The notes under the pieces were generated by a model that saw only the letters and a list, made by a program, of their open reading frames with translations, made no database searches and was not told the origin of the DNA. Position numbers and translations under genes: made by a program. From assembly GCA_938083135.1 (NCBI GenBank), contig CALLKY010000013.1, forward strand, positions 1-64,000: 64,000 bases of DNA. Direction: 5' to 3'. Below are positions 1-64,000 of this stretch, one piece after another. How positions within the stretch are numbered: the first letter of the stretch is position 1; each line of letters opens with the position of its first letter. Source of the stretch: an uncultured Alphaproteobacteria bacterium (lineage in GTDB: Bacteria; Pseudomonadota; Alphaproteobacteria; Bin95).

Positions 1-137
1 GCGTCCCTAGCCAGCACTTTCACCTCTATCTCAAAGAGTGCGAATGGCGCTTCAATCACAGGCCCACCGAAAACCTCTTGAAAGTATTACGCAAGTGGGC
101 AAACCTCTGAACCGAAACCCTTAGATAGGCCAGCCCC
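1..137 (+). mobile_element. End of an IS1595-family insertion sequence (partial)
   Basis: The window opens inside an insertion sequence; only its transposase 3' end and terminal sequence are present. I place the outer end near 137, where the minus strand reads GGGGCTGGCCTATCTAAGGG. This G-rich start looks like a terminal inverted repeat and coincides exactly with the point where the neighbouring PAS reading frame loses its family sequence. The next 8 bases (138-145, TAAAGTTA) could be the target duplication, since IS1595 elements are known to make 8-bp duplications. The other copy and the left inverted repeat lie outside the window, so the boundary is an inference. Confidence 0.6.
3..110 (+). 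CDS. IS1595 family transposase, C-terminal fragment
   Basis: The last 35 codons of a transposase are visible, running in from the left edge of the window. They contain HLYLKECEWRFNHR followed by a basic, leucine-rich tail ending in RKWANL. The 'YLKECEWRFN' block is characteristic of the C-terminus of IS1595/ISXO2-type DDE (DDD/N) transposases. The catalytic domain lies upstream of the window. The family call rests on this one motif, but the motif is distinctive. Confidence 0.65.
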   Translation, partial: VPSQHFHLYLKECEWRFNHRPTENLLKVLRKWANL

Positions 138-390
138 TAAAGTTATCGAGGGCGAGGGCTAAGTCTTCAGCAAATATAATGTCCTGCCATTCAGCTGGGT
201 CGTGGGATTTTGTTTCAGGAGCGATGCCGAACAAGCGCCACATTTCAGGGCTCATCCATTCATTGTCCGGCGCTTCTAAGTCCCAATACCAAACGCCATC
301 CAGCGAGCCATGCTGGAGGAAGCGCCACATTTCGGGGTCTTTCTGAACCAAGCCTTCCAACTCGGCTTCCAGATAGTGTTTCTCAGCCAT
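121..390 (-). pseudogene. PAS-domain protein truncated by the insertion sequence
   Basis: The frame starts at an ATG preceded by AGAGG. It encodes a helical lead followed by the first half of a PAS fold (DGVWYWDLEAPDNEW, then MWRLFGI and PAEWQDIIFAEDLALALDNF). This is the arrangement seen at the start of PAS sensor kinases and diguanylate cyclases. After 'LDNF' the frame runs only five more codons (RGWPI) through the insertion sequence end and stops. The rest of the PAS domain and any output domain are missing, so the product is probably not functional. It is divergent from the GMC oxidoreductase gene. Confidence 0.7.
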
Positions 391-462
391 GCAAGCCTCT
401 ACCCAAAAACCCGAAACCGCTTCTATAGTTCATGTATGACACAGATACGGCGGGGAATGGTT

Positions 463-2169
463 ATGGAATATGATTTTATTATTGTGGGCGGTGGATCGGC
501 TGGGACAACCTTAGCGAACCGTCTTTCTGCCCACAGTGCCAATCAAGTTCTACTACTGGAAGCTGGCGAAGATACTCCACCAGGTGCAGTACCTGATGAA
601 ATTCTGGACAGCTACCCTGGCCGCGCCTACCTCAACAGCCGTTTCATCTGGGATGAACTGAAGGTCACTACAGAGAATATTTCACACAACCAACCAGACG
701 CCCCCAAACCACCTCTCAGGAAATATGAGCAGGCACGCGTTCTCGGCGGCGGATCCTCAATCAACGGCCAAATGGCCAACCGCGGTGCCCCGACAGACTT
801 CGCCGATTGGGAGGCTCGTGGTGCCAAAGGCTGGAATTGGGATGGGGTCCTGCCCTATTTCAAGAAGATCGAACGCGACCTCGACTTCAACAATGAATGG
901 CACGGCCAGGAAGGGCATATCCCTGTCCGCCGTATCATGCCGCAGGATTGGAGCGGCCTTGGCAAAGCTGCCGCTGAAGCCTTCGCCGCCCAAGGCTTTG
1001 AGTATATCGAAGACCAGAACGGTGAATTTCGGGATGGCTACTTCCCGATCACCATCTCCAACGCCAATGACCAGCGCGTATCTGCCGCCATCGGCTATCT
1101 CAATGCAGAAGTCCGTAAACGCCCAAACCTAACCCTATCCACCCTAACTTCCATGACAGAGCTTTTGTTTGAAGGCCGCCGCTGCATTGGCGTGAAAGCA
1201 CTGGTCGAAGGTAAGCCGCAGGAATTCCGGGGCCGGGAGATTATCCTCTCCAGCGGTGCCATCCATTCGCCCGCCCACCTGCTGCGTGCGGGCATTGGGC
1301 CAGAAGGCCACCTTCGGGAAATGGGCATTGAGGTGCGCCATAATTTACCTGGCGTTGGCAATCAGCTCATGGATCACCCATCCATCGCGCTCGCTAGCTT
1401 CATGAAACCCAACGCCCGGCGGCGGAAAGAAGGGTCCAGGCGGCACTTAGTCGTTGGCCTTCGCTATACATCCTCTACGCCAGGTGTGCCCCAGGGCGAT
1501 ATGTTTGTGGCCGTTGCCCATAAATCTGGGTGGCATGCTGTGGGTGAGCAGATCGCTTCCAAAATCCTGTTCGTCAATAAAACCTATTCCGAGACAGGCT
1601 ATGTCCGCCTGAATTCCAAACACTGGGCGGAGGAGCCGGAGGTTGCGTTCAATCTCCTCTCCGACAGCCGCGATCTAGATCGCCTGAAAGAGGGTGCCCG
1701 CATGATGGCTGCTGCCTACGCGTCTGAGGCGCTACAGCGCGTCACGTCAGACCCGTTCCCGGCCAGCTGGGGCGACAAAGTCCGCCAGATCAGTGCCGTC
1801 ACGACCAAGAACAAACTCATGACGGACATTGCCGCCAAAGTGATGGATGGCCCAGCACCTCTGCGGCGTTGGTTCATGAAAACATTCGTGACAGATGGCC
1901 TGACGATGCAGGACATCCTGACGGACGACGAAAAGATGGAAGGCTTCATCAAGCAGACAGCTGTCGGCGTGTGGCACGCCTCCTGCACCTGCCGCATGGG
2001 CGCAGATGACGACCCGATGGCCGTCACGGACAACCAAGGCCGTGTGCGCGGCATGGAGGGACTGCGCGTCTGCGACGCCTCCATTTTCCCAGTCGTCCCT
2101 TGCGCCAACACAAACTTCCCGACCATCATGGCAGCGGAGAAGATCGCGGATACTATTCTGGCGGGCTAG
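463..2169 (+). CDS. GMC family FAD-dependent oxidoreductase
   Basis: A 568-residue flavoprotein of the glucose-methanol-choline family, which oxidises alcohols to aldehydes; the substrate is not predictable. The N-terminus has the FAD dinucleotide motif (VGGGSAG, about residues 8-14) and then LLLEAG. GMC signature 1 is ARVLGGGSSINGQ, and a variant of signature 2 is GAIHSPAHLLRAGIG, with Ala at the usual Ser. The C-terminal HASCTCRMG supplies the catalytic His, and CANTNFPTIMAAEK the second active-site residue. I chose the ATG at 463 because the FAD motif follows directly and a GGGG stretch lies 7 bases upstream; longer in-frame starts add non-homologous sequence. The convergent oxidase gene ends 15 bases downstream. 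Confidence 0.9.
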   Translation: MEYDFIIVGGGSAGTTLANRLSAHSANQVLLLEAGEDTPPGAVPDEILDSYPGRAYLNSRFIWDELKVTTENISHNQPDAPKPPLRKYEQARVLGGGSSINGQMANRGAPTDFADWEARGAKGWNWDGVLPYFKKIERDLDFNNEWHGQEGHIPVRRIMPQDWSGLGKAAAEAFAAQGFEYIEDQNGEFRDGYFPITISNANDQRVSAAIGYLNAEVRKRPNLTLSTLTSMTELLFEGRRCIGVKALVEGKPQEFRGREIILSSGAIHSPAHLLRAGIGPEGHLREMGIEVRHNLPGVGNQLMDHPSIALASFMKPNARRRKEGSRRHLVVGLRYTSSTPGVPQGDMFVAVAHKSGWHAVGEQIASKILFVNKTYSETGYVRLNSKHWAEEPEVAFNLLSDSRDLDRLKEGARMMAAAYASEALQRVTSDPFPASWGDKVRQISAVTTKNKLMTDIAAKVMDGPAPLRRWFMKTFVTDGLTMQDILTDDEKMEGFIKQTAVGVWHASCTCRMGADDDPMAVTDNQGRVRGMEGLRVCDASIFPVVPCANTNFPTIMAAEKIADTILAG

Positions 2170-2184
2170 GCGTAAACTGCTGGT

Positions 2185-2823
2185 CTACTTAGTCGCCAAA
2201 GCGTCGGCAAACTTGTGATTGACGTCGCGGTGGCCCGCTTCATCGGCGCGCACTGCAACCACGACATCGCGGAGGCGGGCGTCTTCTCCTAGGTTCCAGT
2301 ACTCGATGGCGATGGGTGGTGCCGGTGTGTTCTCCACCTCGCCAGCGTCGATCTGCGCCAGATAATGGGTGTAGCTGATGACGGCCTCTTCTTCGAAATA
2401 CCCCACCACCCGGTGCGCTGTCTTGGGTGCCAGGAGGTAGAGGAAGAAGTAGAAATTGTAGAAAATCGCCTGGGCGATCATCACCAATGCCCGCTCGAAT
2501 ACAGATGGTTCCGCGATTTTGATGAAGGTCATGAGATGCATGCGCTCATTTTCGGCCTCATCCAACAATTCACGGATCCAGCCTTCGTCATCCTTGATTG
2601 ACCGCAGCGCTTTCAAATGCACCAGCAATCCGCCAACCATGCCAGGGACCGCAGCGACCGTCTCAAGCACTACCGCGCGATTGCCATAGCGGTTTGCGAA
2701 AAACTTGTCGGCAAAAAATCGCAGGACCTTAACTACGCCATAGGCGAATTTATCACTGGCACCGTCGGGCTGGCGATGCAGCGTCAGGTCGACATGGTTT
2801 CCGGCTTCAATGTCGTTGCTCAT
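2185..2823 (-). CDS. Alternative oxidase (AOX) family di-iron quinol oxidase
   Basis: A 212-residue membrane-associated quinol oxidase that would reduce O2 to water without pumping protons. All di-iron ligands expected for AOX can be placed: Glu54 in [10 protein letters not shown], Glu93 and His96 in NERMHL, a Glu of FEEEAV (144-146), and Glu195 and His198 in RADEAGH. A hydrophobic stretch at about 115-133 gives the interfacial membrane anchor. The protein is shorter than plant AOX, as is usual in bacteria. The start has GGAGGG 7 bases upstream. It lies among oxidative dehydrogenase genes, which suggests an outlet for electrons delivered to quinone. Confidence 0.92.
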
Positions 2824-2967
2824 GTTTTAGCCCTCCAGCCTCGCTATTCCAGCGCGAATGCGCGTGCCCCATATGTGGGCAGATAGTCGAGCCCGCCAAG
2901 TCGGCGACGATGCCGCAGATTGGCGACATAGCAAAATCCCCTGCCCAACCGAGGTAGCGAGAACACT

Positions 2968-2997
2968 TTGACAAACACCCCAACCACGCCCGACACT
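2968..2997 (+). promoter_or_regulatory. Possible sigma-70 promoter for the SDR gene
   Basis: A TTGACA (2968-2973) is followed after 18 bases by GACACT (2992-2997). The -35 is perfect and the -10 weak. It sits in the 208-base divergent region between the alternative oxidase and the SDR gene, about 35 bases before the SDR start, which has its own ribosome binding site GAAGGAG at about 3018-3024. The rest of this gap shows nothing else I can name. Confidence 0.35.
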
Positions 2998-3031
2998 TCC
3001 CACCGAAGCATCACATTGAAGGAGAAGCGTT

Positions 3032-3952
3032 ATGGGTATGTTGGATGGTCGCGTGGCGATCTGCACGGGGTCTGGCCGGGGCGTTGGTGCCGAGGTTGCG
3101 AAGCTGATGGCAGCGAATGGTGCCAAGGTTATCGTGAATGATCCAGGCGTTGGTGGCGGCGGCGAAGGCGGCGACCAAACGCCAGCACAGGCTATCGTTG
3201 ACGAAATCAAAGCGGCAGGCGGCGATGCTGCCGCCAACTTCGGCTCTGTCACATCTTATGAAGACTGCTTGGACATGATCACCCAGGCGCGGGATGAGTT
3301 CGGCGGATGCCATGTTGTGTTCAACCCAGCCGGAATCCTCAGGGATCGCATGTTCCACAAGATGTCCCCGGATGACTGGAAAGACGTGATCGACGTTCAC
3401 CTGAACGGCCATTACAACGTGAACCGTGCGGCCATCAACCTGTTCCGCGAGCAGGAATATGGGCGGATGATTATGGTCTCCTCCACTTCCGGTGTGCTGG
3501 GCAATGTGGGCCAGGCGAACTATGGCGCTGCCAAAATGGGCATCGTGGCGCTCATGCGGATCGTCGCTATGGAGAACGCCAATAAGGGCATCACAGCGAA
3601 CGCAATTCTGCCCTCCGCAGATACCCGCATGACACGCTCTGTCCCAACCCCGAAGGACCCGAACGCGGCAGAGGTTCGCGAAGAGCGCCTGCGCTTGAGC
3701 CCGGCAGACGCTATTGCCCCGCTCTGCGTGTTCTTGGCCTCTGAGCAAGCCAGCTATGTCTCCGGCCAGGTATTCCACCAGCGCGGTGCGGAACTGTCTC
3801 TCTATGGCGACATGAAACCTGTTCGCATGGCCCATCGCCATGGCGGGTGGACGGTTGACACCATTGCTGAAAACGCAATGCCAAGCCTCAAATCCGGCTT
3901 CGTCACCATTGGTAACAGCCGGGACATCCACCCTGGCCTGCCGCTAGAATAA
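3032..3952 (+). CDS. SDR family NAD(P)-dependent oxidoreductase (MFE-2 type)
   Basis: A 306-residue Rossmann dehydrogenase. The cofactor motif TGSGRGVG is at about residues 12-19 and the catalytic Ser/Tyr/Lys are S150-S151, Y164 and K168 (NYGAAK). The sequence, including the Gly-rich insert after NDPGV and the ILRDRMFHKM segment, resembles the hydroxyacyl-CoA dehydrogenase unit of multifunctional enzyme type 2. The usual NNAG is NPAG (98-101). The ATG at 3032 has GAAGGAG upstream. With the acyl-CoA dehydrogenase 66 bases downstream it probably forms an operon for beta-oxidation-like steps on an unknown acyl or terpenoid substrate. Confidence 0.85.
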   Translation: MGMLDGRVAICTGSGRGVGAEVAKLMAANGAKVIVNDPGVGGGGEGGDQTPAQAIVDEIKAAGGDAAANFGSVTSYEDCLDMITQARDEFGGCHVVFNPAGILRDRMFHKMSPDDWKDVIDVHLNGHYNVNRAAINLFREQEYGRMIMVSSTSGVLGNVGQANYGAAKMGIVALMRIVAMENANKGITANAILPSADTRMTRSVPTPKDPNAAEVREERLRLSPADAIAPLCVFLASEQASYVSGQVFHQRGAELSLYGDMKPVRMAHRHGGWTVDTIAENAMPSLKSGFVTIGNSRDIHPGLPLE

Positions 3953-4018
3953 GAGACGCTTAGTCAACCGCCTGCCTCTCTCCCGCTTACACGCCTAGAT
4001 ATACGAAAGAACAAATCC

Positions 4019-5185
4019 ATGACGACTAATTTCGCTGATGAAGAACGGATGCTGATCGATCTCGTCGATAAATTCGTTGAGAACGAGCTGATGCCGCTCG
4101 AAAAAGCCGTCATGGAGCGGGAGGCGGCGGGCGGTGAAGTCGCTCTACTGCCGGAAGAAGAAGCGCCGCTCCGGGCCAAGTGCAAAGAACTTGGCCTATG
4201 GGCATTGGATGCACCGGAGGAAGTGGGCGGGTCCAACATCCGTACGTCCGTCATGCTGGCCATCCAGGAGAAGATCAAAAGCACGGTGACGCCGTTCATC
4301 TTCCCGCCGGATAGCCCCAACCTCCACATGATGATCGAAGTCGCCACCCCGGAGCAGAAGAAGAAATATATGGAGCCCTATGCCCGCGGCGAACTCCGCT
4401 CCAATATCGCAATTTCTGAACCGGGCGCGGGCGGTGACCCCGCGCAGATGAAAACCCGCGCCATTCGTGAAGGCGATGAATGGGTGATCAACGGGCGAAA
4501 AATCTGGGTTTCCGGCGTGCCTAAGGCGGATTTCCTCATTCTGATGGCCGCGACAGACCCTGGCAAAGGGGCCCGCGGCGGCATCACGGCTTTCTTGATG
4601 GATACCAACACGCCGGGCTTCGCTATCGAGCGGCAAATCCCAATGCTCGCCGGCGCCCGCACCTATGAACTGACATTTGACGACGTTCGCTTGAAGGATT
4701 CCCAGGTGCTGGGAACCGTCGGCCAGGGCTACGCGCCGATGCAGAAACGCCTGACCGTGCGCCGCCTGGAAATGGGTGCCATGGGCGTTGGCATGGCCGA
4801 ACGCGCGCTCAAAATGATGTGCGCCCACACGCAGCAGCGCGAGACCTTCGGCCAGAAGCTGTCAGACCGGCAGGCGATCCAATGGTGGGTGGCCGACGCC
4901 GCCACCAAAATCCATGCCACGCGGCTAATGGTGCAGGATGCAGCCCGCAAGCAGGAAGCCGGCGAGGACATCCGCACCGAAGCCTCCATGATCAAGGTCT
5001 ACGCCACCGAAATGGCCCAGGAAACCCTAGACAACGCCATGCAAAGCTTCGGTGCCATGGGCATGACCCGCGAACTCCCCTTCGCCATAATGTCCCAACG
5101 CCTCCGCCTCTCCCGCATTTACGAGGGCCCGACAGAAGTCCACCGCATGGTCATCGCCCGGCGCACGCTCAGGAAGTATGAGTAA
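4019..5185 (+). CDS. Acyl-CoA dehydrogenase family protein
   Basis: A 388-residue FAD-dependent acyl-CoA dehydrogenase that introduces a 2,3 double bond and passes electrons to ETF. It has the N-terminal helical domain, the middle-domain AISEPGAGGDPAQMKTRA motif that contacts FAD and substrate, and the C-terminal domain with RETFGQKLSDRQAIQW. The catalytic base is expected at Glu369, in YEGPTEVH near the C-terminus. Length is normal. It follows the SDR gene on the same strand, so the two enzymes may act in one pathway. The convergent NTPase gene ends 9 bases downstream. Confidence 0.9.
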   Translation: MTTNFADEERMLIDLVDKFVENELMPLEKAVMEREAAGGEVALLPEEEAPLRAKCKELGLWALDAPEEVGGSNIRTSVMLAIQEKIKSTVTPFIFPPDSPNLHMMIEVATPEQKKKYMEPYARGELRSNIAISEPGAGGDPAQMKTRAIREGDEWVINGRKIWVSGVPKADFLILMAATDPGKGARGGITAFLMDTNTPGFAIERQIPMLAGARTYELTFDDVRLKDSQVLGTVGQGYAPMQKRLTVRRLEMGAMGVGMAERALKMMCAHTQQRETFGQKLSDRQAIQWWVADAATKIHATRLMVQDAARKQEAGEDIRTEASMIKVYATEMAQETLDNAMQSFGAMGMTRELPFAIMSQRLRLSRIYEGPTEVHRMVIARRTLRKYE

Positions 5186-5193
5186 GGGGCGGC

Positions 5194-7572
5194 TTAGTCG
5201 TCCGGCCAATCGGGCACACTGTCCCAATTTACGCCGGCTTCAGTAAGTTTGGCCTTAAGCGCCGTGATTTCAGCATTGCCCGGCCACCGAACGGCAGCGT
5301 CTTTCACAGCCATAAGAACGAATGGCGCGCCTTGCTTTGCTTCCGCGACGCCTTGCGCGGCCGCTGCCAGTAGCGAAAGCGCCATTCCAAGTCCGCGCAC
5401 CACAAAATCACCAGCCGCCGCGTCGTCTGCGGTTCGGCAATTTGCATACACAGCCAACCCGGCCATACCCTCTTGCAGTAGAATTTCACCGTCCTCAGCG
5501 AAGCGGGGGTCCTGGCGAAGGGCGTCTATCCGCGCCAGCGCACCGGACACATCGTCCCAGCGCCCCACACCCCCGGCATGGTTCGCGACATTGACGGCGG
5601 CCATGGCCTCCCGCAACGCAATCTCCCGGTCCCCAGCGAAGCGGGCGTCCTGGCGGAGGGCGTCTAGGTGCGCGAGGAGGGATTCGATCTGATCCCAAGC
5701 GCCGGCGTCGCCGAGCTTGCCGATATGGTCCATGGCGGCGGCGGCGAAGGCGCGGGCGGCGGGCAATGTGCACTGGACGCCGGGGAAGAAATATCCGGCT
5801 TTGGCGAAGCGGGCCGTGTGGTCGCGTAAAGTCAGGATTGCGGTGTAGGGAGCTTGTAGGCCCGCCAGGGCATAGCCTGCGTCCAGGAAAGCTTCGGCGG
5901 TGCTGGCCTGGCGCAGTTCGTCCAAACGGTCGAGCAGATGGCGTTCGCCCAGGATGTCGGGTTCCAGCGGTGCCAGCTCGCCTGCGGCGTCGATGCGGGT
6001 CATGGCGTCCAGAAGGGCGCGGTTCAGAGGAATGGGCGCTGATGGGGTGTGGCTAGGCAGGTGATCCGCCAGAGGCTTGGCGATGCCGTTCAAACTGGCG
6101 AGATCGAAGCCGCGGCAGAAGGTTGCCAGCGCCAGCAGGTTTTCGTGGGCGTCCAGCACAGCCTGATCCGCCGCTGCTTCCTGCCAACGGAGCCGCCGGT
6201 CCCGACTGATGATCGCCTCCAGCACCTGGTCGCGGTCGACGCCATCGAATACCGCCGCCGGTTCTATCGCCTCGCCCGGCACCGCTTCCTGCATGCGGCG
6301 GATGCCGATTTCGGCAATGGCGGCGGCGAAGAGCGGGCGGGGCAAGCGGGTTGGCTTAAAGTGGTCTTCCGTCTGGACGAGGCCGCCGTCGACCTGAAAC
6401 AGCATCGGCATCAGCACATCATCTGGCGGCGGCATCAGGTCCTGGCCTTGGAAGCGGGCGCGCATGCTGGCGATCAGCTTCTCCGGGTGGACCGGCCCCA
6501 GCGGCCAGCCGCTTTCATGCTCCGCCGCGCGCCAGACCAGGTTGGCAAGGGAGGCGCCGCCTGCGTCATAAATCGTATCCCGCCACGGGCCGGTGCCGTC
6601 ACGCTCCAACAGCAGCACACGCACAGGCAGGTCGAAATCCTTGGCGCTCCGCTGCAGATAGCCGAGGAACTGGCCGACCGGCTTCGGAAAGCGGCCGGGA
6701 TAGTCGATCACGAATAGCGTCGGCTGTTTCGGGCGCCAGCGGGCTTTATCCGTCAAGCTGCGGAGGTCCGCCTCCCGCAGCAGGCCGCCGGCCCAGCCGT
6801 CCGGCATGACCTGGACGAATTCATATGCCAGCCTGGTCTTGCCCAGCCCGCCCTCGCCGGTCAGCGTCACCCAGCGGAACGGTGCCAGGCGGCCGCCGGG
6901 CCCGGGCTCGAACAGAAACGCGTCCAGATCCGCTTCCTCATCGTCCCGCCCCAGGAACTGAAACACATTCGCCGAGTAACGGAGCGCTGCGATGGCAGAT
7001 GGGTTTTCCGGTGCCGCTTCTACCCAGGACGGCGTGAAGGCGTCCCATTCCTCCAGTGCGCCGATCAATGCGTCATAGAGGCCATCCTTCAAGTCCGCCA
7101 GGTCCGCGTCGAGGCCATCCAGCGCCGCCCGCGTATGGGCCGCCGCCACGACCTGCCATGCGGCCGCCGCATCCGCCTTGAAATCCCGCTCGGGGCCGTT
7201 CCCGTGCGCCAAGTCGTTCAGCAGCGCTTCCTTCAGCGCATTCTCCGATTGTGCCGTGGCGTTCAGGCCCTGGATGCGCAGAATAAACGCGCGGGATTTG
7301 CCGTTCCGGAGCAGCGTCGCCGCGACCCTTGAGAGCATCGCATCGCTTAACAGGAGACCGCCCGCCCGCGCCAGCTTCTCCAGCGCGAACAGCACAACAT
7401 GGTTCCCCGGCGGCCTGCAGCCGATCTCCTCCAGCGCAGAAAGGCAAGCCCCCCGAACCTCGGGCAGCTGCATGAGGTCTGCTAAACCCTTGTCTGTTAG
7501 TTCCCGGAGCAGATTGCTGAGCACGCCCGTCTCCCCGGCGCTATCGCCGCTGGCCTCCGGTTCCGCCGCCAA
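5194..7572 (-). CDS. STAND-like P-loop NTPase with C-terminal repeats
   Basis: A 792-residue protein with a Walker A motif GEGGLGKT (239-246) and a Walker B-like TLFVIDYPG (Asp290), the pattern of STAND/NACHT-type regulatory NTPases. The N-terminal 200 residues are helical and unassigned; I see no nuclease, TIR, protease or membrane effector domain. The C-terminal third is alpha-helical with two clear repeats 46 residues apart, starting at W626 and W672 (each with a copy of the DALRQD-x-RFA motif), resembling TPR-type ligand-sensing repeats. The start used is TTG at 7572. In-frame sequence continues 12 codons further up to a TAG, so the true start is uncertain. A defence or signalling role is plausible by architecture only. 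Confidence 0.7.
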   Translation of the reverse strand: MAAEPEASGDSAGETGVLSNLLRELTDKGLADLMQLPEVRGACLSALEEIGCRPPGNHVVLFALEKLARAGGLLLSDAMLSRVAATLLRNGKSRAFILRIQGLNATAQSENALKEALLNDLAHGNGPERDFKADAAAAWQVVAAAHTRAALDGLDADLADLKDGLYDALIGALEEWDAFTPSWVEAAPENPSAIAALRYSANVFQFLGRDDEEADLDAFLFEPGPGGRLAPFRWVTLTGEGGLGKTRLAYEFVQVMPDGWAGGLLREADLRSLTDKARWRPKQPTLFVIDYPGRFPKPVGQFLGYLQRSAKDFDLPVRVLLLERDGTGPWRDTIYDAGGASLANLVWRAAEHESGWPLGPVHPEKLIASMRARFQGQDLMPPPDDVLMPMLFQVDGGLVQTEDHFKPTRLPRPLFAAAIAEIGIRRMQEAVPGEAIEPAAVFDGVDRDQVLEAIISRDRRLRWQEAAADQAVLDAHENLLALATFCRGFDLASLNGIAKPLADHLPSHTPSAPIPLNRALLDAMTRIDAAGELAPLEPDILGERHLLDRLDELRQASTAEAFLDAGYALAGLQAPYTAILTLRDHTARFAKAGYFFPGVQCTLPAARAFAAAAMDHIGKLGDAGAWDQIESLLAHLDALRQDARFAGDREIALREAMAAVNVANHAGGVGRWDDVSGALARIDALRQDPRFAEDGEILLQEGMAGLAVYANCRTADDAAAGDFVVRGLGMALSLLAAAAQGVAEAKQGAPFVLMAVKDAAVRWPGNAEITALKAKLTEAGVNWDSVPDWPDD

Positions 7573-7693
7573 ATACTCTTCCGCGATCGCTCGAATCCAT
7601 CCCTGCTACTGAAAGTATCTCAGCGCAGGCGTTATTCTGGCAACTACCTCCACCATTGACACCACCGCCCCCTGACAGCATCTTCCTTGCCAT
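7541..7693 (-). CDS. Small Gly/Cys-rich ORF overlapping the NTPase start
   Basis: A 50-codon ATG frame begins MARKMLSGGGGVNGGGSC, followed by a second Cys five residues later and then AEILSVAGM. It ends 32 bases inside the NTPase gene in a different frame. The weak ribosome binding sites argue against strong expression of its own. Either it is a small peptide translationally coupled to the NTPase, or its first 31 codons are the original N-terminus of the NTPase, separated by a single-base frameshift: GGG-ATGG in place of GGG-TGG would join 'SVAG' to 'WIRAIAEEYL'. Not recognised as a known family. Confidence 0.3.
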   Translation of the reverse strand: MARKMLSGGGGVNGGGSCQNNACAEILSVAGMDSSDRGRVFGGGTGGQRR

Positions 7694-7768
7694 GGGGATT
7701 GCGAGCGCCCCGTGAGGCGACAGCTGAAGTTTCGCGTCCAGTGAAACCCATGTTTGGGAGGACGCATC

Positions 7769-8587
7769 ATGCCGTCACCAACAGAAATTACGGTCGCTCA
7801 GCTTGCCCGCTTGATCGGCACACCCGCCGCCCCCGTTATCATCGACACCTGCATCGACGATGATTTCGCCCTTGATCCTCGCACCATTCCAACCGCCATG
7901 CGCCATCCGTTCCGGGATGTCGCCGCACTCACCCCCATGCTGCAAGGCAAGCGCGTTGTCGTGTATTGCCAGAAGGGCAAGAAGATCAGCCAGGGGGCAG
8001 CGGCGATCCTGCGGGATGCCGGGATTGAAACCGAAACGCTGGCGGGCGGCGTCGTCGCTTGGGCGGCTGCAGGCGCGCCGCTTGTGCCCGCCGCCCCTAT
8101 GCCAAAGCGGAATGCCGAGGGCCGCACGGTATGGGTCACCCGCCAACGCCCGAAGATTGACCGCATCGCTTGCCCCTGGCTAATCCGCCGCTTCGTGGAC
8201 CCCCGCGCGCAATTCCTATTCGTCGCGTCCAGCGACGTGCTGGATGTGGCGGAGAAGTTTGACGCGACACCCTTTGATATCGAAGGTGTGGCGTGGAGCC
8301 ATAAGGGCGAGTTCTGCACGTTCGATACCATGCTGGACGCCTTCACCCTCCGCACCCCGCCCTTGGACCATCTGGCGACCATCGTGCGGGGTGCCGACAC
8401 CAACCGCCATGACTTAGCGCCTGAAGCGGCGGGCCTGCTGGCAGCATCACTCGGCCTTTCCCGGATGTACCGGGATGATCTGGCGCAATTAGACGCCGCC
8501 ATGGGCCTCTACGACGCCTTCTATCGCTGGGCCAGGGATGCCACAGACGAAGGCCATGATTGGCCCGCGTCCTCTGCGGGAGGGTGA
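7769..8587 (+). CDS. Rhodanese-ChrB fusion chromate resistance protein
   Basis: A 272-residue two-domain protein. Residues 5-105 form a rhodanese-like domain with the catalytic-type Cys67 in VVVYCQKGKK. Residues about 120-265 match the chromate-resistance ChrB C-terminal domain (TVWVTRQRPKIDRIACPWLIRRFVD). ChrB-type proteins accompany the ChrA exporter and are thought to sense or help reduce chromate. The ATG at 7769 is chosen because GGGAGG lies 7 bases upstream; an upstream TTG has no such site. chrA begins 4 bases after the stop, so the pair is an operon. Confidence 0.85.
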   Translation: MPSPTEITVAQLARLIGTPAAPVIIDTCIDDDFALDPRTIPTAMRHPFRDVAALTPMLQGKRVVVYCQKGKKISQGAAAILRDAGIETETLAGGVVAWAAAGAPLVPAAPMPKRNAEGRTVWVTRQRPKIDRIACPWLIRRFVDPRAQFLFVASSDVLDVAEKFDATPFDIEGVAWSHKGEFCTFDTMLDAFTLRTPPLDHLATIVRGADTNRHDLAPEAAGLLAASLGLSRMYRDDLAQLDAAMGLYDAFYRWARDATDEGHDWPASSAGG

Positions 8588-8591
8588 ACCC

Positions 8592-9869
8592 ATGACAGAA
8601 CCGCATGATGCGCCAATACCCACATTCCGTGAGGCTTTGCGTGCCTGGATGCAGATTGGCCTGCTCTCCTTCGGCGGCCCGGCAGCGCAGATCGCGTTGA
8701 TGCACCGGGTCGTGGTGGACGAAAAGCGCTGGCTGAAGGAACCGCAATTCCTAAACGCCCTTAGCTTCTGCATGTTCCTGCCAGGGCCTGAAGCCATGCA
8801 ACTGGCGACATATGTCGGCTGGCGATTGCATGGGCTGAAAGGCGGGCTGGCGGCGGGGCTGCTGTTCGTTATTCCGGGTGCGCTGATTGTGCTAGCGCTG
8901 GCCAGCATCTATGCCGCATTCGGCAATGTGCCACTGGTGCAAACGCTGTTCCTGGGCGTCAAAGCCGCCGTGATCGTGATTGTGCTGGAAGCCCTGCTAC
9001 GCATATCCAGGCGCGCATTGAAGGGGGCCACGGACTGGATCATCGCGGGCCTCGCGTTCATTGGAATTTTCTTCCTGGGCGCACCCTTTCCGCTGATCGT
9101 GCTGGCAGCTGCAATCTGGGGTGCATTCCGCGCGACTGGGCCCCGTGAAGACGCACCACCTGTTCGGTTAAGTGCACGATCTACCGGCGTTACCATCCTG
9201 GTTTGGCTGACGCTCTGGCTATTGCCGCTCCTGGCGCTGACCTGGGCGCTTGGCGGGGAGCATGTGGTGAGCCAGGTCGGCTGGTTCTTCTCCAAGCTGG
9301 CGTTCGTCACCTTCGGCGGTGCCTATGCCGTCTTGAGCTACATGGCCCAAGACGCTGTATCCGCTTATGGCTGGCTGACAGCCGGTGCGATGATGGACGG
9401 CCTTGGCCTCGCTGAAACCACGCCCGGCCCGCTCATCCTGGTGACGGAGTTTGTCGGCTTCCTAGCAGGCTTCAATGGTGCGGGATGGGGTACTGCGATG
9501 GCGGGCGCCGCCGTAGCGCTCTGGGCAACATTCACGCCCTGCTTTCTTTGGATATTCGCGGGCGCGCCCTACATTGAATGGTTGAATGGCCAACCGCGCT
9601 TGAAGGGTGCATTGGCGGGTATTACGGCAGCCGTCGTTGGTGTCATTCTCAATCTGGCGATCTGGTTCGCGCTGCATGTGTTCTTCAGCGACGTGTCATT
9701 GCTGGAGGTTGGGCCGCTGAAACTCTGGCTGCCCGACGTCACGACACTGGATTGGCGTGTTGTGGCGATTACAGGTGTCAGCGGTGTGTTGCTGCTTTGG
9801 CGGCATTGGTCTGTCGCAGCCGTTCTGGCGGTGGCGGCAGGAATGGCGCTGGCGCTTAGCTTTCTCTAA
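8592..9869 (+). CDS. chrA: Chromate efflux transporter ChrA
   Basis: A 425-residue integral membrane protein of the CHR superfamily, which exports chromate. It has the long-chain form with two homologous halves: SFGGPAAQIALMHR and PGPEAMQLATYVGW in the first, TFGGAYAVLSYMAQ and TPGPLILVTEFVGF in the second. About ten hydrophobic segments are visible. The start at 8592 is preceded by GGAGGGTGAA from the end of the upstream ChrB-like gene. Its last 14 bases overlap the convergent sensor-domain gene. Confidence 0.92.
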   Translation: MTEPHDAPIPTFREALRAWMQIGLLSFGGPAAQIALMHRVVVDEKRWLKEPQFLNALSFCMFLPGPEAMQLATYVGWRLHGLKGGLAAGLLFVIPGALIVLALASIYAAFGNVPLVQTLFLGVKAAVIVIVLEALLRISRRALKGATDWIIAGLAFIGIFFLGAPFPLIVLAAAIWGAFRATGPREDAPPVRLSARSTGVTILVWLTLWLLPLLALTWALGGEHVVSQVGWFFSKLAFVTFGGAYAVLSYMAQDAVSAYGWLTAGAMMDGLGLAETTPGPLILVTEFVGFLAGFNGAGWGTAMAGAAVALWATFTPCFLWIFAGAPYIEWLNGQPRLKGALAGITAAVVGVILNLAIWFALHVFFSDVSLLEVGPLKLWLPDVTTLDWRVVAITGVSGVLLLWRHWSVAAVLAVAAGMALALSFL

Positions 9870-10497
9870 CAGGCGAAAGCTGTGGCTCTGGCGTGAGTTC
9901 TTCTGCTTTGGCGGCATTCGTCCGCAGCACCAGGAAGATAATGCTGGACAAGCAGAACGAACACGCCAGCGCGAAGGCTGCAATTAATACCGCAAATTCG
10001 CGCCCAGCGTCATGGATCTGCCCCTGCACCGTATCTTTGCTGACGATTTCCAGGCGGCCAAGCACTTCACCGTCAAGCTCAATCGGTGCCGTGCTTAAGT
10101 GCGCGTCCTCAGTGATGAGATCTTTGTAGGCGGCCGCACGTCGGTAGAAGCTCAAATCAGTTTTGCCGGGAACATAGATAGAGAGGACGGCATCACGATG
10201 GTCTAAAATCTTCACCGCTTTGATGTCAGGCCGTGATTCCAAGCTGGCGAGTACGTCCCGTGCCGCGTCCATATCCCCGAACGCGACCGGAGCCGCCAGA
10301 TTGTAGGCAATGACTTGGGTGACAGCGCTTGTTGTGGCGCGGGCACCTTCATTTGCAACGCGGTTCTGCATGAAGACAATACCATAGGAACGGATCGCGA
10401 CAGCCAGCAGCGACGTAAGCATCGACGCCAGAAACGTCCGATTATCGCGGCTAGCGAATTCGCCTCTTCCTTGCATTGCCTCATTCGTCTGGGTCAC
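9856..10497 (-). CDS. Orphan CHASE8-like periplasmic sensor domain protein
   Basis: A 213-residue inner-membrane protein with one transmembrane segment at about 22-44, a periplasmic domain of about 120 residues, and a second segment at about 168-192. The periplasmic part (NEGARATTSAVTQVIAYNLAAPVAFGD, RPDIKAVKILD) resembles the CHASE8 sensor found ahead of HAMP plus GGDEF or kinase domains. Here only 20 hydrophilic residues follow the second segment, so no output domain is present. It is 3 bases downstream of the YfiR-like gene, a pairing typical of complete signalling systems. The 3' end overlaps chrA, so loss of the 3' part by rearrangement is plausible. Confidence 0.75.
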   Translation of the reverse strand: MTQTNEAMQGRGEFASRDNRTFLASMLTSLLAVAIRSYGIVFMQNRVANEGARATTSAVTQVIAYNLAAPVAFGDMDAARDVLASLESRPDIKAVKILDHRDAVLSIYVPGKTDLSFYRRAAAYKDLITEDAHLSTAPIELDGEVLGRLEIVSKDTVQGQIHDAGREFAVLIAAFALACSFCLSSIIFLVLRTNAAKAEELTPEPQLSPVRES

Positions 10498-10500
10498 GGT

Positions 10501-11037
10501 CTAACGCCTGATCTTCGCGAGCTTCAGAAGCCGCGAGCTGATTGTCAGCCCCGCCGCTTTCGCAGCAGCCGGTCGGGCCTCAAACCGGACTTTACCATTC
10601 ACAAGGTAAAGATTTATGGCACCTCCCGCTGAAATGAAGCTGTCATGGTCGCCAATGGTTAGAACTGGCCGGCCATTAAGCACCGCTAGAACCGGCCTAG
10701 CCTTGTCTGCAGCGGACTTTGCAACGAACAACACATCGCATCCATCAACAGCATCCTGGCTGATATCACGCACCATGATGCGTCGGTCGCGGACAGTTTT
10801 CCGCATCATGACCCGAAGCGCGCCTTTGAATGGGTTCTTCCCCAACACGCATATGTGTATGTCGCCCGTGTCAGCGCCAGCTGGCCAACGGGTGAACTTC
10901 ACGAAGTTTAGAATAAACGCAGCCTTGACCTCATATTCCGTCGCTGCGCGCGCTGGCGTCGTAGACAGCATTGCGCCGCTCAGCAGCACAGCCGCGAACA
11001 GGCAGAAACCGGAATGGCGAGTTAAGGCGCGCATCAA
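10501..11037 (-). CDS. YfiR family (DUF4154) periplasmic protein
   Basis: A 178-residue protein with a signal peptide ending near TPARA and the YfiR fold: YEVKAAFILNFVKFTRWP near the mature N-terminus, then ICVLGKNPF, and a C-terminal half with INLYLVNGKVRFE and SSRLLKLAKI. YfiR-type proteins act in the periplasm as repressors of membrane diguanylate cyclases or kinases. Its partner here would be the sensor-domain gene 3 bases downstream. The upstream TonB receptor is 20 bases away, giving the recurring gene order TonB receptor, YfiR, CHASE sensor. Confidence 0.85.
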   Translation of the reverse strand: MMRALTRHSGFCLFAAVLLSGAMLSTTPARAATEYEVKAAFILNFVKFTRWPAGADTGDIHICVLGKNPFKGALRVMMRKTVRDRRIMVRDISQDAVDGCDVLFVAKSAADKARPVLAVLNGRPVLTIGDHDSFISAGGAINLYLVNGKVRFEARPAAAKAAGLTISSRLLKLAKIRR

Positions 11038-11057
11038 ACTGTCTCTTGATCCTTCAC

Positions 11058-13052
11058 CTAGAATTTTATGCGCAATTGGCCAAACACACTGGTTTGGATA
11101 TTAGAGCGGGGCGTTTGGGGCGTTTCTGAGACAAATTCAGGCTCATTATCGTGAAATAGGTTCTGTGCCGAAAGCGAGAGCTCAACACCATTCGCTGGGC
11201 GCCAGGCAATACGGGCATCTGCAGCGACGTAATCACCGATCTGATCTTGCCGGAGGCGGCTCGCAAACCGCACACCAATATCAACGTCGATATCGTCAAA
11301 CAGGCTGAATCCTGTCCGGGCAAACACCTGATGTTCCGGTGACTTAAATACGTCGCGTGCCAGTGGATTCTGGCCGCCCAAAGTCGGGTCAACATTAATG
11401 GCGGCATAGGAATATCCAGCAGATGTTTTCCAGTCGCGGTCAATAAACCATTCCGCAGCAATTTCACCGCCATAGGTTTCTGCTGCTAGTTCGCTGGATA
11501 GGTTGATGGGTACGATCACGTGCGGGATTAGTGCACCAAGCTGCCGTTCTGGTGCACCGGGCACTTGGGCGCGGAGATTGTCATAGTCGTAGTAAAATCC
11601 AGCGATATCGATGCTCACGGAATCAGATGGCTGCACCCGATACCCAACATCCAGCGCCAGTAATTCCTCGGACTCGAAATCCGGGTCCCCCCTGAACTGC
11701 AGCAAGGTAGGCAAAGGCGCGGTCGGCAGCACGCGGATGTCTGAAACTGCATCCTGATCCAAGCGCGAGGGTGTGCGAACCGCCCTTGCAGCAGACGCCC
11801 AGACGGTTTGTCTGTCATCGATAGACCAGCGCGCCCGAACATTCGGCTGCACTTCAAACCCACTAAAGGCGTTGTGCTCTAATCGTGCGCCCAATGTCAG
11901 TTCAACCTGATCATCAAACAGTGCGATTGCATCCTGAACAAACGCACTGAAGCGATGGTAGTCTTTATTGGGCGGCTCAAACCCGCCAACTGCAATCGGT
12001 TTCGTCACGTCCCAAGTATGGCGGTATCCAAGCCCAAACTGCATCAGGTGCCCGTCTAGCGGCCTGAATTGCGCTTCATACTCTACATCGGCCGTCGTGA
12101 CGCGTTGATCCAGGAATTGATCGTGGTTCAAGTAGAATTGTGCACTGTGATTAACCGCGCCTCCCTCAGCACCAGTCCAGCGCAACAAGGCATGACCGCC
12201 TTGGTCCTGGTAACGGTCCTCCACGACACGGCTAAACGGCGCTGATAATTGCGGCAGGACGTTGATTTCCGAATATTTTTGGGCATACAAGCTGCCAGTA
12301 AGCGTGAGCTTCTGGCCTTGGTTCAGCGCGAAATCGCCCCGTGCGCCAACACGAGCCGTATCCCAATCATCTTCGTCTCCGGCACCCGCTGTATTGAGCG
12401 CCGCATCACGCCGCTCAAACTTGCTATAGAAACGAACAGCGCTGTCTTCGGCGACTTTAAAGCCGTGGCGTGCCTCAAACCCGAGCTTTTGCTCATCGCC
12501 AACACGCACTTGGGCATAGGTTCCAATGGTCTCGCGCGCTGATTTCGTGATGATATTGACAACACCATTGAACGCGTTTGCACCCCAAACGGACCCACCT
12601 GGTCCACGGATCACTTCAATGCGTTCAATGTCCGCAATTGGTGGATTTTCCTTGCTCCACACGGCACCTGCGAATAACGGCGTGTAGACGGTGCGACCGT
12701 CAATCATCACCAGCAATTTGTTCGAAAGACTGCCACTCAATCCGCGAACGCTAACAGCAGATGTATGTCCATTCACGAGGCCTACATGCACGCCCGGCAC
12801 ATAGCGCAGTAGGTCCGGAATCGTTGTAGCGCCTGAGCGGATAATGTCAGCGTTGCTCAGCACAAAAATCGCTGCCGCAGCGTCTTTGACCGACTGCCCA
12901 CGCCGGGCGACAGAGGTGACCTCGACCTCAACCGCCATCAAGTCCTGCAGGCTCAGATCGCCAAGCGCTTCAGCGTCACGCGCTGCCACCGGGGTTTCCG
13001 CAATGGCCAATAGGCCCGCACCTGCCGCAATTGTTGTGAGGATCTTCTGCAT
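11058..13052 (-). CDS. TonB-dependent outer-membrane receptor
   Basis: A 664-residue receptor. A signal peptide ends around PVAARDAEA. It is followed by a short LSLQDLMAVEVEVTSVARR segment, the plug domain (SVRGLSGSLSNKLLVMIDGR, VIRGPGGSVWGANAFNGVVNIITK), and a 22-strand-type barrel with alternating residues ending in the aromatic C-terminal residue Phe (LRIKF). The ligand is unknown. 'LSLQDLM' receptors are commonly grouped with YfiR and CHASE-sensor genes, as seen here, so a sensory role coupled to uptake is likely. No cobalamin riboswitch fits in the 89-base upstream gap. Confidence 0.9.
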   Translation of the reverse strand: MQKILTTIAAGAGLLAIAETPVAARDAEALGDLSLQDLMAVEVEVTSVARRGQSVKDAAAAIFVLSNADIIRSGATTIPDLLRYVPGVHVGLVNGHTSAVSVRGLSGSLSNKLLVMIDGRTVYTPLFAGAVWSKENPPIADIERIEVIRGPGGSVWGANAFNGVVNIITKSARETIGTYAQVRVGDEQKLGFEARHGFKVAEDSAVRFYSKFERRDAALNTAGAGDEDDWDTARVGARGDFALNQGQKLTLTGSLYAQKYSEINVLPQLSAPFSRVVEDRYQDQGGHALLRWTGAEGGAVNHSAQFYLNHDQFLDQRVTTADVEYEAQFRPLDGHLMQFGLGYRHTWDVTKPIAVGGFEPPNKDYHRFSAFVQDAIALFDDQVELTLGARLEHNAFSGFEVQPNVRARWSIDDRQTVWASAARAVRTPSRLDQDAVSDIRVLPTAPLPTLLQFRGDPDFESEELLALDVGYRVQPSDSVSIDIAGFYYDYDNLRAQVPGAPERQLGALIPHVIVPINLSSELAAETYGGEIAAEWFIDRDWKTSAGYSYAAINVDPTLGGQNPLARDVFKSPEHQVFARTGFSLFDDIDVDIGVRFASRLRQDQIGDYVAADARIAWRPANGVELSLSAQNLFHDNEPEFVSETPQTPRSNIQTSVFGQLRIKF

Positions 13053-13127
13053 GTCTGAGCCAGTTCAGTTCGCATTAATCTACAAACTGCACTTGCCAGA
13101 TAACCCATCGGTTAATTTAACATCCTG

Positions 13128-13133
13128 ATTATA
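13128..13133 (-). promoter_or_regulatory. Possible -10 element upstream of the TonB receptor
   Basis: On the minus strand a perfect TATAAT sits in an AT-rich stretch about 75 bases before the receptor start, just after the rhomboid stop codon. No good -35 box lies 16-19 bases upstream, so this is only suggestive. Confidence 0.3.
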
Positions 13134-13141
13134 AAATAGAT

Positions 13142-13834
13142 TTAGCGCCACCCCTCCAGCAGCCGTGCCTCATCTCGCTTCATCAGTGGGATAAGAACAA
13201 CGCCAGCAAGAAAGCCGCCAATATGGGCCCAGTAGGCCACATTGTCAGAGCCGAACATGCCACCGCTCGCCAGTGCCTGGAAAATGAACCATCCGCCAAT
13301 CCAAACCCATACCGGTAGGCGAAGCGGGATGAATATCGGCGTGATCGCCGTAATCCGCGCTGTTGGGTGCAGAACAAGATAAGCGGCCAGAATACCGGAT
13401 ACGCCGCCGCTAGCGCCAATTAATGGCGCCTCAGACATCTCATTCGTCATACCGTGCGCAAGTGCTGCAACCGCACCACAGATAAGGTAGAAAATGACGA
13501 AGCGTACTGTGCCGCAGCGATCTTCAACATTGTCCCCGAACACAAACATAAACGCCATGTTTCCAATTAGATGCCACGCACCGCCATGCAGGAACTGATA
13601 TGTCAGGGCGGACCAAGCTGCTGGAATATGCACAAGTGCCGGGTCAAGCTCCCGATGGCCAAAAATTACGGCTGGCAGAAAGCCAAAGCTGAAAACGGTT
13701 GAAACTTCTTCAAACTGCGACTGGCCCGATTGCCAAACATAGACAATCACGCAAATCAGGATCAGCGCCCACGTGCCGTAGGGCGTATTGATCCAACGGC
13801 GCGGATTGTCGTCGTGGATGGGCCAGAATGCCAC
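13142..13834 (-). CDS. Rhomboid family intramembrane serine protease
   Basis: A 230-residue polytopic membrane protein with about six transmembrane segments. The catalytic dyad is visible: Ser142 in IGASGGVSG and His204 in YWAHIGGFLAG. The oxyanion-site residues are in HGGAWHLIGNMAFMFVFG (His83, His88, Asn92), and the N-terminal region has the conserved FSFGFLPA stretch of the L1 loop. It cleaves transmembrane substrates in the inner membrane. It lies 5 bases downstream of the exonuclease III gene on the same strand. Confidence 0.92.
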   Translation of the reverse strand: MAFWPIHDDNPRRWINTPYGTWALILICVIVYVWQSGQSQFEEVSTVFSFGFLPAVIFGHRELDPALVHIPAAWSALTYQFLHGGAWHLIGNMAFMFVFGDNVEDRCGTVRFVIFYLICGAVAALAHGMTNEMSEAPLIGASGGVSGILAAYLVLHPTARITAITPIFIPLRLPVWVWIGGWFIFQALASGGMFGSDNVAYWAHIGGFLAGVVLIPLMKRDEARLLEGWR

Positions 13835-13839
13835 GCGGA

Positions 13840-14634
13840 CTAGAGCCTGGGCGTAGGCGGCGCGTCGGCCAAGTCACACCAAATTGGCGTGTGGTCTGAC
13901 GCTTTAGGCCGCCCCCTGGGCCGGCGATCAATATCGATATCCATCATCCGGTCCAACGCAGCGCCAGTCAGAAGCACATGGTCAATGCGGATGCCGTTAT
14001 CTTTCTGCCAGGCACCGGCCTGATAATCCCAGAATGTATAGGCCGCCGGCGCATTGGGCTTGGCCGCACGGAAGGCGTCATAATAGCCGAGGTTTAGAAT
14101 GCTGCGGAACGCGGCCCGGCTTTCTGGCCGGGTCAGCGCATCGCCATCCCAGGCTCTTGGATCGTAGCAGTCCTCATCCGTAGGGATGACGTTGTAGTCC
14201 CCCAGCAGCGCTACGGCGTCACCCGTCGCGGCCAATTCAGTCGCGCGCGCATGAAGCCGCTTCATCCAGCCAATTTTATACGGGAATTTGTCCGTCCCAA
14301 CCGGATTACCGTTTGGCAGATAGATTGAGGCAATACGGACGCCGTTGATCGTTGCCTCAACATAACGCGCCTGCTCATCGCTATCGTCGCCAGGCAGGCC
14401 GACCATTGGGTCTTCGATCGGCAGGCGGGATAGGATTGCGGAGCCATTATAGGTTTTCTGGCCAGTGATGACGGCTTTATAGCCCTTTGCTTCGAACTCA
14501 AGGCGCGGGAAAGCATCCTCCACGCATTTGAGTTCCTGCAAGGCCAGCACATCCGGCTGGCCTTCATCGAGCCAAGCCAATGCGGCGTCCAAACGGGCTT
14601 TAATCGAATTCACATTCCAGGAAGCGATGCGCAC
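13840..14634 (-). CDS. xthA: Exodeoxyribonuclease III
   Basis: A 264-residue AP endonuclease/3'-5' exonuclease for base-excision repair. It begins RIASWNVNSIKARLD and carries LALQELKC (metal-binding Glu), YLPNGNP, GDYNVIP (Asp/Asn), RIDHVLLT and SDHTPIWCDL (catalytic Asp-His). I use a GTG start at 14634, because the family sequence starts exactly there. The longer frame reaching 14790 would add 50 residues of Arg/Ser-rich shadow translation from inside erpA. It begins 10 bases after the erpA stop. Confidence 0.93.
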   Translation of the reverse strand: MRIASWNVNSIKARLDAALAWLDEGQPDVLALQELKCVEDAFPRLEFEAKGYKAVITGQKTYNGSAILSRLPIEDPMVGLPGDDSDEQARYVEATINGVRIASIYLPNGNPVGTDKFPYKIGWMKRLHARATELAATGDAVALLGDYNVIPTDEDCYDPRAWDGDALTRPESRAAFRSILNLGYYDAFRAAKPNAPAAYTFWDYQAGAWQKDNGIRIDHVLLTGAALDRMMDIDIDRRPRGRPKASDHTPIWCDLADAPPTPRL

Positions 14635-14644
14635 GTCAGGCCCG

Positions 14645-14992
14645 CTAAATTGCGAAAGAGGAGCCGCAGCCGCAAGACGACGCCGCGTTCGGGTTCTCGA
14701 CCACGAACATCGCGCCCGCCAAATCTTCTTTCCACTCGACGACAGAACCGCGCAATAGATCGAGCGAGACTTCATCGACGATGATCTCAACGCCGTGACG
14801 CTTATACACAGCGTCGTCCTCGTTCATGTCCTTGTCGAAGCTGAAGCCGTATTGGAAGCCAGAGCAACCGCCGCCGGAAACCGAAACGCGCAGGCGTGAT
14901 CCGTCCTCGCCTTCCTTTTCCAGAATGCGTTGCAATTGGGCAGCGGCCCGTTCTGTGACGCCAATTCCGTCTTGAAGACTTCCGTCCGGCAT
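14645..14992 (-). CDS. erpA: Iron-sulfur cluster insertion protein ErpA
   Basis: A 115-residue A-type Fe-S carrier. The three conserved cysteines are present, one in SGGGCSGFQYGFSFD and two in the C-terminal SSCGCGSSF. It delivers clusters to apo-enzymes. The ATG at 14992 is preferred over an upstream TTG because GGAG lies about 9 bases ahead of it. It is divergent from dgt, an arrangement common in alphaproteobacteria, and heads the minus-strand series erpA, xthA, rhomboid. Confidence 0.92.
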   Translation of the reverse strand: MPDGSLQDGIGVTERAAAQLQRILEKEGEDGSRLRVSVSGGGCSGFQYGFSFDKDMNEDDAVYKRHGVEIIVDEVSLDLLRGSVVEWKEDLAGAMFVVENPNAASSCGCGSSFAI

Positions 14993-15130
14993 GGCAATGC
15001 GCTCCAAATCAAGCGGTTAGAATGTTTTGTCGCGGGGTACGCGCCAGAGCATTCTATATGATACTACCTTAATATATGGATGTTCCTGCGGCTTCGATCA
15101 ACGGGGCTGCAGTAAGAGGATCGCGCGACC

Positions 15131-16294
15131 GTGCCATTGGCCCCCTATGCTACCACAAATGAGGAATGCCACGGGCGTCGCATCAGTGAGCCAGAGGCAG
15201 AAAATCGCTCACCATTTCAACGCGATAGAGATCGGATCATCCACTCCAACGCGTTCCGTCGCCTCAAACACAAAACCCAGGTCTTTGTGTATCACGAAGG
15301 CGATTATTTCCGAACCCGGCTGACACATTCCATCGAAGTAGCGCAAATTGCGCGCACAATCACCCGTAGCCTTAGTGCCAATGAAGACTTGGCGGAGGCC
15401 GTCGCCCTTGCCCACGATCTTGGCCATACCCCCTTCGGCCATGCTGGCGAAGATGCGCTATCAGCCGCCCTCGTGGATGCAGGGGGATTTGATCACAATG
15501 TCCAAACGCTCAGAATCCTCACGCGGCTTGAGCAGCGCTACGCGGATTTCGACGGCCTGAACCTGACCTGGGAAACGCTGGAAGGTGTGGTCAAGCACAA
15601 CGGGCCAATGGCTGGGCCGGGCATTGAGACCCCAAAGGCCATAGCCGCCTTTGACGCATCTTATCCGCTTGATCTTGCGAGCTATGCCGGACTGGAAGCG
15701 CAGATCGCGGCGCTTTCAGATGATGTTGCTTATAACAGCCATGATATCGACGATGGCCTGCGCGCCGGGTTATTTGATCTCGACGACCTCCGCGATCTCC
15801 CGCTGCTGTCTGATCTCCTGGCAGAAGTTGACCGGAAGTGGCCTGGGTTGGAGCGCCAGCGGAAGATTTATGAGCTGGTTCGCCAGCTCATCGGCGCGCT
15901 CGTCATGGACCTTACCCAAGAAACCCAGCGACGCCTGAAAGCGACCAACCCAACCTCCTCGGCGGACGTGAGGGGGGCGGGTAAGGCTATGGCGGCATTC
16001 TCTGAAGACATGGAATCCACGGTTAACGCGTTGCGTCTATTCCTGAAAACGCATATGTACCGGCACTATCGGGTCAATCGGATGACGAGTAAGGCGCGCC
16101 GTATCGTGACGGATCTCTTCCAACTCTTCGTAGAAGAACCTGAGAATTTGCCAGAAGCATGGCGACAGGCCGCCGTGGGGGATGCGCCGCAACATCGAAC
16201 GCGTATTGTCGGTGACTACATCGCTGGCATGACAGACCGCTATGCCATGCTGGAACACCAGCGCCTTTTTGATATTTACAGCCGGATAATATGA
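15131..16294 (+). CDS. dgt: dGTP triphosphohydrolase-like HD protein
   Basis: A 387-residue HD-domain phosphohydrolase of the Dgt family, which cleaves dNTPs to nucleosides and triphosphate. The family entry [22 protein letters not shown] is followed by the metal site: His in [13 protein letters not shown] and the HD pair in [17 protein letters not shown] second-half Asp lies in [14 protein letters not shown]. The start is GTG at 15131 with AGAGGA about 12 bases upstream. Its stop overlaps the argS start by 4 bases (ATGA), so translation is coupled. Confidence 0.92.
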
Positions 16295-18015
16295 ACTACT
16301 TCAAACACTTCGACGGGCTGGCCCTCTCTATTTTGGAGCGCATGCAGGCGGCAGGCGACCTGCCCGATGGCATTGATTTTTCGCGCGTATCAGCAGGATC
16401 TCCGAGAGACCCTGCCCATGGCGATGTTGCACTGAATGCAGCCATGGTCTTGGCGAAACAGGCTGGCATGAAGCCCCGGGAACTGGCGACCCGGATCGCT
16501 GCAAGCTTAGCCCAGCACGAAGATATTGAATCGGCAGAGGTCGCTGGCCCCGGCTTCATTAATATCCGCGCCGCTGCATCCTTCTGGCCAGCGCGACTGG
16601 CTGAGATATTGGCGGCTGGCCGGGACTATGGCGCATCTGATATTGGTGCTGGTCGGACAGTCAATGTCGAATATGTCTCCGCCAATCCAACTGGCCCACT
16701 GCATGTCGGACATGGTCGCGGTGCCGTATTTGGTGATGCGCTGGCTGCATTGTTAGAAAAAGCCGGACATACCGTTGTCCGCGAGTATTACGTGAATGAC
16801 GCTGGGTCCCAGGTTGATACCTTGGCGCAATCCGCATTGTTGCGCATGCGTGAGGCCCAGGGCGAGGACATCGGTGAGATACCAGAAGGGCTCTACCCTG
16901 GCGACTATCTGAAAGCCGTCGGCATTGCGCTCGCCAAATTGCCAGACTCTGAACAGACCCTTGACGGTGCCCGCACTGTTGCGGTTGAAATGATGATGGA
17001 CAGCATCCGCGAAGACCTGGCCGCCGCCGGGATCAAGCAGGATTTGTTTTCGTCCGAACGCGCACTCGTCGAAGCCGGTCGCGTCGAAGCGGCGGTCGCT
17101 GCTTTGGAGGCCAAAGGCCTCGTTTATGTCGGTGTATTGGAGCCACCAAAAGGCAAACTGCCAGATGATTGGGAAGCCCGCCCGCAAACGCTATTCCGGG
17201 CCAGCGAATTTGGTGATGATACAGACCGGCCTTTGAAGAAATCTGATGGGTCCTGGACTTATTTCGCAACCGATATCGCCTATCATTTCGATAAGTATGA
17301 GCGCGGCAGCGACACCTTGATCGATGTCTGGGGCGCGGATCATGGCGGTTACGTCAAGCGCGTTGCGGCGGCCATGCAGGCGCTGACGGGCAAGAAAGAC
17401 ACCCTCGACGTCAAGCTTTGCCAGCTCGTAAAGCTTATGCGGGATGGCAAGCCGGTAATCATGTCAAAGCGCGCGGGCACATTCGTCACGCTCCGCGAAG
17501 TTATTGATGAAGTCGGTGCCGATGTCGTTCGCTTCATGATGCTGACGCGTAAGAATGACGCGCCGCTTGAATTCGACCTTGCCCGGGCGCTTGAACAATC
17601 GCGCGACAATCCTGTGTTTTATGTGCAGTACGCCCACGCGCGCTGCCGGTCTGTCTTGCGACACGCTGAGGAAGCGGGTGCGGATGTTTCAGTGGCCGGA
17701 CTTGCAGCAGCTGATCTGGGACTTCTCAACGACCCCGAAGAGACCAGCCTCGTGAAACAGCTTGCATCCTGGCCGCGCATGGTCGAGCAAGCGGCGGAAG
17801 CGCATGAACCCCACCGGGTTGCATTTTTCTTGCAGGAAACTGCAGCAGCGTTCCACCAACTTTGGAACAAGGGCCGTGAAGACACAACATTAAGATTCAT
17901 CCAGGAAGATGCGCCAGAATTAACAAAATCGCGGCTAGCGCTTGTATCTGCAGTAACGACCGTCATAGGCTCTGGCTTGGCCGTGATCGGAGTCGAAGCG
18001 GCGGAGGAAATGTAG
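16291..18015 (+). CDS. argS: Arginyl-tRNA synthetase
   Basis: A 574-residue class I synthetase. The HIGH motif is in [19 protein letters not shown], and the KMSKS-equivalent loop is [13 protein letters not shown]. An N-terminal Arg-specific domain (1-110) precedes the catalytic fold, and the C-terminal DALR anticodon-binding domain includes [16 protein letters not shown]. The length is typical. It overlaps dgt by 4 bases and is followed 3 bases later by the SPOR-domain gene, so the run from dgt onward is one operon. Confidence 0.97.
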
Positions 18016-18018
18016 TCT

Positions 18019-18960
18019 ATGGCGGGGCCGGAATTCGACCCAGAAGCAAGACCTGAACGCGCGAAGCTGGCCATGTTTGGCCGCATCGCGTTTGCGGTCG
18101 TTTGCGTCAGCTTTGCGCTTGTCGCTGCCATGTGGCTGCTTTTTGGCGGCGAGGACGTCGATGGTCCCGCACCCGTAATTTCGGCGGAGCTTGGCCCAGA
18201 CCGTGTCCGCCCGGACCCTGGAACGCCATCAGGCCAGCAGATCCCGCACCAGAACCAACAGGTTTTCGATGTTGTCACTGGCGATAGTGGCAAATCCCGC
18301 CAAGAGCTCCTGACGGATGGCGGTGAACAGCCCATGTTGGTTCCAGGATCGACAGACGGCGCTCAAATCGCAGCGAGGCCCGCACCGGCCAATGGGTCAC
18401 CTATTCAATTGCTGCCGCCTAAGCCATTGCCGTTGAATATTGATCCACCGGCAGCACAGCAGCCCGCCCAACAGCAGGCGCCACCGCCAGCTGTGCGTCC
18501 ACCGCCGCTGATCGTGGTTCCATCAACCACAGAAGCACCACCACAGCAGCAGCGCTCCGCTCCACCCGCGCAGCGACCGCCATTGATTGTTACGCCAGCA
18601 CCTGTGGTGCCTGCGCCGGCCTCTGTCGTCGCGCAACCAGCACCCAAACCGCAGCCAGTACAAACGGCACCTCAGCCGCAACGCCGGCAAGTCGCGTCAC
18701 TGCCGCCATCGGATTCATACCGTATTCAGATCGCTGCCGTACGCAGCAATGCGGCAGCGCAGCGCGAATGGCAGCGTCTCCGCCGTCAAAACAAGGATAT
18801 TCTTGGAAGCCTGCAGCTATTCGTCCAGCAGGTGAATATCCGCAATAAGGGCGTTTATCATCGCATTCAGGCCGGGCCGCTGCCAGATAGAATTTTGGCA
18901 GAGATCGCGTGCAGCAATCTGAAGTCGCGTGGCGTGGGGTGCCTGATTGTCGCCCAGTAA
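18019..18960 (+). CDS. SPOR domain protein with Pro/Gln-rich linker
   Basis: A 313-residue bitopic inner-membrane protein. A cytoplasmic start is followed by a transmembrane helix at about 22-42, then a long periplasmic linker rich in Pro, Gln and Ala (about 125-230). The C-terminal SPOR domain runs from about 235 to 313 (SYRIQIAAVRSNAAAQREW to GVGCLIVAQ). SPOR domains bind denuded glycan strands at the division septum. Its position between argS and nagZ is the usual one in alphaproteobacteria and supports a cell-envelope role. Confidence 0.9.
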   Translation: MAGPEFDPEARPERAKLAMFGRIAFAVVCVSFALVAAMWLLFGGEDVDGPAPVISAELGPDRVRPDPGTPSGQQIPHQNQQVFDVVTGDSGKSRQELLTDGGEQPMLVPGSTDGAQIAARPAPANGSPIQLLPPKPLPLNIDPPAAQQPAQQQAPPPAVRPPPLIVVPSTTEAPPQQQRSAPPAQRPPLIVTPAPVVPAPASVVAQPAPKPQPVQTAPQPQRRQVASLPPSDSYRIQIAAVRSNAAAQREWQRLRRQNKDILGSLQLFVQQVNIRNKGVYHRIQAGPLPDRILAEIACSNLKSRGVGCLIVAQ

Positions 18961-19984
18961 GCGGCCTGCCGCTGCGATCTTAGGCTGCATGGGCCCCGTA
19001 CTCAGCGATGAAGAACGCAGCTTCTTCCATGAGGCCAACCCATTCGGCCTGATCCTTTTCGCCCGCAATATTGCAGCGCCAGAAACCACGGCCCGCCTCA
19101 TCGCTGATTTCCGGGATGCTGTTGGCCGCGCCGACGCGCCCGTACTAATCGACCAGGAGGGCGGACGGGTTGCGCGACTGAAGCCGCCACACTGGCCCGC
19201 TCTGCCATCGCAAGGTGCCATTGGCCGGTTGTATGAAGCCGCACCAGCCAAAGCACGTGCAGCCGCCACACTGCTTGGAGAAGCCCTGGCCGCAACGGTC
19301 ACGCCTATCGGCGTAGACGTCGCCTGCGCCCCCGATGCAGATGTGCGAGCCCCTGGCGCCCATCCGGTTATCATTGGCGACAGATCATTCAGCGATGATC
19401 CAGCCATCGTTGCCGAACTGGCTAGGCTGACCCAGCAGGCTCTGCTCGCGGCAGGTGTCGCAACGACGCCAAAACATGCGCCAGGCCATGGCCGCGCCGC
19501 ACTCGACAGCCACGAAGCGCTCCCAGAAGTCTCTGATAGTATTGATGCGCTTTCTGCGGACTTAGCCCCCTTCAAGGCGCTCAAGGATGCGCCGTTCTGG
19601 ATGACCGCACATATTCGCTATCTGGCGTTAGATGCCGATGCCCCCGCCACATGCTCCCCCACCTGTCTCAACTGGCTGCGTGAGGAGACCGGCTATGCGG
19701 GCATGTTGCTGACAGATGATCTGGCCATGGGTGCGCTTGCAGGCGATATCGGCAAGCGCACATGTGCAGCGATGGCAGCCGGGTGCGACGTGGCGCTCTA
19801 TTGCCCCGGCGACATGGCCGGGAACCAAGCGGCAGTCACGGCAGCCGGCGAATCCAATGATCGCGTCACGGATATATGGAGCGCTTGGACCGAAGCCCGC
19901 ACCGGCAGAATTGCCCGGGGCAACGCTTTCCAGCTTGCGGCTCAGCTCTGGGCGCTTGTTGAAGGCGATGTATCCACCGAATAG
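18947..19984 (+). CDS. nagZ: Beta-N-acetylhexosaminidase NagZ
   Basis: A 345-residue family 3 glycoside hydrolase for muropeptide recycling in the cytoplasm. Key motifs are NPFGLILFARN, LIDQEGGRVARL, KHAPGHGRAALDSH (the His/Asp dyad loop, with Ala where Phe is usual) and MLLTDDLAMGAL (nucleophile Asp). The start is TTG at 18947, overlapping the SPOR gene by 14 bases. It is chosen because the strand AAILGCMGP is needed to begin the barrel, and GGGG lies about 8 bases upstream. An ATG at 18989 would lose that strand. Confidence 0.9.
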   Translation: MSPSKRPAAAILGCMGPVLSDEERSFFHEANPFGLILFARNIAAPETTARLIADFRDAVGRADAPVLIDQEGGRVARLKPPHWPALPSQGAIGRLYEAAPAKARAAATLLGEALAATVTPIGVDVACAPDADVRAPGAHPVIIGDRSFSDDPAIVAELARLTQQALLAAGVATTPKHAPGHGRAALDSHEALPEVSDSIDALSADLAPFKALKDAPFWMTAHIRYLALDADAPATCSPTCLNWLREETGYAGMLLTDDLAMGALAGDIGKRTCAAMAAGCDVALYCPGDMAGNQAAVTAAGESNDRVTDIWSAWTEARTGRIARGNAFQLAAQLWALVEGDVSTE

Positions 19985-20059
19985 CCTATCGCCAGCGCGG
20001 CAGGCGCAGTATTCTGCGGGGAGAGACTCGCGGGACATTCCATCAGCGCTGAGGCAGCC

Positions 20060-20887
20060 GTGGCAGAATCCGAAGCCATAAACACATTAGCGGCGGCCGC
20101 CGCCCGGGACGATGATGGGCCAAAGCTCCTCGTTGATCTGGGGCTATATGAAGGCCCTGTTGACCTCCTGCTGCAGTTGGCGCGGGATCAAAAAGTCGAT
20201 CTGCTACACATCTCCATCTTGTCGCTGGCGGAGCAGTACCTGCAGTTTATCGCAGAAGCTAAACGCCTGAAGCTTGAGATTGCAGCCGACTATCTGGTGA
20301 TGGCCGCATGGCTGGCATATCTGAAATCCCGCCTGCTCTTGCCAAAGGAAGATCCACCGCCCGAGGACGAGCTTTCGCCCGAACAGATGGCCGAAGCCCT
20401 CGCCCAGCAGCTTCAGCGGTTGGAAGGCCTGCAAGCCGCTGCCAAGTTGCTGTTGGCCATGCCCCGGCTCGGCATCGACAGGTTTGGGCGTGGCCAGGCG
20501 GACGCGCTGCCGGAACACATTGAGTCCCGCACTGAGACTGACATCACTGAACTGCTGCAAGCCTATGCTGGTGTGCGCCGCCGCCAGGATAGCATGGCGC
20601 TATCGATCAGGCCGTCCCATCTGCACACTGTTGAGGCAGCGATCAGTCGGCTAAACGCAATGCTTGGCATGGCTTTCGAATGGCGCACGTTGGAAGCATT
20701 CCTGCCCCTGATCACCGGCGATAGTGTGCTGCAGCGATCCGCCTGGGCATCCACCTTCACAGCCAGCCTGCAATTGGCCAAGGACGGGCAGCTGCAAATC
20801 CGCCAGGAAGAACGCTTTGGCCCGATCTATCTCCGCGCGCGCAAATCGGACAACCCGCAGCTAGACGTGGACGTGACCGATGAATGA
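20060..20887 (+). CDS. scpA: Segregation and condensation protein A
   Basis: A 275-residue kleisin subunit of the Smc-ScpAB condensin. The N-terminal Smc-binding helical part contains YEGPVDLLLQLARDQKVDLLHISI and AADYLVMAAWLAYLKSRLLLP, the family hallmark. The C-terminal winged helix closes the protein. The start is GTG at 20060, 75 bases after nagZ. It overlaps scpB by 8 bases, so the two subunits are coupled in translation. Confidence 0.95.
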   Translation: MAESEAINTLAAAAARDDDGPKLLVDLGLYEGPVDLLLQLARDQKVDLLHISILSLAEQYLQFIAEAKRLKLEIAADYLVMAAWLAYLKSRLLLPKEDPPPEDELSPEQMAEALAQQLQRLEGLQAAAKLLLAMPRLGIDRFGRGQADALPEHIESRTETDITELLQAYAGVRRRQDSMALSIRPSHLHTVEAAISRLNAMLGMAFEWRTLEAFLPLITGDSVLQRSAWASTFTASLQLAKDGQLQIRQEERFGPIYLRARKSDNPQLDVDVTDE

Positions 20888-21632
20888 GATCGACGATAAG
20901 AGCGTCCCAACAAGTGAGGCCGAGGGCTTTGGCGAGCTGGCGGTTGGTCCACGCGTTGTTGACCCCGAACGGCTTGAGCTGGCGGAACGATTGGCTGAGG
21001 CCATCGTATTTTCCTCCGCCGACCCCGTGCAGATAGAGGCATTGGCGGAACGATTGCCAAGCACGATTGATCCCATTGAGATCATGGAACGCCTAGAAGC
21101 GCGCTACCGGAACCGGGGCATCACACTAATGCGGATTGCGGGTGGATGGACATTCCAGACTGCGCCCGACCTTGCCGCCGCCTTAACCGTAGAGCGGGTC
21201 GAGCAGAAGAAGCTGACCCGCGCCCAGGTCGAGACCCTTGCCGTGATCGCTTATCATCAACCGATTACGCGGCCTGAGATCGAAGAAATTCGTGGCGTGT
21301 CACTGTCCAGCGGCGTAATGGACACATTACTTGGGCTTGGCTGGATACGCACAGGCCGACGCCGGGATACACCGGGCCGCCCACTCACTTTCGTGACAAC
21401 GAAGGACTTTTTGCAGCATTTTGGCCTGGATTCACTGCAAGACCTACCAGGTGCTGACGAACTGACGGCCATGGGCTTGCTGGACGATCGGGCGGGCGCA
21501 ATCTCAGACTTCGTCAATCGCGAGGAAGAGCTCGATCTGCCGGAACCTGCGGTCGCCGCTGATGTGGATATCGATGAAGCATCCGGCATCGGCGGTATTT
21601 TATCCCCATTCGATGAGGAAGAAGAGCACTAA
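20880..21632 (+). CDS. scpB: Segregation and condensation protein B
   Basis: A 250-residue protein with two winged-helix domains, the kleisin-binding partner in Smc-ScpAB. Visible motifs are LAEAIVFSSADPVQIEALAERL, GGWTFQTAPDLA, and the diagnostic LAVIAYHQPITRPEIEEIRGV with GRPLTFVTTKDFLQHFGL. The C-terminal tail after about 205 is acidic and probably disordered. It is the last gene of the plus-strand run; the diguanylate cyclase gene converges 21 bases downstream. Confidence 0.95.
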   Translation: MNEIDDKSVPTSEAEGFGELAVGPRVVDPERLELAERLAEAIVFSSADPVQIEALAERLPSTIDPIEIMERLEARYRNRGITLMRIAGGWTFQTAPDLAAALTVERVEQKKLTRAQVETLAVIAYHQPITRPEIEEIRGVSLSSGVMDTLLGLGWIRTGRRRDTPGRPLTFVTTKDFLQHFGLDSLQDLPGADELTAMGLLDDRAGAISDFVNREEELDLPEPAVAADVDIDEASGIGGILSPFDEEEEH

Positions 21633-21653
21633 ACAAGCTGCGCGAGAATGGTT

Positions 21654-22718
21654 TTAGCTCGCCATGCTTTCGACCTTACCCGCCCGTTGGCGCTGCAAGT
21701 CTTTCTCTGTAGCAACCCGGTTGCGACCGCTGTGCTTAGCCAGATAAAGCGCAGCATCAGCCCGCTCAACTATGGTTTCCATCGTGTCAGAGGGCTGCAA
21801 CAGCGCTGCACCGATTGAAAGCGTGACATTGCCATAGCTCTGGCCAGTTTTCGCGCTCTTCAGCACTTTGGCCGCAATGGTTTTGCGGATTTGCTCCGCA
21901 ACAACAACGCCGCCTTTCAAGTCCGTGGTGGGCAGAATGATGCAGAATTCTTCACCGCCATATCGGGCCGGAATATCACGGCCCTTCAGCATGGATTTCA
22001 TCACTCGACCAACGAGCTTCAGCACTTCATCGCCAACCCGGTGGCCATAGGTGTCGTTGAAACGCTTGAAATGGTCGACGTCCGTAATCAGGAGCGTCAG
22101 TGCGGTGCGGTCTTCGCGCGCCCGCTCAATTTCTGCTTCGAGACCAAGATCAAAGGCGCGCCGGTTGGGCAAGTTGGTTAGACCGTCGGTTTCGCTGGCT
22201 CGGCGGGCGTCATCAAGATTGGTCTGCAGTTCAGTAATACTATCGCTGGCTTGGTTCAGCTCCCGTTCAAGCGCAGCGTTCCGGGCGATCGCCTCTTTGG
22301 CATCCATAAGCGCTTTTTTTACAAGAGCTTCGATTTGTTCTGGCGCAGCACCGGATAGATCGCCGCTGAAACCCTGCAGCTTCGTGCCATAGTCCTTGGC
22401 ATTATCTGATGCAGCGCAGATCGACGTGGCCGCTTTGCCAATAATGTCCTCGACACTTTCACTGGCACTTTGGATGATCTGGCTAGCGTCTTCGCCAAGA
22501 TAGGACTGTTTGATGTCCTGATAGGAGTGCGGATCGAACTTTTCCACACTCTCAAGCATGCCACTCAGCTGCCGGGAGAGCTCAGCGTCAATACCGGCAT
22601 GAAAGGCGTACCAGATTTCAAAGTTGTCCGGATGCGATGCGATCTGCAACGTATCCATTTGCGCCAGCGCTTCTTTTGCGATGGCGGCAGCGCGACCGTA
22701 GCTTTCTTTGTAGCTCAT
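21654..22718 (-). CDS. GGDEF-domain diguanylate cyclase
   Basis: A 354-residue cytoplasmic protein with no membrane segment. The N-terminal 170 residues are helical, including YGRAAAIAKEALAQMD and a coiled coil near 135-172, a sensor layout common in alphaproteobacteria. The GGDEF domain follows (DGLTNLPNRRAFD, DVDHFKRFNDTYGHRVGDEVL, RYGGEEF with GGEEF at 254-258), so catalysis of c-di-GMP synthesis should be intact. The inhibitory I-site, normally RxxD, reads KGRD (245-248), so product feedback may be weak. Monocistronic. Confidence 0.9.
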   Translation of the reverse strand: MSYKESYGRAAAIAKEALAQMDTLQIASHPDNFEIWYAFHAGIDAELSRQLSGMLESVEKFDPHSYQDIKQSYLGEDASQIIQSASESVEDIIGKAATSICAASDNAKDYGTKLQGFSGDLSGAAPEQIEALVKKALMDAKEAIARNAALERELNQASDSITELQTNLDDARRASETDGLTNLPNRRAFDLGLEAEIERAREDRTALTLLITDVDHFKRFNDTYGHRVGDEVLKLVGRVMKSMLKGRDIPARYGGEEFCIILPTTDLKGGVVVAEQIRKTIAAKVLKSAKTGQSYGNVTLSIGAALLQPSDTMETIVERADAALYLAKHSGRNRVATEKDLQRQRAGKVESMAS

Positions 22719-22830
22719 TCGTCCCTCGATTCCTGAACCGCAGCGCTATCGGGCCGGCGCTTTTCAGCGGATCAGGAAGGACTGTAGCGAGGAAGAGTGA
22801 AGAGAATATTATCCAAACCGCTTGCCATCG

Positions 22831-23334
22831 CTATTTAAGACTCTTCAAATAGGCGATCAGCGCTGTCCGAGACCGCTTAAAGCGAACAACCACATCGGTT
22901 TTGACGCCTGGAACCGCCTTCTTTGGGTCTTGCAGAAAACTATCCAACTTTTCCTCATCCCAACTGAAGCTCGCTTCGGTTAGCGCACTCGACTGCCGAA
23001 ACCAATTTGTGGAGCCAACTTCGCGTCCATAAATGCCAGCAAGATGCGGACCATAGGCCAGTTTCACGCCTTCCTTTTTCGAATGGCATAAAGCGCAGCG
23101 CTGGCGAAAGATGAATCCGCCCATCAGCACAGGGTCCGAGGGCCGGGCTGTGTCTGTCACACCGTAGTCTTTAGGGCTTGGAGCAGGCTTAGCCGCCGGA
23201 GCAGCATCGCCAGAAGTCTGAGGCTTCGCCTGAGCGAGCTGATCATCAGCGCGGGCTTGCCCGCCCGCTGCCGCCGCAAGTGCCAAGCTGAACGCAAATA
23301 GTACGACAAGTGCAAAACTGATCCGTATTGACAT
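22831..23334 (-). CDS. Class I-like cytochrome c without a distal Met
   Basis: A 167-residue exported monoheme cytochrome. A signal peptide or anchor covers about 1-25, then an Ala/Pro-rich linker, then the heme site CALCH (80-84) with GPHLAGIYGREVGS following. The C-terminal part SFSWDEEKLDSFLQDPKKAVPG is typical of c550-type cytochromes. The next family residue, usually the axial Met in VPGTKM, is Thr146, and no Met occurs after the heme motif. The heme may be five-coordinate or use another ligand. The ATG at 23334 is chosen for its GGAGGG 8 bases upstream. Confidence 0.85.
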   Translation of the reverse strand: MSIRISFALVVLFAFSLALAAAAGGQARADDQLAQAKPQTSGDAAPAAKPAPSPKDYGVTDTARPSDPVLMGGFIFRQRCALCHSKKEGVKLAYGPHLAGIYGREVGSTNWFRQSSALTEASFSWDEEKLDSFLQDPKKAVPGVKTDVVVRFKRSRTALIAYLKSLK

Positions 23335-23452
23335 TCTCAAGGCCCTCCAAAGGCGATGCTGCTTCTCTTGGCCATAAACTTATGCAGCTATCGTCATCGT
23401 GCAAGGATTCGGCGCATCATCTGTAAGATCAGTCACATACAGTGTTCGACGG

Positions 23453-24685
23453 CTATTCGGTGATCGCTTGGTACACCAAAGACCGCAGTTCACGCCGGAT
23501 TGGGTATGAGGACGACGGCATAAGCTGCGTCATAAAGATCGCAACGATCCCTTCCGCCCGGTCCACCCAAAATCCTGTAGAAGCAACGCCGCCCCAGGCG
23601 AACTCGCCTTCAGAACACAGCGCCTTCGCCTTTGCTGCATCAATGACGACAGACCCAGCAAGGCTGAACCCAATGCCGTCATAGGCCGTTTCACTGAACA
23701 CGGGTTGGCCCATGGATGTGAGATCGGCATTGCCTGGCAAATGATTGCGCATCATGTATTCCGCCGTCTTGCGACCAAGTACACGCGCGCCTTCATATGC
23801 ACCTAAGCCCCGCAGCATTTCGCAGAACTTCAGATAATCACTCGCGGTTGAGACGAGCCCACCGCCGCCGGAGAATAACGTCACCGGCTTCACCCATGAG
23901 GACTCTGCGCTGGCAGGGTCTGTCTCCGTGCGCGAACCATCCGCTTGCTTTGTGAATAGTGACGTCAACCGGTCTGCTTTCTCCGCCGGAAGCTGGAAAT
24001 AGGTGTCGTTCATGCCAAGCGGTTCGAATATGCGCGTGCGCAGTACTTCATCCAGCGGCGCACCCGCAACAGCTTCAATGAACCTGCCAAGCGCATCCGT
24101 TGATACGCTGTATTCCCACCGCGTACCCGGACGCCAGCGAAGCGGCATGGCCGCCAGCCGTTTGGTCATTTCTTCCAGCGTGCCGACATTGCGGCTACCA
24201 GAGAAATCGACACCAGCCGCACGATATGCGGCACCCACAGCCCCATCTTCGCGATTGCCATATACGAGGCCGGAGGTGTGGGTCATCAGATGCCAAACCT
24301 GCATGGCGTCGCCAACAGGCTCGGTCTTCATGTCCGCACCCTCGCCATCTAGCCATAGCTGGCCATCGCCGAATTCTGGCAAATAACGCGCGACGGGATC
24401 ATCAAGCTGAAACAAACCCTCCTCGTAGAGCGCCATCGCGGCAGCAGACACAATTGGCTTAGACATAGAGTAGATGCGGAAAATATCATCCGGAGCGATC
24501 GGGCGCCCCGCTTCCTCATCCGCCATGCCCCGGCTATCCAAATAGGCGACCTGACCGTGCCGAGCGACCAGTGTCATACAGCCCGGCAGTTTGCCGCTAT
24601 CGACATAGGAATCCATCCACCCGCCGATCCGCTCCAGGCGTTCTGCCGACATGCCGACACGCGCCGGCCTCACTGTATTAATCAC
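23453..24685 (-). CDS. Serine hydrolase of the beta-lactamase class C family
   Basis: A 410-residue protein of the class C beta-lactamase/esterase EstB group. The nucleophile motif is Ser73-x-x-Lys76 in YSMSKPIVSAA. The second motif is YSV (192-194) in WEYSVSTDALGRF, where true lactamases have YxN, so an esterase or peptidase activity is more likely than drug resistance. No signal peptide is seen. The start is GTG at 24685 with AAGGA 8 bases upstream. It lies 11 bases downstream of the class II aldolase gene and is probably cotranscribed with it. Confidence 0.85.
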   Translation of the reverse strand: MINTVRPARVGMSAERLERIGGWMDSYVDSGKLPGCMTLVARHGQVAYLDSRGMADEEAGRPIAPDDIFRIYSMSKPIVSAAAMALYEEGLFQLDDPVARYLPEFGDGQLWLDGEGADMKTEPVGDAMQVWHLMTHTSGLVYGNREDGAVGAAYRAAGVDFSGSRNVGTLEEMTKRLAAMPLRWRPGTRWEYSVSTDALGRFIEAVAGAPLDEVLRTRIFEPLGMNDTYFQLPAEKADRLTSLFTKQADGSRTETDPASAESSWVKPVTLFSGGGGLVSTASDYLKFCEMLRGLGAYEGARVLGRKTAEYMMRNHLPGNADLTSMGQPVFSETAYDGIGFSLAGSVVIDAAKAKALCSEGEFAWGGVASTGFWVDRAEGIVAIFMTQLMPSSSYPIRRELRSLVYQAITE

Positions 24686-24696
24686 GTTGAGATTCC

Positions 24697-25473
24697 TTAG
24701 TTTCGATAGCTGGCGTCAGTTTTATCGAGCTTGCGCATGAGTGCCGCGAACTCCAGGTCGCCTTTAGGCTTTTCAGTGAGGCCCTTTTTCATGTCTTCCC
24801 GGCTCCGCGCCGCCACATTATCGGTTAATAAGCGGAGTGTTCCAGCAGCAGCGGCATCAATTTGAACTTGGCAGGCGCGCTCAAGCCGATAAAGATATAG
24901 GAACGCCTCAGGGACGGTCCGTCCGACAGTGAGCAAGCCGTGGTTTCGCAGAATCATCGCTTTTGCGTCACCCAGCGCATTGAGCACACGCTCGCGCTCA
25001 TCCAGATACAGACTGACGCCTTCGTATTCATGATAGGCGATTTCGTCATAAAATTGCGTCGAGGTCATTGAGATCGGCAGCAATCCGTCCTCCAGAGCTG
25101 CAACGGCCATGCCAGCGCGCGTGTGCGTGTGCATGACCACACGATTCCCGCCGTCCTTCGCCATATGAATGGCTGAATGAATAACGAACCCGGCATAGTT
25201 CACGCCATGGCCCTGGCCTCCAATCACATTGCCTTCAAGATCAATCTTGACGAGGTTGGATGCCGTCACCTCATCGTAGTTGAGGCCGTAAGGGTTGATC
25301 AAAAAATGATGTTCCGGGCCTGGGCATCGGGCTGTCAGGTGACCATAGATTAACTCTGTCCAGCCAAAATGATCGACAAGCCGATAGGCCGCCGCAAGCT
25401 GCACTCGCAGTTCACGCTCTGCTTCATCGGGTGCCAATTCATAGGCCGACGGGAGTGGGGACATGCCATCCAT
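24697..25473 (-). CDS. Class II aldolase/adducin family protein
   Basis: A 258-residue cytoplasmic enzyme of the class II aldolase fold. Metal ligands are expected from VVMHTHTRAGMAV (two His) and ILRNHGLLTVG (His), and LTARCPGPEHHFLINPYGLNYDEVTASNLVKID gives the substrate loop. Many such proteins in metabolic clusters act on sugar or keto acids; the substrate is not predictable here. The ATG at 25473 is preceded by AAGGAG; a longer frame to 25509 lacks a site. It probably heads a two-gene operon with the serine hydrolase. Confidence 0.85.
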   Translation of the reverse strand: MDGMSPLPSAYELAPDEAERELRVQLAAAYRLVDHFGWTELIYGHLTARCPGPEHHFLINPYGLNYDEVTASNLVKIDLEGNVIGGQGHGVNYAGFVIHSAIHMAKDGGNRVVMHTHTRAGMAVAALEDGLLPISMTSTQFYDEIAYHEYEGVSLYLDERERVLNALGDAKAMILRNHGLLTVGRTVPEAFLYLYRLERACQVQIDAAAAGTLRLLTDNVAARSREDMKKGLTEKPKGDLEFAALMRKLDKTDASYRN

Positions 25474-25638
25474 AGCTGGGCTCCTTCGAGTTTGCGAACG
25501 CGTCTGCAACCTTGATCTTGCCAGCTTTAGCGACCTTGGGAAATGGCACGAATTGAAAGAAATTTGACTATCTGGGGATAGGGTATACCTCTCCGCACAT
25601 CATGACCTTTCCTGCCCGCGTGGCGCCGGAGATTTCCT

Positions 25639-27879
25639 TTGAACAGTCTTTGCCTCATCAATCGCAGTCTTGTTGCTGCCGTTTTTATCGCGATTGCCGC
25701 CTGCGCGCTTTTTGCGTCGCCAACCCCTGCCGCTGCCCAAGTTCTGCCAGGGGCAAAGACGGAAACCGCAATGCCAGCAGAACAAGCACGCGTGCTTGCA
25801 GATGTATTGAAGGACGACACAGCCCGCGCGGCGCTTATCAAAGAACTAGAGCGTATCGGCGCGCCCGCCTCCGCTGGCGCCAAGGCTGCATCTGAGGCAC
25901 ACGAGCCTTCCCTTGGCCGCAAGATTGCGGAAACAACCGCATCAGTTTCAACCCACATTGCTGAAGGTGCGGGCAAAGTCTGGAGCCAGCTATTGTCGGC
26001 CCCAGAACGGCTGGCTGCACTTGAAGGTGCCAAAGCATCTATCCTGACGGACGCCTTGCTCGATCTGGCGCTGATCATTGTTGTCACTGTCGGCGTTTTC
26101 ATCGTGCTTCGACGGTTTGCTAAACGGCTCTACCGACGGATTGGCGCGCAGGCTGACGGCGCTGGATTTTTGCGGAGCGCGATGCTGGCACTTGGGTCTG
26201 TCGTTATTGACGCTGGCGTGGTCCTACTCGCTTGGGGCCTTGGATATCTGGTTGCCGTTGCCTTTATCGGCGAATACGGCGCTATCAGTACCCGGCAGGC
26301 GCTTTATCTGAACGCCTTCCTCATCGTTGAGATGATCAAGGTCGCCATGCGAACAATCCTTTCGCCAGCCGCCAGTGAACTTCGGCCCGTCCCCTTGCCA
26401 GACAGGGCCGCGCGCTTGCTGACCAAATGGGTCGGTGCTGCTGTTAGCGTCCTCGGCTACGGCCAGTTGCTGATTGTGCCGATCATCAATGAAAACGTCT
26501 CGTTCATGGCAGGCCAGGCGGCTGCAGTGCTCATCTACCTGACAGCGCTGTTGATTCTGATAACCCTCACACTGGCGAACCGCGCAGCCGTTGCAAATTG
26601 GCTGGTCGGCGGCCAAGGACTGACAGACCGGCCTGGCGCACTGCGCTTTTTGGCGCGCAATTGGCATGTCCCTGTCCTGCTATATTTGGCCGTGCTGTTT
26701 ATCATCGTTATCACGCGCCCAGGTGGGTTGCTGTTCCCGATACTTGCCGGATCCGCCCGCGTTCTCGCCGCTGTCATCATTGGCGCGATCGTCGGTGCCG
26801 GATTGCGACGCCTAATGGCACGCGGTGTCCGCCTGCCGGAGCCGATTACGCAGCGGCTACCGCTTTTAGAACGCCGCCTGAACGCCTTCGTGCCGAAACT
26901 GCTGTTGCTAGTACGGTTCGCCATCATCATCGCCGTGGTCCTGTTTGTGGTGCACACGATTGGCCTGATCGACGTGCATGGCTGGCTGGTGAGCCAGGTT
27001 GGCGTGAAGTTAACGGGCATCCTATTCAGCCTGTTCTTCATTCTGCTGCTTGGTTTCGCCGTTTGGTTGGCAATCTCCTCCTGGATCGATTTTCGCCTGA
27101 ACCCTGATTACGGCTCCACGCCAACGGCGCGTGAACGCACTTTGCTCAGCCTCTTCAGAAACGCCATGACGATTGCGCTTATCGTGATCACGGTCATGTT
27201 CGCATTTTCCGAAATCGGCATCGACATCGCCCCATTGATCGCGTCTGCTGGCGTCTTTGGCCTAGCCATTGGTTTCGGCGCACAGAAGCTGGTGCAGGAC
27301 ATCATCACCGGCATTTTCATTCAGTTTGAAAACGCAATGAATGTGGGTGATGTCGTGAATGTTAGTGGCACAACAGGAACTGTGGAGCGGCTGACAATCC
27401 GCTCTGTCAGCTTGCGGGACGTACACGGTGCCTTCCACATCATCCCGTTCTCCTCTGTTGATATGGTCACGAACTTCATGCGGGAGTTCGGCCAATATGT
27501 CTGCGACATGGGCATCGCCTACAAAGAAAACGTCGAAGACGCCAAGATCGCCATGCAAGATGCGTTTGAGGAACTGCGCGCCGACGAAAAATGGGGTCAG
27601 GAAATACTGGAAGATATGACGTGGTTTGGCGTCACGACGTTTGGCGACAGCGCCGTCACGGTCCGCAGCCGCATCAAGTGCGCGCCCGGCAAGCAATGGG
27701 GGGTCGGCCGCGCTTACAATGCCATCCTTAAGCGGGTGTTTGACGAACGCGGCATCGAAATTCCGTTCCCACACCAGACAATCTACTTCGGCGAAACCAA
27801 GGAAGATGCGTCCACGGATGAGCAGAAAATGCTGATGCAGGGTAAGAGCAGCGAGAAGTCTGACGAGGCAGAAACCTAA
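25639..27879 (+). CDS. Large MscS-family mechanosensitive channel
   Basis: A 746-residue inner-membrane protein. A signal peptide (hydrophobic 12-32, cleavage near PAAAQ) leads to a periplasmic helical region, then about nine to eleven transmembrane segments. The MscS core near 525-700 contains the pore-lining helix ASAGVFGLAIGFGAQKLVQD and the beta domain NVGDVVNVSGTTGTVERL. Channels of this type release solutes on osmotic downshift. The start is TTG at 25639 with GGAG 7 bases upstream, which gives the complete signal peptide. Its stop abuts the convergent GFA gene. Confidence 0.9.
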   Translation: MNSLCLINRSLVAAVFIAIAACALFASPTPAAAQVLPGAKTETAMPAEQARVLADVLKDDTARAALIKELERIGAPASAGAKAASEAHEPSLGRKIAETTASVSTHIAEGAGKVWSQLLSAPERLAALEGAKASILTDALLDLALIIVVTVGVFIVLRRFAKRLYRRIGAQADGAGFLRSAMLALGSVVIDAGVVLLAWGLGYLVAVAFIGEYGAISTRQALYLNAFLIVEMIKVAMRTILSPAASELRPVPLPDRAARLLTKWVGAAVSVLGYGQLLIVPIINENVSFMAGQAAAVLIYLTALLILITLTLANRAAVANWLVGGQGLTDRPGALRFLARNWHVPVLLYLAVLFIIVITRPGGLLFPILAGSARVLAAVIIGAIVGAGLRRLMARGVRLPEPITQRLPLLERRLNAFVPKLLLLVRFAIIIAVVLFVVHTIGLIDVHGWLVSQVGVKLTGILFSLFFILLLGFAVWLAISSWIDFRLNPDYGSTPTARERTLLSLFRNAMTIALIVITVMFAFSEIGIDIAPLIASAGVFGLAIGFGAQKLVQDIITGIFIQFENAMNVGDVVNVSGTTGTVERLTIRSVSLRDVHGAFHIIPFSSVDMVTNFMREFGQYVCDMGIAYKENVEDAKIAMQDAFEELRADEKWGQEILEDMTWFGVTTFGDSAVTVRSRIKCAPGKQWGVGRAYNAILKRVFDERGIEIPFPHQTIYFGETKEDASTDEQKMLMQGKSSEKSDEAET

Positions 27880-28353
27880 CTAATCGGCGGCAATCGCCTG
27901 CTGCATCCGCTCCAAACTCTCCGGCGGCCAATATGCCTTGCGGTCATAGAATTGACCCACGGACGGCGCGTCTGCCGGCAATTGGACCCAGGGCTGTTTG
28001 CTGTCCGTGAAAATATGGATATCAGGTGGGGAAAGTTCCGGTTGATCCATAGTCCCGACCCGCATGAACAGGAACTTCGGGCCAGCGCCAGCATAGATGC
28101 TCCACACAGCCGTTTTGCAGGTCGTGCAGCGGCAAACCTGTTGGCCTTTGCCGCTTTCACTTGGCGTATCAATCACCTCAAGCTCGCCTGCCGTTAAGCG
28201 CACCCGGCTGGCTTCGATCATTGCATTCAGCGCAAACGCGGCACCCGATTGACGTTGGCAACGCGTACAGTGGCAGCAATGAACAAATAACGCTGGCAGT
28301 TCAACCTCATAGCGGACTTTATCGCAGGCACAGCCACCTTTAACGGTCGTCAT
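27880..28353 (-). CDS. GFA family zinc-binding protein
   Basis: A 157-residue member of the glutathione-dependent formaldehyde-activating enzyme family. Zinc-binding cysteines occur in GGCACDKVRYEVE, in HCCHCTRCQRQSGAAFALN and in CRCTTCKTAVWSIY. The family is widespread and few members have a proven reaction, so the formaldehyde role should not be assumed. It lies 14 bases downstream of the UxaA-like gene on the same strand. Confidence 0.88.
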   Translation of the reverse strand: MTTVKGGCACDKVRYEVELPALFVHCCHCTRCQRQSGAAFALNAMIEASRVRLTAGELEVIDTPSESGKGQQVCRCTTCKTAVWSIYAGAGPKFLFMRVGTMDQPELSPPDIHIFTDSKQPWVQLPADAPSVGQFYDRKAYWPPESLERMQQAIAAD

Positions 28354-28367
28354 CTGGGAAACCTCGC

Positions 28368-29891
28368 TTACATCACAGCGCCAACTTGCCAGGGAATAAA
28401 CTCCGCATCGCCGAGACCTTGGGCCTCGCTCTTGGTTTGCTGACCGGATGCGACGGCAAGGAACATCTCGAAGATTTCTGTGCCGATGTCTTCAACGCTG
28501 GCGTCGCCATCCGCGATGGGACCGCAGTTCACATCCATGTCTTCGCTGAGCTTGTTATACATGGCCGAATTGGTCGCGAGCTTGATCGAAGGGCAAGGCT
28601 TGTTGCCATATACGCTGCCGCGCCCGGTGGTGAAGCACACCACATTGGCACCGCTGGCCACCTGACCGGTAATCGATGCCGGGTCATAGCCGGGGCTATC
28701 CATAAACACGAAGCCCTTGGCGTCCACCGGCTCACCATATTTGTAGACACCAGCAAGGTTGGTCGTCCCGCCTTTGGCCGCAGCACCCAATGATTTTTCC
28801 AGAATGGTGGTGAGGCCGCCGGCTTTGTTGCCGGGGGAGGGATTGTTGTCCATCTCACCACCATTGCGTGCTGTGTAGTCCTCCCACCACTTAATCCGCT
28901 CGATCAGCTTTTGGGCAACTTTGTCTGAGACCGCGCGTCGGGTCAGCAGATGTTCCGCGCCATAAATTTCCGGCGTTTCCGCCAGGATAGCCGTGCCGCC
29001 ATGACGAACCAGCGTATCTGCCGCGAAGCCAAGGGCTGGGTTGGCAGTAATGCCAGAATATCCGTCCGACCCGCCGCATTGCAGCGCTACGGTCAAGTGC
29101 TCAGCGGAAATCGTCTCGCGCTCTGCTTTGTTCGCTTCGGGCAGCATCTCTTTAATCTGCTCAATGCCCCAATCGACTGTTTTCCGCGTACCGCCGCCGT
29201 CCTGAATATTCATCGTGCGGAACATCGGCCCGCGCTCAATACCGTAGGCTTCCAGCAGAAAATCAATCTGGTTGACCTCACACCCAAGCCCGACCATCAA
29301 CACGCCCGCGAAATTCGGGTGCCGCGCATGGCCCCAAAGTGCGCGCTGCAGGTTCTCATAGCCTTCACCTGCCCCCGCCATGCCGCACCCGGTCGAGTGG
29401 GTCAGTGCGACAACGCCATCCACATTCGGATAAGCATCCAGCACGCCAGATTTCTCCATGTCCCGCGCAATAAAGCGCGCGACGGAGGCGGAGCAGTTCA
29501 CGCTGGTCAGGATGCCGATATAGTTCCGCGTGCCCACACGACCATTCGAGCGTTTGTAGCCTTGGAACGTTGCCCGGTCAGCTTCCGCCATATATTCAAC
29601 GTTCTTCAGATCCTTGCCGATGGCGTAGTCGCGCTCAAAGTCACCCATGGCGCAATTATGGACATGCACATGGTCACCAGCGGCAATATCAGTAGCCGCG
29701 AACCCAATGATCTGATCATACTTCCGGATCGCCTCACCTTCTGCGATCGCTTTCACAGCAACCTTGTGGCCGGACGGTACGGGCGCTGTTGCGGCCACAC
29801 CGTCTTCGACCGGCGCACCGGGCGCTAGGTCCACACGGGCGACGACTACATTGTCTTCTGCATTCAAACGAAGAGTTGTTGATGCGGCCAT
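28368..29891 (-). CDS. UxaA family altronate/galactarate-type dehydratase
   Basis: A 507-residue sugar-acid dehydratase. The N-terminal SAF domain (about 1-100) contains AIAEGEAIRKYDQIIGFA and HVHVHNCAM. The large catalytic domain has GYKRSNGRVGTRNYIGILTSVNCS, THSTGCGMAG, LQCGGSDGYSGITANPALG and CFTTGRGSVYGNKPCPSIKLATN. Family members remove water from altronate or galactarate using a metal ion. The ATG at 29891 is used because AGGAGG lies 9 bases upstream; the longer frame to 30002 adds Arg-rich shadow sequence. No other hexuronate gene is adjacent, so the substrate is open. Confidence 0.88.
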   Translation of the reverse strand: MAASTTLRLNAEDNVVVARVDLAPGAPVEDGVAATAPVPSGHKVAVKAIAEGEAIRKYDQIIGFAATDIAAGDHVHVHNCAMGDFERDYAIGKDLKNVEYMAEADRATFQGYKRSNGRVGTRNYIGILTSVNCSASVARFIARDMEKSGVLDAYPNVDGVVALTHSTGCGMAGAGEGYENLQRALWGHARHPNFAGVLMVGLGCEVNQIDFLLEAYGIERGPMFRTMNIQDGGGTRKTVDWGIEQIKEMLPEANKAERETISAEHLTVALQCGGSDGYSGITANPALGFAADTLVRHGGTAILAETPEIYGAEHLLTRRAVSDKVAQKLIERIKWWEDYTARNGGEMDNNPSPGNKAGGLTTILEKSLGAAAKGGTTNLAGVYKYGEPVDAKGFVFMDSPGYDPASITGQVASGANVVCFTTGRGSVYGNKPCPSIKLATNSAMYNKLSEDMDVNCGPIADGDASVEDIGTEIFEMFLAVASGQQTKSEAQGLGDAEFIPWQVGAVM

Positions 29892-30017
29892 ATCATGGGC
29901 CTCCTGGGCGTTAGGGCTTTCATTTGCAGGAACCCTACGTCGCAGATGAACTTGGCGCCAGAGCGAACTATACTCAGGCAACAGTTTCCCCATGCCCGTC
30001 ATTATGAAGGCCTAGCA

Positions 30018-30086
30018 TTGCCGCATCTGATCATCTTCATATTCGTGCTCATCCTGGCTGGAATGGCGTCATGCGTGTTTATGTAG
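30018..30086 (+). CDS. Possible 22-residue hydrophobic leader ORF
   Basis: A TTG frame with GAAGG about 8 bases upstream encodes a very hydrophobic peptide (LIIFIFVLILAGMASC then VFM) that ends 16 bases inside the lipoprotein gene in another frame. It could couple translation of the lipoprotein or be a small lipoprotein-like peptide. Short length and a rare start keep this tentative. Confidence 0.2.
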   Translation: MPHLIIFIFVLILAGMASCVFM

Positions 30087-30958
30087 CCGTGGTTCTAGCG
30101 GCTCTGATGCTCGCAAGCTGCGGGCTGCCGCCAACCGTATTCCGCTCGGACCGGAACAGTGAACTGCTGACAGCGCCGCCGCTGCAGGAAACGGCTATCG
30201 GCGGCATTTTCATCGCACCCGTTGAGAATGCCAACGCGGACAGCCTCGCCTTCCGCCGACGCCTCGCCCGCGCCCTCGTGCAGCAGGACGTGGCCGCGGG
30301 CATCGATGTCGCCGGGGCCTATAGCGCCAAACTGCTCTCTGCCGCAGCACCCGCCAACTTTGATGGCAAAGGATATGTCGACGTTTGGTGGCGCCTGGAA
30401 GGCCCGGACGGCGCGATTTGGGACGCTTTTTCCATCCCAACACCACTGGATTTCAGGGTCGAGCGCGGCGAGACCATTGCCGTCATCAATGCGATTACTG
30501 CCCGTGTCGTCGATATCCTGGGGCCGGTTGAGCCCCCACCGCAGCAAGCCATGGCCCCATTGGTCGTTGCTATTCCTCCAGCGAAAACACAAGGCTTTGA
30601 AGACGGCGGACCGTTATCACGCGCCATGGCTGCCCAACTCGCCGCCCGTGGCATGCAGCCCGGCGAAGCAGATGCCGCCAATGCTGTGATCCATGTGCGC
30701 GCCGCCATCGAGCCTGTGAAAGCGGGCGGCCAGGAAACCGTGCAAATTCAAATCCGCTGGACTGTTGTCGATAAAGCGGGATTGGTACTGGGAACCGTCA
30801 ACCAAAAAAATCAGGCACCGCTGGCGGCGATTGACGCCGGGCTCACCACAATGGCACCGGACGCTGCGGGTGCCGCCGCTGACGCCGTAGCTGATCTGGT
30901 GCGTAAAGCCAGACCTGCAGTGACTGCACAGCAATCCACAGGGCAAGTGAAACAGTAA
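30071..30958 (+). CDS. Lipoprotein with two related halves, function unknown
   Basis: A 295-residue predicted lipoprotein. The signal ends in the lipobox LASC with Cys17 as the acylated residue. The mature part appears to be two copies of a module of about 110 residues. Each has a strand APVENA or VAIPPA, a helix (LAFRRRLARALVQQ and LSRAMAAQLAARGM), paired strands with an Asp-Gly or Asp-Lys turn (VDVWWRLEGPDG and QIQIRWTVVDKAG), and a closing helix (AVINAITARVVDIL and GAAADAVADLVRKA). I do not recognise the family. It precedes the helicase gene by 39 bases. Confidence 0.65.
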   Translation: MRVYVAVVLAALMLASCGLPPTVFRSDRNSELLTAPPLQETAIGGIFIAPVENANADSLAFRRRLARALVQQDVAAGIDVAGAYSAKLLSAAAPANFDGKGYVDVWWRLEGPDGAIWDAFSIPTPLDFRVERGETIAVINAITARVVDILGPVEPPPQQAMAPLVVAIPPAKTQGFEDGGPLSRAMAAQLAARGMQPGEADAANAVIHVRAAIEPVKAGGQETVQIQIRWTVVDKAGLVLGTVNQKNQAPLAAIDAGLTTMAPDAAGAAADAVADLVRKARPAVTAQQSTGQVKQ

Positions 30959-30997
30959 GGGCGCCCGAACCGGCCTATCCGCGCTATATGTTGGTGC

Positions 30998-33331
30998 ATG
31001 AGCGATTCCACCAATCCATTCGATGATGACGCCTTCTATGATGGCGATAATCCAGGCTATGCGCCGCCCCCCCCACCAGCGCCTGCAATGGTCGCGGGTC
31101 GCCCGGTTTATCTGGATGGCCTGAACGAAGAGCAGCTGAAAGCGGTTGAAACGCTGGATGGTCCTGTGCTGATGCTTGCAGGTGCCGGGACCGGCAAAAC
31201 CAAAGCCCTGACAACGCGGATCGCGCATCTTCTGGTTGCTGGAAAAGCGTGGCCCAGGCAAATCCTGGCGGTGACGTTCACGAACAAAGCCTCCCGCGAG
31301 ATGAAAGATCGCGTTGGCGCGCTGATCGGCGGTGTCGCAGAAGGCATGTGGCTCGGCACGTTCCATGCCCTTGCCGCGCGGATGCTTCGTCGCCACGCAG
31401 AACTCGTTGGCCTCAAGTCCAACTTCACCATTCTAGACTCTGATGACCAGCTTCGCCTGCTGAAACAGCTGATGCAGGCGGAAAATATTGATACTGGCCG
31501 CTGGCCTGCCCGCGCCCTGATGGGCCGCATTCAGCGCTGGAAAGACCGGGCGCAAACGCCGGACAAGGTCTCCAAGGGAGAGGCCGGTGACTTCGCCAAT
31601 GGCCGCACACAAGCGATTTATGCGCAATACCAAGACCGCCTTAAAACACTGAACGCCGCAGACTTCGGCGATTTGATGCTACACATGACCACGATTTTCC
31701 AGGAGCACCCAGACGTGCTGGAAGATTGGCGTCGGCGCTTCAAATATGTGCTGGTGGACGAATATCAGGACACAAACGTTTCCCAATATCTCTGGCTACG
31801 GCTCTTGGCGCAGGAGCACAAGAACATCTGCTGCGTGGGTGATGATGACCAGTCCATCTATGGCTGGCGTGGTGCTGAGGTCGGCAACATTCTGCGATTT
31901 GAAAAAGATTTCCCCGGCGCCCGCGTCATCCGGCTTGAACGAAACTATCGCTCCACCGGCCACATACTGGGCGCAGCCTCAGGCCTAATCGCCAAGAATG
32001 AGGTGCGGCTTGGCAAAACTCTCTGGACCGAAGCTGACATGGGTGAACCTGTGCAGCTTCGCCTGCTGTGGGACGGAGACGAAGAAGCCCGCATGGTTGG
32101 CGATGAGGTCGAAAACCAACAGCGGAAGAAAGTCCCGCTGACAGAGATGGCCGTTCTGGTCCGCGCCGGGTTCCAAACCCGCGCTTTTGAGGAACGCTTC
32201 GTCACGCTTGGCCTGCCTTATCGTGTCATCGGCGGGCCGCGCTTCTATGAACGCGCGGAAATTCGGGACGCTTTGGCCTATCTGCGGATCGTCGTGCAGC
32301 CGGATAACGATTTGGCGTTTGAGCGGATCGTCAATACACCGAAGCGTGGGCTCGGCGCTGCAACGATCCAGGCCGCATACACCCTGGCGCGCGCCAAACG
32401 CATTTCACTGTTTGAAGCCTCCCGCCAGCTTTCAACAACGGATGAGTTACGCCCGAAAGCCCGAAACGGCCTTGGTGCAGTTGTCCAGATGTTTGATCGG
32501 TGGCGCGCCCTCAGCGACGGCGTCGATCAGGTCGAGCTGCTGGAAACGGTGCTGGATGAGTCCGGCTATGTTGATATGTGGCGGAACGATAAATCGCCCG
32601 AAGCGCCGGGCCGTATTGAAAGCCTGAAAGAACTGGTCCGTGCCATCGGTGAGTTCGAAAACCTGATGGGCTTTCTGGAGCATGTCAGTCTGGTCATGGA
32701 AAATGACCAGAACGCCGGTGATGATGTTATCAGCATCATGACGCTTCATGCCGCCAAGGGCCTGGAATTCGACATCGTCTTCCTGCCGGGTTGGGAGGAT
32801 GGGATGTTCCCGAACCAGCGGGCGCTGGATGAGTCCGGTCGCGCTGGGCTCGAGGAAGAACGCCGCTTGGCCTATGTCGGGCTAACACGGGCAAGGCGGT
32901 ACGCCATCATCTCCGCTGCCGCGAACCGGCGTGTCTATAATCAATGGGTGTCGTCGCTGCCTTCTCGCTTCATTGATGAATTACCGGCTGAACATATTGA
33001 GCGGGATGCGCCGGAAGGTCTTGGTGCCAGCTATCTGCAAACACCTGAATTTTCTGGCGGACAAGGCATGGCAAGCGGCGGGTATCAATCCACAAAATCC
33101 CGCGCCATGGGCGCACGCGCCGCCGGGCCGCGCGCCCAAGTGATTGATGGCGTTGGGTTCGAAGTAAAGCCCCGTGCCAAGCCCAAAGTTGATTTTGCCA
33201 TTGGTGAGCGCGTGTTCCACCAGAAGTTTGGCTATGGCCGGGTGGAAGACGTAGACCACGACCGGCTTGAGATCGCGTTTGAGCAAGCCGGCGATAAAAC
33301 TGTCGTCGCGAGTTTCGTAGAGAAAGTCTGA
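30998..33331 (+). CDS. UvrD/PcrA-type superfamily 1 DNA helicase
   Basis: A 777-residue 3'-5' DNA helicase. A Pro-rich, probably disordered N-terminus precedes the Q-motif LNEEQLKAV. Motif I is AGAGTGKT (about 61-68), Ia is AVTFTNKASREMKDRV, motif II is VLVDEYQDTN, III is VGDDDQSIYGWRGAE, IV is LERNYRS, V is TLHAAKGLEFD, and VI is VGLTRARR. A C-terminal Tudor-like segment (GERVFHQKFGYGRVEDV) is typical of PcrA/UvrD. It acts in nucleotide excision and mismatch repair. It is followed 1 base later by prmA, so the two are cotranscribed. Confidence 0.95.
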   Translation: MSDSTNPFDDDAFYDGDNPGYAPPPPPAPAMVAGRPVYLDGLNEEQLKAVETLDGPVLMLAGAGTGKTKALTTRIAHLLVAGKAWPRQILAVTFTNKASREMKDRVGALIGGVAEGMWLGTFHALAARMLRRHAELVGLKSNFTILDSDDQLRLLKQLMQAENIDTGRWPARALMGRIQRWKDRAQTPDKVSKGEAGDFANGRTQAIYAQYQDRLKTLNAADFGDLMLHMTTIFQEHPDVLEDWRRRFKYVLVDEYQDTNVSQYLWLRLLAQEHKNICCVGDDDQSIYGWRGAEVGNILRFEKDFPGARVIRLERNYRSTGHILGAASGLIAKNEVRLGKTLWTEADMGEPVQLRLLWDGDEEARMVGDEVENQQRKKVPLTEMAVLVRAGFQTRAFEERFVTLGLPYRVIGGPRFYERAEIRDALAYLRIVVQPDNDLAFERIVNTPKRGLGAATIQAAYTLARAKRISLFEASRQLSTTDELRPKARNGLGAVVQMFDRWRALSDGVDQVELLETVLDESGYVDMWRNDKSPEAPGRIESLKELVRAIGEFENLMGFLEHVSLVMENDQNAGDDVISIMTLHAAKGLEFDIVFLPGWEDGMFPNQRALDESGRAGLEEERRLAYVGLTRARRYAIISAAANRRVYNQWVSSLPSRFIDELPAEHIERDAPEGLGASYLQTPEFSGGQGMASGGYQSTKSRAMGARAAGPRAQVIDGVGFEVKPRAKPKVDFAIGERVFHQKFGYGRVEDVDHDRLEIAFEQAGDKTVVASFVEKV

Positions 33332-33332
33332 T

Positions 33333-34277
33333 ATGTCCCCGCAAACCCAATGGCGTGTCGCGGTCGCTGTCACCAGCGCCGCAGCCCCCGCCTATGAGGC
33401 TGCCCTTGAAGCAGACGCCGTCGCCATCTCGATCTATGAGCGCGCGACTGACACGCCGCCCCGCAGCGCCCCGGAGCCTGCCACCTGGGCCGGTGATATC
33501 TACATGGCTGACGCCTGCATTGTCGAAGCTATTTTCACGGACCGCCCGAACCGCAGCGCGTTAGAAGCATCTGTCGCCATTGCCGCTGCTGCGTCCGGCG
33601 ATGCCACGCCAGACCTCATCATCGAAGCCTTAGAAGATGCAGACTGGGCGGCCAAGGTGCTGGAAAGCCTGCCCCCAATCCGTGTGTCGCGCTTCCGCGT
33701 GCGCGGCAGCCACGTAACTGAACGGGCACCTCCGGGGGTCATTGATTTGCTCGTGGAAGCGGGCGGTGCGTTTGGGTCCGGCGAGCATGAAACCACCAAA
33801 GGCTGCCTGCGCGCGCTGGATTACGTACTGAAGCGACAGCCGGTCCGCAATGTGCTGGATCTGGGCTGTGGCACAGGTGTGCTGGGCCTCGCCGCATACA
33901 AAGCTGCAAAACCAAACGTGTTGCTGACAGATATTGACTCGCGCGCCGTCGCTGTCGCTGATGAGACAGCCCGGCAGAACCATGCGCCACATAATTTACG
34001 GGCCGTCACCGCGAACGGTTGGGACTCCCAAGCGATACAACGTGCTGGGCCGTTTGATCTTGTGCTAGCGAATATTCTGGCCCGCCCACTGCGGCGGATG
34101 GCCGGTGATTTGGCGCGTGGCTTGGCGCCGGGCGGACGAGCTGTGCTTTCAGGCTTCCTGTATTGGCAGGAGCCGTTTGTGCTGGCACCGCACCGCGCCC
34201 ACGGGCTCGTGCTGGAGCGGCGCATCCGCCAGGGCGATTGGCTGGCGCTGGTATTGCGCAAACCAATCCAGCCCTGA
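33333..34277 (+). CDS. prmA: Ribosomal protein L11 methyltransferase
   Basis: A 314-residue SAM-dependent methyltransferase that methylates L11. The N-terminal substrate-recognition domain (1-125) is followed by the Rossmann domain with AFGSGEHETTKGCLRAL, the SAM motif VLDLGCGTGVLGLAAYKA, and FDLVLANILARPLRRM as motif IV, all diagnostic for PrmA. The ATG lies 1 base after the helicase stop, so initiation probably depends on readthrough from that gene. Confidence 0.93.
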   Translation: MSPQTQWRVAVAVTSAAAPAYEAALEADAVAISIYERATDTPPRSAPEPATWAGDIYMADACIVEAIFTDRPNRSALEASVAIAAAASGDATPDLIIEALEDADWAAKVLESLPPIRVSRFRVRGSHVTERAPPGVIDLLVEAGGAFGSGEHETTKGCLRALDYVLKRQPVRNVLDLGCGTGVLGLAAYKAAKPNVLLTDIDSRAVAVADETARQNHAPHNLRAVTANGWDSQAIQRAGPFDLVLANILARPLRRMAGDLARGLAPGGRAVLSGFLYWQEPFVLAPHRAHGLVLERRIRQGDWLALVLRKPIQP

Positions 34278-34284
34278 CATTAGC

Positions 34285-34524
34285 TTAAGCGTGCGCCGCA
34301 CCCTTGCGGTGTGTGAACAGGCCTACGACCGCATCAACGATCCGGCGGAGCCAGCCCCGAATTTCGGCAGCGTCCTGACGTTCACAATCCAGACGTGCTG
34401 CTTCCATGGCGTCGAGGCTAGGATTATGGGCAGCCGTCATCCGCAGCCAAAGATTGGCGATCATCGCACGGAGAGATTGAGCATCTTGCCGCCGACATTC
34501 CAGGATTTGTTCTTGCATCGTCAT
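34285..34524 (-). CDS. Small helical protein with two CxRQDA repeats
   Basis: A 79-residue protein of unknown function, convergent with prmA. Two motifs 37 residues apart, C10-RRQDA and C47-ERQDA, each start a helix (QSLRAMIANLWLRM and AEIRGWLRRIVDAVVGLF), suggesting duplication of a helical hairpin or a zinc or heme contact. The C-terminus is basic. The ATG at 34524 is picked for AGGAG 7 bases upstream; two other ATGs lie within 6 bases on either side. A second frame from 34606 begins MSISLEAPWTDQE and overlaps it, so the true start could involve that segment. Confidence 0.55.
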   Translation of the reverse strand: MTMQEQILECRRQDAQSLRAMIANLWLRMTAAHNPSLDAMEAARLDCERQDAAEIRGWLRRIVDAVVGLFTHRKGAAHA

Positions 34525-34614
34525 TATCATTCTCCTGCGCCCGCCTGATGTCCGCCCCGGTGGGCGTTTCCTGATCTGTCCAGGGCGCTTCAAGTGAGAT
34601 AGACATAGGCCTAA

Positions 34615-34645
34615 ATTTTAGAAAAATGACTCGCAGTTATTGCAA
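34615..34645 (-). promoter_or_regulatory. Possible promoter for the small helical protein gene
   Basis: On the minus strand TTGCAA (34640-34645) is followed by TCTAAA (34617-34622, 17-base spacer) or TAAAAT (34615-34620, 19-base spacer). A GAGTC between them fits the GANTC target of CcrM methylase, as found in many alphaproteobacterial control regions. The 166-base divergent region to the aminopeptidase gene holds nothing else I can name. Confidence 0.3.
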
Positions 34646-34690
34646 TGCAGCATTCGCTTTTTGCATATCTGCGTTTGTGGAGCAGCAGCT

Positions 34691-36457
34691 ATGACGAAAG
34701 CGCGTATCAAAGCCCTGCGGGAGGCGCTCACAGCCCATGGCTTTGCTGGATGGATTCAGCCCCGCGCAGATGAATTTCAAGGCGAATATGTGCCACCTTC
34801 CGCTGACCGGCTGGCATGGCTGACAGGCTTCACAGGGTCGGCCGGGATTTCCGTCGTGCTGCAAGATAAAGCCGCCGTGTTCTCTGATGGTCGTTACACG
34901 CTGCAACTCACCCAGGAAACGGCCCCTGATATCTTTGAAACCCGCCATAGCATTGAAGCGCCTGCCAATGATTGGGTTTCTGCAAACTTGGCAAAAGGCC
35001 AAATACTGGCCTACGACCCTTGGCTTCTGACACCGAGCGAGGTCCAGAAATTCAAGGATGCGGCTGCCAAAGCAGGGGGCAGTCTGGAAGCGGCACCGCA
35101 GAACCTCGTCGACGCCGTTTGGACAGATCGCCCAGCCCCGCCGCAAGCCCCCATCGTCCCACACTTGCTGGACTATGCCGGTGAAGCATCTGCCGACAAG
35201 CGGGCGCGGCTCGCAGCCGATCTCGCGGGCAAAGACCTGGATGCAGCACTCCTGACGGCACCCGATGGCGTCGCGTGGCTATTGAATGTGCGTGGCGGCG
35301 ATGTCGCCCACACGCCCTTGCCGCTCTCCTTCGCGATCCTAGGCGCTGATGCAGGCGTCTCGTGGTTTGTGGATGCTGCAAAGCTGGATGGCAACGTGCG
35401 GGAATGGGTCGGCAATCAGGTGGATATTCAGCCGTTCGAACAGTTTCCAGCCGCATTGGAAGCCTTCAATGGCAAGCGCGTGTTGGTTCCCAGGTCGGCA
35501 CCAGCCGCCACCAACCAAATCTTGGAAGCAAATGGCGCGGAAGTCACATCGGGTGATGACCCGACAAGCCTGCCCAAAGCCCGGAAGAATGCGGCTGAAA
35601 TTGCTGGAGCGCGCGCCGCACATCTCAGGGATGCCATTGCCATCGCCCGCTTTCTGTATTGGCTGGATACGGAAGCACAAGCCGGCGGTGTTACAGAACT
35701 ACAGGCTTCGGACCAGCTGGAGGCGTATCGGCGGGAGCTTGAAGGTTTCCGAGACCTCTCATTCCCAACCATTTCAGGCGCTGGACCCAATGGTGCCATC
35801 GTCCATTACCGCGTGACGCCAGAAAGTGACCGCGCGCTTGAGCCTGGGTCGCTTTACTTAGTCGATTCAGGCGGACAATTTGTGGACGGGACAACGGACA
35901 TCACCCGCACAATCGCCATCGGCGCGCCGACAGATGAAATGCGACGGGCTTATACGTTGGTGCTCAAAGGTCATTTGGGATTGAGCGCTGCCAAATTCCC
36001 CAAAGGTGTCACTGGAGCACAGCTGGACAGCTTGGCCCGCGCGCCACTTTGGGCGGCAGGGCTCGATTTTGACCATGGCACAGGCCATGGTGTCGGCAGC
36101 TATCTGTCGGTGCATGAAGGCCCGCAGCGGATATCCAAGGCGGGAACAGCAGCGCTAGAGCCTGGCATGATCCTGTCGAATGAGCCCGGCTATTACAAAA
36201 CCGACGCCTTCGGTATTCGCATAGAAAATCTGATTTTGACGGAACCTGTGGATATCTTTGGCGGTGAACGGGACTCGCTTGGGTTTGAAACCCTCACCTT
36301 CGCACCCTATGACCGGCGCTTGATTGATTCAGACATGCTAAGCAGTCAAGAAATCAACCAAGTAAACGCCTATCATGCCCAGGTAAAAGCCCTCGTTGGC
36401 CCGCACGTTCCTGCCGCTGTCGCAAAATGGCTCACTGCGGCAACATCACCGCTCTAA
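34691..36457 (+). CDS. pepP: Aminopeptidase P family protein (Xaa-Pro aminopeptidase)
   Basis: A 588-residue metallopeptidase that removes an N-terminal residue ahead of proline. Two creatinase-like N-terminal domains are followed by the pita-bread domain. The five metal ligands are visible: Asp in LYLVDSGGQFVDGTTDITRT (two), His in HGTGHGVGSYLSVHEGP, Glu in ILSNEPGYYK and Glu in IRIENLIL. The long form with a C-terminal extension matches eukaryotic-type cytosolic APP1. The ATG at 34691 follows GGAG; a frame from 34640 adds 17 unlikely residues. Confidence 0.9.
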   Translation: MTKARIKALREALTAHGFAGWIQPRADEFQGEYVPPSADRLAWLTGFTGSAGISVVLQDKAAVFSDGRYTLQLTQETAPDIFETRHSIEAPANDWVSANLAKGQILAYDPWLLTPSEVQKFKDAAAKAGGSLEAAPQNLVDAVWTDRPAPPQAPIVPHLLDYAGEASADKRARLAADLAGKDLDAALLTAPDGVAWLLNVRGGDVAHTPLPLSFAILGADAGVSWFVDAAKLDGNVREWVGNQVDIQPFEQFPAALEAFNGKRVLVPRSAPAATNQILEANGAEVTSGDDPTSLPKARKNAAEIAGARAAHLRDAIAIARFLYWLDTEAQAGGVTELQASDQLEAYRRELEGFRDLSFPTISGAGPNGAIVHYRVTPESDRALEPGSLYLVDSGGQFVDGTTDITRTIAIGAPTDEMRRAYTLVLKGHLGLSAAKFPKGVTGAQLDSLARAPLWAAGLDFDHGTGHGVGSYLSVHEGPQRISKAGTAALEPGMILSNEPGYYKTDAFGIRIENLILTEPVDIFGGERDSLGFETLTFAPYDRRLIDSDMLSSQEINQVNAYHAQVKALVGPHVPAAVAKWLTAATSPL

Positions 36458-36561
36458 ACGTAATTGTGGCACCAACAAAGACTTGGCAAGGCTATATCTA
36501 GTCTGGTAACCGTTTCAAAACCATGTGAGCGTATCTCTATAGAACAGACGCGTTCCGTGTC

Positions 36562-37149
36562 ATGGCGACGGAGGAATCCTTGGACCACGAAGAACTGGAA
36601 GAACGCATTATCTCGCGCCGTAAACTGCTTGCCCTCACGGCAGGCGTCGGGGCCGCCGGTATCGTTGGGCTCACGCCAGACGATGCGGAAGCCGCGCGTG
36701 GACGCCGTTCTCTCAAGCTGGTCGAAACCCATACCGGTGAGAAACTGAGTGTGGTTTATCGGGTCGGCAACAGGTATTCTAGGAACGGCTTGCGTACGAT
36801 TAATTCGATCATGCGTGACTGGCGTAACGATCAAAGCCGCCCAATGGATCCAAAAGTTATCGATTATTTGTATTCCGTCCGCCGGTGGCTGGGGACAAAT
36901 AGGCCGATCAAGATCGTTTCCGGCTATCGCAGCCCAGCGACAAACGCCATGCTGGCGCGGAAATCTGGCGGCGTTGCTCGGAACAGTTATCACGTCAAAG
37001 GCATGGCCATCGACATCAAAATCGACGGCTACTCCGTGAACTCCATTGCCCGCGCTGCAAAAGCCATGAAGCTCGGCGGTGTTGGCAAATATAGTCGCTC
37101 TGGCTTCGTGCATATCGACAGCGCGGAATACCGCACCTGGGGCCGTTAA
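36562..37149 (+). CDS. Tat-exported M15/YcbK-like (MepK-type) peptidase
   Basis: A 195-residue protein with a twin-arginine signal (SRRKLLALTAG, Arg19-Arg20, followed by an Ala/Gly-rich core and cleavage near AEA). The mature domain is the DUF882/M15 fold: GYRSPATNAML, then the zinc ligands His144 and Asp151 in SYHVKGMAIDI and His184 in FVHID. Homologues are murein endopeptidases that cut cross-links in the periplasm. The ATG at 36562 has no ribosome site; a TTG at 36580 has GGAGGA 6 bases upstream and keeps the whole Tat signal, so it may be the real start. Confidence 0.88.
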   Translation: MATEESLDHEELEERIISRRKLLALTAGVGAAGIVGLTPDDAEAARGRRSLKLVETHTGEKLSVVYRVGNRYSRNGLRTINSIMRDWRNDQSRPMDPKVIDYLYSVRRWLGTNRPIKIVSGYRSPATNAMLARKSGGVARNSYHVKGMAIDIKIDGYSVNSIARAAKAMKLGGVGKYSRSGFVHIDSAEYRTWGR

Positions 37150-37158
37150 ATCACTCCC

Positions 37159-37671
37159 ATGGCTGCCCCTGCGACGCCTGCGGACCTATTTGAGCGCCTT
37201 GACGGCCTCAATATCTCTTACAAGACCATTAGCCATCCACCGCTGTTCACCGTGGACGATTCCAAAGCGCTCCGTGGCGCGCTGGATGGTGGCCATGCGA
37301 AGAACCTATTCCTGAAGAATAAGAAGGGCCGGATGTGGCTGTTGATGGCAGAGGAATCTGCCCCCATCAACCTTAAAGCCTTCGCTAAGACGATCAGTGC
37401 CGGCAATCTATCGTTCGGCAAGCCAGAACTGCTGATGGAAATGCTGGGCGTGATCCCAGGTGCAGTAACGCCGTTTGCGCTGATCAACGCTGAGCCCGGC
37501 TCCATCACGCCCCTGTTTGACCAAGACTTGCTGGCGGAAGACCCATTGAACTTCCACCCACTCGACAACACCATGACGACGACCATCGCCAAAGCAGACC
37601 TGCTGCGCTTTGTTGAAGCGCTTGGCCACAGGTATGAGGTGGTTGATCTGAAAGCGATTGAAGCGGCTTAG
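37159..37671 (+). CDS. YbaK/ProX family prolyl-tRNA editing protein
   Basis: A 170-residue free-standing deacylase of the YbaK/ProXp-ala type, which removes misacylated Ala (or similar) from tRNA-Pro. Family features are PATPADLFERLDGLNISYKT, PPLFTVDDSKALRG, GGHAKNLFLKNKKGRMWLL with the key Lys, and GAVTPFALIN and FHPLDNTMTT near the C-terminus. It begins 9 bases after the peptidase gene. Its stop overlaps the convergent HAD gene by 4 bases. Confidence 0.9.
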   Translation: MAAPATPADLFERLDGLNISYKTISHPPLFTVDDSKALRGALDGGHAKNLFLKNKKGRMWLLMAEESAPINLKAFAKTISAGNLSFGKPELLMEMLGVIPGAVTPFALINAEPGSITPLFDQDLLAEDPLNFHPLDNTMTTTIAKADLLRFVEALGHRYEVVDLKAIEAA

Positions 37672-38375
37672 CCGAGCACTTCAGCCAATTCTGCGAAATC
37701 ACTAACAATCAAGTCCGGCTGCTCCGGCCAATCCCCAAACGGGCGCTTACGGCGGTCAATGAACACGGTCCGCATGCCGAAGGACTTCGCCCCCACACAA
37801 TCGAACGCATGGTTGGCGACGAACAAGATGCCAGACCGGTCGATATCCAGCAGCTCCTCCGCCTTGGCGTAGGTCTTCCAGTGCGGCTTAAAATAGCCCG
37901 CTTCTTCAACAGACATCACCTTATCGAACGGGAAGCCAATATGGGGCTTAGCCGCCTCCAGCATGTCCCTGTCACCGTTGGAGAGGATGGCTAACTTGTA
38001 CCGCTTATGCAGCTTTCCAAGCGCCTCCAGCACGTCCGGGAATGGTTTGAGGCGTTCAATTTCGCTTACCAGCCACTCAACCTCATCCTGGGTGTAGGTG
38101 ATCCCAGCGCGGTCCATCACATGGCTGACGGCCCGATGCCCGATCTGTCGATACGGCGTGTGACCTCGGTCGCATAGCGCATCAATCATCGAGTTCTCGA
38201 AATGCGTGCGCCGCCACCATGTGACAAAGCTGTTTGGCTTACCGTCCCAGCCCTTCTTTTGGAGGAATGGCGTTGCCGCCTGCACCAGGCAGCCCTGCAT
38301 ATCAACGACGGTGCCGTATTGGTCGAACACAAGCGCTTTAACTTCGCGGCGGAGGATTGCTGGATCAGTCGTCAT
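37668..38375 (-). CDS. Haloacid dehalogenase type II (HAD superfamily)
   Basis: A 235-residue HAD hydrolase. The nucleophile Asp18 is in VFDQYGTVVD, motif II is LAILSNGDRDML, and the C-terminal ANHAFDCVGAKSFGMRTVFIDR is the L-2-haloacid dehalogenase form of motifs III/IV. Family enzymes hydrolyse 2-halo acids to 2-hydroxy acids, though many paralogues have other substrates. Last gene of the minus-strand operon 42503-37668; its start overlaps the Ntn hydrolase stop by 4 bases. Confidence 0.85.
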   Translation of the reverse strand: MTTDPAILRREVKALVFDQYGTVVDMQGCLVQAATPFLQKKGWDGKPNSFVTWWRRTHFENSMIDALCDRGHTPYRQIGHRAVSHVMDRAGITYTQDEVEWLVSEIERLKPFPDVLEALGKLHKRYKLAILSNGDRDMLEAAKPHIGFPFDKVMSVEEAGYFKPHWKTYAKAEELLDIDRSGILFVANHAFDCVGAKSFGMRTVFIDRRKRPFGDWPEQPDLIVSDFAELAEVLG

Positions 38376-39349
38376 AAATCTACTCGTTCAGCCTGGATGC
38401 GTTGCGGTTTCGCCTCGCCATCGCGCCATTGCCAGAATTGGCGGTCCTGCTGGGCGTTGACGGCGACGACGCGGGAAGCGCCAGCGGCGTCAATAGCGTG
38501 GATCGTGATGCGATCAATCAATCCGCCTTTAAGGCCGCGCAGATCGTCAATCGCAGCATCAACCGCTTCATTCAGCGCGAGGCCCATTTTCAGATAAAGC
38601 ACGATAGAACGCGAAGTCCCGGCGCGGATCGCCATTTCGCCGGTTCCAGTACAGGCGGCCGCGCCATAGCGGCTGTCCGCATAGGCCCCGGCCCCGACGA
38701 TCGGACTATCGCCCAACCGCCCAGGATATTTCCATGCCCAACCTGACGTCGATACACCGCAGCCAAGCGCGCCGGTATGATCAATCGCCAGGAACACTGT
38801 GGTGTCAGCACCCTGCGGCCGGTCGTCGTCAACGGGCGCCGTTATATCATCATCGCTTGGCAGCAAGTCCGCTTTGATCGCGTTTCGCACATAGGGTGCC
38901 AGGGCCGCGCTATCCTGCCAGCGCGCACGGTCTGCGATGGGAACCGTCGCCTCCAGCCAATCCTGCCAGATTTCAGCAGAAGCGTCCGTCAGGTTATCCG
39001 CGAGCTCAGCCCCGACCTCCCGCGCGAACCGTTCAGCGCCAGCGCCGACAAGCAGTTCGTGCGGCAGCCGGTCCTTTACGGCACGCGCAATGGTGATGGC
39101 GTGGGCGAAGCCTTCGATGGCGCCCACTGCGCCGGATTCCAACGTATCGCCATCCATAATCATCGCATCAAGCTGAACGCGCCCCACCATATTGGCGAGG
39201 CCTCCGCGTCCAACGGTGCGGATTGCGGGATCCGCCTCGACTAAGCGTATCCCAGCTTCAATCGCATCCAACCGGGACGCGCCCTTCGCCAATAATGCCG
39301 CCGTCCGCCCAACGCCAGGGCGGCCTTCGTCATTCGTAACGATGATCAC
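38372..39349 (-). CDS. N4-GlcNAc-asparaginase-like Ntn hydrolase
   Basis: A 325-residue member of the aspartylglucosaminidase/isoaspartyl peptidase family, which is made as a precursor and self-cleaves. The catalytic Thr after cleavage is probably Thr183 in GADTTVFLAID. The region KYPGRLGDSPIVGAG closely follows the glycosylasparaginase signature, followed by AACTGTGEMAIR. The first half has GASRLDAIEAG and VGRGGLANMVG. Family activities are hydrolysis of GlcNAc-Asn or beta-aspartyl bonds. It overlaps both operon neighbours by 4 bases (ATGA). Confidence 0.85.
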   Translation of the reverse strand: MIIVTNDEGRPGVGRTAALLAKGASRLDAIEAGIRLVEADPAIRTVGRGGLANMVGRVQLDAMIMDGDTLESGAVGAIEGFAHAITIARAVKDRLPHELLVGAGAERFAREVGAELADNLTDASAEIWQDWLEATVPIADRARWQDSAALAPYVRNAIKADLLPSDDDITAPVDDDRPQGADTTVFLAIDHTGALGCGVSTSGWAWKYPGRLGDSPIVGAGAYADSRYGAAACTGTGEMAIRAGTSRSIVLYLKMGLALNEAVDAAIDDLRGLKGGLIDRITIHAIDAAGASRVVAVNAQQDRQFWQWRDGEAKPQRIQAERVDL

Positions 39350-40185
39350 GCAACGAATTCCATGATGAGACCGCGCGCATCATCTGGCTGCACCCGCAGC
39401 GCATCGCCGACTTTCTCAGCTTCGATGCCAGCGCCTTGCAGATAAGCCGCCGTCGCCGCTAGATCATCAACGCCGATTGTCAGCACATGCCAGATTGGCC
39501 GCTCCGCCGCCGGATGGGTCTGGAGGCCGGGGTGGGCGTCGCCGATGCTGGCGTCGGTCGCTAGGCGAATGAAGCCGCGCCCACTGTCGATCTCAACGCC
39601 ATAACCTGTTTCAGTGATGGACTCTTTGCCGAACAGCTTTGAAAGCGCCAGCGCTGTGGCCATCGGGTCAGCAGCGATGCCAGTGATACCAGCAAAGCGG
39701 TTCGCGCCGTTCTTATGGGTGAGCAGCCGTTCATTGCGCATCAATTCCGGCGTTTTATGGCCGCACATGAATACGGGCATGCCGCCAAGGTCATCCGCTT
39801 CCAGAAAGAGATTGCGAAATTTGACCATGCCTTCCGGCTCTTTCGAAGGCCGCGCCAGATCATTCGGCCCATCTGTACGCACGCCAAGCGCTTCTACTTG
39901 CGCCTTTACAGCGTCTGCATCTGGCGTACCGAGCGCCAAACGATGCAGTCCCTCACCCCTGGCTGCAAGTTTCTCGCGGAGCCCACCGTCTGGGTTTTCA
40001 GGCTCATTGACGCCAAGCAGTTCCAGATAAGTTTCCGGGAACATCAGGCAGTGGTTCGCCGTCGCCCGGTTCTGGTGATTGCCAAGCGGCGCACACGTAA
40101 ACCCAAGCTTTTCATAATCCTGCCGCGACCCTTCAAGGTCCTCAACGGCGATAATGCAATGGTCCAGACCAAGTACGGGGTTCAT
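39346..40185 (-). CDS. VOC family (glyoxalase-like) protein
   Basis: A 279-residue protein with two vicinal-oxygen-chelate modules. The first starts LDHCIIAVEDLEGSRQDYEKLGF with CLMFPETYLELLGV; the second lies around ITGIAADPMATALALSKLFG to ILTIGVDDLAATAAYLQGAG in variant form. The His in LDHCI and the Glu in YLELLG are typical metal ligands. The reaction is unknown. The ATG at 40185 follows GAAGGAG by 10 bases. It is 14 bases downstream of the molybdopterin oxidoreductase gene. Confidence 0.8.
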   Translation of the reverse strand: MNPVLGLDHCIIAVEDLEGSRQDYEKLGFTCAPLGNHQNRATANHCLMFPETYLELLGVNEPENPDGGLREKLAARGEGLHRLALGTPDADAVKAQVEALGVRTDGPNDLARPSKEPEGMVKFRNLFLEADDLGGMPVFMCGHKTPELMRNERLLTHKNGANRFAGITGIAADPMATALALSKLFGKESITETGYGVEIDSGRGFIRLATDASIGDAHPGLQTHPAAERPIWHVLTIGVDDLAATAAYLQGAGIEAEKVGDALRVQPDDARGLIMEFVA

Positions 40186-40199
40186 GATCGTGTGCTCCT

Positions 40200-42503
40200 T
40201 CAAACAGGCTTTTGGTGGACGGTGACCTCGGGTAAGTCGCCGTCATAGCGTTCGACCTGGACGAGCGCTGAGTGCGCCGACGGGCCTTGGCCGAGTTTTG
40301 AGGTGCCCTCATCGCGGGTGAGGACGTTGGGATTACCGTGTTTTTCGAGCGCGGCACCGGGGGATTTCCGGTCCAGCGGGTCAAACCAGGCACCGGTTGG
40401 GAACTGGATGACGCCGGGCATCACGATGTCAGAAACGATAACGCCCGCAAGCGTTTGCCCACGGTCATTGAAAACCCGAACCACATCGCCGTCTTTCAGG
40501 TCGCGCGCCGCTGCGTCATCCGTGTTGATCCACATCGGCTCCCGGCCTTTGATTTTGGAACGTCGGCTGGCACCGCCCGCATCCATCTGGCTGTGCAGGC
40601 GGGTCTTTGGCTGGTTAGACAGCATATGCAGCGGATATTTTGCTGCGGCAGCCGAGCCCAGATATTCCTTTGGCTCCCGCCATGCGGCATAGCCTGGGCA
40701 ATCATCATACCCGAACCCGGCGACACGCTCTGAGAACAGTTCGATCTTGCCGGACGGCGTATTGAGCGCGCGTTCGTCAGGATCAGCGCGGAAATCGCTC
40801 AGCATCACGAAAGGTTCAGCGGGCTTCGGCACCTTAAAGTGGCCATTCTCCCAAAACTGATCGAAGCCGGGCATCTCAACACCGCGGCGCGACGCCAATT
40901 GGCGGGATACATTGTAGATATGCTCCAGCCATTCCCGTTCCGTGCGGCCTTCCGTAAAGGCCTCTTTGAAGCCCATACGGTCTGACAAACTGGTGAAAAT
41001 ATCGTGGTCTGATCGCGAGTCCGCTACAGGCTCTGCCGCTTTGTGCATGGCGATGATGTAGGGATCGCGACCGCCGGAACCAACGTCATTCCGCTCGAGC
41101 GTCGTTGTGGCGGGGAGTGCGATATCTGCGTGGCGGGCGGTCGCTGTCCACCAGATGTCCTGAACGATAACCGTTTCCGGCCGACGCCAAGCTTCAACCA
41201 AGCGGTTGAGGTCCTGATGGTGATGGAATGGATTGCCGCCGCACCAGTAGATCAGCCGTGTATCTGGATAAACGCGCTCTTCGCCGTTGAAGTCATAGGG
41301 TTCACCCGGATGTAGCAGCATATCTGCGATCCGCGCCACTGGAATCCAGCTATCAGACCGGTTGACGCCAGCAGGCAATGTTGGTGATGGCGTACGTTCA
41401 CGCGGATTGCCCATGCCGTTGACGCTGCCCATACCGAAGCCGAACCCGCCACCCATCAGCCCGATTTGGCCAACCATTGCGGCCAGGCTAACAACCGCCC
41501 AGAACGGCAGTTCGCCATGATCGGCGCGCTGGATGCCCCAGGCCATGTTGATATAGCTGCGTGTCTCAACCAGAGCCAACGCCAAGGCACGAATTGTATC
41601 TGCCGGAACACCGGTAATTTCCGCCGCCCAATCCGGCGTCTTCGGCTGCCCGTCATCTTCTCCCATGACATGGGCGAGAAAGCGTTCATAACCAACGCAA
41701 TATGCATCGAGGAAAGAGCGGTCGGCCTTACCTTCGCTCGCAATCACATGGGCCATCGCCAAGATCATGGCCGTGTCGGTGCCTGGGCGGATCGGAATCC
41801 ACTCGGCGCTTGGCACACCTTCCAGATCCTCACGGACCGGGGACACGTTGACGAAGCGAATGCCTTGGTCTTCGGCGCGCTTCAGGAAGTCCGCCATGGT
41901 GTGCGAGCCGCCGCCGCCTGCATCGACTTGCGCATTCTTCAGCGGCATGCCGCCGAAGCAAAGGATGAATTTGCTTTCCCGCAGCAAACCATCCCAATCA
42001 CTAACCGGCCCTTGGGACGCTTCTGCGGATCCAAGGATATGCGGCAGCACAGCCAAGGCCGCTGCATAGCTGTAATTGTGCAATTGGCCTGTGAACCCGC
42101 CAAACAGGTTCATGAAGCGCTGCATTTGCGTTTTGGCATGATGGAAGCGGCCTGCAGATGACCAGCCATATGAGCCGCCAAAAATCGCTTCATTGCCATG
42201 GTCTGCTTTAACCCGCCGCAATTCCGCAGCGACGACGTCTAGTGCCTGATCCCAGGAGACTGGCACAAAGGGTTCTGCACCCCGGCCCTCTGGGTTAGCG
42301 CCCGGACCATGCTCCGCCACAGACTTCCGCATATGCGGCTCTGCAATGCGGGTTGGGCCATAGAGCATCTCTGGAATAGCATCCAGAATCTGCGATGGGT
42401 CTTTGTCATCATCGAACGGCGTTACGCCAACAACACGGCCGTCTTTCACATTTGCTCTAAAAGCACCCCAGTGGGAGCCGTGCATAATTCCATCATCTGG
42501 CAT
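40200..42503 (-). CDS. Molybdopterin oxidoreductase (BisC/DMSO reductase type)
   Basis: A 767-residue enzyme of the DMSO reductase family. There is no N-terminal Fe-S cysteine set and no Tat signal, as in cytoplasmic biotin sulfoxide reductase (BisC). The Mo-ligand region is GGSYGWSSAGRFHHA with Ser116 as the likely ligand. Cofactor-binding parts include GGFTGQLHNYSYAAALAVLPHILGS, WGIQRADHGE, and GNPFHHHQDLNRL. The C-terminal domain has LHMLSNQPKTRLHSQMD and DGDVVRVFNDRGQTLAG. It would reduce an S- or N-oxide. Head of the four-gene operon with VOC, Ntn hydrolase and HAD genes. Confidence 0.9.
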   Translation of the reverse strand: MPDDGIMHGSHWGAFRANVKDGRVVGVTPFDDDKDPSQILDAIPEMLYGPTRIAEPHMRKSVAEHGPGANPEGRGAEPFVPVSWDQALDVVAAELRRVKADHGNEAIFGGSYGWSSAGRFHHAKTQMQRFMNLFGGFTGQLHNYSYAAALAVLPHILGSAEASQGPVSDWDGLLRESKFILCFGGMPLKNAQVDAGGGGSHTMADFLKRAEDQGIRFVNVSPVREDLEGVPSAEWIPIRPGTDTAMILAMAHVIASEGKADRSFLDAYCVGYERFLAHVMGEDDGQPKTPDWAAEITGVPADTIRALALALVETRSYINMAWGIQRADHGELPFWAVVSLAAMVGQIGLMGGGFGFGMGSVNGMGNPRERTPSPTLPAGVNRSDSWIPVARIADMLLHPGEPYDFNGEERVYPDTRLIYWCGGNPFHHHQDLNRLVEAWRRPETVIVQDIWWTATARHADIALPATTTLERNDVGSGGRDPYIIAMHKAAEPVADSRSDHDIFTSLSDRMGFKEAFTEGRTEREWLEHIYNVSRQLASRRGVEMPGFDQFWENGHFKVPKPAEPFVMLSDFRADPDERALNTPSGKIELFSERVAGFGYDDCPGYAAWREPKEYLGSAAAAKYPLHMLSNQPKTRLHSQMDAGGASRRSKIKGREPMWINTDDAAARDLKDGDVVRVFNDRGQTLAGVIVSDIVMPGVIQFPTGAWFDPLDRKSPGAALEKHGNPNVLTRDEGTSKLGQGPSAHSALVQVERYDGDLPEVTVHQKPV

Positions 42504-42572
42504 AGGGCGCTCTTTTCATCTCGGGTGATGCCTGCTCCAATCATAACCATGAAATCAGAAGAGGGCGACAGG

Positions 42573-43466
42573 ATGACCGCAGTCGAAATTTTTGATCCCC
42601 GCATGACAGATGCCGTTGCTGGCGATGCAGCCTTGGAGCAGGTCGCAACCGGCTTCATTTTCACCGAAGGCCCAATCTGGCATCCGCAAGCGCAGCACCT
42701 GACATTCAGCGATATGCCCGGCGATATTATGCGTCGATGGAGTGCTGGGGGCGGCATCGAAACGCTCCGTCAGCCTTGCAACAAAGCGAATGGCAATGCC
42801 TACGACCAGGCAGGCCGCATGCTGACCTGCGAACATGCCAGCAGCAGCGTCACCCGCACTGAAGCCGATGGCGCGATTACGGTGCTCGCCAGCCACTGGC
42901 AGGGCAAGGCACTGAATAGCCCGAATGACATTATCGTTGGTCGTGATGGGTCCATTTGGTTTACAGATCCCACATATGGCCGGATGGAAGGCTTCGGCGT
43001 TCTCCGCGATCAGGATCTGGATTTCCAAGGCGTCTATCGAATCGCTCCCGATGGCACCTTGCACTTGATCGCAGATGATTTCGACCAACCGAATGGGCTC
43101 TGCTTCAATCTGGACCACACACAGCTATTCGTGAATGACACCGACAATGGCCACATTCGCGTGTTCGATGTGGCTGGCGATAATACTGTGACGGGTGGCG
43201 GCGTGTGGGCCGCCCCCAAGGGCGATGGCCCCGGCGCACCAGACGGCATGAAAATGGATGCAGCGGGCAATATATTCTGCACCGGCCCTGGTGGCGTGCA
43301 TGTCTTCGCACCCGATGCGACGCCGCTTGGGCGCATTTGCATGCCAGAGGTCACGGCCAATTTCACTTGGGGCGACGGTGACCTGCATTCGCTGTATTTG
43401 ACGGCCTCAACCAGCCTGTACCGTATCCGCACCACGACTGCAGGCATTGATCTTTTTAACTTCTAG
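42573..43466 (+). CDS. SMP-30/gluconolactonase family protein
   Basis: A 297-residue six-bladed propeller lactonase. Metal-site segments are visible: Glu in FTEGPIWHPQ, Asn in LNSPNDIIVGRDGSIWFTDPTYG, and Asp in PDGMKMDAAGNIFCTGPGG. Such enzymes open sugar lactones. The ATG at 42573 has GAGGG 8 bases upstream; upstream in-frame starts run into the divergent oxidoreductase gene. The SDR gene follows 12 bases later, so a lactonase-dehydrogenase pair for sugar oxidation is plausible. Confidence 0.88.
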   Translation: MTAVEIFDPRMTDAVAGDAALEQVATGFIFTEGPIWHPQAQHLTFSDMPGDIMRRWSAGGGIETLRQPCNKANGNAYDQAGRMLTCEHASSSVTRTEADGAITVLASHWQGKALNSPNDIIVGRDGSIWFTDPTYGRMEGFGVLRDQDLDFQGVYRIAPDGTLHLIADDFDQPNGLCFNLDHTQLFVNDTDNGHIRVFDVAGDNTVTGGGVWAAPKGDGPGAPDGMKMDAAGNIFCTGPGGVHVFAPDATPLGRICMPEVTANFTWGDGDLHSLYLTASTSLYRIRTTTAGIDLFNF

Positions 43467-43478
43467 GACAGCTTTCCC

Positions 43479-44291
43479 ATGACATCTGCTCCATTGACCG
43501 CACTGATTACTGGCGGTGCCGGCGGCCTTGCCCGCGCCATGATTGATGCCCTTCGCCAGGACGGCGTAACCTGCGTCGCAGCAGACCGCGATCCTGCAGC
43601 GCTCGCACGGCTGAAAGCGGATATGGGCGGGGACATCCATACAGTTCAGTCCGATGTGGCCGACACCGCCAGTTGCGCCGCTTCCGTGCAGGCTGCGGTG
43701 GATGCGACGGGGCGATTGGATATTTTGATCAACAATGCTGGCATCGGCATGGGCTCGCTTCGGGCAGACGGGGAAACGCGCCTGCCGGACCTAGATGAAC
43801 TCACCGACGAGGTTTGGGACAACTTCTTCCGCATCAATGTTCGCGGGCCGTTGGCCATGAGCCGGGCCGCCATGCCGCATCTCAAGCAAAGCCCGCGCGG
43901 GCAGATCGTGATGGTGACGACCAGCTATTTCACCATGCATCGCGTGGCCCCTTACGGCCCGACCAAAGCAGCGCTGGAAAGCATGACCGCCATCTGGGCC
44001 AAACAGTTCGCAGCAGACGGTGTTGCGGTGAATGTGCTGGTTCCGGGTGGCGCTACGGATACGCCGTTTGTGTCCCCCGCATCTGGCATTCCCCGCGACA
44101 AAATGTTGAAACCTGGCGTGATGGGACCGCCGATCCGCTGGATGGCAAGCCGCGCGCCCAGAGATTTCACAGGCATGCGCATTGCTGGCCAGGATTGGGA
44201 CACGAGCCTGCCGGAAACTGAGGCCGCCGCCAAAGCCGCGCGCCCGGCTGCATGGCCAGAGCTTGCGCCGATACCAGCTTGGTCAACCTAG
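43479..44291 (+). CDS. SDR family oxidoreductase
   Basis: A 270-residue classical short-chain dehydrogenase. The cofactor motif TGGAGGLARA is near residues 11-20, NNAGIGMG follows at about 87, and the active site is Ser (TTSYFT), Tyr and Lys in PYGPTKAALES. An insert before LDELTDEVWDNFFRINVRGP is unusual but within family range. It follows the lactonase gene by 12 bases. The convergent enoyl-CoA hydratase gene ends 13 bases beyond its stop. Confidence 0.87.
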   Translation: MTSAPLTALITGGAGGLARAMIDALRQDGVTCVAADRDPAALARLKADMGGDIHTVQSDVADTASCAASVQAAVDATGRLDILINNAGIGMGSLRADGETRLPDLDELTDEVWDNFFRINVRGPLAMSRAAMPHLKQSPRGQIVMVTTSYFTMHRVAPYGPTKAALESMTAIWAKQFAADGVAVNVLVPGGATDTPFVSPASGIPRDKMLKPGVMGPPIRWMASRAPRDFTGMRIAGQDWDTSLPETEAAAKAARPAAWPELAPIPAWST

Positions 44292-44304
44292 ACCGGCAGG
44301 CGGA

Positions 44305-45120
44305 TCAGGTGTCTTTGAAGCGGGCATCCCGCCATGCGAGGGCGGCCTTGAGGCCCTGTTCATCCCGGATACGCGCGAACTCGCGCTTTTCCGGGCCGCC
44401 GCCAGCATTCAGAAGCACATCGATATCCAGCCCGGTGCGCAGTGCTGCGTCGATCCCCATCACTTGATAGGTCTGGTTGATCGCCCGTTTGGTGAGCGTA
44501 ACAGACCGTTCAGATGCGTTCGCGATCATGCGCGCTTTAGCGAGGGTCGCAGGCAATGCCTCACCTTCCGGTGCAACACGGTTGATAATGCCCATGGTGA
44601 CGGCTTCAGCCGCATCCAGCTTATCTTCACCCGTCAGCAGAATTTCCTTGGCCTGCTTTGGACCCGTCACCCATGGGAGCAACATGGCCACAATACCAGT
44701 GCCAAAGCGGACTTCAGGTTCGCCCAGCTTGGTTCCAGGCTCCGCAATCGTGATATCGGTCGCCAACATCAGCTCGAACGCGCCAGCAAGGCAGTAGCCG
44801 TGGATCGCGGAGAGCGTTGGTGTTTTCGCATGCCAGAACTGCATGATGAAATCGAACTGGAGCTGCATTTGCTGCTCCCAGTCTTCAATATCAGACTTAG
44901 GGTTTTCAGCGGCTGCCTTCAAATCGAACCCAGCGGAAAACGCCCGCCCGGCCCCGGTCACCACAATAGCGCGAACGGCAGGGTCCGCGTCCAATGTCGC
45001 GACAGCATCCAGGGTTTCGTGCATCAGCGGATTATGGAAGGCGTTCAGGCGGTCTGGCCGATTGAACGTCAGCAGTGCGACCGGACCATCCCGCTCAACA
45101 ACAATATGCTCATAGCCCAT
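44305..45120 (-). CDS. Enoyl-CoA hydratase/isomerase family protein
   Basis: A 271-residue crotonase-fold protein. It has VALLTFNRPDRLNAFHNPL, the oxyanion-hole segment VVTGAGRAFSAGFDLKA, the second oxyanion segment AIHGYCLAGAFELMLATDI and LGEPEVRFGTG. The Glu usual at the first catalytic position of true hydratases (normally following GGGCELA) reads GAFELML, and Glu in LGEPEVRFG is retained. Substrate unknown. Single gene; the Lon-domain gene lies 40 bases upstream on the same strand. Confidence 0.87.
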   Translation of the reverse strand: MGYEHIVVERDGPVALLTFNRPDRLNAFHNPLMHETLDAVATLDADPAVRAIVVTGAGRAFSAGFDLKAAAENPKSDIEDWEQQMQLQFDFIMQFWHAKTPTLSAIHGYCLAGAFELMLATDITIAEPGTKLGEPEVRFGTGIVAMLLPWVTGPKQAKEILLTGEDKLDAAEAVTMGIINRVAPEGEALPATLAKARMIANASERSVTLTKRAINQTYQVMGIDAALRTGLDIDVLLNAGGGPEKREFARIRDEQGLKAALAWRDARFKDT

Positions 45121-45160
45121 TGGTCTGTCCCTCTTTGCCAGCGCCCTTTATTCAGCGCCG

Positions 45161-45823
45161 TCAGTTGACCGTCGGCGGCTCATCATCATTGGCCGCATTT
45201 GGAACGATGGCCAGTTGCATCAGCGCTTCCAGCAGTTCCGCCCGCGCCTGGAAGCTCGGCGCTTCCAGCAGCGCCTGCTTTTCTGCTGGAAGGAACGGGC
45301 AGGCCATAGCGAGCGCATTCACCAGCGGCTCATCAGGCAATTGGCCTATCGCGTCTTCATCAGCGCCAAGGCCTTGGGTTTTCAAGTAACCGCCAAGCGC
45401 TGCCAACAGCCGATCCCGGTCAAGGTCCGTCTCTACGGCCTTCGTGATATCTTCTGAAAATTCGGAATAGTCAGCGCGGACGCGGCGGTAACCGTCCTTC
45501 TCCGCAATCTCTTCCTGAATGCGCAGACGAATGACGCCCTCTAGTGTGAGGGTCCAGCGTCCGTCATCCAGCTCCTCGTGCTCAATGATCCGGCCCAGGC
45601 AAGCCACATCATACAATTCTGGCGCGTCGCCTACACTCTCCGGGTCACGGGGCTGGACCATGGCGATCACCTGATCCGCCTGCATCACATCCTGCATCAT
45701 CGCTTTGTAGCGTGGCTCAAATATCTGCAGCGGCAAGCGTGCGCGCGGCAGCAATAGAACGCCCGTTAGCGGGAATACTGGCGTTATCGCCGGCAGGGCG
45801 AGCGCCAAGGGATCATTCGTCAT
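45161..45823 (-). CDS. LON peptidase substrate-binding domain protein
   Basis: A 220-residue stand-alone Lon N-terminal domain: TPVFPLTGVLLLPRARLPLQIFEPRYKAMMQDVM, LGRIIEHEELDDGRWTLTLEGVIRLRI, then a helical second half. There is no ATPase or protease part, as is normal for this family. The role is unknown; in alphaproteobacteria it is usually next to the YbbN-type thioredoxin gene, which is 21 bases upstream here. Confidence 0.9.
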   Translation of the reverse strand: MTNDPLALALPAITPVFPLTGVLLLPRARLPLQIFEPRYKAMMQDVMQADQVIAMVQPRDPESVGDAPELYDVACLGRIIEHEELDDGRWTLTLEGVIRLRIQEEIAEKDGYRRVRADYSEFSEDITKAVETDLDRDRLLAALGGYLKTQGLGADEDAIGQLPDEPLVNALAMACPFLPAEKQALLEAPSFQARAELLEALMQLAIVPNAANDDEPPTVN

Positions 45824-45844
45824 TGCCGCTGGCTCCGCGAAGGA

Positions 45845-46768
45845 TCAGGAGAACAGAATGGAGGAGAGGCCGCGTCGCGCAGCCTTGGATGCATCATCCA
45901 TCGGACCCCAGGCCTCAAAGAACTTCAGAAGCTGCGTGCGCGCCGCTTCCTCATTCCAGGTCCGGTCGGCAGCAATGATATCAAGCATGGCCTGCCCGGC
46001 TTCTTGCCGCTGATCTGCAGCGAAATATGCCATCCCAAGATCAAAGCGCGCCTGGTAGTTCTTTGGGTCAGCTTCAGCGGCAGCAAGGAGCGCCTCGATC
46101 GCTGATGTATCAGCGCCAGCCGTCTGCCCTGCCAAGTCGACCGCTGAAATCGCACCAGCGACGAATGGATCGCTGCGGTCAGATTCTGCAATGCGCTCCA
46201 CGAATGCGGCTGCGTTCTCCAGATCGCCATCCGCGAGCGCAACCCGCGCCAGACCGGCCAGGGCGAAAGGATTTTCCGGCTCGTGTTGCAGCACTTGGGC
46301 CAAAATTGCGCCTGCGGTCTCAAAGTCCTCCGCCTCGATCGCCGCGAGCGCCTGCTCAACAGCTTCCTCAATTGGGCTTTTCACTTCGCTGCCGACAAGC
46401 TTTTCCACGAAAGATCGCACTTGGCTTTCCGGAAGCGCACCCTGGAAACCATCCGCCGGGCGGCCTTGCTTGAAGCCATAAACCATCGGGATCGACTGGA
46501 TCTGCATCTGCTGCGCGATCTGCTGGTTCTCGTCGATGTTGATTTTGACCAGTTTGACCTTGCCCTGGGCGGCGTTCACCACCTTCTCCAGGATCGGCGT
46601 CAGCTGTTTACAGGGTCCGCACCAGGGTGCCCAAAAATCCACAATGACCGGAACTTCCATGGATGCTTCGATCACGTCCGCCATGAACGTTTCGACACCG
46701 CTGTCTTTGATAAAAGGGCTCGCGCCGCCTGCCGGTTGGGCTGCGCCGTCGCCAGTCATGATTTCCAT
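45845..46768 (-). CDS. YbbN-type thioredoxin-TPR co-chaperone
   Basis: A 307-residue protein with an N-terminal thioredoxin domain (about 20-130) carrying the active site WCGPC (Cys50, Cys53) and a C-terminal TPR-like region (about 140-300) with repeats such as FETAGAILAQVLQHEPENPFALAGLARVAL. This is the layout of CnoX/YbbN, which holds unfolded proteins for DnaK and GroEL; the intact CxxC suggests redox activity is kept. It probably forms an operon with the Lon-domain gene downstream. Confidence 0.92.
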   Translation of the reverse strand: MEIMTGDGAAQPAGGASPFIKDSGVETFMADVIEASMEVPVIVDFWAPWCGPCKQLTPILEKVVNAAQGKVKLVKINIDENQQIAQQMQIQSIPMVYGFKQGRPADGFQGALPESQVRSFVEKLVGSEVKSPIEEAVEQALAAIEAEDFETAGAILAQVLQHEPENPFALAGLARVALADGDLENAAAFVERIAESDRSDPFVAGAISAVDLAGQTAGADTSAIEALLAAAEADPKNYQARFDLGMAYFAADQRQEAGQAMLDIIAADRTWNEEAARTQLLKFFEAWGPMDDASKAARRGLSSILFS

Positions 46769-46857
46769 TGCCGCTTACTTCCGAAATGCTGATGAGATAT
46801 CCACCAGAACATGGGCAAACAGACGCCTTGTGGCAAGGGCAACCTAGCGGATATCAG

Positions 46858-48231
46858 TTAAGCCGCGTCCAGGTTCTTCAGGAACTCGCTAATGCCAGTA
46901 TGGAGCTGCGCGCCGACATCGCGCAGATCATCCGCCGTTTTAAGGATCAGTTCAGACGCTTCACCTGTAACACTGGCACGTTCATTCACTGCCGCACAGT
47001 TTTCGGCAACACTCGCTGCCCCCTTCGACGCCTCATGCATGCTCTCAGAAATCCCGCGCGCTGTGACGGTCTGTTCTTCAATACTAGCGGCGATGCAGGT
47101 CGTCGCCTCATTGACGCTCGCAATGGTGTCACCAATGCTGGAAATCGCGCCGCCTGCTTGCTCCGACACGCCTTGAATCTCAATAATTTGGCGAGAAATT
47201 TCCTCAGTGGCACCAGCCGTTTGCGCAGCCAACGCCTTCACTTCAGCAGCAACGACAGCGAATCCACGCCCGGCCTCGCCCGCGCGCGCCGCTTCGATGG
47301 TTGCGTTCAATGCCAGCAGATTGGTCTGGGCCGCAATTCCGCTGATGAGCTTCACAACCTCCCCAATCTTTTGGGCAGAGAGCGCCAGACTTTGGACGGT
47401 TTCCTGTGTGGCCGCAGCCCTCTCCATCGCGTCCCGCACAATTGCTTCGGAGCGCACAGCTTGGGCGCTAATTTCCTGAATAGCATATGCCAATTCTTCA
47501 CCGGCCGCCGCTGCCGTATTGACGTTTTCTGCCGTTTGAATGGTTGCGCTGGCGACTTCAGTTGAGAGGCCCTCTGTCGCCTGCGCAGCGCCCGCTACAG
47601 CCTGCGCTGCATGGTCAAGTTTGGCGGTTTGGCCGGTAATGTCGTCAACCAGGCTGCCTAGGCCCGTTGACATTTCAGCAGATAATTCCCGGACCAATGC
47701 TGTCCGTTCAGCGGCAGCTTCCTCGTAATAGATGGACATTGCGATATCCATATCGAGGATTAGCGCCTTCTGGATCGCCTCAGTTATCGCCTTCAGACGT
47801 GCCGGCTTACGGCGATACTTCCGCATCGCGACGCCGCTAAGCAAATTCAGAAATGTCGCGCAACTGCCAATGAACCAGCGTGGTTCCAGCCCACTTTGAT
47901 AACGAGAACGGCCGATCTTCTGCGTCGTCATGAAATAGGCTGCATCAAACCCACCCGTAAACATGGCCCGCCATTGCAGGGCTTGGCTTGTGCGGAATTT
48001 ATCTTCGTTACCGCGCATATGCAGCGCTGCCGTTGGTACCGCCATCGAATGAGCAATAAAAGCATCAAGCACATCCTGCAGTTCAGCCTCAAGCATTGGC
48101 CAAAAATCCTGCAATTCACGGAGATCACTCTCTGTTAAGCCTATAAACTGATAGCGTTCCTGCATATCAGGCTGGCCCGATTGCAGCATACCCTGGCTAT
48201 CACTAGCGAGTTGATTGTACTTATCTTGCAT
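46858..48231 (-). CDS. Globin-coupled chemotaxis transducer lacking proximal His
   Basis: A soluble transducer of about 457 residues. The N-terminal sensor (about 20-180) has the protoglobin/HemAT fold ([23 protein letters not shown], then [19 protein letters not shown]). The C-terminal methyl-accepting signalling domain has the conserved hairpin tip around [31 protein letters not shown]. In HemAT the proximal heme His precedes an x-x-x-MF motif; here that position is Gln86 (LQWRAMF), so heme binding is doubtful. No membrane segment is present. The start is uncertain: the ATG at 48231 has no clear ribosome site, and a TTG at 48267 is also open. Confidence 0.88.
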
Positions 48232-48320
48232 ATCAATCACGAATTTATGGGCACGCACATGCGACAACTCAGCATCGCGTGATAACCTTAAGCGCCCGTG
48301 AATATCTACCTTTGAGCGCG

Positions 48321-49163
48321 TTAGGTTCTCTCCAAAACGCCTGTCTTAACCCATTCATCCAACTTGGTGAGGCTGCTGTCCCGGTCGATTGGGTCCAAGT
48401 TGATGACAACCCGTTCAATGCCAGCATCTTCGTAGCGCTTCAGCATGTCTGGCTCCGGCTCCCCGCCAAACACAGTGACGGGAATATCGCGGCCAGCCTC
48501 ATTCGCCATGGCGCGGTATTCCGGCATCATATCCAGGATGTGATAATGCGGGCGCTTAGCGTGCGGCAGCCATGCGTCGCCATACCGAAGCGCGCGCCTG
48601 GCACCGTAAGGAAATGCGCCACCCACATAAACCGGCGGCCCGCCAGCTTGGGCTGGTTTAGGCCAGGTTTGCATCGGGCCGAACGCCACCATGTCACCAC
48701 TATATTCCGGCGTTTCATCCGCCCAGATGGCGCGCATGGCCTCGGTCTTCTCGCGCATCAGTTTCATGCGGGTTTTGTAGTCGACGCCGTGGTTCGCCAT
48801 CTCATCCGCATTCCACCCGGCCCCTATGCCAAATAGAAACCGCCCTTCAGACATAAGATCCAGTGTTGCGACGGACTTTGCAGTTTGAAACACATCCCGC
48901 TGCGGCACGAGGCAAATGCCAGTTGCGAGTTTCAGCCGCGTCGTCATGGTTGCCGCTGCAGTCAGCGTGACGAATGGATCCATCACCTGGAAGTACTTCC
49001 GGGGCAGTTCCCCGCCCTGGGGCCATTCAGACCCGCGCGATAGCGGTATATGCGAATGCTCCGGTGCCCAAAGCGATTCAAACCCACGCTCTTCCAGCGC
49101 CAGCCCTAAATCCGCCGCACGGATTGACTCCGCCGTAAAAAATAACGCCACACCGATATGCAT
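48321..49163 (-). CDS. LLM class (F420-type) oxidoreductase
   Basis: A 280-residue luciferase-like monooxygenase-family TIM barrel, close to the TIGR03619 F420-dependent group. It begins [19 protein letters not shown], then [63 protein letters not shown] and [14 protein letters not shown]. Whether it uses F420 or FMN cannot be told. The ATG at 49163 follows GGGAG by 9 bases; an upstream start adds five residues. Confidence 0.85.
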
Positions 49164-49205
49164 ACGCTTTGCTCCCAAAGTTCAAGGGCAAAGCCTACAA
49201 GATGG

Positions 49206-50255
49206 TCACGACAGAATGAAATCTGTTTCTGCCAGCGCGGCCGCGCTAACGCCATTCAGGACAACCAAGTCATCGCCAACGAAATCGATCAGCGCCCTAC
49301 TGCCTGAAGGTGTGATCAAGGGCTGCACTTCAGTCGCGAAATCTACAAATCCATAGGCGCTGATGTCGATCTTGTCTGTCCCGATAGCGAAATCAAAAAC
49401 GATATCCAGACCGTCGCCAGGCGCAAAGACAAACGTATCGACGCCGCTGGAGCCTGCCATCTTATCCGTGCCAGTACCGCCGGTGATTACATCATCGCCG
49501 CCTTGACCAAGCAGCACATCATTCCCGCCACCGCCCAGAATCGTATCGGCTCCACCGCCTGCTTTCACAAGGTCATCACCGTTCCCGAGGCCGTAAGTCT
49601 CATCGCCAGACCGGCCAATAAAGAACAGGTCATCGTCCGTCGAGGTAATCTGTTGGTTTGCCGCCACGCGCACGCGTTCAATGCCGGTAAACATATCAAC
49701 CAGCGTCAGGTCCAACACGTCCGAAGACTGGACCACCAGGATATCGCGAATACCCTCACCACCATAAAGCTTGTCGCCAGCATTGAGTTGGTCTGCACGC
49801 TCGAAGATCAGGTCATCGCCTTCGCCGCCGAAGGCCGAATCTTCGCCAAACCCGAGTACAAGGCGGTCCGTACCTGCGCCGCCATGCAGAACATCATCGC
49901 CCAACTTGCCATTCAGCACATCATCCCCAGTGCCGCCGAAAGCAGTATCATCGCCGCTGCCAAGCGAGCCGGTATCGCGACCTTGACCGCCGCGTACAAC
50001 ATCATCGCCGCCGCCTGCATTGAACACATCATCGCCCTGCCCAAGCCGGAGAACGTTGTTCTGGCCATTGCCGATAACCGTCTCTGACGCAGCCGTTCCA
50101 GCATGGGTAATGGCCCCGGTATCGAAGCCAAATACAACATAGCCCTCGCCAGCTTCATCTGCTCCTGCGGCTGGACCGCCAAGGATCACATCATCAAACC
50201 CGTCCCCGTTCACATCCCCACCGCCGGAGACACGGCTGCCGACATAGTCTTCCAC
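49206..50255 (-). CDS. RTX C-terminal part of a split FG-GAP/RTX protein
   Basis: A 349-residue frame from a GTG. Its first 30 residues are the end of an FG-GAP repeat (GSRVSGGGDVNGDGFDDVILG), continuing the pattern of the upstream frame without loss. Two blocks of calcium-binding RTX nonapeptides (about 72-150 and 215-275, GGxGxDxxx type, e.g. GGGGNDVLLGQGGDD) follow, then a C-terminal segment with DIVFDFAIGTDKIDIS typical of type I secretion substrates. It lies in the same reading frame as the upstream ORF, separated only by a TAA and three codons. It may be expressed alone, by readthrough, or not at all. Confidence 0.8.
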   Translation of the reverse strand: MEDYVGSRVSGGGDVNGDGFDDVILGGPAAGADEAGEGYVVFGFDTGAITHAGTAASETVIGNGQNNVLRLGQGDDVFNAGGGDDVVRGGQGRDTGSLGSGDDTAFGGTGDDVLNGKLGDDVLHGGAGTDRLVLGFGEDSAFGGEGDDLIFERADQLNAGDKLYGGEGIRDILVVQSSDVLDLTLVDMFTGIERVRVAANQQITSTDDDLFFIGRSGDETYGLGNGDDLVKAGGGADTILGGGGNDVLLGQGGDDVITGGTGTDKMAGSSGVDTFVFAPGDGLDIVFDFAIGTDKIDISAYGFVDFATEVQPLITPSGSRALIDFVGDDLVVLNGVSAAALAETDFILS

Positions 50256-50264
50256 CGCAATACC

Positions 50265-50267
50265 TTA
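50265..50267 (-). other. In-frame TAA splitting the FG-GAP/RTX reading frame
   Basis: Reading the minus strand, CTG TAA GGT lies in one continuous frame from 51599 to 49206 (about 800 codons). A sister repeat reads 'FRLQGERQYDTSGRSV', and the broken one reads 'IRL-stop-GIAVEDYVGSRV'. The missing residue is therefore most simply Gln, so a CAA-to-TAA change would explain the stop. Confidence 0.85.
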
Positions 50268-51599
50268 CAGTCGAATACCGTCTGACCCATCCAATGCCGC
50301 AATGCTCAAACTAGCGCCGAGCGCGGCTTGCGAGCCAAATAATATAATCGCTTCGCCCGCCTTATTCGCTCCCCCCGGAGCGCCGATGATCAGGTCGTCC
50401 AACCCATCAGCATTGAAATCGCCAGCGGCCGAAACCCGGAAACCTGAGCCAGAAATCTCTGTATCGCCCAATATCTCTACGCCGTCAGTGCCATCGAGCG
50501 TTGCAAGATCGATTGCGGCACCAAAGCCGCCTGATTTGCCAAACAGCAGATAGCTAACCCCAGAAAGCTGAGCGCCCGGCACACTTGCACTCGGCGCGCC
50601 GATGATCAGATCGGCAAACCCATCGCCATTGAAATCTCCGGCACCACTAACGCTGAAGCCTGCCCTGTCAAATGTGTCTACGCCATCTAAGCGAAAGCCA
50701 TTTGAACCATCAAGCGTGTCTAGTGGGATATCGGCCGCAAAAGACTTCGCGCCAAAAATGACGTAGCTCTCGCCTGCTTGCAGGTCACCGCCGGGGTCAG
50801 CATCAAATGCGCCGATGATCAGGTCTTGCAGCCCATCGCCGTTGACATCCCCCGCACCTTTGACTGAATAGCCACTGGCGTCATCCTTATCGATACCAGT
50901 AATCGAGAACCCGTCTGCCCCATCCAAACTGCCAAGGTTGATGTCTTGGGCAAATGCCGTAGCGCTGCCGAACAGTACATAGGTCCGGCCTACAGTCGTC
51001 TCCGCTCCGTCATTACCGCCAGATGCGCCGATTGCGAGATCAGCAAAGCCGTCTCCGTTGATATCCCCAGCAATACTAACGCTCCGTCCAGACGTGTCGT
51101 ATTGCCGTTCGCCTTGGAGCCTAAAACCATCAGTCCCATCAAGGTTATCGGGGTCAATAACGGCTTGGAACGGTCCTGCCTTCCCAAATACGACATAGGT
51201 CTCGCCGGAACTTTGTAATCCGCCGGGATCGCCATAGACATCGGTCATAACAACATCAGCAAACCCATCGCCGTTGATGTCGCCGCTCAAGCTCGCCGCA
51301 TCCCCAGCAGCAAACGCCGCAGACCGCCCAATGATACGAAAGCCGTCCGTGCCGTCTAAGCCTGTAACGTCAATCGATGAATCAAAGCCCGAGGCTTTCC
51401 CGAAGATGATATATGATTCCCCAAGGGCGGCACCGCCGCTATCCCCGCCAGAATCATCCGTGATCATAAAGTCAGCAAAACCATCACCATTCACGTCACC
51501 AGCGAGATCAATGCCAAGGCCAAGGTCACCATTCGTGTTATTGGCGAACAGACGAATTCCGTCGGTGCCATCAAGATCACTCAAATTCAACTGAAGCAT
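50265..51599 (-). CDS. FG-GAP repeat N-terminal part of the split protein
   Basis: A 444-residue frame made almost entirely of seven FG-GAP (integrin alpha-type) repeats of about 63 residues. Each runs LDGTDGFRL, a variable loop, then GDxNGDGFADLxIGAP and a YVVFGK-like strand; the DxNxDG sites bind calcium. The protein would form a seven-bladed beta propeller on the surface or outside the cell. The frame ends at a TAA exactly where an eighth 'DGSDGIRL' unit should continue as x-G. No signal peptide is present, which fits type I export through the RTX tail encoded downstream. The ATG at 51599 has AAGGA 8 bases upstream. Confidence 0.8.
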   Translation of the reverse strand: MLQLNLSDLDGTDGIRLFANNTNGDLGLGIDLAGDVNGDGFADFMITDDSGGDSGGAALGESYIIFGKASGFDSSIDVTGLDGTDGFRIIGRSAAFAAGDAASLSGDINGDGFADVVMTDVYGDPGGLQSSGETYVVFGKAGPFQAVIDPDNLDGTDGFRLQGERQYDTSGRSVSIAGDINGDGFADLAIGASGGNDGAETTVGRTYVLFGSATAFAQDINLGSLDGADGFSITGIDKDDASGYSVKGAGDVNGDGLQDLIIGAFDADPGGDLQAGESYVIFGAKSFAADIPLDTLDGSNGFRLDGVDTFDRAGFSVSGAGDFNGDGFADLIIGAPSASVPGAQLSGVSYLLFGKSGGFGAAIDLATLDGTDGVEILGDTEISGSGFRVSAAGDFNADGLDDLIIGAPGGANKAGEAIILFGSQAALGASLSIAALDGSDGIRL

Positions 51600-51647
51600 G
51601 ATCGGCATCCTTTATTTCAAGCCATAGCCGACCTGGCGCTCATGCCC

Positions 51648-52817
51648 CTACTGCTTCGGTTGACCTTGCTTGGCATCAGGGGCTGCAATGACGTCTGGCG
51701 TGCGGGCGGTCAGGCGTTTGGATTTGTAGTCGGTGAGGTTATAGGCCCACCCGTCCGTCGCGGCAGACCATTTCTTGATTTCAGCCGCGACGTCTTCCGG
51801 CGATTTGAACTCGTCGGCGATGCGGCCGGCTTCTGAATCTTTGCCTTTATGGGCTTCGAGGAATGCATCCAGGCCCTGCCAGCGTTCGGCAGCAGTAACC
51901 GCGATGGTCGTCCAAGTCTTACCATCAGCCTGTTTTTTGGAGGTAAACGTCATCCGGATACCGTCATAGGTCTCGTACAGGGTGGTGGAGGCACCGACCA
52001 TGTCCACTTCACCAGCGGGCTTTACACCTTCCAGAATCAGGAAGTCCGGGATGCGTGCAATTGCCGAAAGCTCATGGTCCGGCTTTGGCTTATAGCCGTC
52101 AGGAATGGCAGCGCCGAGGCTGTATTTTTCTTGGTCCGGCGTTTCTTTCGCAACCAAGATCAGGTCCGCAGTAGCGCCGTCGCCCATTGGCTTGCCGTCT
52201 TTGTCGAGTGCCGGGTGCTGAATGCGCGCGCCAGAAATGCGGCGTCCATCAATGTCGATAATCGTGCGCTGCAACCAATCGAGGACACGGCGCTTCGGCT
52301 TAAACTCACCTTCAGCCAGCCATGTTTGAGCATCATCAAATTCCCGCAAAAACACCCCGCCGCCCGTGGCTGGTGGGCGGTTAAGGCCAGCCACGAAGTC
52401 AGCGACCTTTGTTTCGCCCGCTTTCAGCGTCAGCCGCGTTGCCAGTGAGAATTCATCTGAAGGGTCGCCCACACTAAGGCGCTTATAGTTTTCAGGCTTC
52501 TTGGTCTTTGGCTCAATCTTCTCCAGCGTCGCGATGCGCTTAAGAATGCCAGTGACACGCAGATTGTCCGCCGGGTAGCCGTAATGCTCCTGGATGACCC
52601 ATTGTTCATCCTTACGGACAAGTGTGAGCACACCACCTTCTTGGCTTTCAATCCGGAACGTGTCGACATTGTTGATCTTGGCTTCGATGCCTTCAAACAT
52701 CGGGCCTTTTTCGAACGCCGTCGCCTGTAGGCTTTCGCGTTCCTGGGTGAAGTAATACGCGCCGCCGCCGATGATGGCGACAACAACGGCGAGGATCAGG
52801 AATAGACGACCGTTCAT
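51648..52817 (-). CDS. DUF4340 domain protein
   Basis: A 389-residue protein with an N-terminal transmembrane helix (about 3-22: LFLILAVVVAIIGGGAYYF) and a periplasmic DUF4340 region, including ATRLTLKAGETKVADFVAGLNRPPATGGGVFLRE and VLDWLQRTIIDIDGRRI. The function is unknown; the domain is typically encoded beside GldF/GldG-like ABC components. Its start overlaps the GldG-like stop by 4 bases, so it is the last gene of that operon. Confidence 0.88.
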   Translation of the reverse strand: MNGRLFLILAVVVAIIGGGAYYFTQERESLQATAFEKGPMFEGIEAKINNVDTFRIESQEGGVLTLVRKDEQWVIQEHYGYPADNLRVTGILKRIATLEKIEPKTKKPENYKRLSVGDPSDEFSLATRLTLKAGETKVADFVAGLNRPPATGGGVFLREFDDAQTWLAEGEFKPKRRVLDWLQRTIIDIDGRRISGARIQHPALDKDGKPMGDGATADLILVAKETPDQEKYSLGAAIPDGYKPKPDHELSAIARIPDFLILEGVKPAGEVDMVGASTTLYETYDGIRMTFTSKKQADGKTWTTIAVTAAERWQGLDAFLEAHKGKDSEAGRIADEFKSPEDVAAEIKKWSAATDGWAYNLTDYKSKRLTARTPDVIAAPDAKQGQPKQ

Positions 52818-54832
52818 GCTGCGCTCCCTTCACTGGATTTAGCCGCTTTCGCGAATTCCCGCTGGAACGCCCGGCGGTGCTGGCTGCGCAGGAACGCGCC
52901 GAACAGTGCCAGAATTGCAATGATCAGGGGCATCAGGACCACGTTGGCGGCCTTAATCTTGCCTGTCAGCGCTTCAACATCACTGCGCAATGCGAACTGC
53001 ACATCACGCAATTCCTTTCGCACTTTCAGCATTTGCTGCTGGGCGGCATCAATCTCCGCCCGCTGTTCATCCGTCAGCACCAATGAGGTCTTGCCGGAAG
53101 GGTCGCTCGCACGTTTCACATTTGTCAGCTTCTTCTGCACGGCTTCAAGCTCCTGCAGCAGCTCCTGTTCTTTGGTGCGGAACTTACGCTCAGCGTCACG
53201 CTGGATATCATTGATCATCGTGAACGGACGCTGGTACCCACCCCGGCTACGCAGGCCGATAAGGTCTGCAGAACCCGTCAGATTTTCCAGAACGTTGGCA
53301 AAGAATGCACCGTTATTGGCATTTGGCACGGCGACGCGTTGCCCGAACAAATCTTGCACTGTCACCCAAAGCCCATCGGCCAGCATATCCACATCAGCAA
53401 CAACCACGAGGCCGACGGGCGCACCTGATTTTGCTTTGTGCGACGCCTTAGCCGCGTCAAACTTCTCTTGCGCCTTGGTCTTGTCTTCAGGCTTGGCATC
53501 CTCTTCATCCAGAACTGCTGGACGTGGCGGGCCATCGGGGAATGCCGTCTGCGCAATACCGGTCAAGCGCGCGGCGAGCGTAAACTTGCCCTCAGCCTTA
53601 ATATCATTGGCAATACCGACGATATCTGGCTGCCGGCCCTGGGCACGGGCCAGGTCCACCAATCCGCTGTCCTGGGAGGTCTGGATGAGTGGCTCAATCG
53701 TTAGGCCGCCAGACTCACCAAAAGGCTTGATGTGGCCGGGTGATGCGATGTGCAACTGGTCAAGCTGGCTGGTCGTGATGTCCGTCTCGCTCACGTTGGC
53801 GCGGCGAAGCGCCATCCAGAGTGGGTATTCGATCGCGAGCATGCGGGTCTTGCTAGCGTTTGGCGCACGCACTTTGCGGGCGTTTGAAATATCACCAACC
53901 AGCTTGTCCGCGGGGATATCCATCCCCCAGGCATTAAAAAGCTTTTGCAGTTTATCCGCTGAACCGAAGTCAACACGCTGAGCACCGCCACGCTGTGGCG
54001 GGCGCTGGGCGTCCGCCTCACTATGCGGATCAACGAAGGCGACGACTTTGCCACCATTCAGCAAGAACTGATCAATCGCGTACAGCGTCGCATCACTCAA
54101 GCTTGGTGGCTGGGCGATCAGCAGTAGATCCAGATCGTCCGGCAGCGCATCAACGCTTGGGTTAATTTCGGAAACATCAAAGAACTGCTTCGCTTGGGAC
54201 CAGACAACAAAGCTGTCGTCAGGCGCACCCTCTGCACCACGGGAATATTGGGAGCCCGCAATGGGCAGCGCCGAAATCAAGCCGACTTTAGGCTTCTTCG
54301 GATTGGCCAAATTGTAGACAATCCGTGCCAAATCATATTCCAGGAACGGCTCACGCTTTTCGTCAAAGAATGGGATGACCTGCTGGTGATCCGTTGCGTT
54401 AACGCCGAAGAGACCGAAATACACGGTCTCGCCAGTTTGATCGACTGGCACGCCTTGCAAGCCAACGGCGACAGCGCGGTCTTCCTCATCAGTGAACGGC
54501 AGCGGGTCAATAATCTCAAGCCGGATATTGCCTTTGCTGTATGCCGCGAACTCTTCCAGCATGTCCTTGACCCGTTCGCCAAGAATGCCGATTTGCGGAA
54601 TCTCGCGGGCCAACCGGCCAGAGAAATAGTAGCGCAGCGTAATCGGCTCATCGATCTTGTCGATCACGTTCAGCGTGCCTTCGCTCAGCGTGAACAGGCC
54701 TTCTTCGGTCAGATCCAGCCGCGCAGACTTCAGCGCATTGTTCGCCAGTGTCACAGTTGCGATAAAGCCAATCGCGATCAGGACGAGTGACATAAGGCCA
54801 AGCGCGCCGTTGGTTTTCCTACCCATAGCCAT
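52814..54832 (-). CDS. GldG-like ABC system auxiliary protein
   Basis: A 672-residue membrane protein. An N-terminal transmembrane helix (about 11-31) is followed by the GldG motif region LDLTEEGLFTLSEGTLNVIDKIDEPITLRYYFS, a large extracytoplasmic domain with DLDLLLIAQPPSLSDATLYAIDQFLLNGGKVVAFVDP, a coiled coil (about 555-620), and a C-terminal helix (about 632-650) with a basic tail. In Bacteroidetes GldG works with GldF and GldA in gliding; in proteobacteria the cassette has no proven role. It follows the permease by 5 bases. Confidence 0.9.
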   Translation of the reverse strand: MAMGRKTNGALGLMSLVLIAIGFIATVTLANNALKSARLDLTEEGLFTLSEGTLNVIDKIDEPITLRYYFSGRLAREIPQIGILGERVKDMLEEFAAYSKGNIRLEIIDPLPFTDEEDRAVAVGLQGVPVDQTGETVYFGLFGVNATDHQQVIPFFDEKREPFLEYDLARIVYNLANPKKPKVGLISALPIAGSQYSRGAEGAPDDSFVVWSQAKQFFDVSEINPSVDALPDDLDLLLIAQPPSLSDATLYAIDQFLLNGGKVVAFVDPHSEADAQRPPQRGGAQRVDFGSADKLQKLFNAWGMDIPADKLVGDISNARKVRAPNASKTRMLAIEYPLWMALRRANVSETDITTSQLDQLHIASPGHIKPFGESGGLTIEPLIQTSQDSGLVDLARAQGRQPDIVGIANDIKAEGKFTLAARLTGIAQTAFPDGPPRPAVLDEEDAKPEDKTKAQEKFDAAKASHKAKSGAPVGLVVVADVDMLADGLWVTVQDLFGQRVAVPNANNGAFFANVLENLTGSADLIGLRSRGGYQRPFTMINDIQRDAERKFRTKEQELLQELEAVQKKLTNVKRASDPSGKTSLVLTDEQRAEIDAAQQQMLKVRKELRDVQFALRSDVEALTGKIKAANVVLMPLIIAILALFGAFLRSQHRRAFQREFAKAAKSSEGSAA

Positions 54833-54837
54833 TTGCC

Positions 54838-55572
54838 TTATCCCGCCTTCTTAGAATCTACGACAACCATGGTCGCCAGTAGCCAGGCCGCCATCAGGGC
54901 CACGAAATACACAACGTCCCGCGCATCAATCACGCCTTTGACGATCTGATTGAAATGCGGCAGGACCGAAAGCCCAGCCACCGTCTTCAAAGCATCGTCC
55001 GACATGAATTCGCTGATCAGGTCCGTCACGAACCCAGCGCCGCCAGCCGTCATGAGGAAGCAAACTGTCACGGTGACGACGAATGCGATTACCTGGTTCT
55101 TGGTCGCAGCGGACAGGCAAGACCCAATCGCCACATATCCACCTGCCATCAAGAATGACCCCAAATAGCTGGCCAGGATGACACCATTATCTGGCTCACC
55201 AAGGACATTGACCGTGATCCACATTGGGAAGGTCAATGCCAGTGCCAGGCCCAGGAACAACCATGCAGCCAGGAATTTGCCAAGCACCGCCGCCCATACT
55301 GGTATGGGCAATGTGAGAAACAGCTCAATCGTGCCCTGGCGGCGTTCCTCGGCCCACAGACGCATGGAAAGCGCCGGTGCCATAAACAGATAGAGCCAGG
55401 GATGGAACATGAAGAAGGACTGCAGATCAGCATTCCCGCGTTCCAGGAAATAGCCCACGAAGAACGTGAATGCGCTGGCCAGAGCCAGAAAAATGATCAG
55501 GAAGATCGCTGCGACAGGAGTCGCGAAATATCCAGCGAATTCGCGCCGGGCGACGGTAAGCAACGTACCCAT
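54838..55572 (-). CDS. ABC transporter permease (GldF/NosY type)
   Basis: A 244-residue ABC-2 permease with six hydrophobic segments. It begins LLTVARREFAGYFATPVAAIFLIIFLALA and has the signature RLWAEERRQGTIELFLTLPIPVWAAVLGKFLAAW. It would form the membrane channel with the ATPase encoded just upstream, whose stop shares a base with its start (TGATG overlap). Confidence 0.92.
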   Translation of the reverse strand: MGTLLTVARREFAGYFATPVAAIFLIIFLALASAFTFFVGYFLERGNADLQSFFMFHPWLYLFMAPALSMRLWAEERRQGTIELFLTLPIPVWAAVLGKFLAAWLFLGLALALTFPMWITVNVLGEPDNGVILASYLGSFLMAGGYVAIGSCLSAATKNQVIAFVVTVTVCFLMTAGGAGFVTDLISEFMSDDALKTVAGLSVLPHFNQIVKGVIDARDVVYFVALMAAWLLATMVVVDSKKAG

Positions 55573-56525
55573 CAGGCCGCCTCCCCATTCAGCGTCAGGT
55601 GGCGGAAGAGATCCTCTAGTGCGGACGCTTCCGGCCTTACCGAAATCACGTCCACACCAGCATCTGCCAGCGCACCAGCAACAGTGTTCAAGATCATGGC
55701 ACCGTCTTTGGGCGCAACGATCAGCTTCGCCTGACCATCAGCCTGGGACAGGGCGCGGATTTCCTTCACTGCGTCCAGCGGCTGTAGCGCTGCACGGGCG
55801 CGCTCGGCCACATCTTTCGACAGCATTACGGCGACTGCGTTGAAGATTTCGGACCGCTGGGCCAATTCGCCGGGCGCTCCGTCTGCAATCACCTTGCCAT
55901 TGGCGATGATGACCGCACGGCTACAAATCGCGTCCACCTCTTCCAAAATATGGGTGGAAATAATGATCGCCTTTTCCGGCGCAATCTCACGAATGAGCTC
56001 ACGGACTTCATGTTTCTGGTTTGGGTCCAGGCCATCTGTCGGCTCATCAAGGATCAGCACGTCAGGGTCATGCAGCAGCGCTTGGGCCAATCCGACACGG
56101 CGCTTAAAGCCTTTGGAGAGCGTTTCAATCGGCTGCGCTACGACGCTTTCCAGATTGGTCCGCGCGATGGACGCATAAACCTTTCGGCGAAGCTCCGAGC
56201 CAGAAATGCCACGGGTCCGCCCACAGAAGTGCAGCAGGCTCCATGGTGTCATGTCCGGATAAAGCGGCGCACCTTCTGGCAGGTAGCCAAGGCGGCGGCG
56301 GGCAGACATCGGATCAACCGCTACATCAAAGCCCATGATTTCAGCACGACCCGACGTTGGCTTCAAAAAGCCCGTCAGCATCTTCATGGTAGTTGATTTA
56401 CCGGCACCATTGGGGCCTAGAAAGCCCAGAACTTCGCCTCGCCTAACCTGAAGTGAAACATCATCCACGGCGCGTTTCGCCCCAAACGATTTCACAAGCT
56501 GATCGGCCACGATCATATCGGCCAT
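55572..56525 (-). CDS. ABC transporter ATP-binding protein (GldA type)
   Basis: A 317-residue ABC ATPase. It has Walker A GPNGAGKST, a signature-motif region where LSKGFKRRVGLAQALL replaces canonical LSGGQ, Walker B DVLILDEPTDGLDPNQ and the switch His in ISTHILEE. A C-terminal extension of about 80 residues follows. The ATG at 56525 has GGGGAGG upstream; the longer frame to 56600 is not supported. First gene of the four-gene cassette ATPase, permease, GldG-like, DUF4340. The 208-base gap to the divergent amidase gene shows no clear motif. Confidence 0.92.
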   Translation of the reverse strand: MADMIVADQLVKSFGAKRAVDDVSLQVRRGEVLGFLGPNGAGKSTTMKMLTGFLKPTSGRAEIMGFDVAVDPMSARRRLGYLPEGAPLYPDMTPWSLLHFCGRTRGISGSELRRKVYASIARTNLESVVAQPIETLSKGFKRRVGLAQALLHDPDVLILDEPTDGLDPNQKHEVRELIREIAPEKAIIISTHILEEVDAICSRAVIIANGKVIADGAPGELAQRSEIFNAVAVMLSKDVAERARAALQPLDAVKEIRALSQADGQAKLIVAPKDGAMILNTVAGALADAGVDVISVRPEASALEDLFRHLTLNGEAA

Positions 56526-56733
56526 ATATCGCCTCCCCGGCGCAGTCTTTTTGAAGCGCGCCTGAACGAAAATTGGTCCAGCAGCGAGGCCTGATTCCAT
56601 GCCCCACTCGTACCAGGCCCTTTGACAGGTCGAACTGGCGCGTGCGGGCGGGTTTTACTAGGGGTGGCGGGGGATGTCCAATCCACTTTATGGTTAATTT
56701 TTCGTAAGGCTTCAAATCCCGGGAGAAGACGCC

Positions 56734-58164
56734 GTGGCGAGCACCGAATTGATCACCCTTTCAGCCGTTAATGCAGTAGCAGCACTGCGCAAAGGCGAGA
56801 TAAAATCTTCTGAGCTGGTGGAAGCCGCGGCGACGCGCATAGAGGCCGTTGAACCCAAATTGAACGCCCTACCGATTTTAGCGCTGGATCAGGCGCGGGA
56901 CGCTGCGCGAAAGCGCGAGTCGGCAGGCGTGAAGCCAAGCGATCATCCAGCGGACCTGGCGGGCCTGCCCATCGCCATCAAAGATTTGATTGACGTAAAA
57001 GGCCTCCACACGACCTATGGCTGCCCGCTCTACAAAGACAATATCGCAACGAAATCCGACCCGTTGGTGACACTACTGGAAAGCCGTGGCGCTACCTTCA
57101 TCGCTAAATCCAATTCACCTGAATTCGGCATGTTGCCTGTTTCTGACAATCGCGTGTTCGGCGCTACAGCCACACCTTATGCCCATAATCGCACGTCTGG
57201 CGGATCGTCCGGAGGGGCGGCAGCAGCCGTCGGCGCGGGCGAAGTTTGGCTGGCCCATGGCTCAGACGTTGGCGGCAGCTTGCGCATTCCTGCCGCATTC
57301 TGTGGCGTCGTTGGCATTCGCCCAAGCCCTGGCCGGGTTCCCCGTGCACCATCCAAGCGCGGCTTCAGCCCATTGTCCGTTCAAGGCCCCATGGCCAGAA
57401 GCGTCGGTGACGTGGCGCTCTTCCTGGATGCGATGGCGGCCCACGCCCCAAACGACCCGCTAACCCAGCAAGAAATTCCGGGCCAATTTCAACAGGCCGT
57501 CCGGGAGGCTCGCCCCCCAAAGCGTATCGCATTCGCCACGGATTTAGGCCTTGGCGGTGTTGACCCCGAAGTCGAAGCCATCGCCCGCGCCGCATTCCAA
57601 AAATTCGCAAGCATGGGCGCAGCGATTGAGGAGACCCGTCCGGATTTTGGCCGGATCGACGTGCTGTTCCAGCGCCTGATCAGCTTTAACTACCTGACAG
57701 AGCGCGCCGAATTCGCGGATGCTAACCGCGACAAGATTGAACCCGTCCATGGGATATTGGTTGATGCCGCGCGCAAAATGACGATTGAGCAATTGGCGGA
57801 AGCGCAGCGCTGGCGGGCGGATCTGTACACGCGTATGGCAACGTTCTTTGAGGATTTTGACGCACTCGTCACGCCCACCGTCGGCGTCGTTCCATTCGCC
57901 AAAGACCTGCGTGGCGGTGCGGATGTGGATGAATGGGCTGGCTCTAACCCGCCGCGCTGGTTCCACCAGTGCTGGGGAACGGTACCGCTCTCGAACCCCA
58001 TCCTGGCGATCCCAGCCGGGTTCACGAAGGCAGGCCTACCTGTCAGCGTGCAGATCATCGCACCGCAACGGCGGGAAGATTTAGCCCTGGCATATGGCAA
58101 ATTGCTGGAAGACGCACTGGGATTGCCAACACATCTGCCGAAAGATCCAGTTGGCGATGTCTAA
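56734..58164 (+). CDS. Amidase signature family hydrolase
   Basis: A 476-residue amidase with the Ser-cisSer-Lys triad: Lys83 in GLPIAIKDLIDVKG, Ser158-Ser159 in SGGSSGGAAAAVGAG, and nucleophile Ser182 in SDVGGSLRIPAAFCG. It hydrolyses an amide to acid and ammonia; the substrate is unknown. It lacks the neighbours (gatB, gatC) expected for GatA. The start is GTG at 56734 with GGGAGAAG upstream. The convergent amidohydrolase gene ends 9 bases beyond its stop. Confidence 0.9.
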   Translation: MASTELITLSAVNAVAALRKGEIKSSELVEAAATRIEAVEPKLNALPILALDQARDAARKRESAGVKPSDHPADLAGLPIAIKDLIDVKGLHTTYGCPLYKDNIATKSDPLVTLLESRGATFIAKSNSPEFGMLPVSDNRVFGATATPYAHNRTSGGSSGGAAAAVGAGEVWLAHGSDVGGSLRIPAAFCGVVGIRPSPGRVPRAPSKRGFSPLSVQGPMARSVGDVALFLDAMAAHAPNDPLTQQEIPGQFQQAVREARPPKRIAFATDLGLGGVDPEVEAIARAAFQKFASMGAAIEETRPDFGRIDVLFQRLISFNYLTERAEFADANRDKIEPVHGILVDAARKMTIEQLAEAQRWRADLYTRMATFFEDFDALVTPTVGVVPFAKDLRGGADVDEWAGSNPPRWFHQCWGTVPLSNPILAIPAGFTKAGLPVSVQIIAPQRREDLALAYGKLLEDALGLPTHLPKDPVGDV

Positions 58165-58173
58165 GGTGCGTGC

Positions 58174-59187
58174 CTAAAGCACGTCCATCCGATATGCCGC
58201 CGCGGCAGCGTCCGCGAACAGGGATGATTTTTCTACGTTGCTGGCGCCAGATGCGATGCGCTTGAACGCATTCCAGGTGACTTGATAACTGGTCCAGCGC
58301 TTCTGCACGGGGAAATTGGATTCGAACATACTGCGTTCAGCACCAAAAGCCTCAATGCATGGCTCGATGTAAGGCCGCCAGGCTGCAGCAACTTCCTCTG
58401 ACCCTGGCGGAATACTCTTGTCACCGGTCCTGCGCATTGGCACAGCACCCAGCTTCACGAACACATTCGGGCATTCAGCGACCCGCCGGATAGCGGCCGC
58501 CCAATCAAGGCGGACTTCATCCAGTTTATCCCGGTACGGGCCGCCCAAGATCGGGCTGCCAACGTGGTTTAGGATAATCGTCAAGTTGGGGAATGCTGCT
58601 GCAAGTGCAGTCACCTCATTCAATTGCGGATGATAAAGCCAGAGATCAAGCGAGAGCCCCATCCGGTCGAGAACCGCCACGGCTTCCCGCACGCGGGGGT
58701 CCGCCAGCATATTTGCGGCGGGGGCGACATTGTGGATTTCAGGTGCAGGGTCCCAGCCTGTGGAATAGCGAACGCCCTTAAAGCGACCACCGGATAGCGC
58801 AATATGCTGCTCCAATAACGGCTCAACCGCGCTGCCCAGCGTCATATCCACATTGCCGAACATTGCGGCGCAGGCCAGCGAAGGGCCAAACGTGCCGCTG
58901 TCACTCATGGCTGCGATACCGGCTAAAAATTCAGTCTCGCCAAGGGAGCGCGCTGCCGCCGGCCCATCAGCCCGGTACATGGAATGGCATTCGGCATAGA
59001 CCGTCGCAATCACATTATGGCCGCTCGCCATATCAGCCGCGAGTTCCGGCAACAAATACAGATAGCCATTCCGAAGCCAAAGATGATGGTGCGGATCAAT
59101 AATCGGCAGATCCGGCTCTATCACTGCTTCAGTATATGTCGCGAGCCAAGCATCATCTGGCCCCGTTTGTCCTGTATTCGCGGCCAT
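58174..59187 (-). CDS. Amidohydrolase family protein (2-pyrone-4,6-dicarboxylate type)
   Basis: A 337-residue TIM-barrel hydrolase of the Amidohydro_2 group. The metal-site strand is LPIIDPHHHLW, and later barrel ends include VYAECHSMYRADGP, FKGVRYSTGWDP, LTIILNHVGSPI and SMFESNFPVQK. Family members act on lactones and decarboxylation substrates of aromatic breakdown, but the sequence does not fix the substrate. It is encoded 15 bases downstream of purA, which may be coincidental. Confidence 0.87.
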   Translation of the reverse strand: MAANTGQTGPDDAWLATYTEAVIEPDLPIIDPHHHLWLRNGYLYLLPELAADMASGHNVIATVYAECHSMYRADGPAAARSLGETEFLAGIAAMSDSGTFGPSLACAAMFGNVDMTLGSAVEPLLEQHIALSGGRFKGVRYSTGWDPAPEIHNVAPAANMLADPRVREAVAVLDRMGLSLDLWLYHPQLNEVTALAAAFPNLTIILNHVGSPILGGPYRDKLDEVRLDWAAAIRRVAECPNVFVKLGAVPMRRTGDKSIPPGSEEVAAAWRPYIEPCIEAFGAERSMFESNFPVQKRWTSYQVTWNAFKRIASGASNVEKSSLFADAAAAAYRMDVL

Positions 59188-59202
59188 GATGGCTGCTCCT
59201 GA

Positions 59203-60495
59203 TCAGTCAGAGAATGGGTCGTGCACCATGATCGTATCATCCCGGTCTGGGCTCGTGGAGAGCAGGGCGACGGGCGCCCCGACCAGCTCTTCAATCCTGC
59301 GGACATACTTGATCGCCGCTGCCGGTAGATCGACCCAGCTACGCCCACCTTGCGTCGTGCCGAACCAGCCTTCCATCGTTTCATAGATAGGCCGCACAGC
59401 TTCCTGCAGGCGCATGGACGCTGGCAGGTGGTCATAGGTATTGCCATCTGCGTCTTCGTAGCCAACGCAAATTTTTACTTCATCCATGCCGTCCAGAACG
59501 TCGAGTTTGGTGAGTGCCAGACCAGCGATCCCGCCTGTGCGCACGGTCTGGCGGACAAGCACAGCATCGAACCAACCGCAGCGCCTGGGACGGCTGGTAA
59601 CAGTGCCAAATTCCCGGCCCCGCTCACCAAGGCCTTTGCCAACATCGTCAAGCAGTTCCGTAGGGAATGGGCCGGAACCCACCCGCGTTGTGTAAGCTTT
59701 GGTGATGCCCAGGACATAACCAACAGATCGTGGCCCGAGCCCGGACCCCACAGCCGCAGCGCCCGCAACCGTGTTCGATGATGTCACGAATGGATATGTG
59801 CCGTGATCAACATCCAACAACGCCCCTTGAGCACCCTCAAACAGCATGCGGGTCCCTTTGCGGGCTGCACTTTCAACCCGGTCCCATGTGGCTTCAACGA
59901 AGGGTGCCAGCTTCTCACCGACAGCGAGCAGCGTCTCAATCATGCCCTCGTCGCTGATCTCATCCTGGCCATGGCCACGCAACAGCGCATTGTGGTGATG
60001 CAACAGTGCCGCAACCTTGCTCTCAAGCGTTTCCCGCTCTGCCAGGTCCACAACGCGAACGGCGCGGCGGGCGACTTTATCCTCATAGGCGATGCCGATA
60101 CCCCGGCCTGTTGTACCGATGGCATCCTTGCCGCGGGCAATCTCCCGCGCCCGGTCCAATTCTGCATAGAACGGCAGAATAACGGTTGCGTTCTCAGCGA
60201 TCCGAAGAACCTCTGGCGTGATCGTGAGGCCTTGCGCCCGCACCCGCTCAATTTCTTCAAACAGCGCCCAGGGGTCTATCACGACGCCATTGCCAATAAC
60301 GGACAGTGTACCGCGTGTCACACCAGATGGCAGCAGGCTGAGCTTATATGTGGCGTCGCCAGTCTGAATCGTATGGCCTGCATTATGACCACCCTGGAAG
60401 CGGACAACGAGTTCCGCCCGATCCGCCAGCCAATCAACAATCTTGCCTTTGCCTTCGTCGCCCCATTGGGAGCCGACAACTACGACGCTTGCCAT
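59203..60495 (-). CDS. purA: Adenylosuccinate synthetase
   Basis: A 430-residue GTP-dependent enzyme converting IMP and aspartate to adenylosuccinate in AMP synthesis. The P-loop-like [18 protein letters not shown] and the catalytic Asp/His region [11 protein letters not shown] are at the N-terminus. [24 protein letters not shown] and [19 protein letters not shown] complete the active site. Length is standard. It is 3 bases downstream of hisZ, so the two genes are cotranscribed. Confidence 0.97.
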
Positions 60496-60498
60496 AAT

Positions 60499-61662
60499 CT
60501 ACTCATCCTTCAGGAAAATAACGTCGTCACCGCGCCAATAAGCGGCGCAATTCAATGCGGCTGCAGCTGCAGCAGAGTCTGCATCAGGCCCAAGCGCCCG
60601 CACGGTTACATAGCCAAGCGCTTGGACCTTTTGTCGGTCCTCTGCGCTCATACCGGTCGGCGTGTAGACACGGACCGGCGGTTCGGGCTTGGGGGCCGCC
60701 GCTTCGACGGCATCCATAAACAAGGAAAAACCAACGGCAGGTTCACCATTGTCCCGGTCCAGGGCCGGCGCGCGATAGCGGCCACCATGGCCAAGCTCAC
60801 GGTCATGGCCTGCAGCAAACAGGGAGAACGCAACGCCCGTGTGATAATCAAAGCCGCGATGCTCAACAAAGTCGATCGTCAGGGCTAGGTTCGGCGCGTC
60901 TGCTCGGATCAGCGCTGTGATTTCCGCAAGGCGCTTCAACCGTTCTGCTGCCGCTTCTGGCAAAGCAATGGCCTCAGCCGCCTTCAATGCATCTTCAGCA
61001 GGTCCGCCGATATTGGTGAGCGCAATCAGCATATCTGCCGCGGCAGGTGCGAGACGGCGCATTTCGGCAGTGTCTTTGCGATCTAGCGCCGTCATCAAGG
61101 CTGCTTTGGTCGCTGGTGACAGACCAAGATCAGCCGTTAAATCACCCGCCATGCGTGGTACATTCAAGTCAACGCTGATGTCGTCGATGCCAATTGCGTC
61201 CAAAGCTGCAACGGCCAGCAGCACAATTTCTGCATCCGCTTCAGCCGCCCGGGAGCCAAAAAGTTCTGCACCGGCCTGGCGCAATTGCCGGTCGCGCGCA
61301 CTGCCACCACCGGAAACCCGAAGCACCGACCCCGCATAGCAAAGCCGCAAAGGACGCGGCGCTGACGCCAATCGGGTTGAGGCTAAGCGAGCCATCTGGG
61401 GGGTCATGTCGGACCGAAGTGCGAGCATGCGCTGGGACTGCGGATCCATCATGCGGAAGGTTTCGCGAGTCAGCGAATCACCAGCGCCAGCAAGGAAGCT
61501 GTCCTCGAACTCCAGCATGGGCGGCTCGGCATGCTCGTAGCCTTCCCGCTGAAACACGGCCATCGCGCGCGCAGATGCAGCAGCCTGGGCGGCAGCCGCT
61601 GGCGGCAAGACATCCGCTAAGCCAGTTGGCAGCAAGGCGGGGTGGGAATTGGAGTAGGTCAT
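60499..61662 (-). CDS. hisZ: ATP phosphoribosyltransferase regulatory subunit HisZ
   Basis: A 387-residue class II synthetase-like protein lacking tRNA charging function, which activates the short form of HisG. Histidyl-synthetase traits are visible: LPTGLADVLPPAAAAQAAA, FRMMDPQSQRMLALRSDMTPQMARL (motif 2 region), and FDYHTGVAFSLFAAGHDRELGHGGRY. Its presence implies a short hisG elsewhere in the genome. The downstream purA shares the operon, a pairing known in alphaproteobacteria. Confidence 0.92.
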   Translation of the reverse strand: MTYSNSHPALLPTGLADVLPPAAAAQAAASARAMAVFQREGYEHAEPPMLEFEDSFLAGAGDSLTRETFRMMDPQSQRMLALRSDMTPQMARLASTRLASAPRPLRLCYAGSVLRVSGGGSARDRQLRQAGAELFGSRAAEADAEIVLLAVAALDAIGIDDISVDLNVPRMAGDLTADLGLSPATKAALMTALDRKDTAEMRRLAPAAADMLIALTNIGGPAEDALKAAEAIALPEAAAERLKRLAEITALIRADAPNLALTIDFVEHRGFDYHTGVAFSLFAAGHDRELGHGGRYRAPALDRDNGEPAVGFSLFMDAVEAAAPKPEPPVRVYTPTGMSAEDRQKVQALGYVTVRALGPDADSAAAAAALNCAAYWRGDDVIFLKDE

Positions 61663-61742
61663 GGCAGGTTATGTCTGCGCCGGAACAGTTGTTTTTCGTG
61701 CATCGCATAGCGCGTTTCGCGTCCACGTGAAACCACAAGGCG

Positions 61743-61758
61743 CCCAGTTAGGACTGGG
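61743..61758. repeat. Short hairpin in the hisZ-yggT divergent gap
   Basis: CCCAGT and ACTGGG flank a 4-base loop (TAGG), giving a perfect 6-bp stem. It lies between divergent genes and has no T-run, so it is not a terminator; an operator or chance palindrome are both possible. The rest of the 195-base gap is unassigned. Confidence 0.3.
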
Positions 61759-61857
61759 TAAATCGTCGCGTGGTATCCCCAGGCTTCAGTTTACTTGCTT
61801 AAGCGCCGCGCCGCCGTTAGCTTCCGGCGCATCCACTAGCCAAAAGGTTCTCCGCCC

Positions 61858-62166
61858 ATGGATATCGTGCTGTTGCCGCTGCTCCAGGTGATTCAGATCG
61901 CCCTCCAGCTCTTCATCTATGCACTGATCATTTCCGCAATATTGAGCTGGCTGGTCGCATTTAACATTATCAACACCGGCAACCAGTTTGTTTCGACAAT
62001 CGGGTATTTCCTGCATCGGGTGACGGAACCGGCCCTTCGACCTATCCGCCGGATCGTGCCGGACCTTGGCGGCATCGACATCTCACCGATCCTGTTGATC
62101 CTGTTCATTTTCTTCCTGCAGGGCGTGCTGAGCAATGTGGCGGCTAAAATCATCCAAGTGAGCTGA
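61858..62166 (+). CDS. YggT family membrane protein
   Basis: A 102-residue inner-membrane protein with two YggT hydrophobic segments (about 8-35 and 76-95). Between them is the conserved loop [26 protein letters not shown]. Proposed roles include osmotic or cell-division support; no biochemical function is settled. It leads a three-gene run with the DUF167 gene (4-base gap) and folD, a common order in alphaproteobacteria. Confidence 0.92.
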
Positions 62167-62170
62167 GGGC

Positions 62171-62488
62171 ATGACGCCCTGGCGCGTCGGCAAGCCCGGC
62201 CTGCTGCTGGATATTCGCGTGGCACCGGGTGCTGGCAAAACGGTGCTTGGCCAAGTCGAGCCAGATGCTACTGGCGTACCACGGCTGAAAATTCGCATTG
62301 CAGCACCCCCGGTTGAAGGCGCTGCAAACAACGCCGTCATCGCCTATGTCGCTAAATCATTGGGGCTGGCGAAACGCGACATCGCCTTGGCCAGCGGCGC
62401 TAAGGCGCGCTCAAAAACACTTGCGCTCAACGGCAAGGCGGACGACCTTTCGGCCCGAATCACTGCTTGGATTGAGGACGCCTTATGA
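62171..62488 (+). CDS. DUF167 (YggU) family protein
   Basis: A 105-residue protein with the DUF167 core: [62 protein letters not shown] split around the helix that carries the family Asn. Function unknown; usually encoded with YggT, as here. Its stop overlaps folD by 4 bases. Confidence 0.92.
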
Positions 62489-63357
62489 CAAACGCCCGCA
62501 TTATCGACGGTAAAGCCACCGCAGCCGCCTTACGCGAACGGGTTGGACAAGCCGTATCCGGCCTGGATTTTCAGCCTGGTTTGGCCGTCGTGCTCGTTGG
62601 CGAAGATCCGGCGAGTGCGGTCTATGTCCGCAATAAAGGCAAAGCCACCACAGGTGCGGGCATGCAATCGTTCGAGCACAAACTGCCCGATACGGTGGCA
62701 GAGGCAGACCTGCTGGCGTTGATTGAAAAGCTGAATACTGACGCGTCCGTAGACGGTATCTTGGTGCAGCTACCATTGCCTGACCACATCAATTCCGAAC
62801 TCGTCCTGAACGCCATCAACCCTGACAAGGACGTGGACGGATTTCACCCAGTCAATGTCGGTCGTTTGTGGACGGGTGAACCAGCACTGGCACCCTGCAC
62901 GCCGACAGGCTGCATGCGGATGATCCGGGAGGTCACGAAGATTTCAGGCAAAGAAGCTGTAATCGTCGGACGCTCCAACATTGTCGGCAAACCTATGGCA
63001 GCGATGCTATTAGCCGAAAGTGCCACTGTCACCATTGCCCATTCCCGCACTGCGGACTTGCGTGAGCGCTGCCGAAACGCAGACATTCTGGTGGCAGCTG
63101 TTGGCCGCCCTGAAATGATTCGGGGCGACTGGATCAAGCCGGGCGCTGTCGTCATCGATGTCGGTATTAATCGCGTGCCGAAAGACGATGGCAAAAGCCG
63201 CCTCGTTGGCGATGTTGCCTACGCGGAGGCCGCAGAATTAGCCAGCACCATCACGCCAGTTCCTGGCGGTGTCGGGCCGATGACCATTGCCTGCTTGATC
63301 GAGAACACCATGGTCGCCGGTTGCCGCCGGCGTGGGCAGAGTGTGCCTAAGGTTTAG
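62485..63357 (+). CDS. folD: Methylenetetrahydrofolate dehydrogenase/cyclohydrolase FolD
   Basis: A 290-residue bifunctional enzyme of one-carbon metabolism. The catalytic Lys region is [15 protein letters not shown] (Lys in the usual YVxxKxKA position), then [40 protein letters not shown] and the cofactor fold [18 protein letters not shown], ending in [19 protein letters not shown]. It is translationally coupled to the DUF167 gene. Confidence 0.96.
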
Positions 63358-63466
63358 CCACCGCCCGACCGCAAAATCCACATAAACGCACGGCAAAAAC
63401 AGGCATACACTTGCTCCCAATCGCTGGCCCCATGGCGCTGGCGCATAACAAAGGGAGACGTATCAG

Positions 63467-64000
63467 ATGTCATTGCGACGAAGCTTACTGGGCGCAGCCA
63501 TCGCGGCTGGATTGCTCGCAACGCCGGCGGCTGCGGAGACTAACTTCAAGTTCGCCTTCCAAGGTTCCTTTAAGTCCTTGGACCCCTATTCACTGAATGA
63601 AACCTTCACGCTCAGCATGTTGAGCAATGTCTACGAAGGTTTGATTCGGCGTGGTCCAGACCTGCAAATCCAGCCAGCCCTCGCGACCGGCTGGGAAGTC
63701 GTAGAGCCCACGCGCTGGCGGTTCACGCTGCGCAAAGGCGTGAAATTCCATAACGGTAATGATTTCACGGCGGATGACGTTCTCTTCTCCGCAGACCGTG
63801 TGCGCGCTGAAGGCTCGGACCTCAAAACTCGTATCCCTGCAGACGCAAAGTTCGTCAAGGTCGATGATCACACTGTGGATGTCGTGCTTTCCTCGCCAAA
63901 CCCAATCCTGCACTACGAATGGGCGACTTGGAGCATTATCGACAAGGAATGGGCTGAAGCAAACGACTCTGTCCGCGTCACCTCCGCATCAGACCAGAGC
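63467..64000 (+). CDS. ABC transporter substrate-binding protein, family 5 (partial)
   Basis: The first 178 residues of a periplasmic peptide/nickel-type binding protein; the gene runs off the right edge. A Sec signal ends near TPAAAET. The mature start is FKFAFQGSFKSLDPYSLNETFTLSMLSNVYEGLIRRGPDLQIQPALATGW, followed by the family motif WRFTLRKGVKFHNGNDFTADDVLFSADRV. It presumably opens an oligopeptide- or opine-type uptake operon. The ATG at 63467 has AAGGGAG about 9 bases upstream. Confidence 0.9.
   Translation, partial: MSLRRSLLGAAIAAGLLATPAAAETNFKFAFQGSFKSLDPYSLNETFTLSMLSNVYEGLIRRGPDLQIQPALATGWEVVEPTRWRFTLRKGVKFHNGNDFTADDVLFSADRVRAEGSDLKTRIPADAKFVKVDDHTVDVVLSSPNPILHYEWATWSIIDKEWAEANDSVRVTSASDQS

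Follow-up and report, generated by a model that had tools for sequence, protein, structure and literature searches.

Does a soluble chemoreceptor that keeps the globin fold but has lost its heme-holding residues still sense O2? This question is raised by a gene on the minus strand of the window, a 64,000-nucleotide stretch of DNA from an uncultured alphaproteobacterium. An initial annotation had read the product as a HemAT-type chemotaxis receptor with Gln in place of the proximal heme His, which would sense something other than O2 or bind heme differently.

Architecture and predicted fold

The gene (46858..48231, minus strand) is complete and encodes 457 amino acids, with its stop at 46858 and its likely start at ATG 48231; an in-frame TTG at 48267 is an alternative. 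Its reading frame is intact, and the match to the orthologue L004 starts at the same ATG. Pfam detected a Protoglobin domain at residues 22-171 (PF11563, E=4e-26), in line with the sensor globin delimited with the help of an AlphaFold2 model and Foldseek (residues ~22-172; 47716..48168, minus strand), followed by an MCP signalling domain (PF00015, E=8e-30; residues ~263-416; 46984..47445, minus strand). Comparison with the genome's two other MCPs revealed a canonical tip and a soluble protein without a transmembrane segment, its top 19-residue hydropathy being 1.24 versus about 2.5 in those two receptors. Only Protoglobin and MCPsignal scored above the Pfam cut-off; the C-terminal STAS domain typical of the RsbR family was absent. 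Combining a protoglobin, an MCP domain and solubility, the protein is an MCP-type globin-coupled sensor and HemAT-like by architecture. The domains first assigned to this reading frame were thereby confirmed, and every sequence motif quoted for it, including GLEPRWFIG, is found in the protein. HemAT of B. subtilis and H. salinarum and Atu1027 of A. tumefaciens are likewise cytoplasmic, have no HAMP domain and join an N-terminal sensor globin of the same fold to an MCP module.

The proposal that the globin fold is kept held up when the structure was predicted. AlphaFold2, run with a two-row alignment, returned a globin-like model with the expected helices (mean pLDDT 80; 56-80 across five models), from which the fold, and no ligand, can be read. 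Foldseek listed AfGcHK, HemAT and GsGCS as top PDB matches (E 2e-6 to 3e-5, rmsd 1.7-2.1), the HemAT match (1or4_B) reaching a TM of 0.84 by target length at an rmsd of 1.7. In the model, helix E spans residues 76-92 and includes Gln86, and helix F spans 97-113 and carries Arg110 close to its end.

Residues of the heme pocket

Heme ligands were assigned from phmmer alignments with three solved globin sensors, GsGCS (2w31), HemAT (1or4) and AfGcHK (5ohe). In all three, the F8 His stands opposite Arg110, 24 residues beyond Gln86; the F8 stretch aligns gap-free with HemAT RIASIHLRIGLLPKW, whose ligand His123 falls on Arg110. A 115-row alignment verified the columns, equating HemAT His123 with Arg110, His99 with Gln86 and Tyr70 with Ile59. 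The Gln of LQWRAMF, previously taken for the proximal residue, was thus misplaced: it lies on helix E, opposite HemAT His99. Its role as proximal ligand is excluded by the alignment with the three solved sensors and by the His at this site in the orthologue, where the motif reads KHWRAMF. Alignment with HemAT put no other His at the proximal site, and because the true F8 residue is Arg110, the main point of the initial annotation, the missing proximal His, stands, albeit through a residue other than the one it named.

To gauge conservation, we used a comparison set of 112 proteobacterial globin sensors (a class and phylum sample). The proximal F8 site, occupied here by Arg110 (codon CGT, 47902..47904, minus strand), is His in 106 of the 112 relatives. 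At the distal B10 site, Ile59 (ATT, 48055..48057, minus strand) replaces a Tyr present in 108 relatives. Phe120 (47872..47874, minus strand) occupies the site of HemAT Tyr133, which we take to be a heme-pocket residue and which is Tyr in 102 relatives. The orthologue carries the identical Arg, Ile and Phe at these three positions. Gln86 (CAA, 47974..47976, minus strand) behaves differently: since 100 relatives and the orthologue have His there, it is a private change of the window protein, and the expected conservation of Gln in the orthologous clade was not observed.

Seventeen columns are at least 85% conserved among the 112 relatives, and the window protein and its orthologue are both changed in exactly three of them, Tyr59 to Ile, His110 to Arg and Tyr120 to Phe, while Phe58, Gln83, Trp87, Gly107, Gly114, Pro117, Trp119, Asp160 and Tyr168 of the core are retained. 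The chance of drawing that three-column set from 17 is 1 in 680 (15 in 680 for the two literature-backed residues alone), a figure that serves as a guide and not as a test because the columns were not named in advance. In HemAT, His123 is the proximal ligand and Tyr70 belongs to the distal pocket (PMC13401364), the former binding heme and the latter contacting O2; the window protein and its orthologue thus lack both the proximal His and the distal Tyr of a heme-based O2 sensor. Judged by these B10 and F8 residues, the prediction of a heme-free sensor is better supported than the initial annotation knew, on grounds other than its own.

The orthologue, located on the MAG contig CAJXVF010000055.1 (genome G012), is the sole close homologue and was the only match when genome contigs were scanned with the protein. 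It shares 80% identity in the sensor, 91% in the signalling domain and 86% overall, compared with 94-97% for neighbouring genes. Substitution rates (dN 0.076, dS 1.20) give a dN/dS of about 0.06 for the gene and about 0.07 for the sensor, whose dN of 0.12 contrasts with 0.05 in the signalling domain. The gene is under purifying selection and not decaying, although its sensor evolves faster than the neighbours; with only two orthologues known, conservation in the clade refers to two genomes.

Genomic setting and chemosensory partners

The receptor gene is flanked by genes for a luciferase-like monooxygenase and a thioredoxin, an order conserved in G012; in G013 and G011, the thioredoxin gene adjoins a LON-domain gene and the receptor is missing. 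Within the family, MCPs occur only in the receptor's own genome (G000) and in G012, and most family genomes have neither the receptor gene nor any MCP. The receptor is the only protoglobin of its genome, where a search for a second globin sensor of the O2-sensing type found none. A plasmid or phage origin was considered and rejected, the best plasmid match reaching 41%, with one weak phage match and no signs of mobility. Separately, the Microcystis phage MaAM05 (MW495066.1, 20385-20891) encodes a protoglobin-like domain, annotated as hypothetical, with 30% identity to the window sensor. Elsewhere in the window (49206-51608, minus strand), an FG-GAP/RTX-like repeat protein is split by an in-frame stop (50265-50267) into two adjacent same-frame reading frames; the corresponding interval of G012 (L151), bounded by the same neighbours, lacks it.

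Three MCPs, of which the two others are membrane-bound, and one CheA were found in the genome. CheA (Hpt...CheW-CheW-REC), CheW and a CheY-like protein are encoded by consecutive genes at the end of contig C53 (L148:4949-8561). Searches of G000 (99.99% complete) and G012 (83%) found neither FliG nor FlhA, and both are present in G013, of the same genus. Because these two proteins were not found, the output is possibly non-flagellar, and a flagellar output of the receptor is doubtful. The designation 'chemotaxis receptor' is therefore uncertain with regard to output. As an observation in its own right, a CheA-CheW-CheY cluster with three MCPs, apparently without a flagellum, is possibly linked to pili.

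Possible ligands and the recurrence of non-His F8 residues

The protein probably senses something other than O2, since the His that holds heme and the Tyr that contacts O2 are both lost. We consider it reasonably probable that it is a soluble globin-coupled MCP that kept the dimerising protoglobin fold, no longer ligates heme and reuses the cavity for a new ligand. Exchange of the proximal His for Arg110 and of the distal Tyr for Ile59 would have abolished heme ligation, and the emptied cavity would most likely accommodate a different small molecule. Amphipathic or anionic compounds, for example fatty or carboxylic acids, are plausible candidates, their charge being a possible partner for that of Arg110. 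This last step is a conjecture by analogy, drawn from RsbR and from the charge of Arg. Binding would presumably shift the globin dimer; as in HemAT, the signal would travel along a helix that runs unbroken into the coiled coil of the MCP domain and alter CheA activity in a small chemosensory system whose final output may be non-flagellar. The proposal of a kept fold with altered sensing thus gains support from the F8, B10 and Tyr133-site substitutions shared with an orthologue under purifying selection, even though the reason given for it, Gln, was wrong.

Known systems fit this picture in part. Atu1027 lost its function when the predicted heme His was exchanged for Ala (PMC10851874), so a non-His form conserved under selection presumably has a changed function. 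The use of Bacillus RsbR as a precedent for heme-free globin sensors agrees with the literature, as the non-heme globin domain of RsbR in B. anthracis was found with a bound fatty acid (PMC4976288). MabR provides a further heme-free precedent (PMC11617747), and HemAT itself binds ethanol between helices without using heme (PMC7542364). With a predicted globin fold that lacks the residues for heme ligation, the window protein is RsbR-like, a trait it shares with the N-terminal non-heme globin of Bacillus RsbR and with pXO1-118. Their outputs differ, however, being a stressosome STAS domain or a sporulation sensor inhibitor, and they are not detectably closer in sequence than heme-binding globin-coupled sensors, which came first in a PDB sequence search.

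Heme might instead still be bound, loosely or via His61, His71 or Cys124, the last of which only the window protein has, yielding a sensor of heme, NO or redox state rather than O2. Arg, His61 and His71 are still in the globin domain, His71 being common to the orthologue, and unusual ligation may be compatible with the sequence. One known globin has its proximal and distal sites exchanged and uses Lys-His ligation (PMC4476040), and the authors who assigned Glu to F8 in 21 of 40 rhizobial globin-coupled sensors built models with heme all the same, cautioning that the alignment might be in error (PMC4648194). Yet helix F gained no His near position 110, a shifted His is unlikely because the alignment is ungapped from helix E to helix G, the B10 Tyr disappeared together with the F8 His, and Cys124 is Tyr in the orthologue, so that we hold continued heme binding to be quite improbable.

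The globin could also have become a mere dimerisation module, a detector of physical state (temperature, pH, redox or crowding) or part of a methylation-tuned, ligand-independent receptor, with no small-molecule ligand at all. The lower conservation of the sensor relative to the signalling domain and the neighbouring genes favours this idea, and a general receptor is conceivable because the organism has only three MCPs; against it, the sensor's dN/dS is still low and all structural core residues are retained, which leaves this alternative unlikely. Drift in a decaying gene is disfavoured and, in our view, highly improbable: the sole close homologue comes from one MAG and most family genomes lack the gene and all MCPs, but the reading frame is intact in both genomes, dN/dS is low and the loss is limited to heme-pocket columns.

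Among 170 distinct domains, obtained by enlarging the comparison set through targeted searches and not a random sample because families f44 and f105 were deliberately searched, F8 is His in 150, Arg in 16, Gln in 3 and Phe in 1. The non-His residues form four groups, namely the window pair (Arg), f105 (Gln), f44 (Arg) and a single Phe-F8 domain in f36. The window protein's non-His F8 is not unique, as Arg, Gln or Phe recurs in other alphaproteobacterial globin receptors. Non-His F8 residues in alphaproteobacterial sensors had already been reported for rhizobia (Gesto-Borroto et al. 2015, PMC4648194), where the residue assigned is Glu and not Arg. The f44 Arg group comprises 14 rows (L114, L116, L117, L161-L166, L170, L190-L192, L195) from at least three genera, with a FastTree support of 0.96. 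Although its members share the F8 Arg with the window protein, they keep the helix-E His-Trp, differ at B10, where Tyr, Phe or Leu stands in place of Ile, and are not its nearest relatives by sequence. These MCPs occur several per genome beside His-type paralogues, making them a good comparison set for heme-free sensing. The f105 sensors (L048, L051 and L154, from three genomes) have Gln at F8, Ala or Thr at B10 and RWL for RWY, a separate loss of heme residues.

On quick and FastTree trees, in which most deep branches are weak, F8 requires four state changes, two of them forced by strongly supported branches; a single clade of all Arg-F8 rows is not rejected (p-AU 0.286). Only tentatively, we suggest that heme loss reappears in alphaproteobacterial MCP globin sensors, at least twice towards Arg, giving rise to a heme-free 'Arg-globin' class with a new anionic ligand that would here feed a flagellum-less chemosensory array. 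Our literature search, restricted to non-subscription papers, found no published demonstration of a heme-free globin MCP.

Globin-coupled MCPs routinely receive the annotation of an O2 or aerotaxis receptor, which would be wrong for a recurring subset if these proteins are heme-free. If heme was indeed lost, the receptor would offer a testable case of a heme-gas sensor converted to detect a different ligand with its signalling path intact, and the f44 Arg-F8 group supplies several natural proteins for testing this change.
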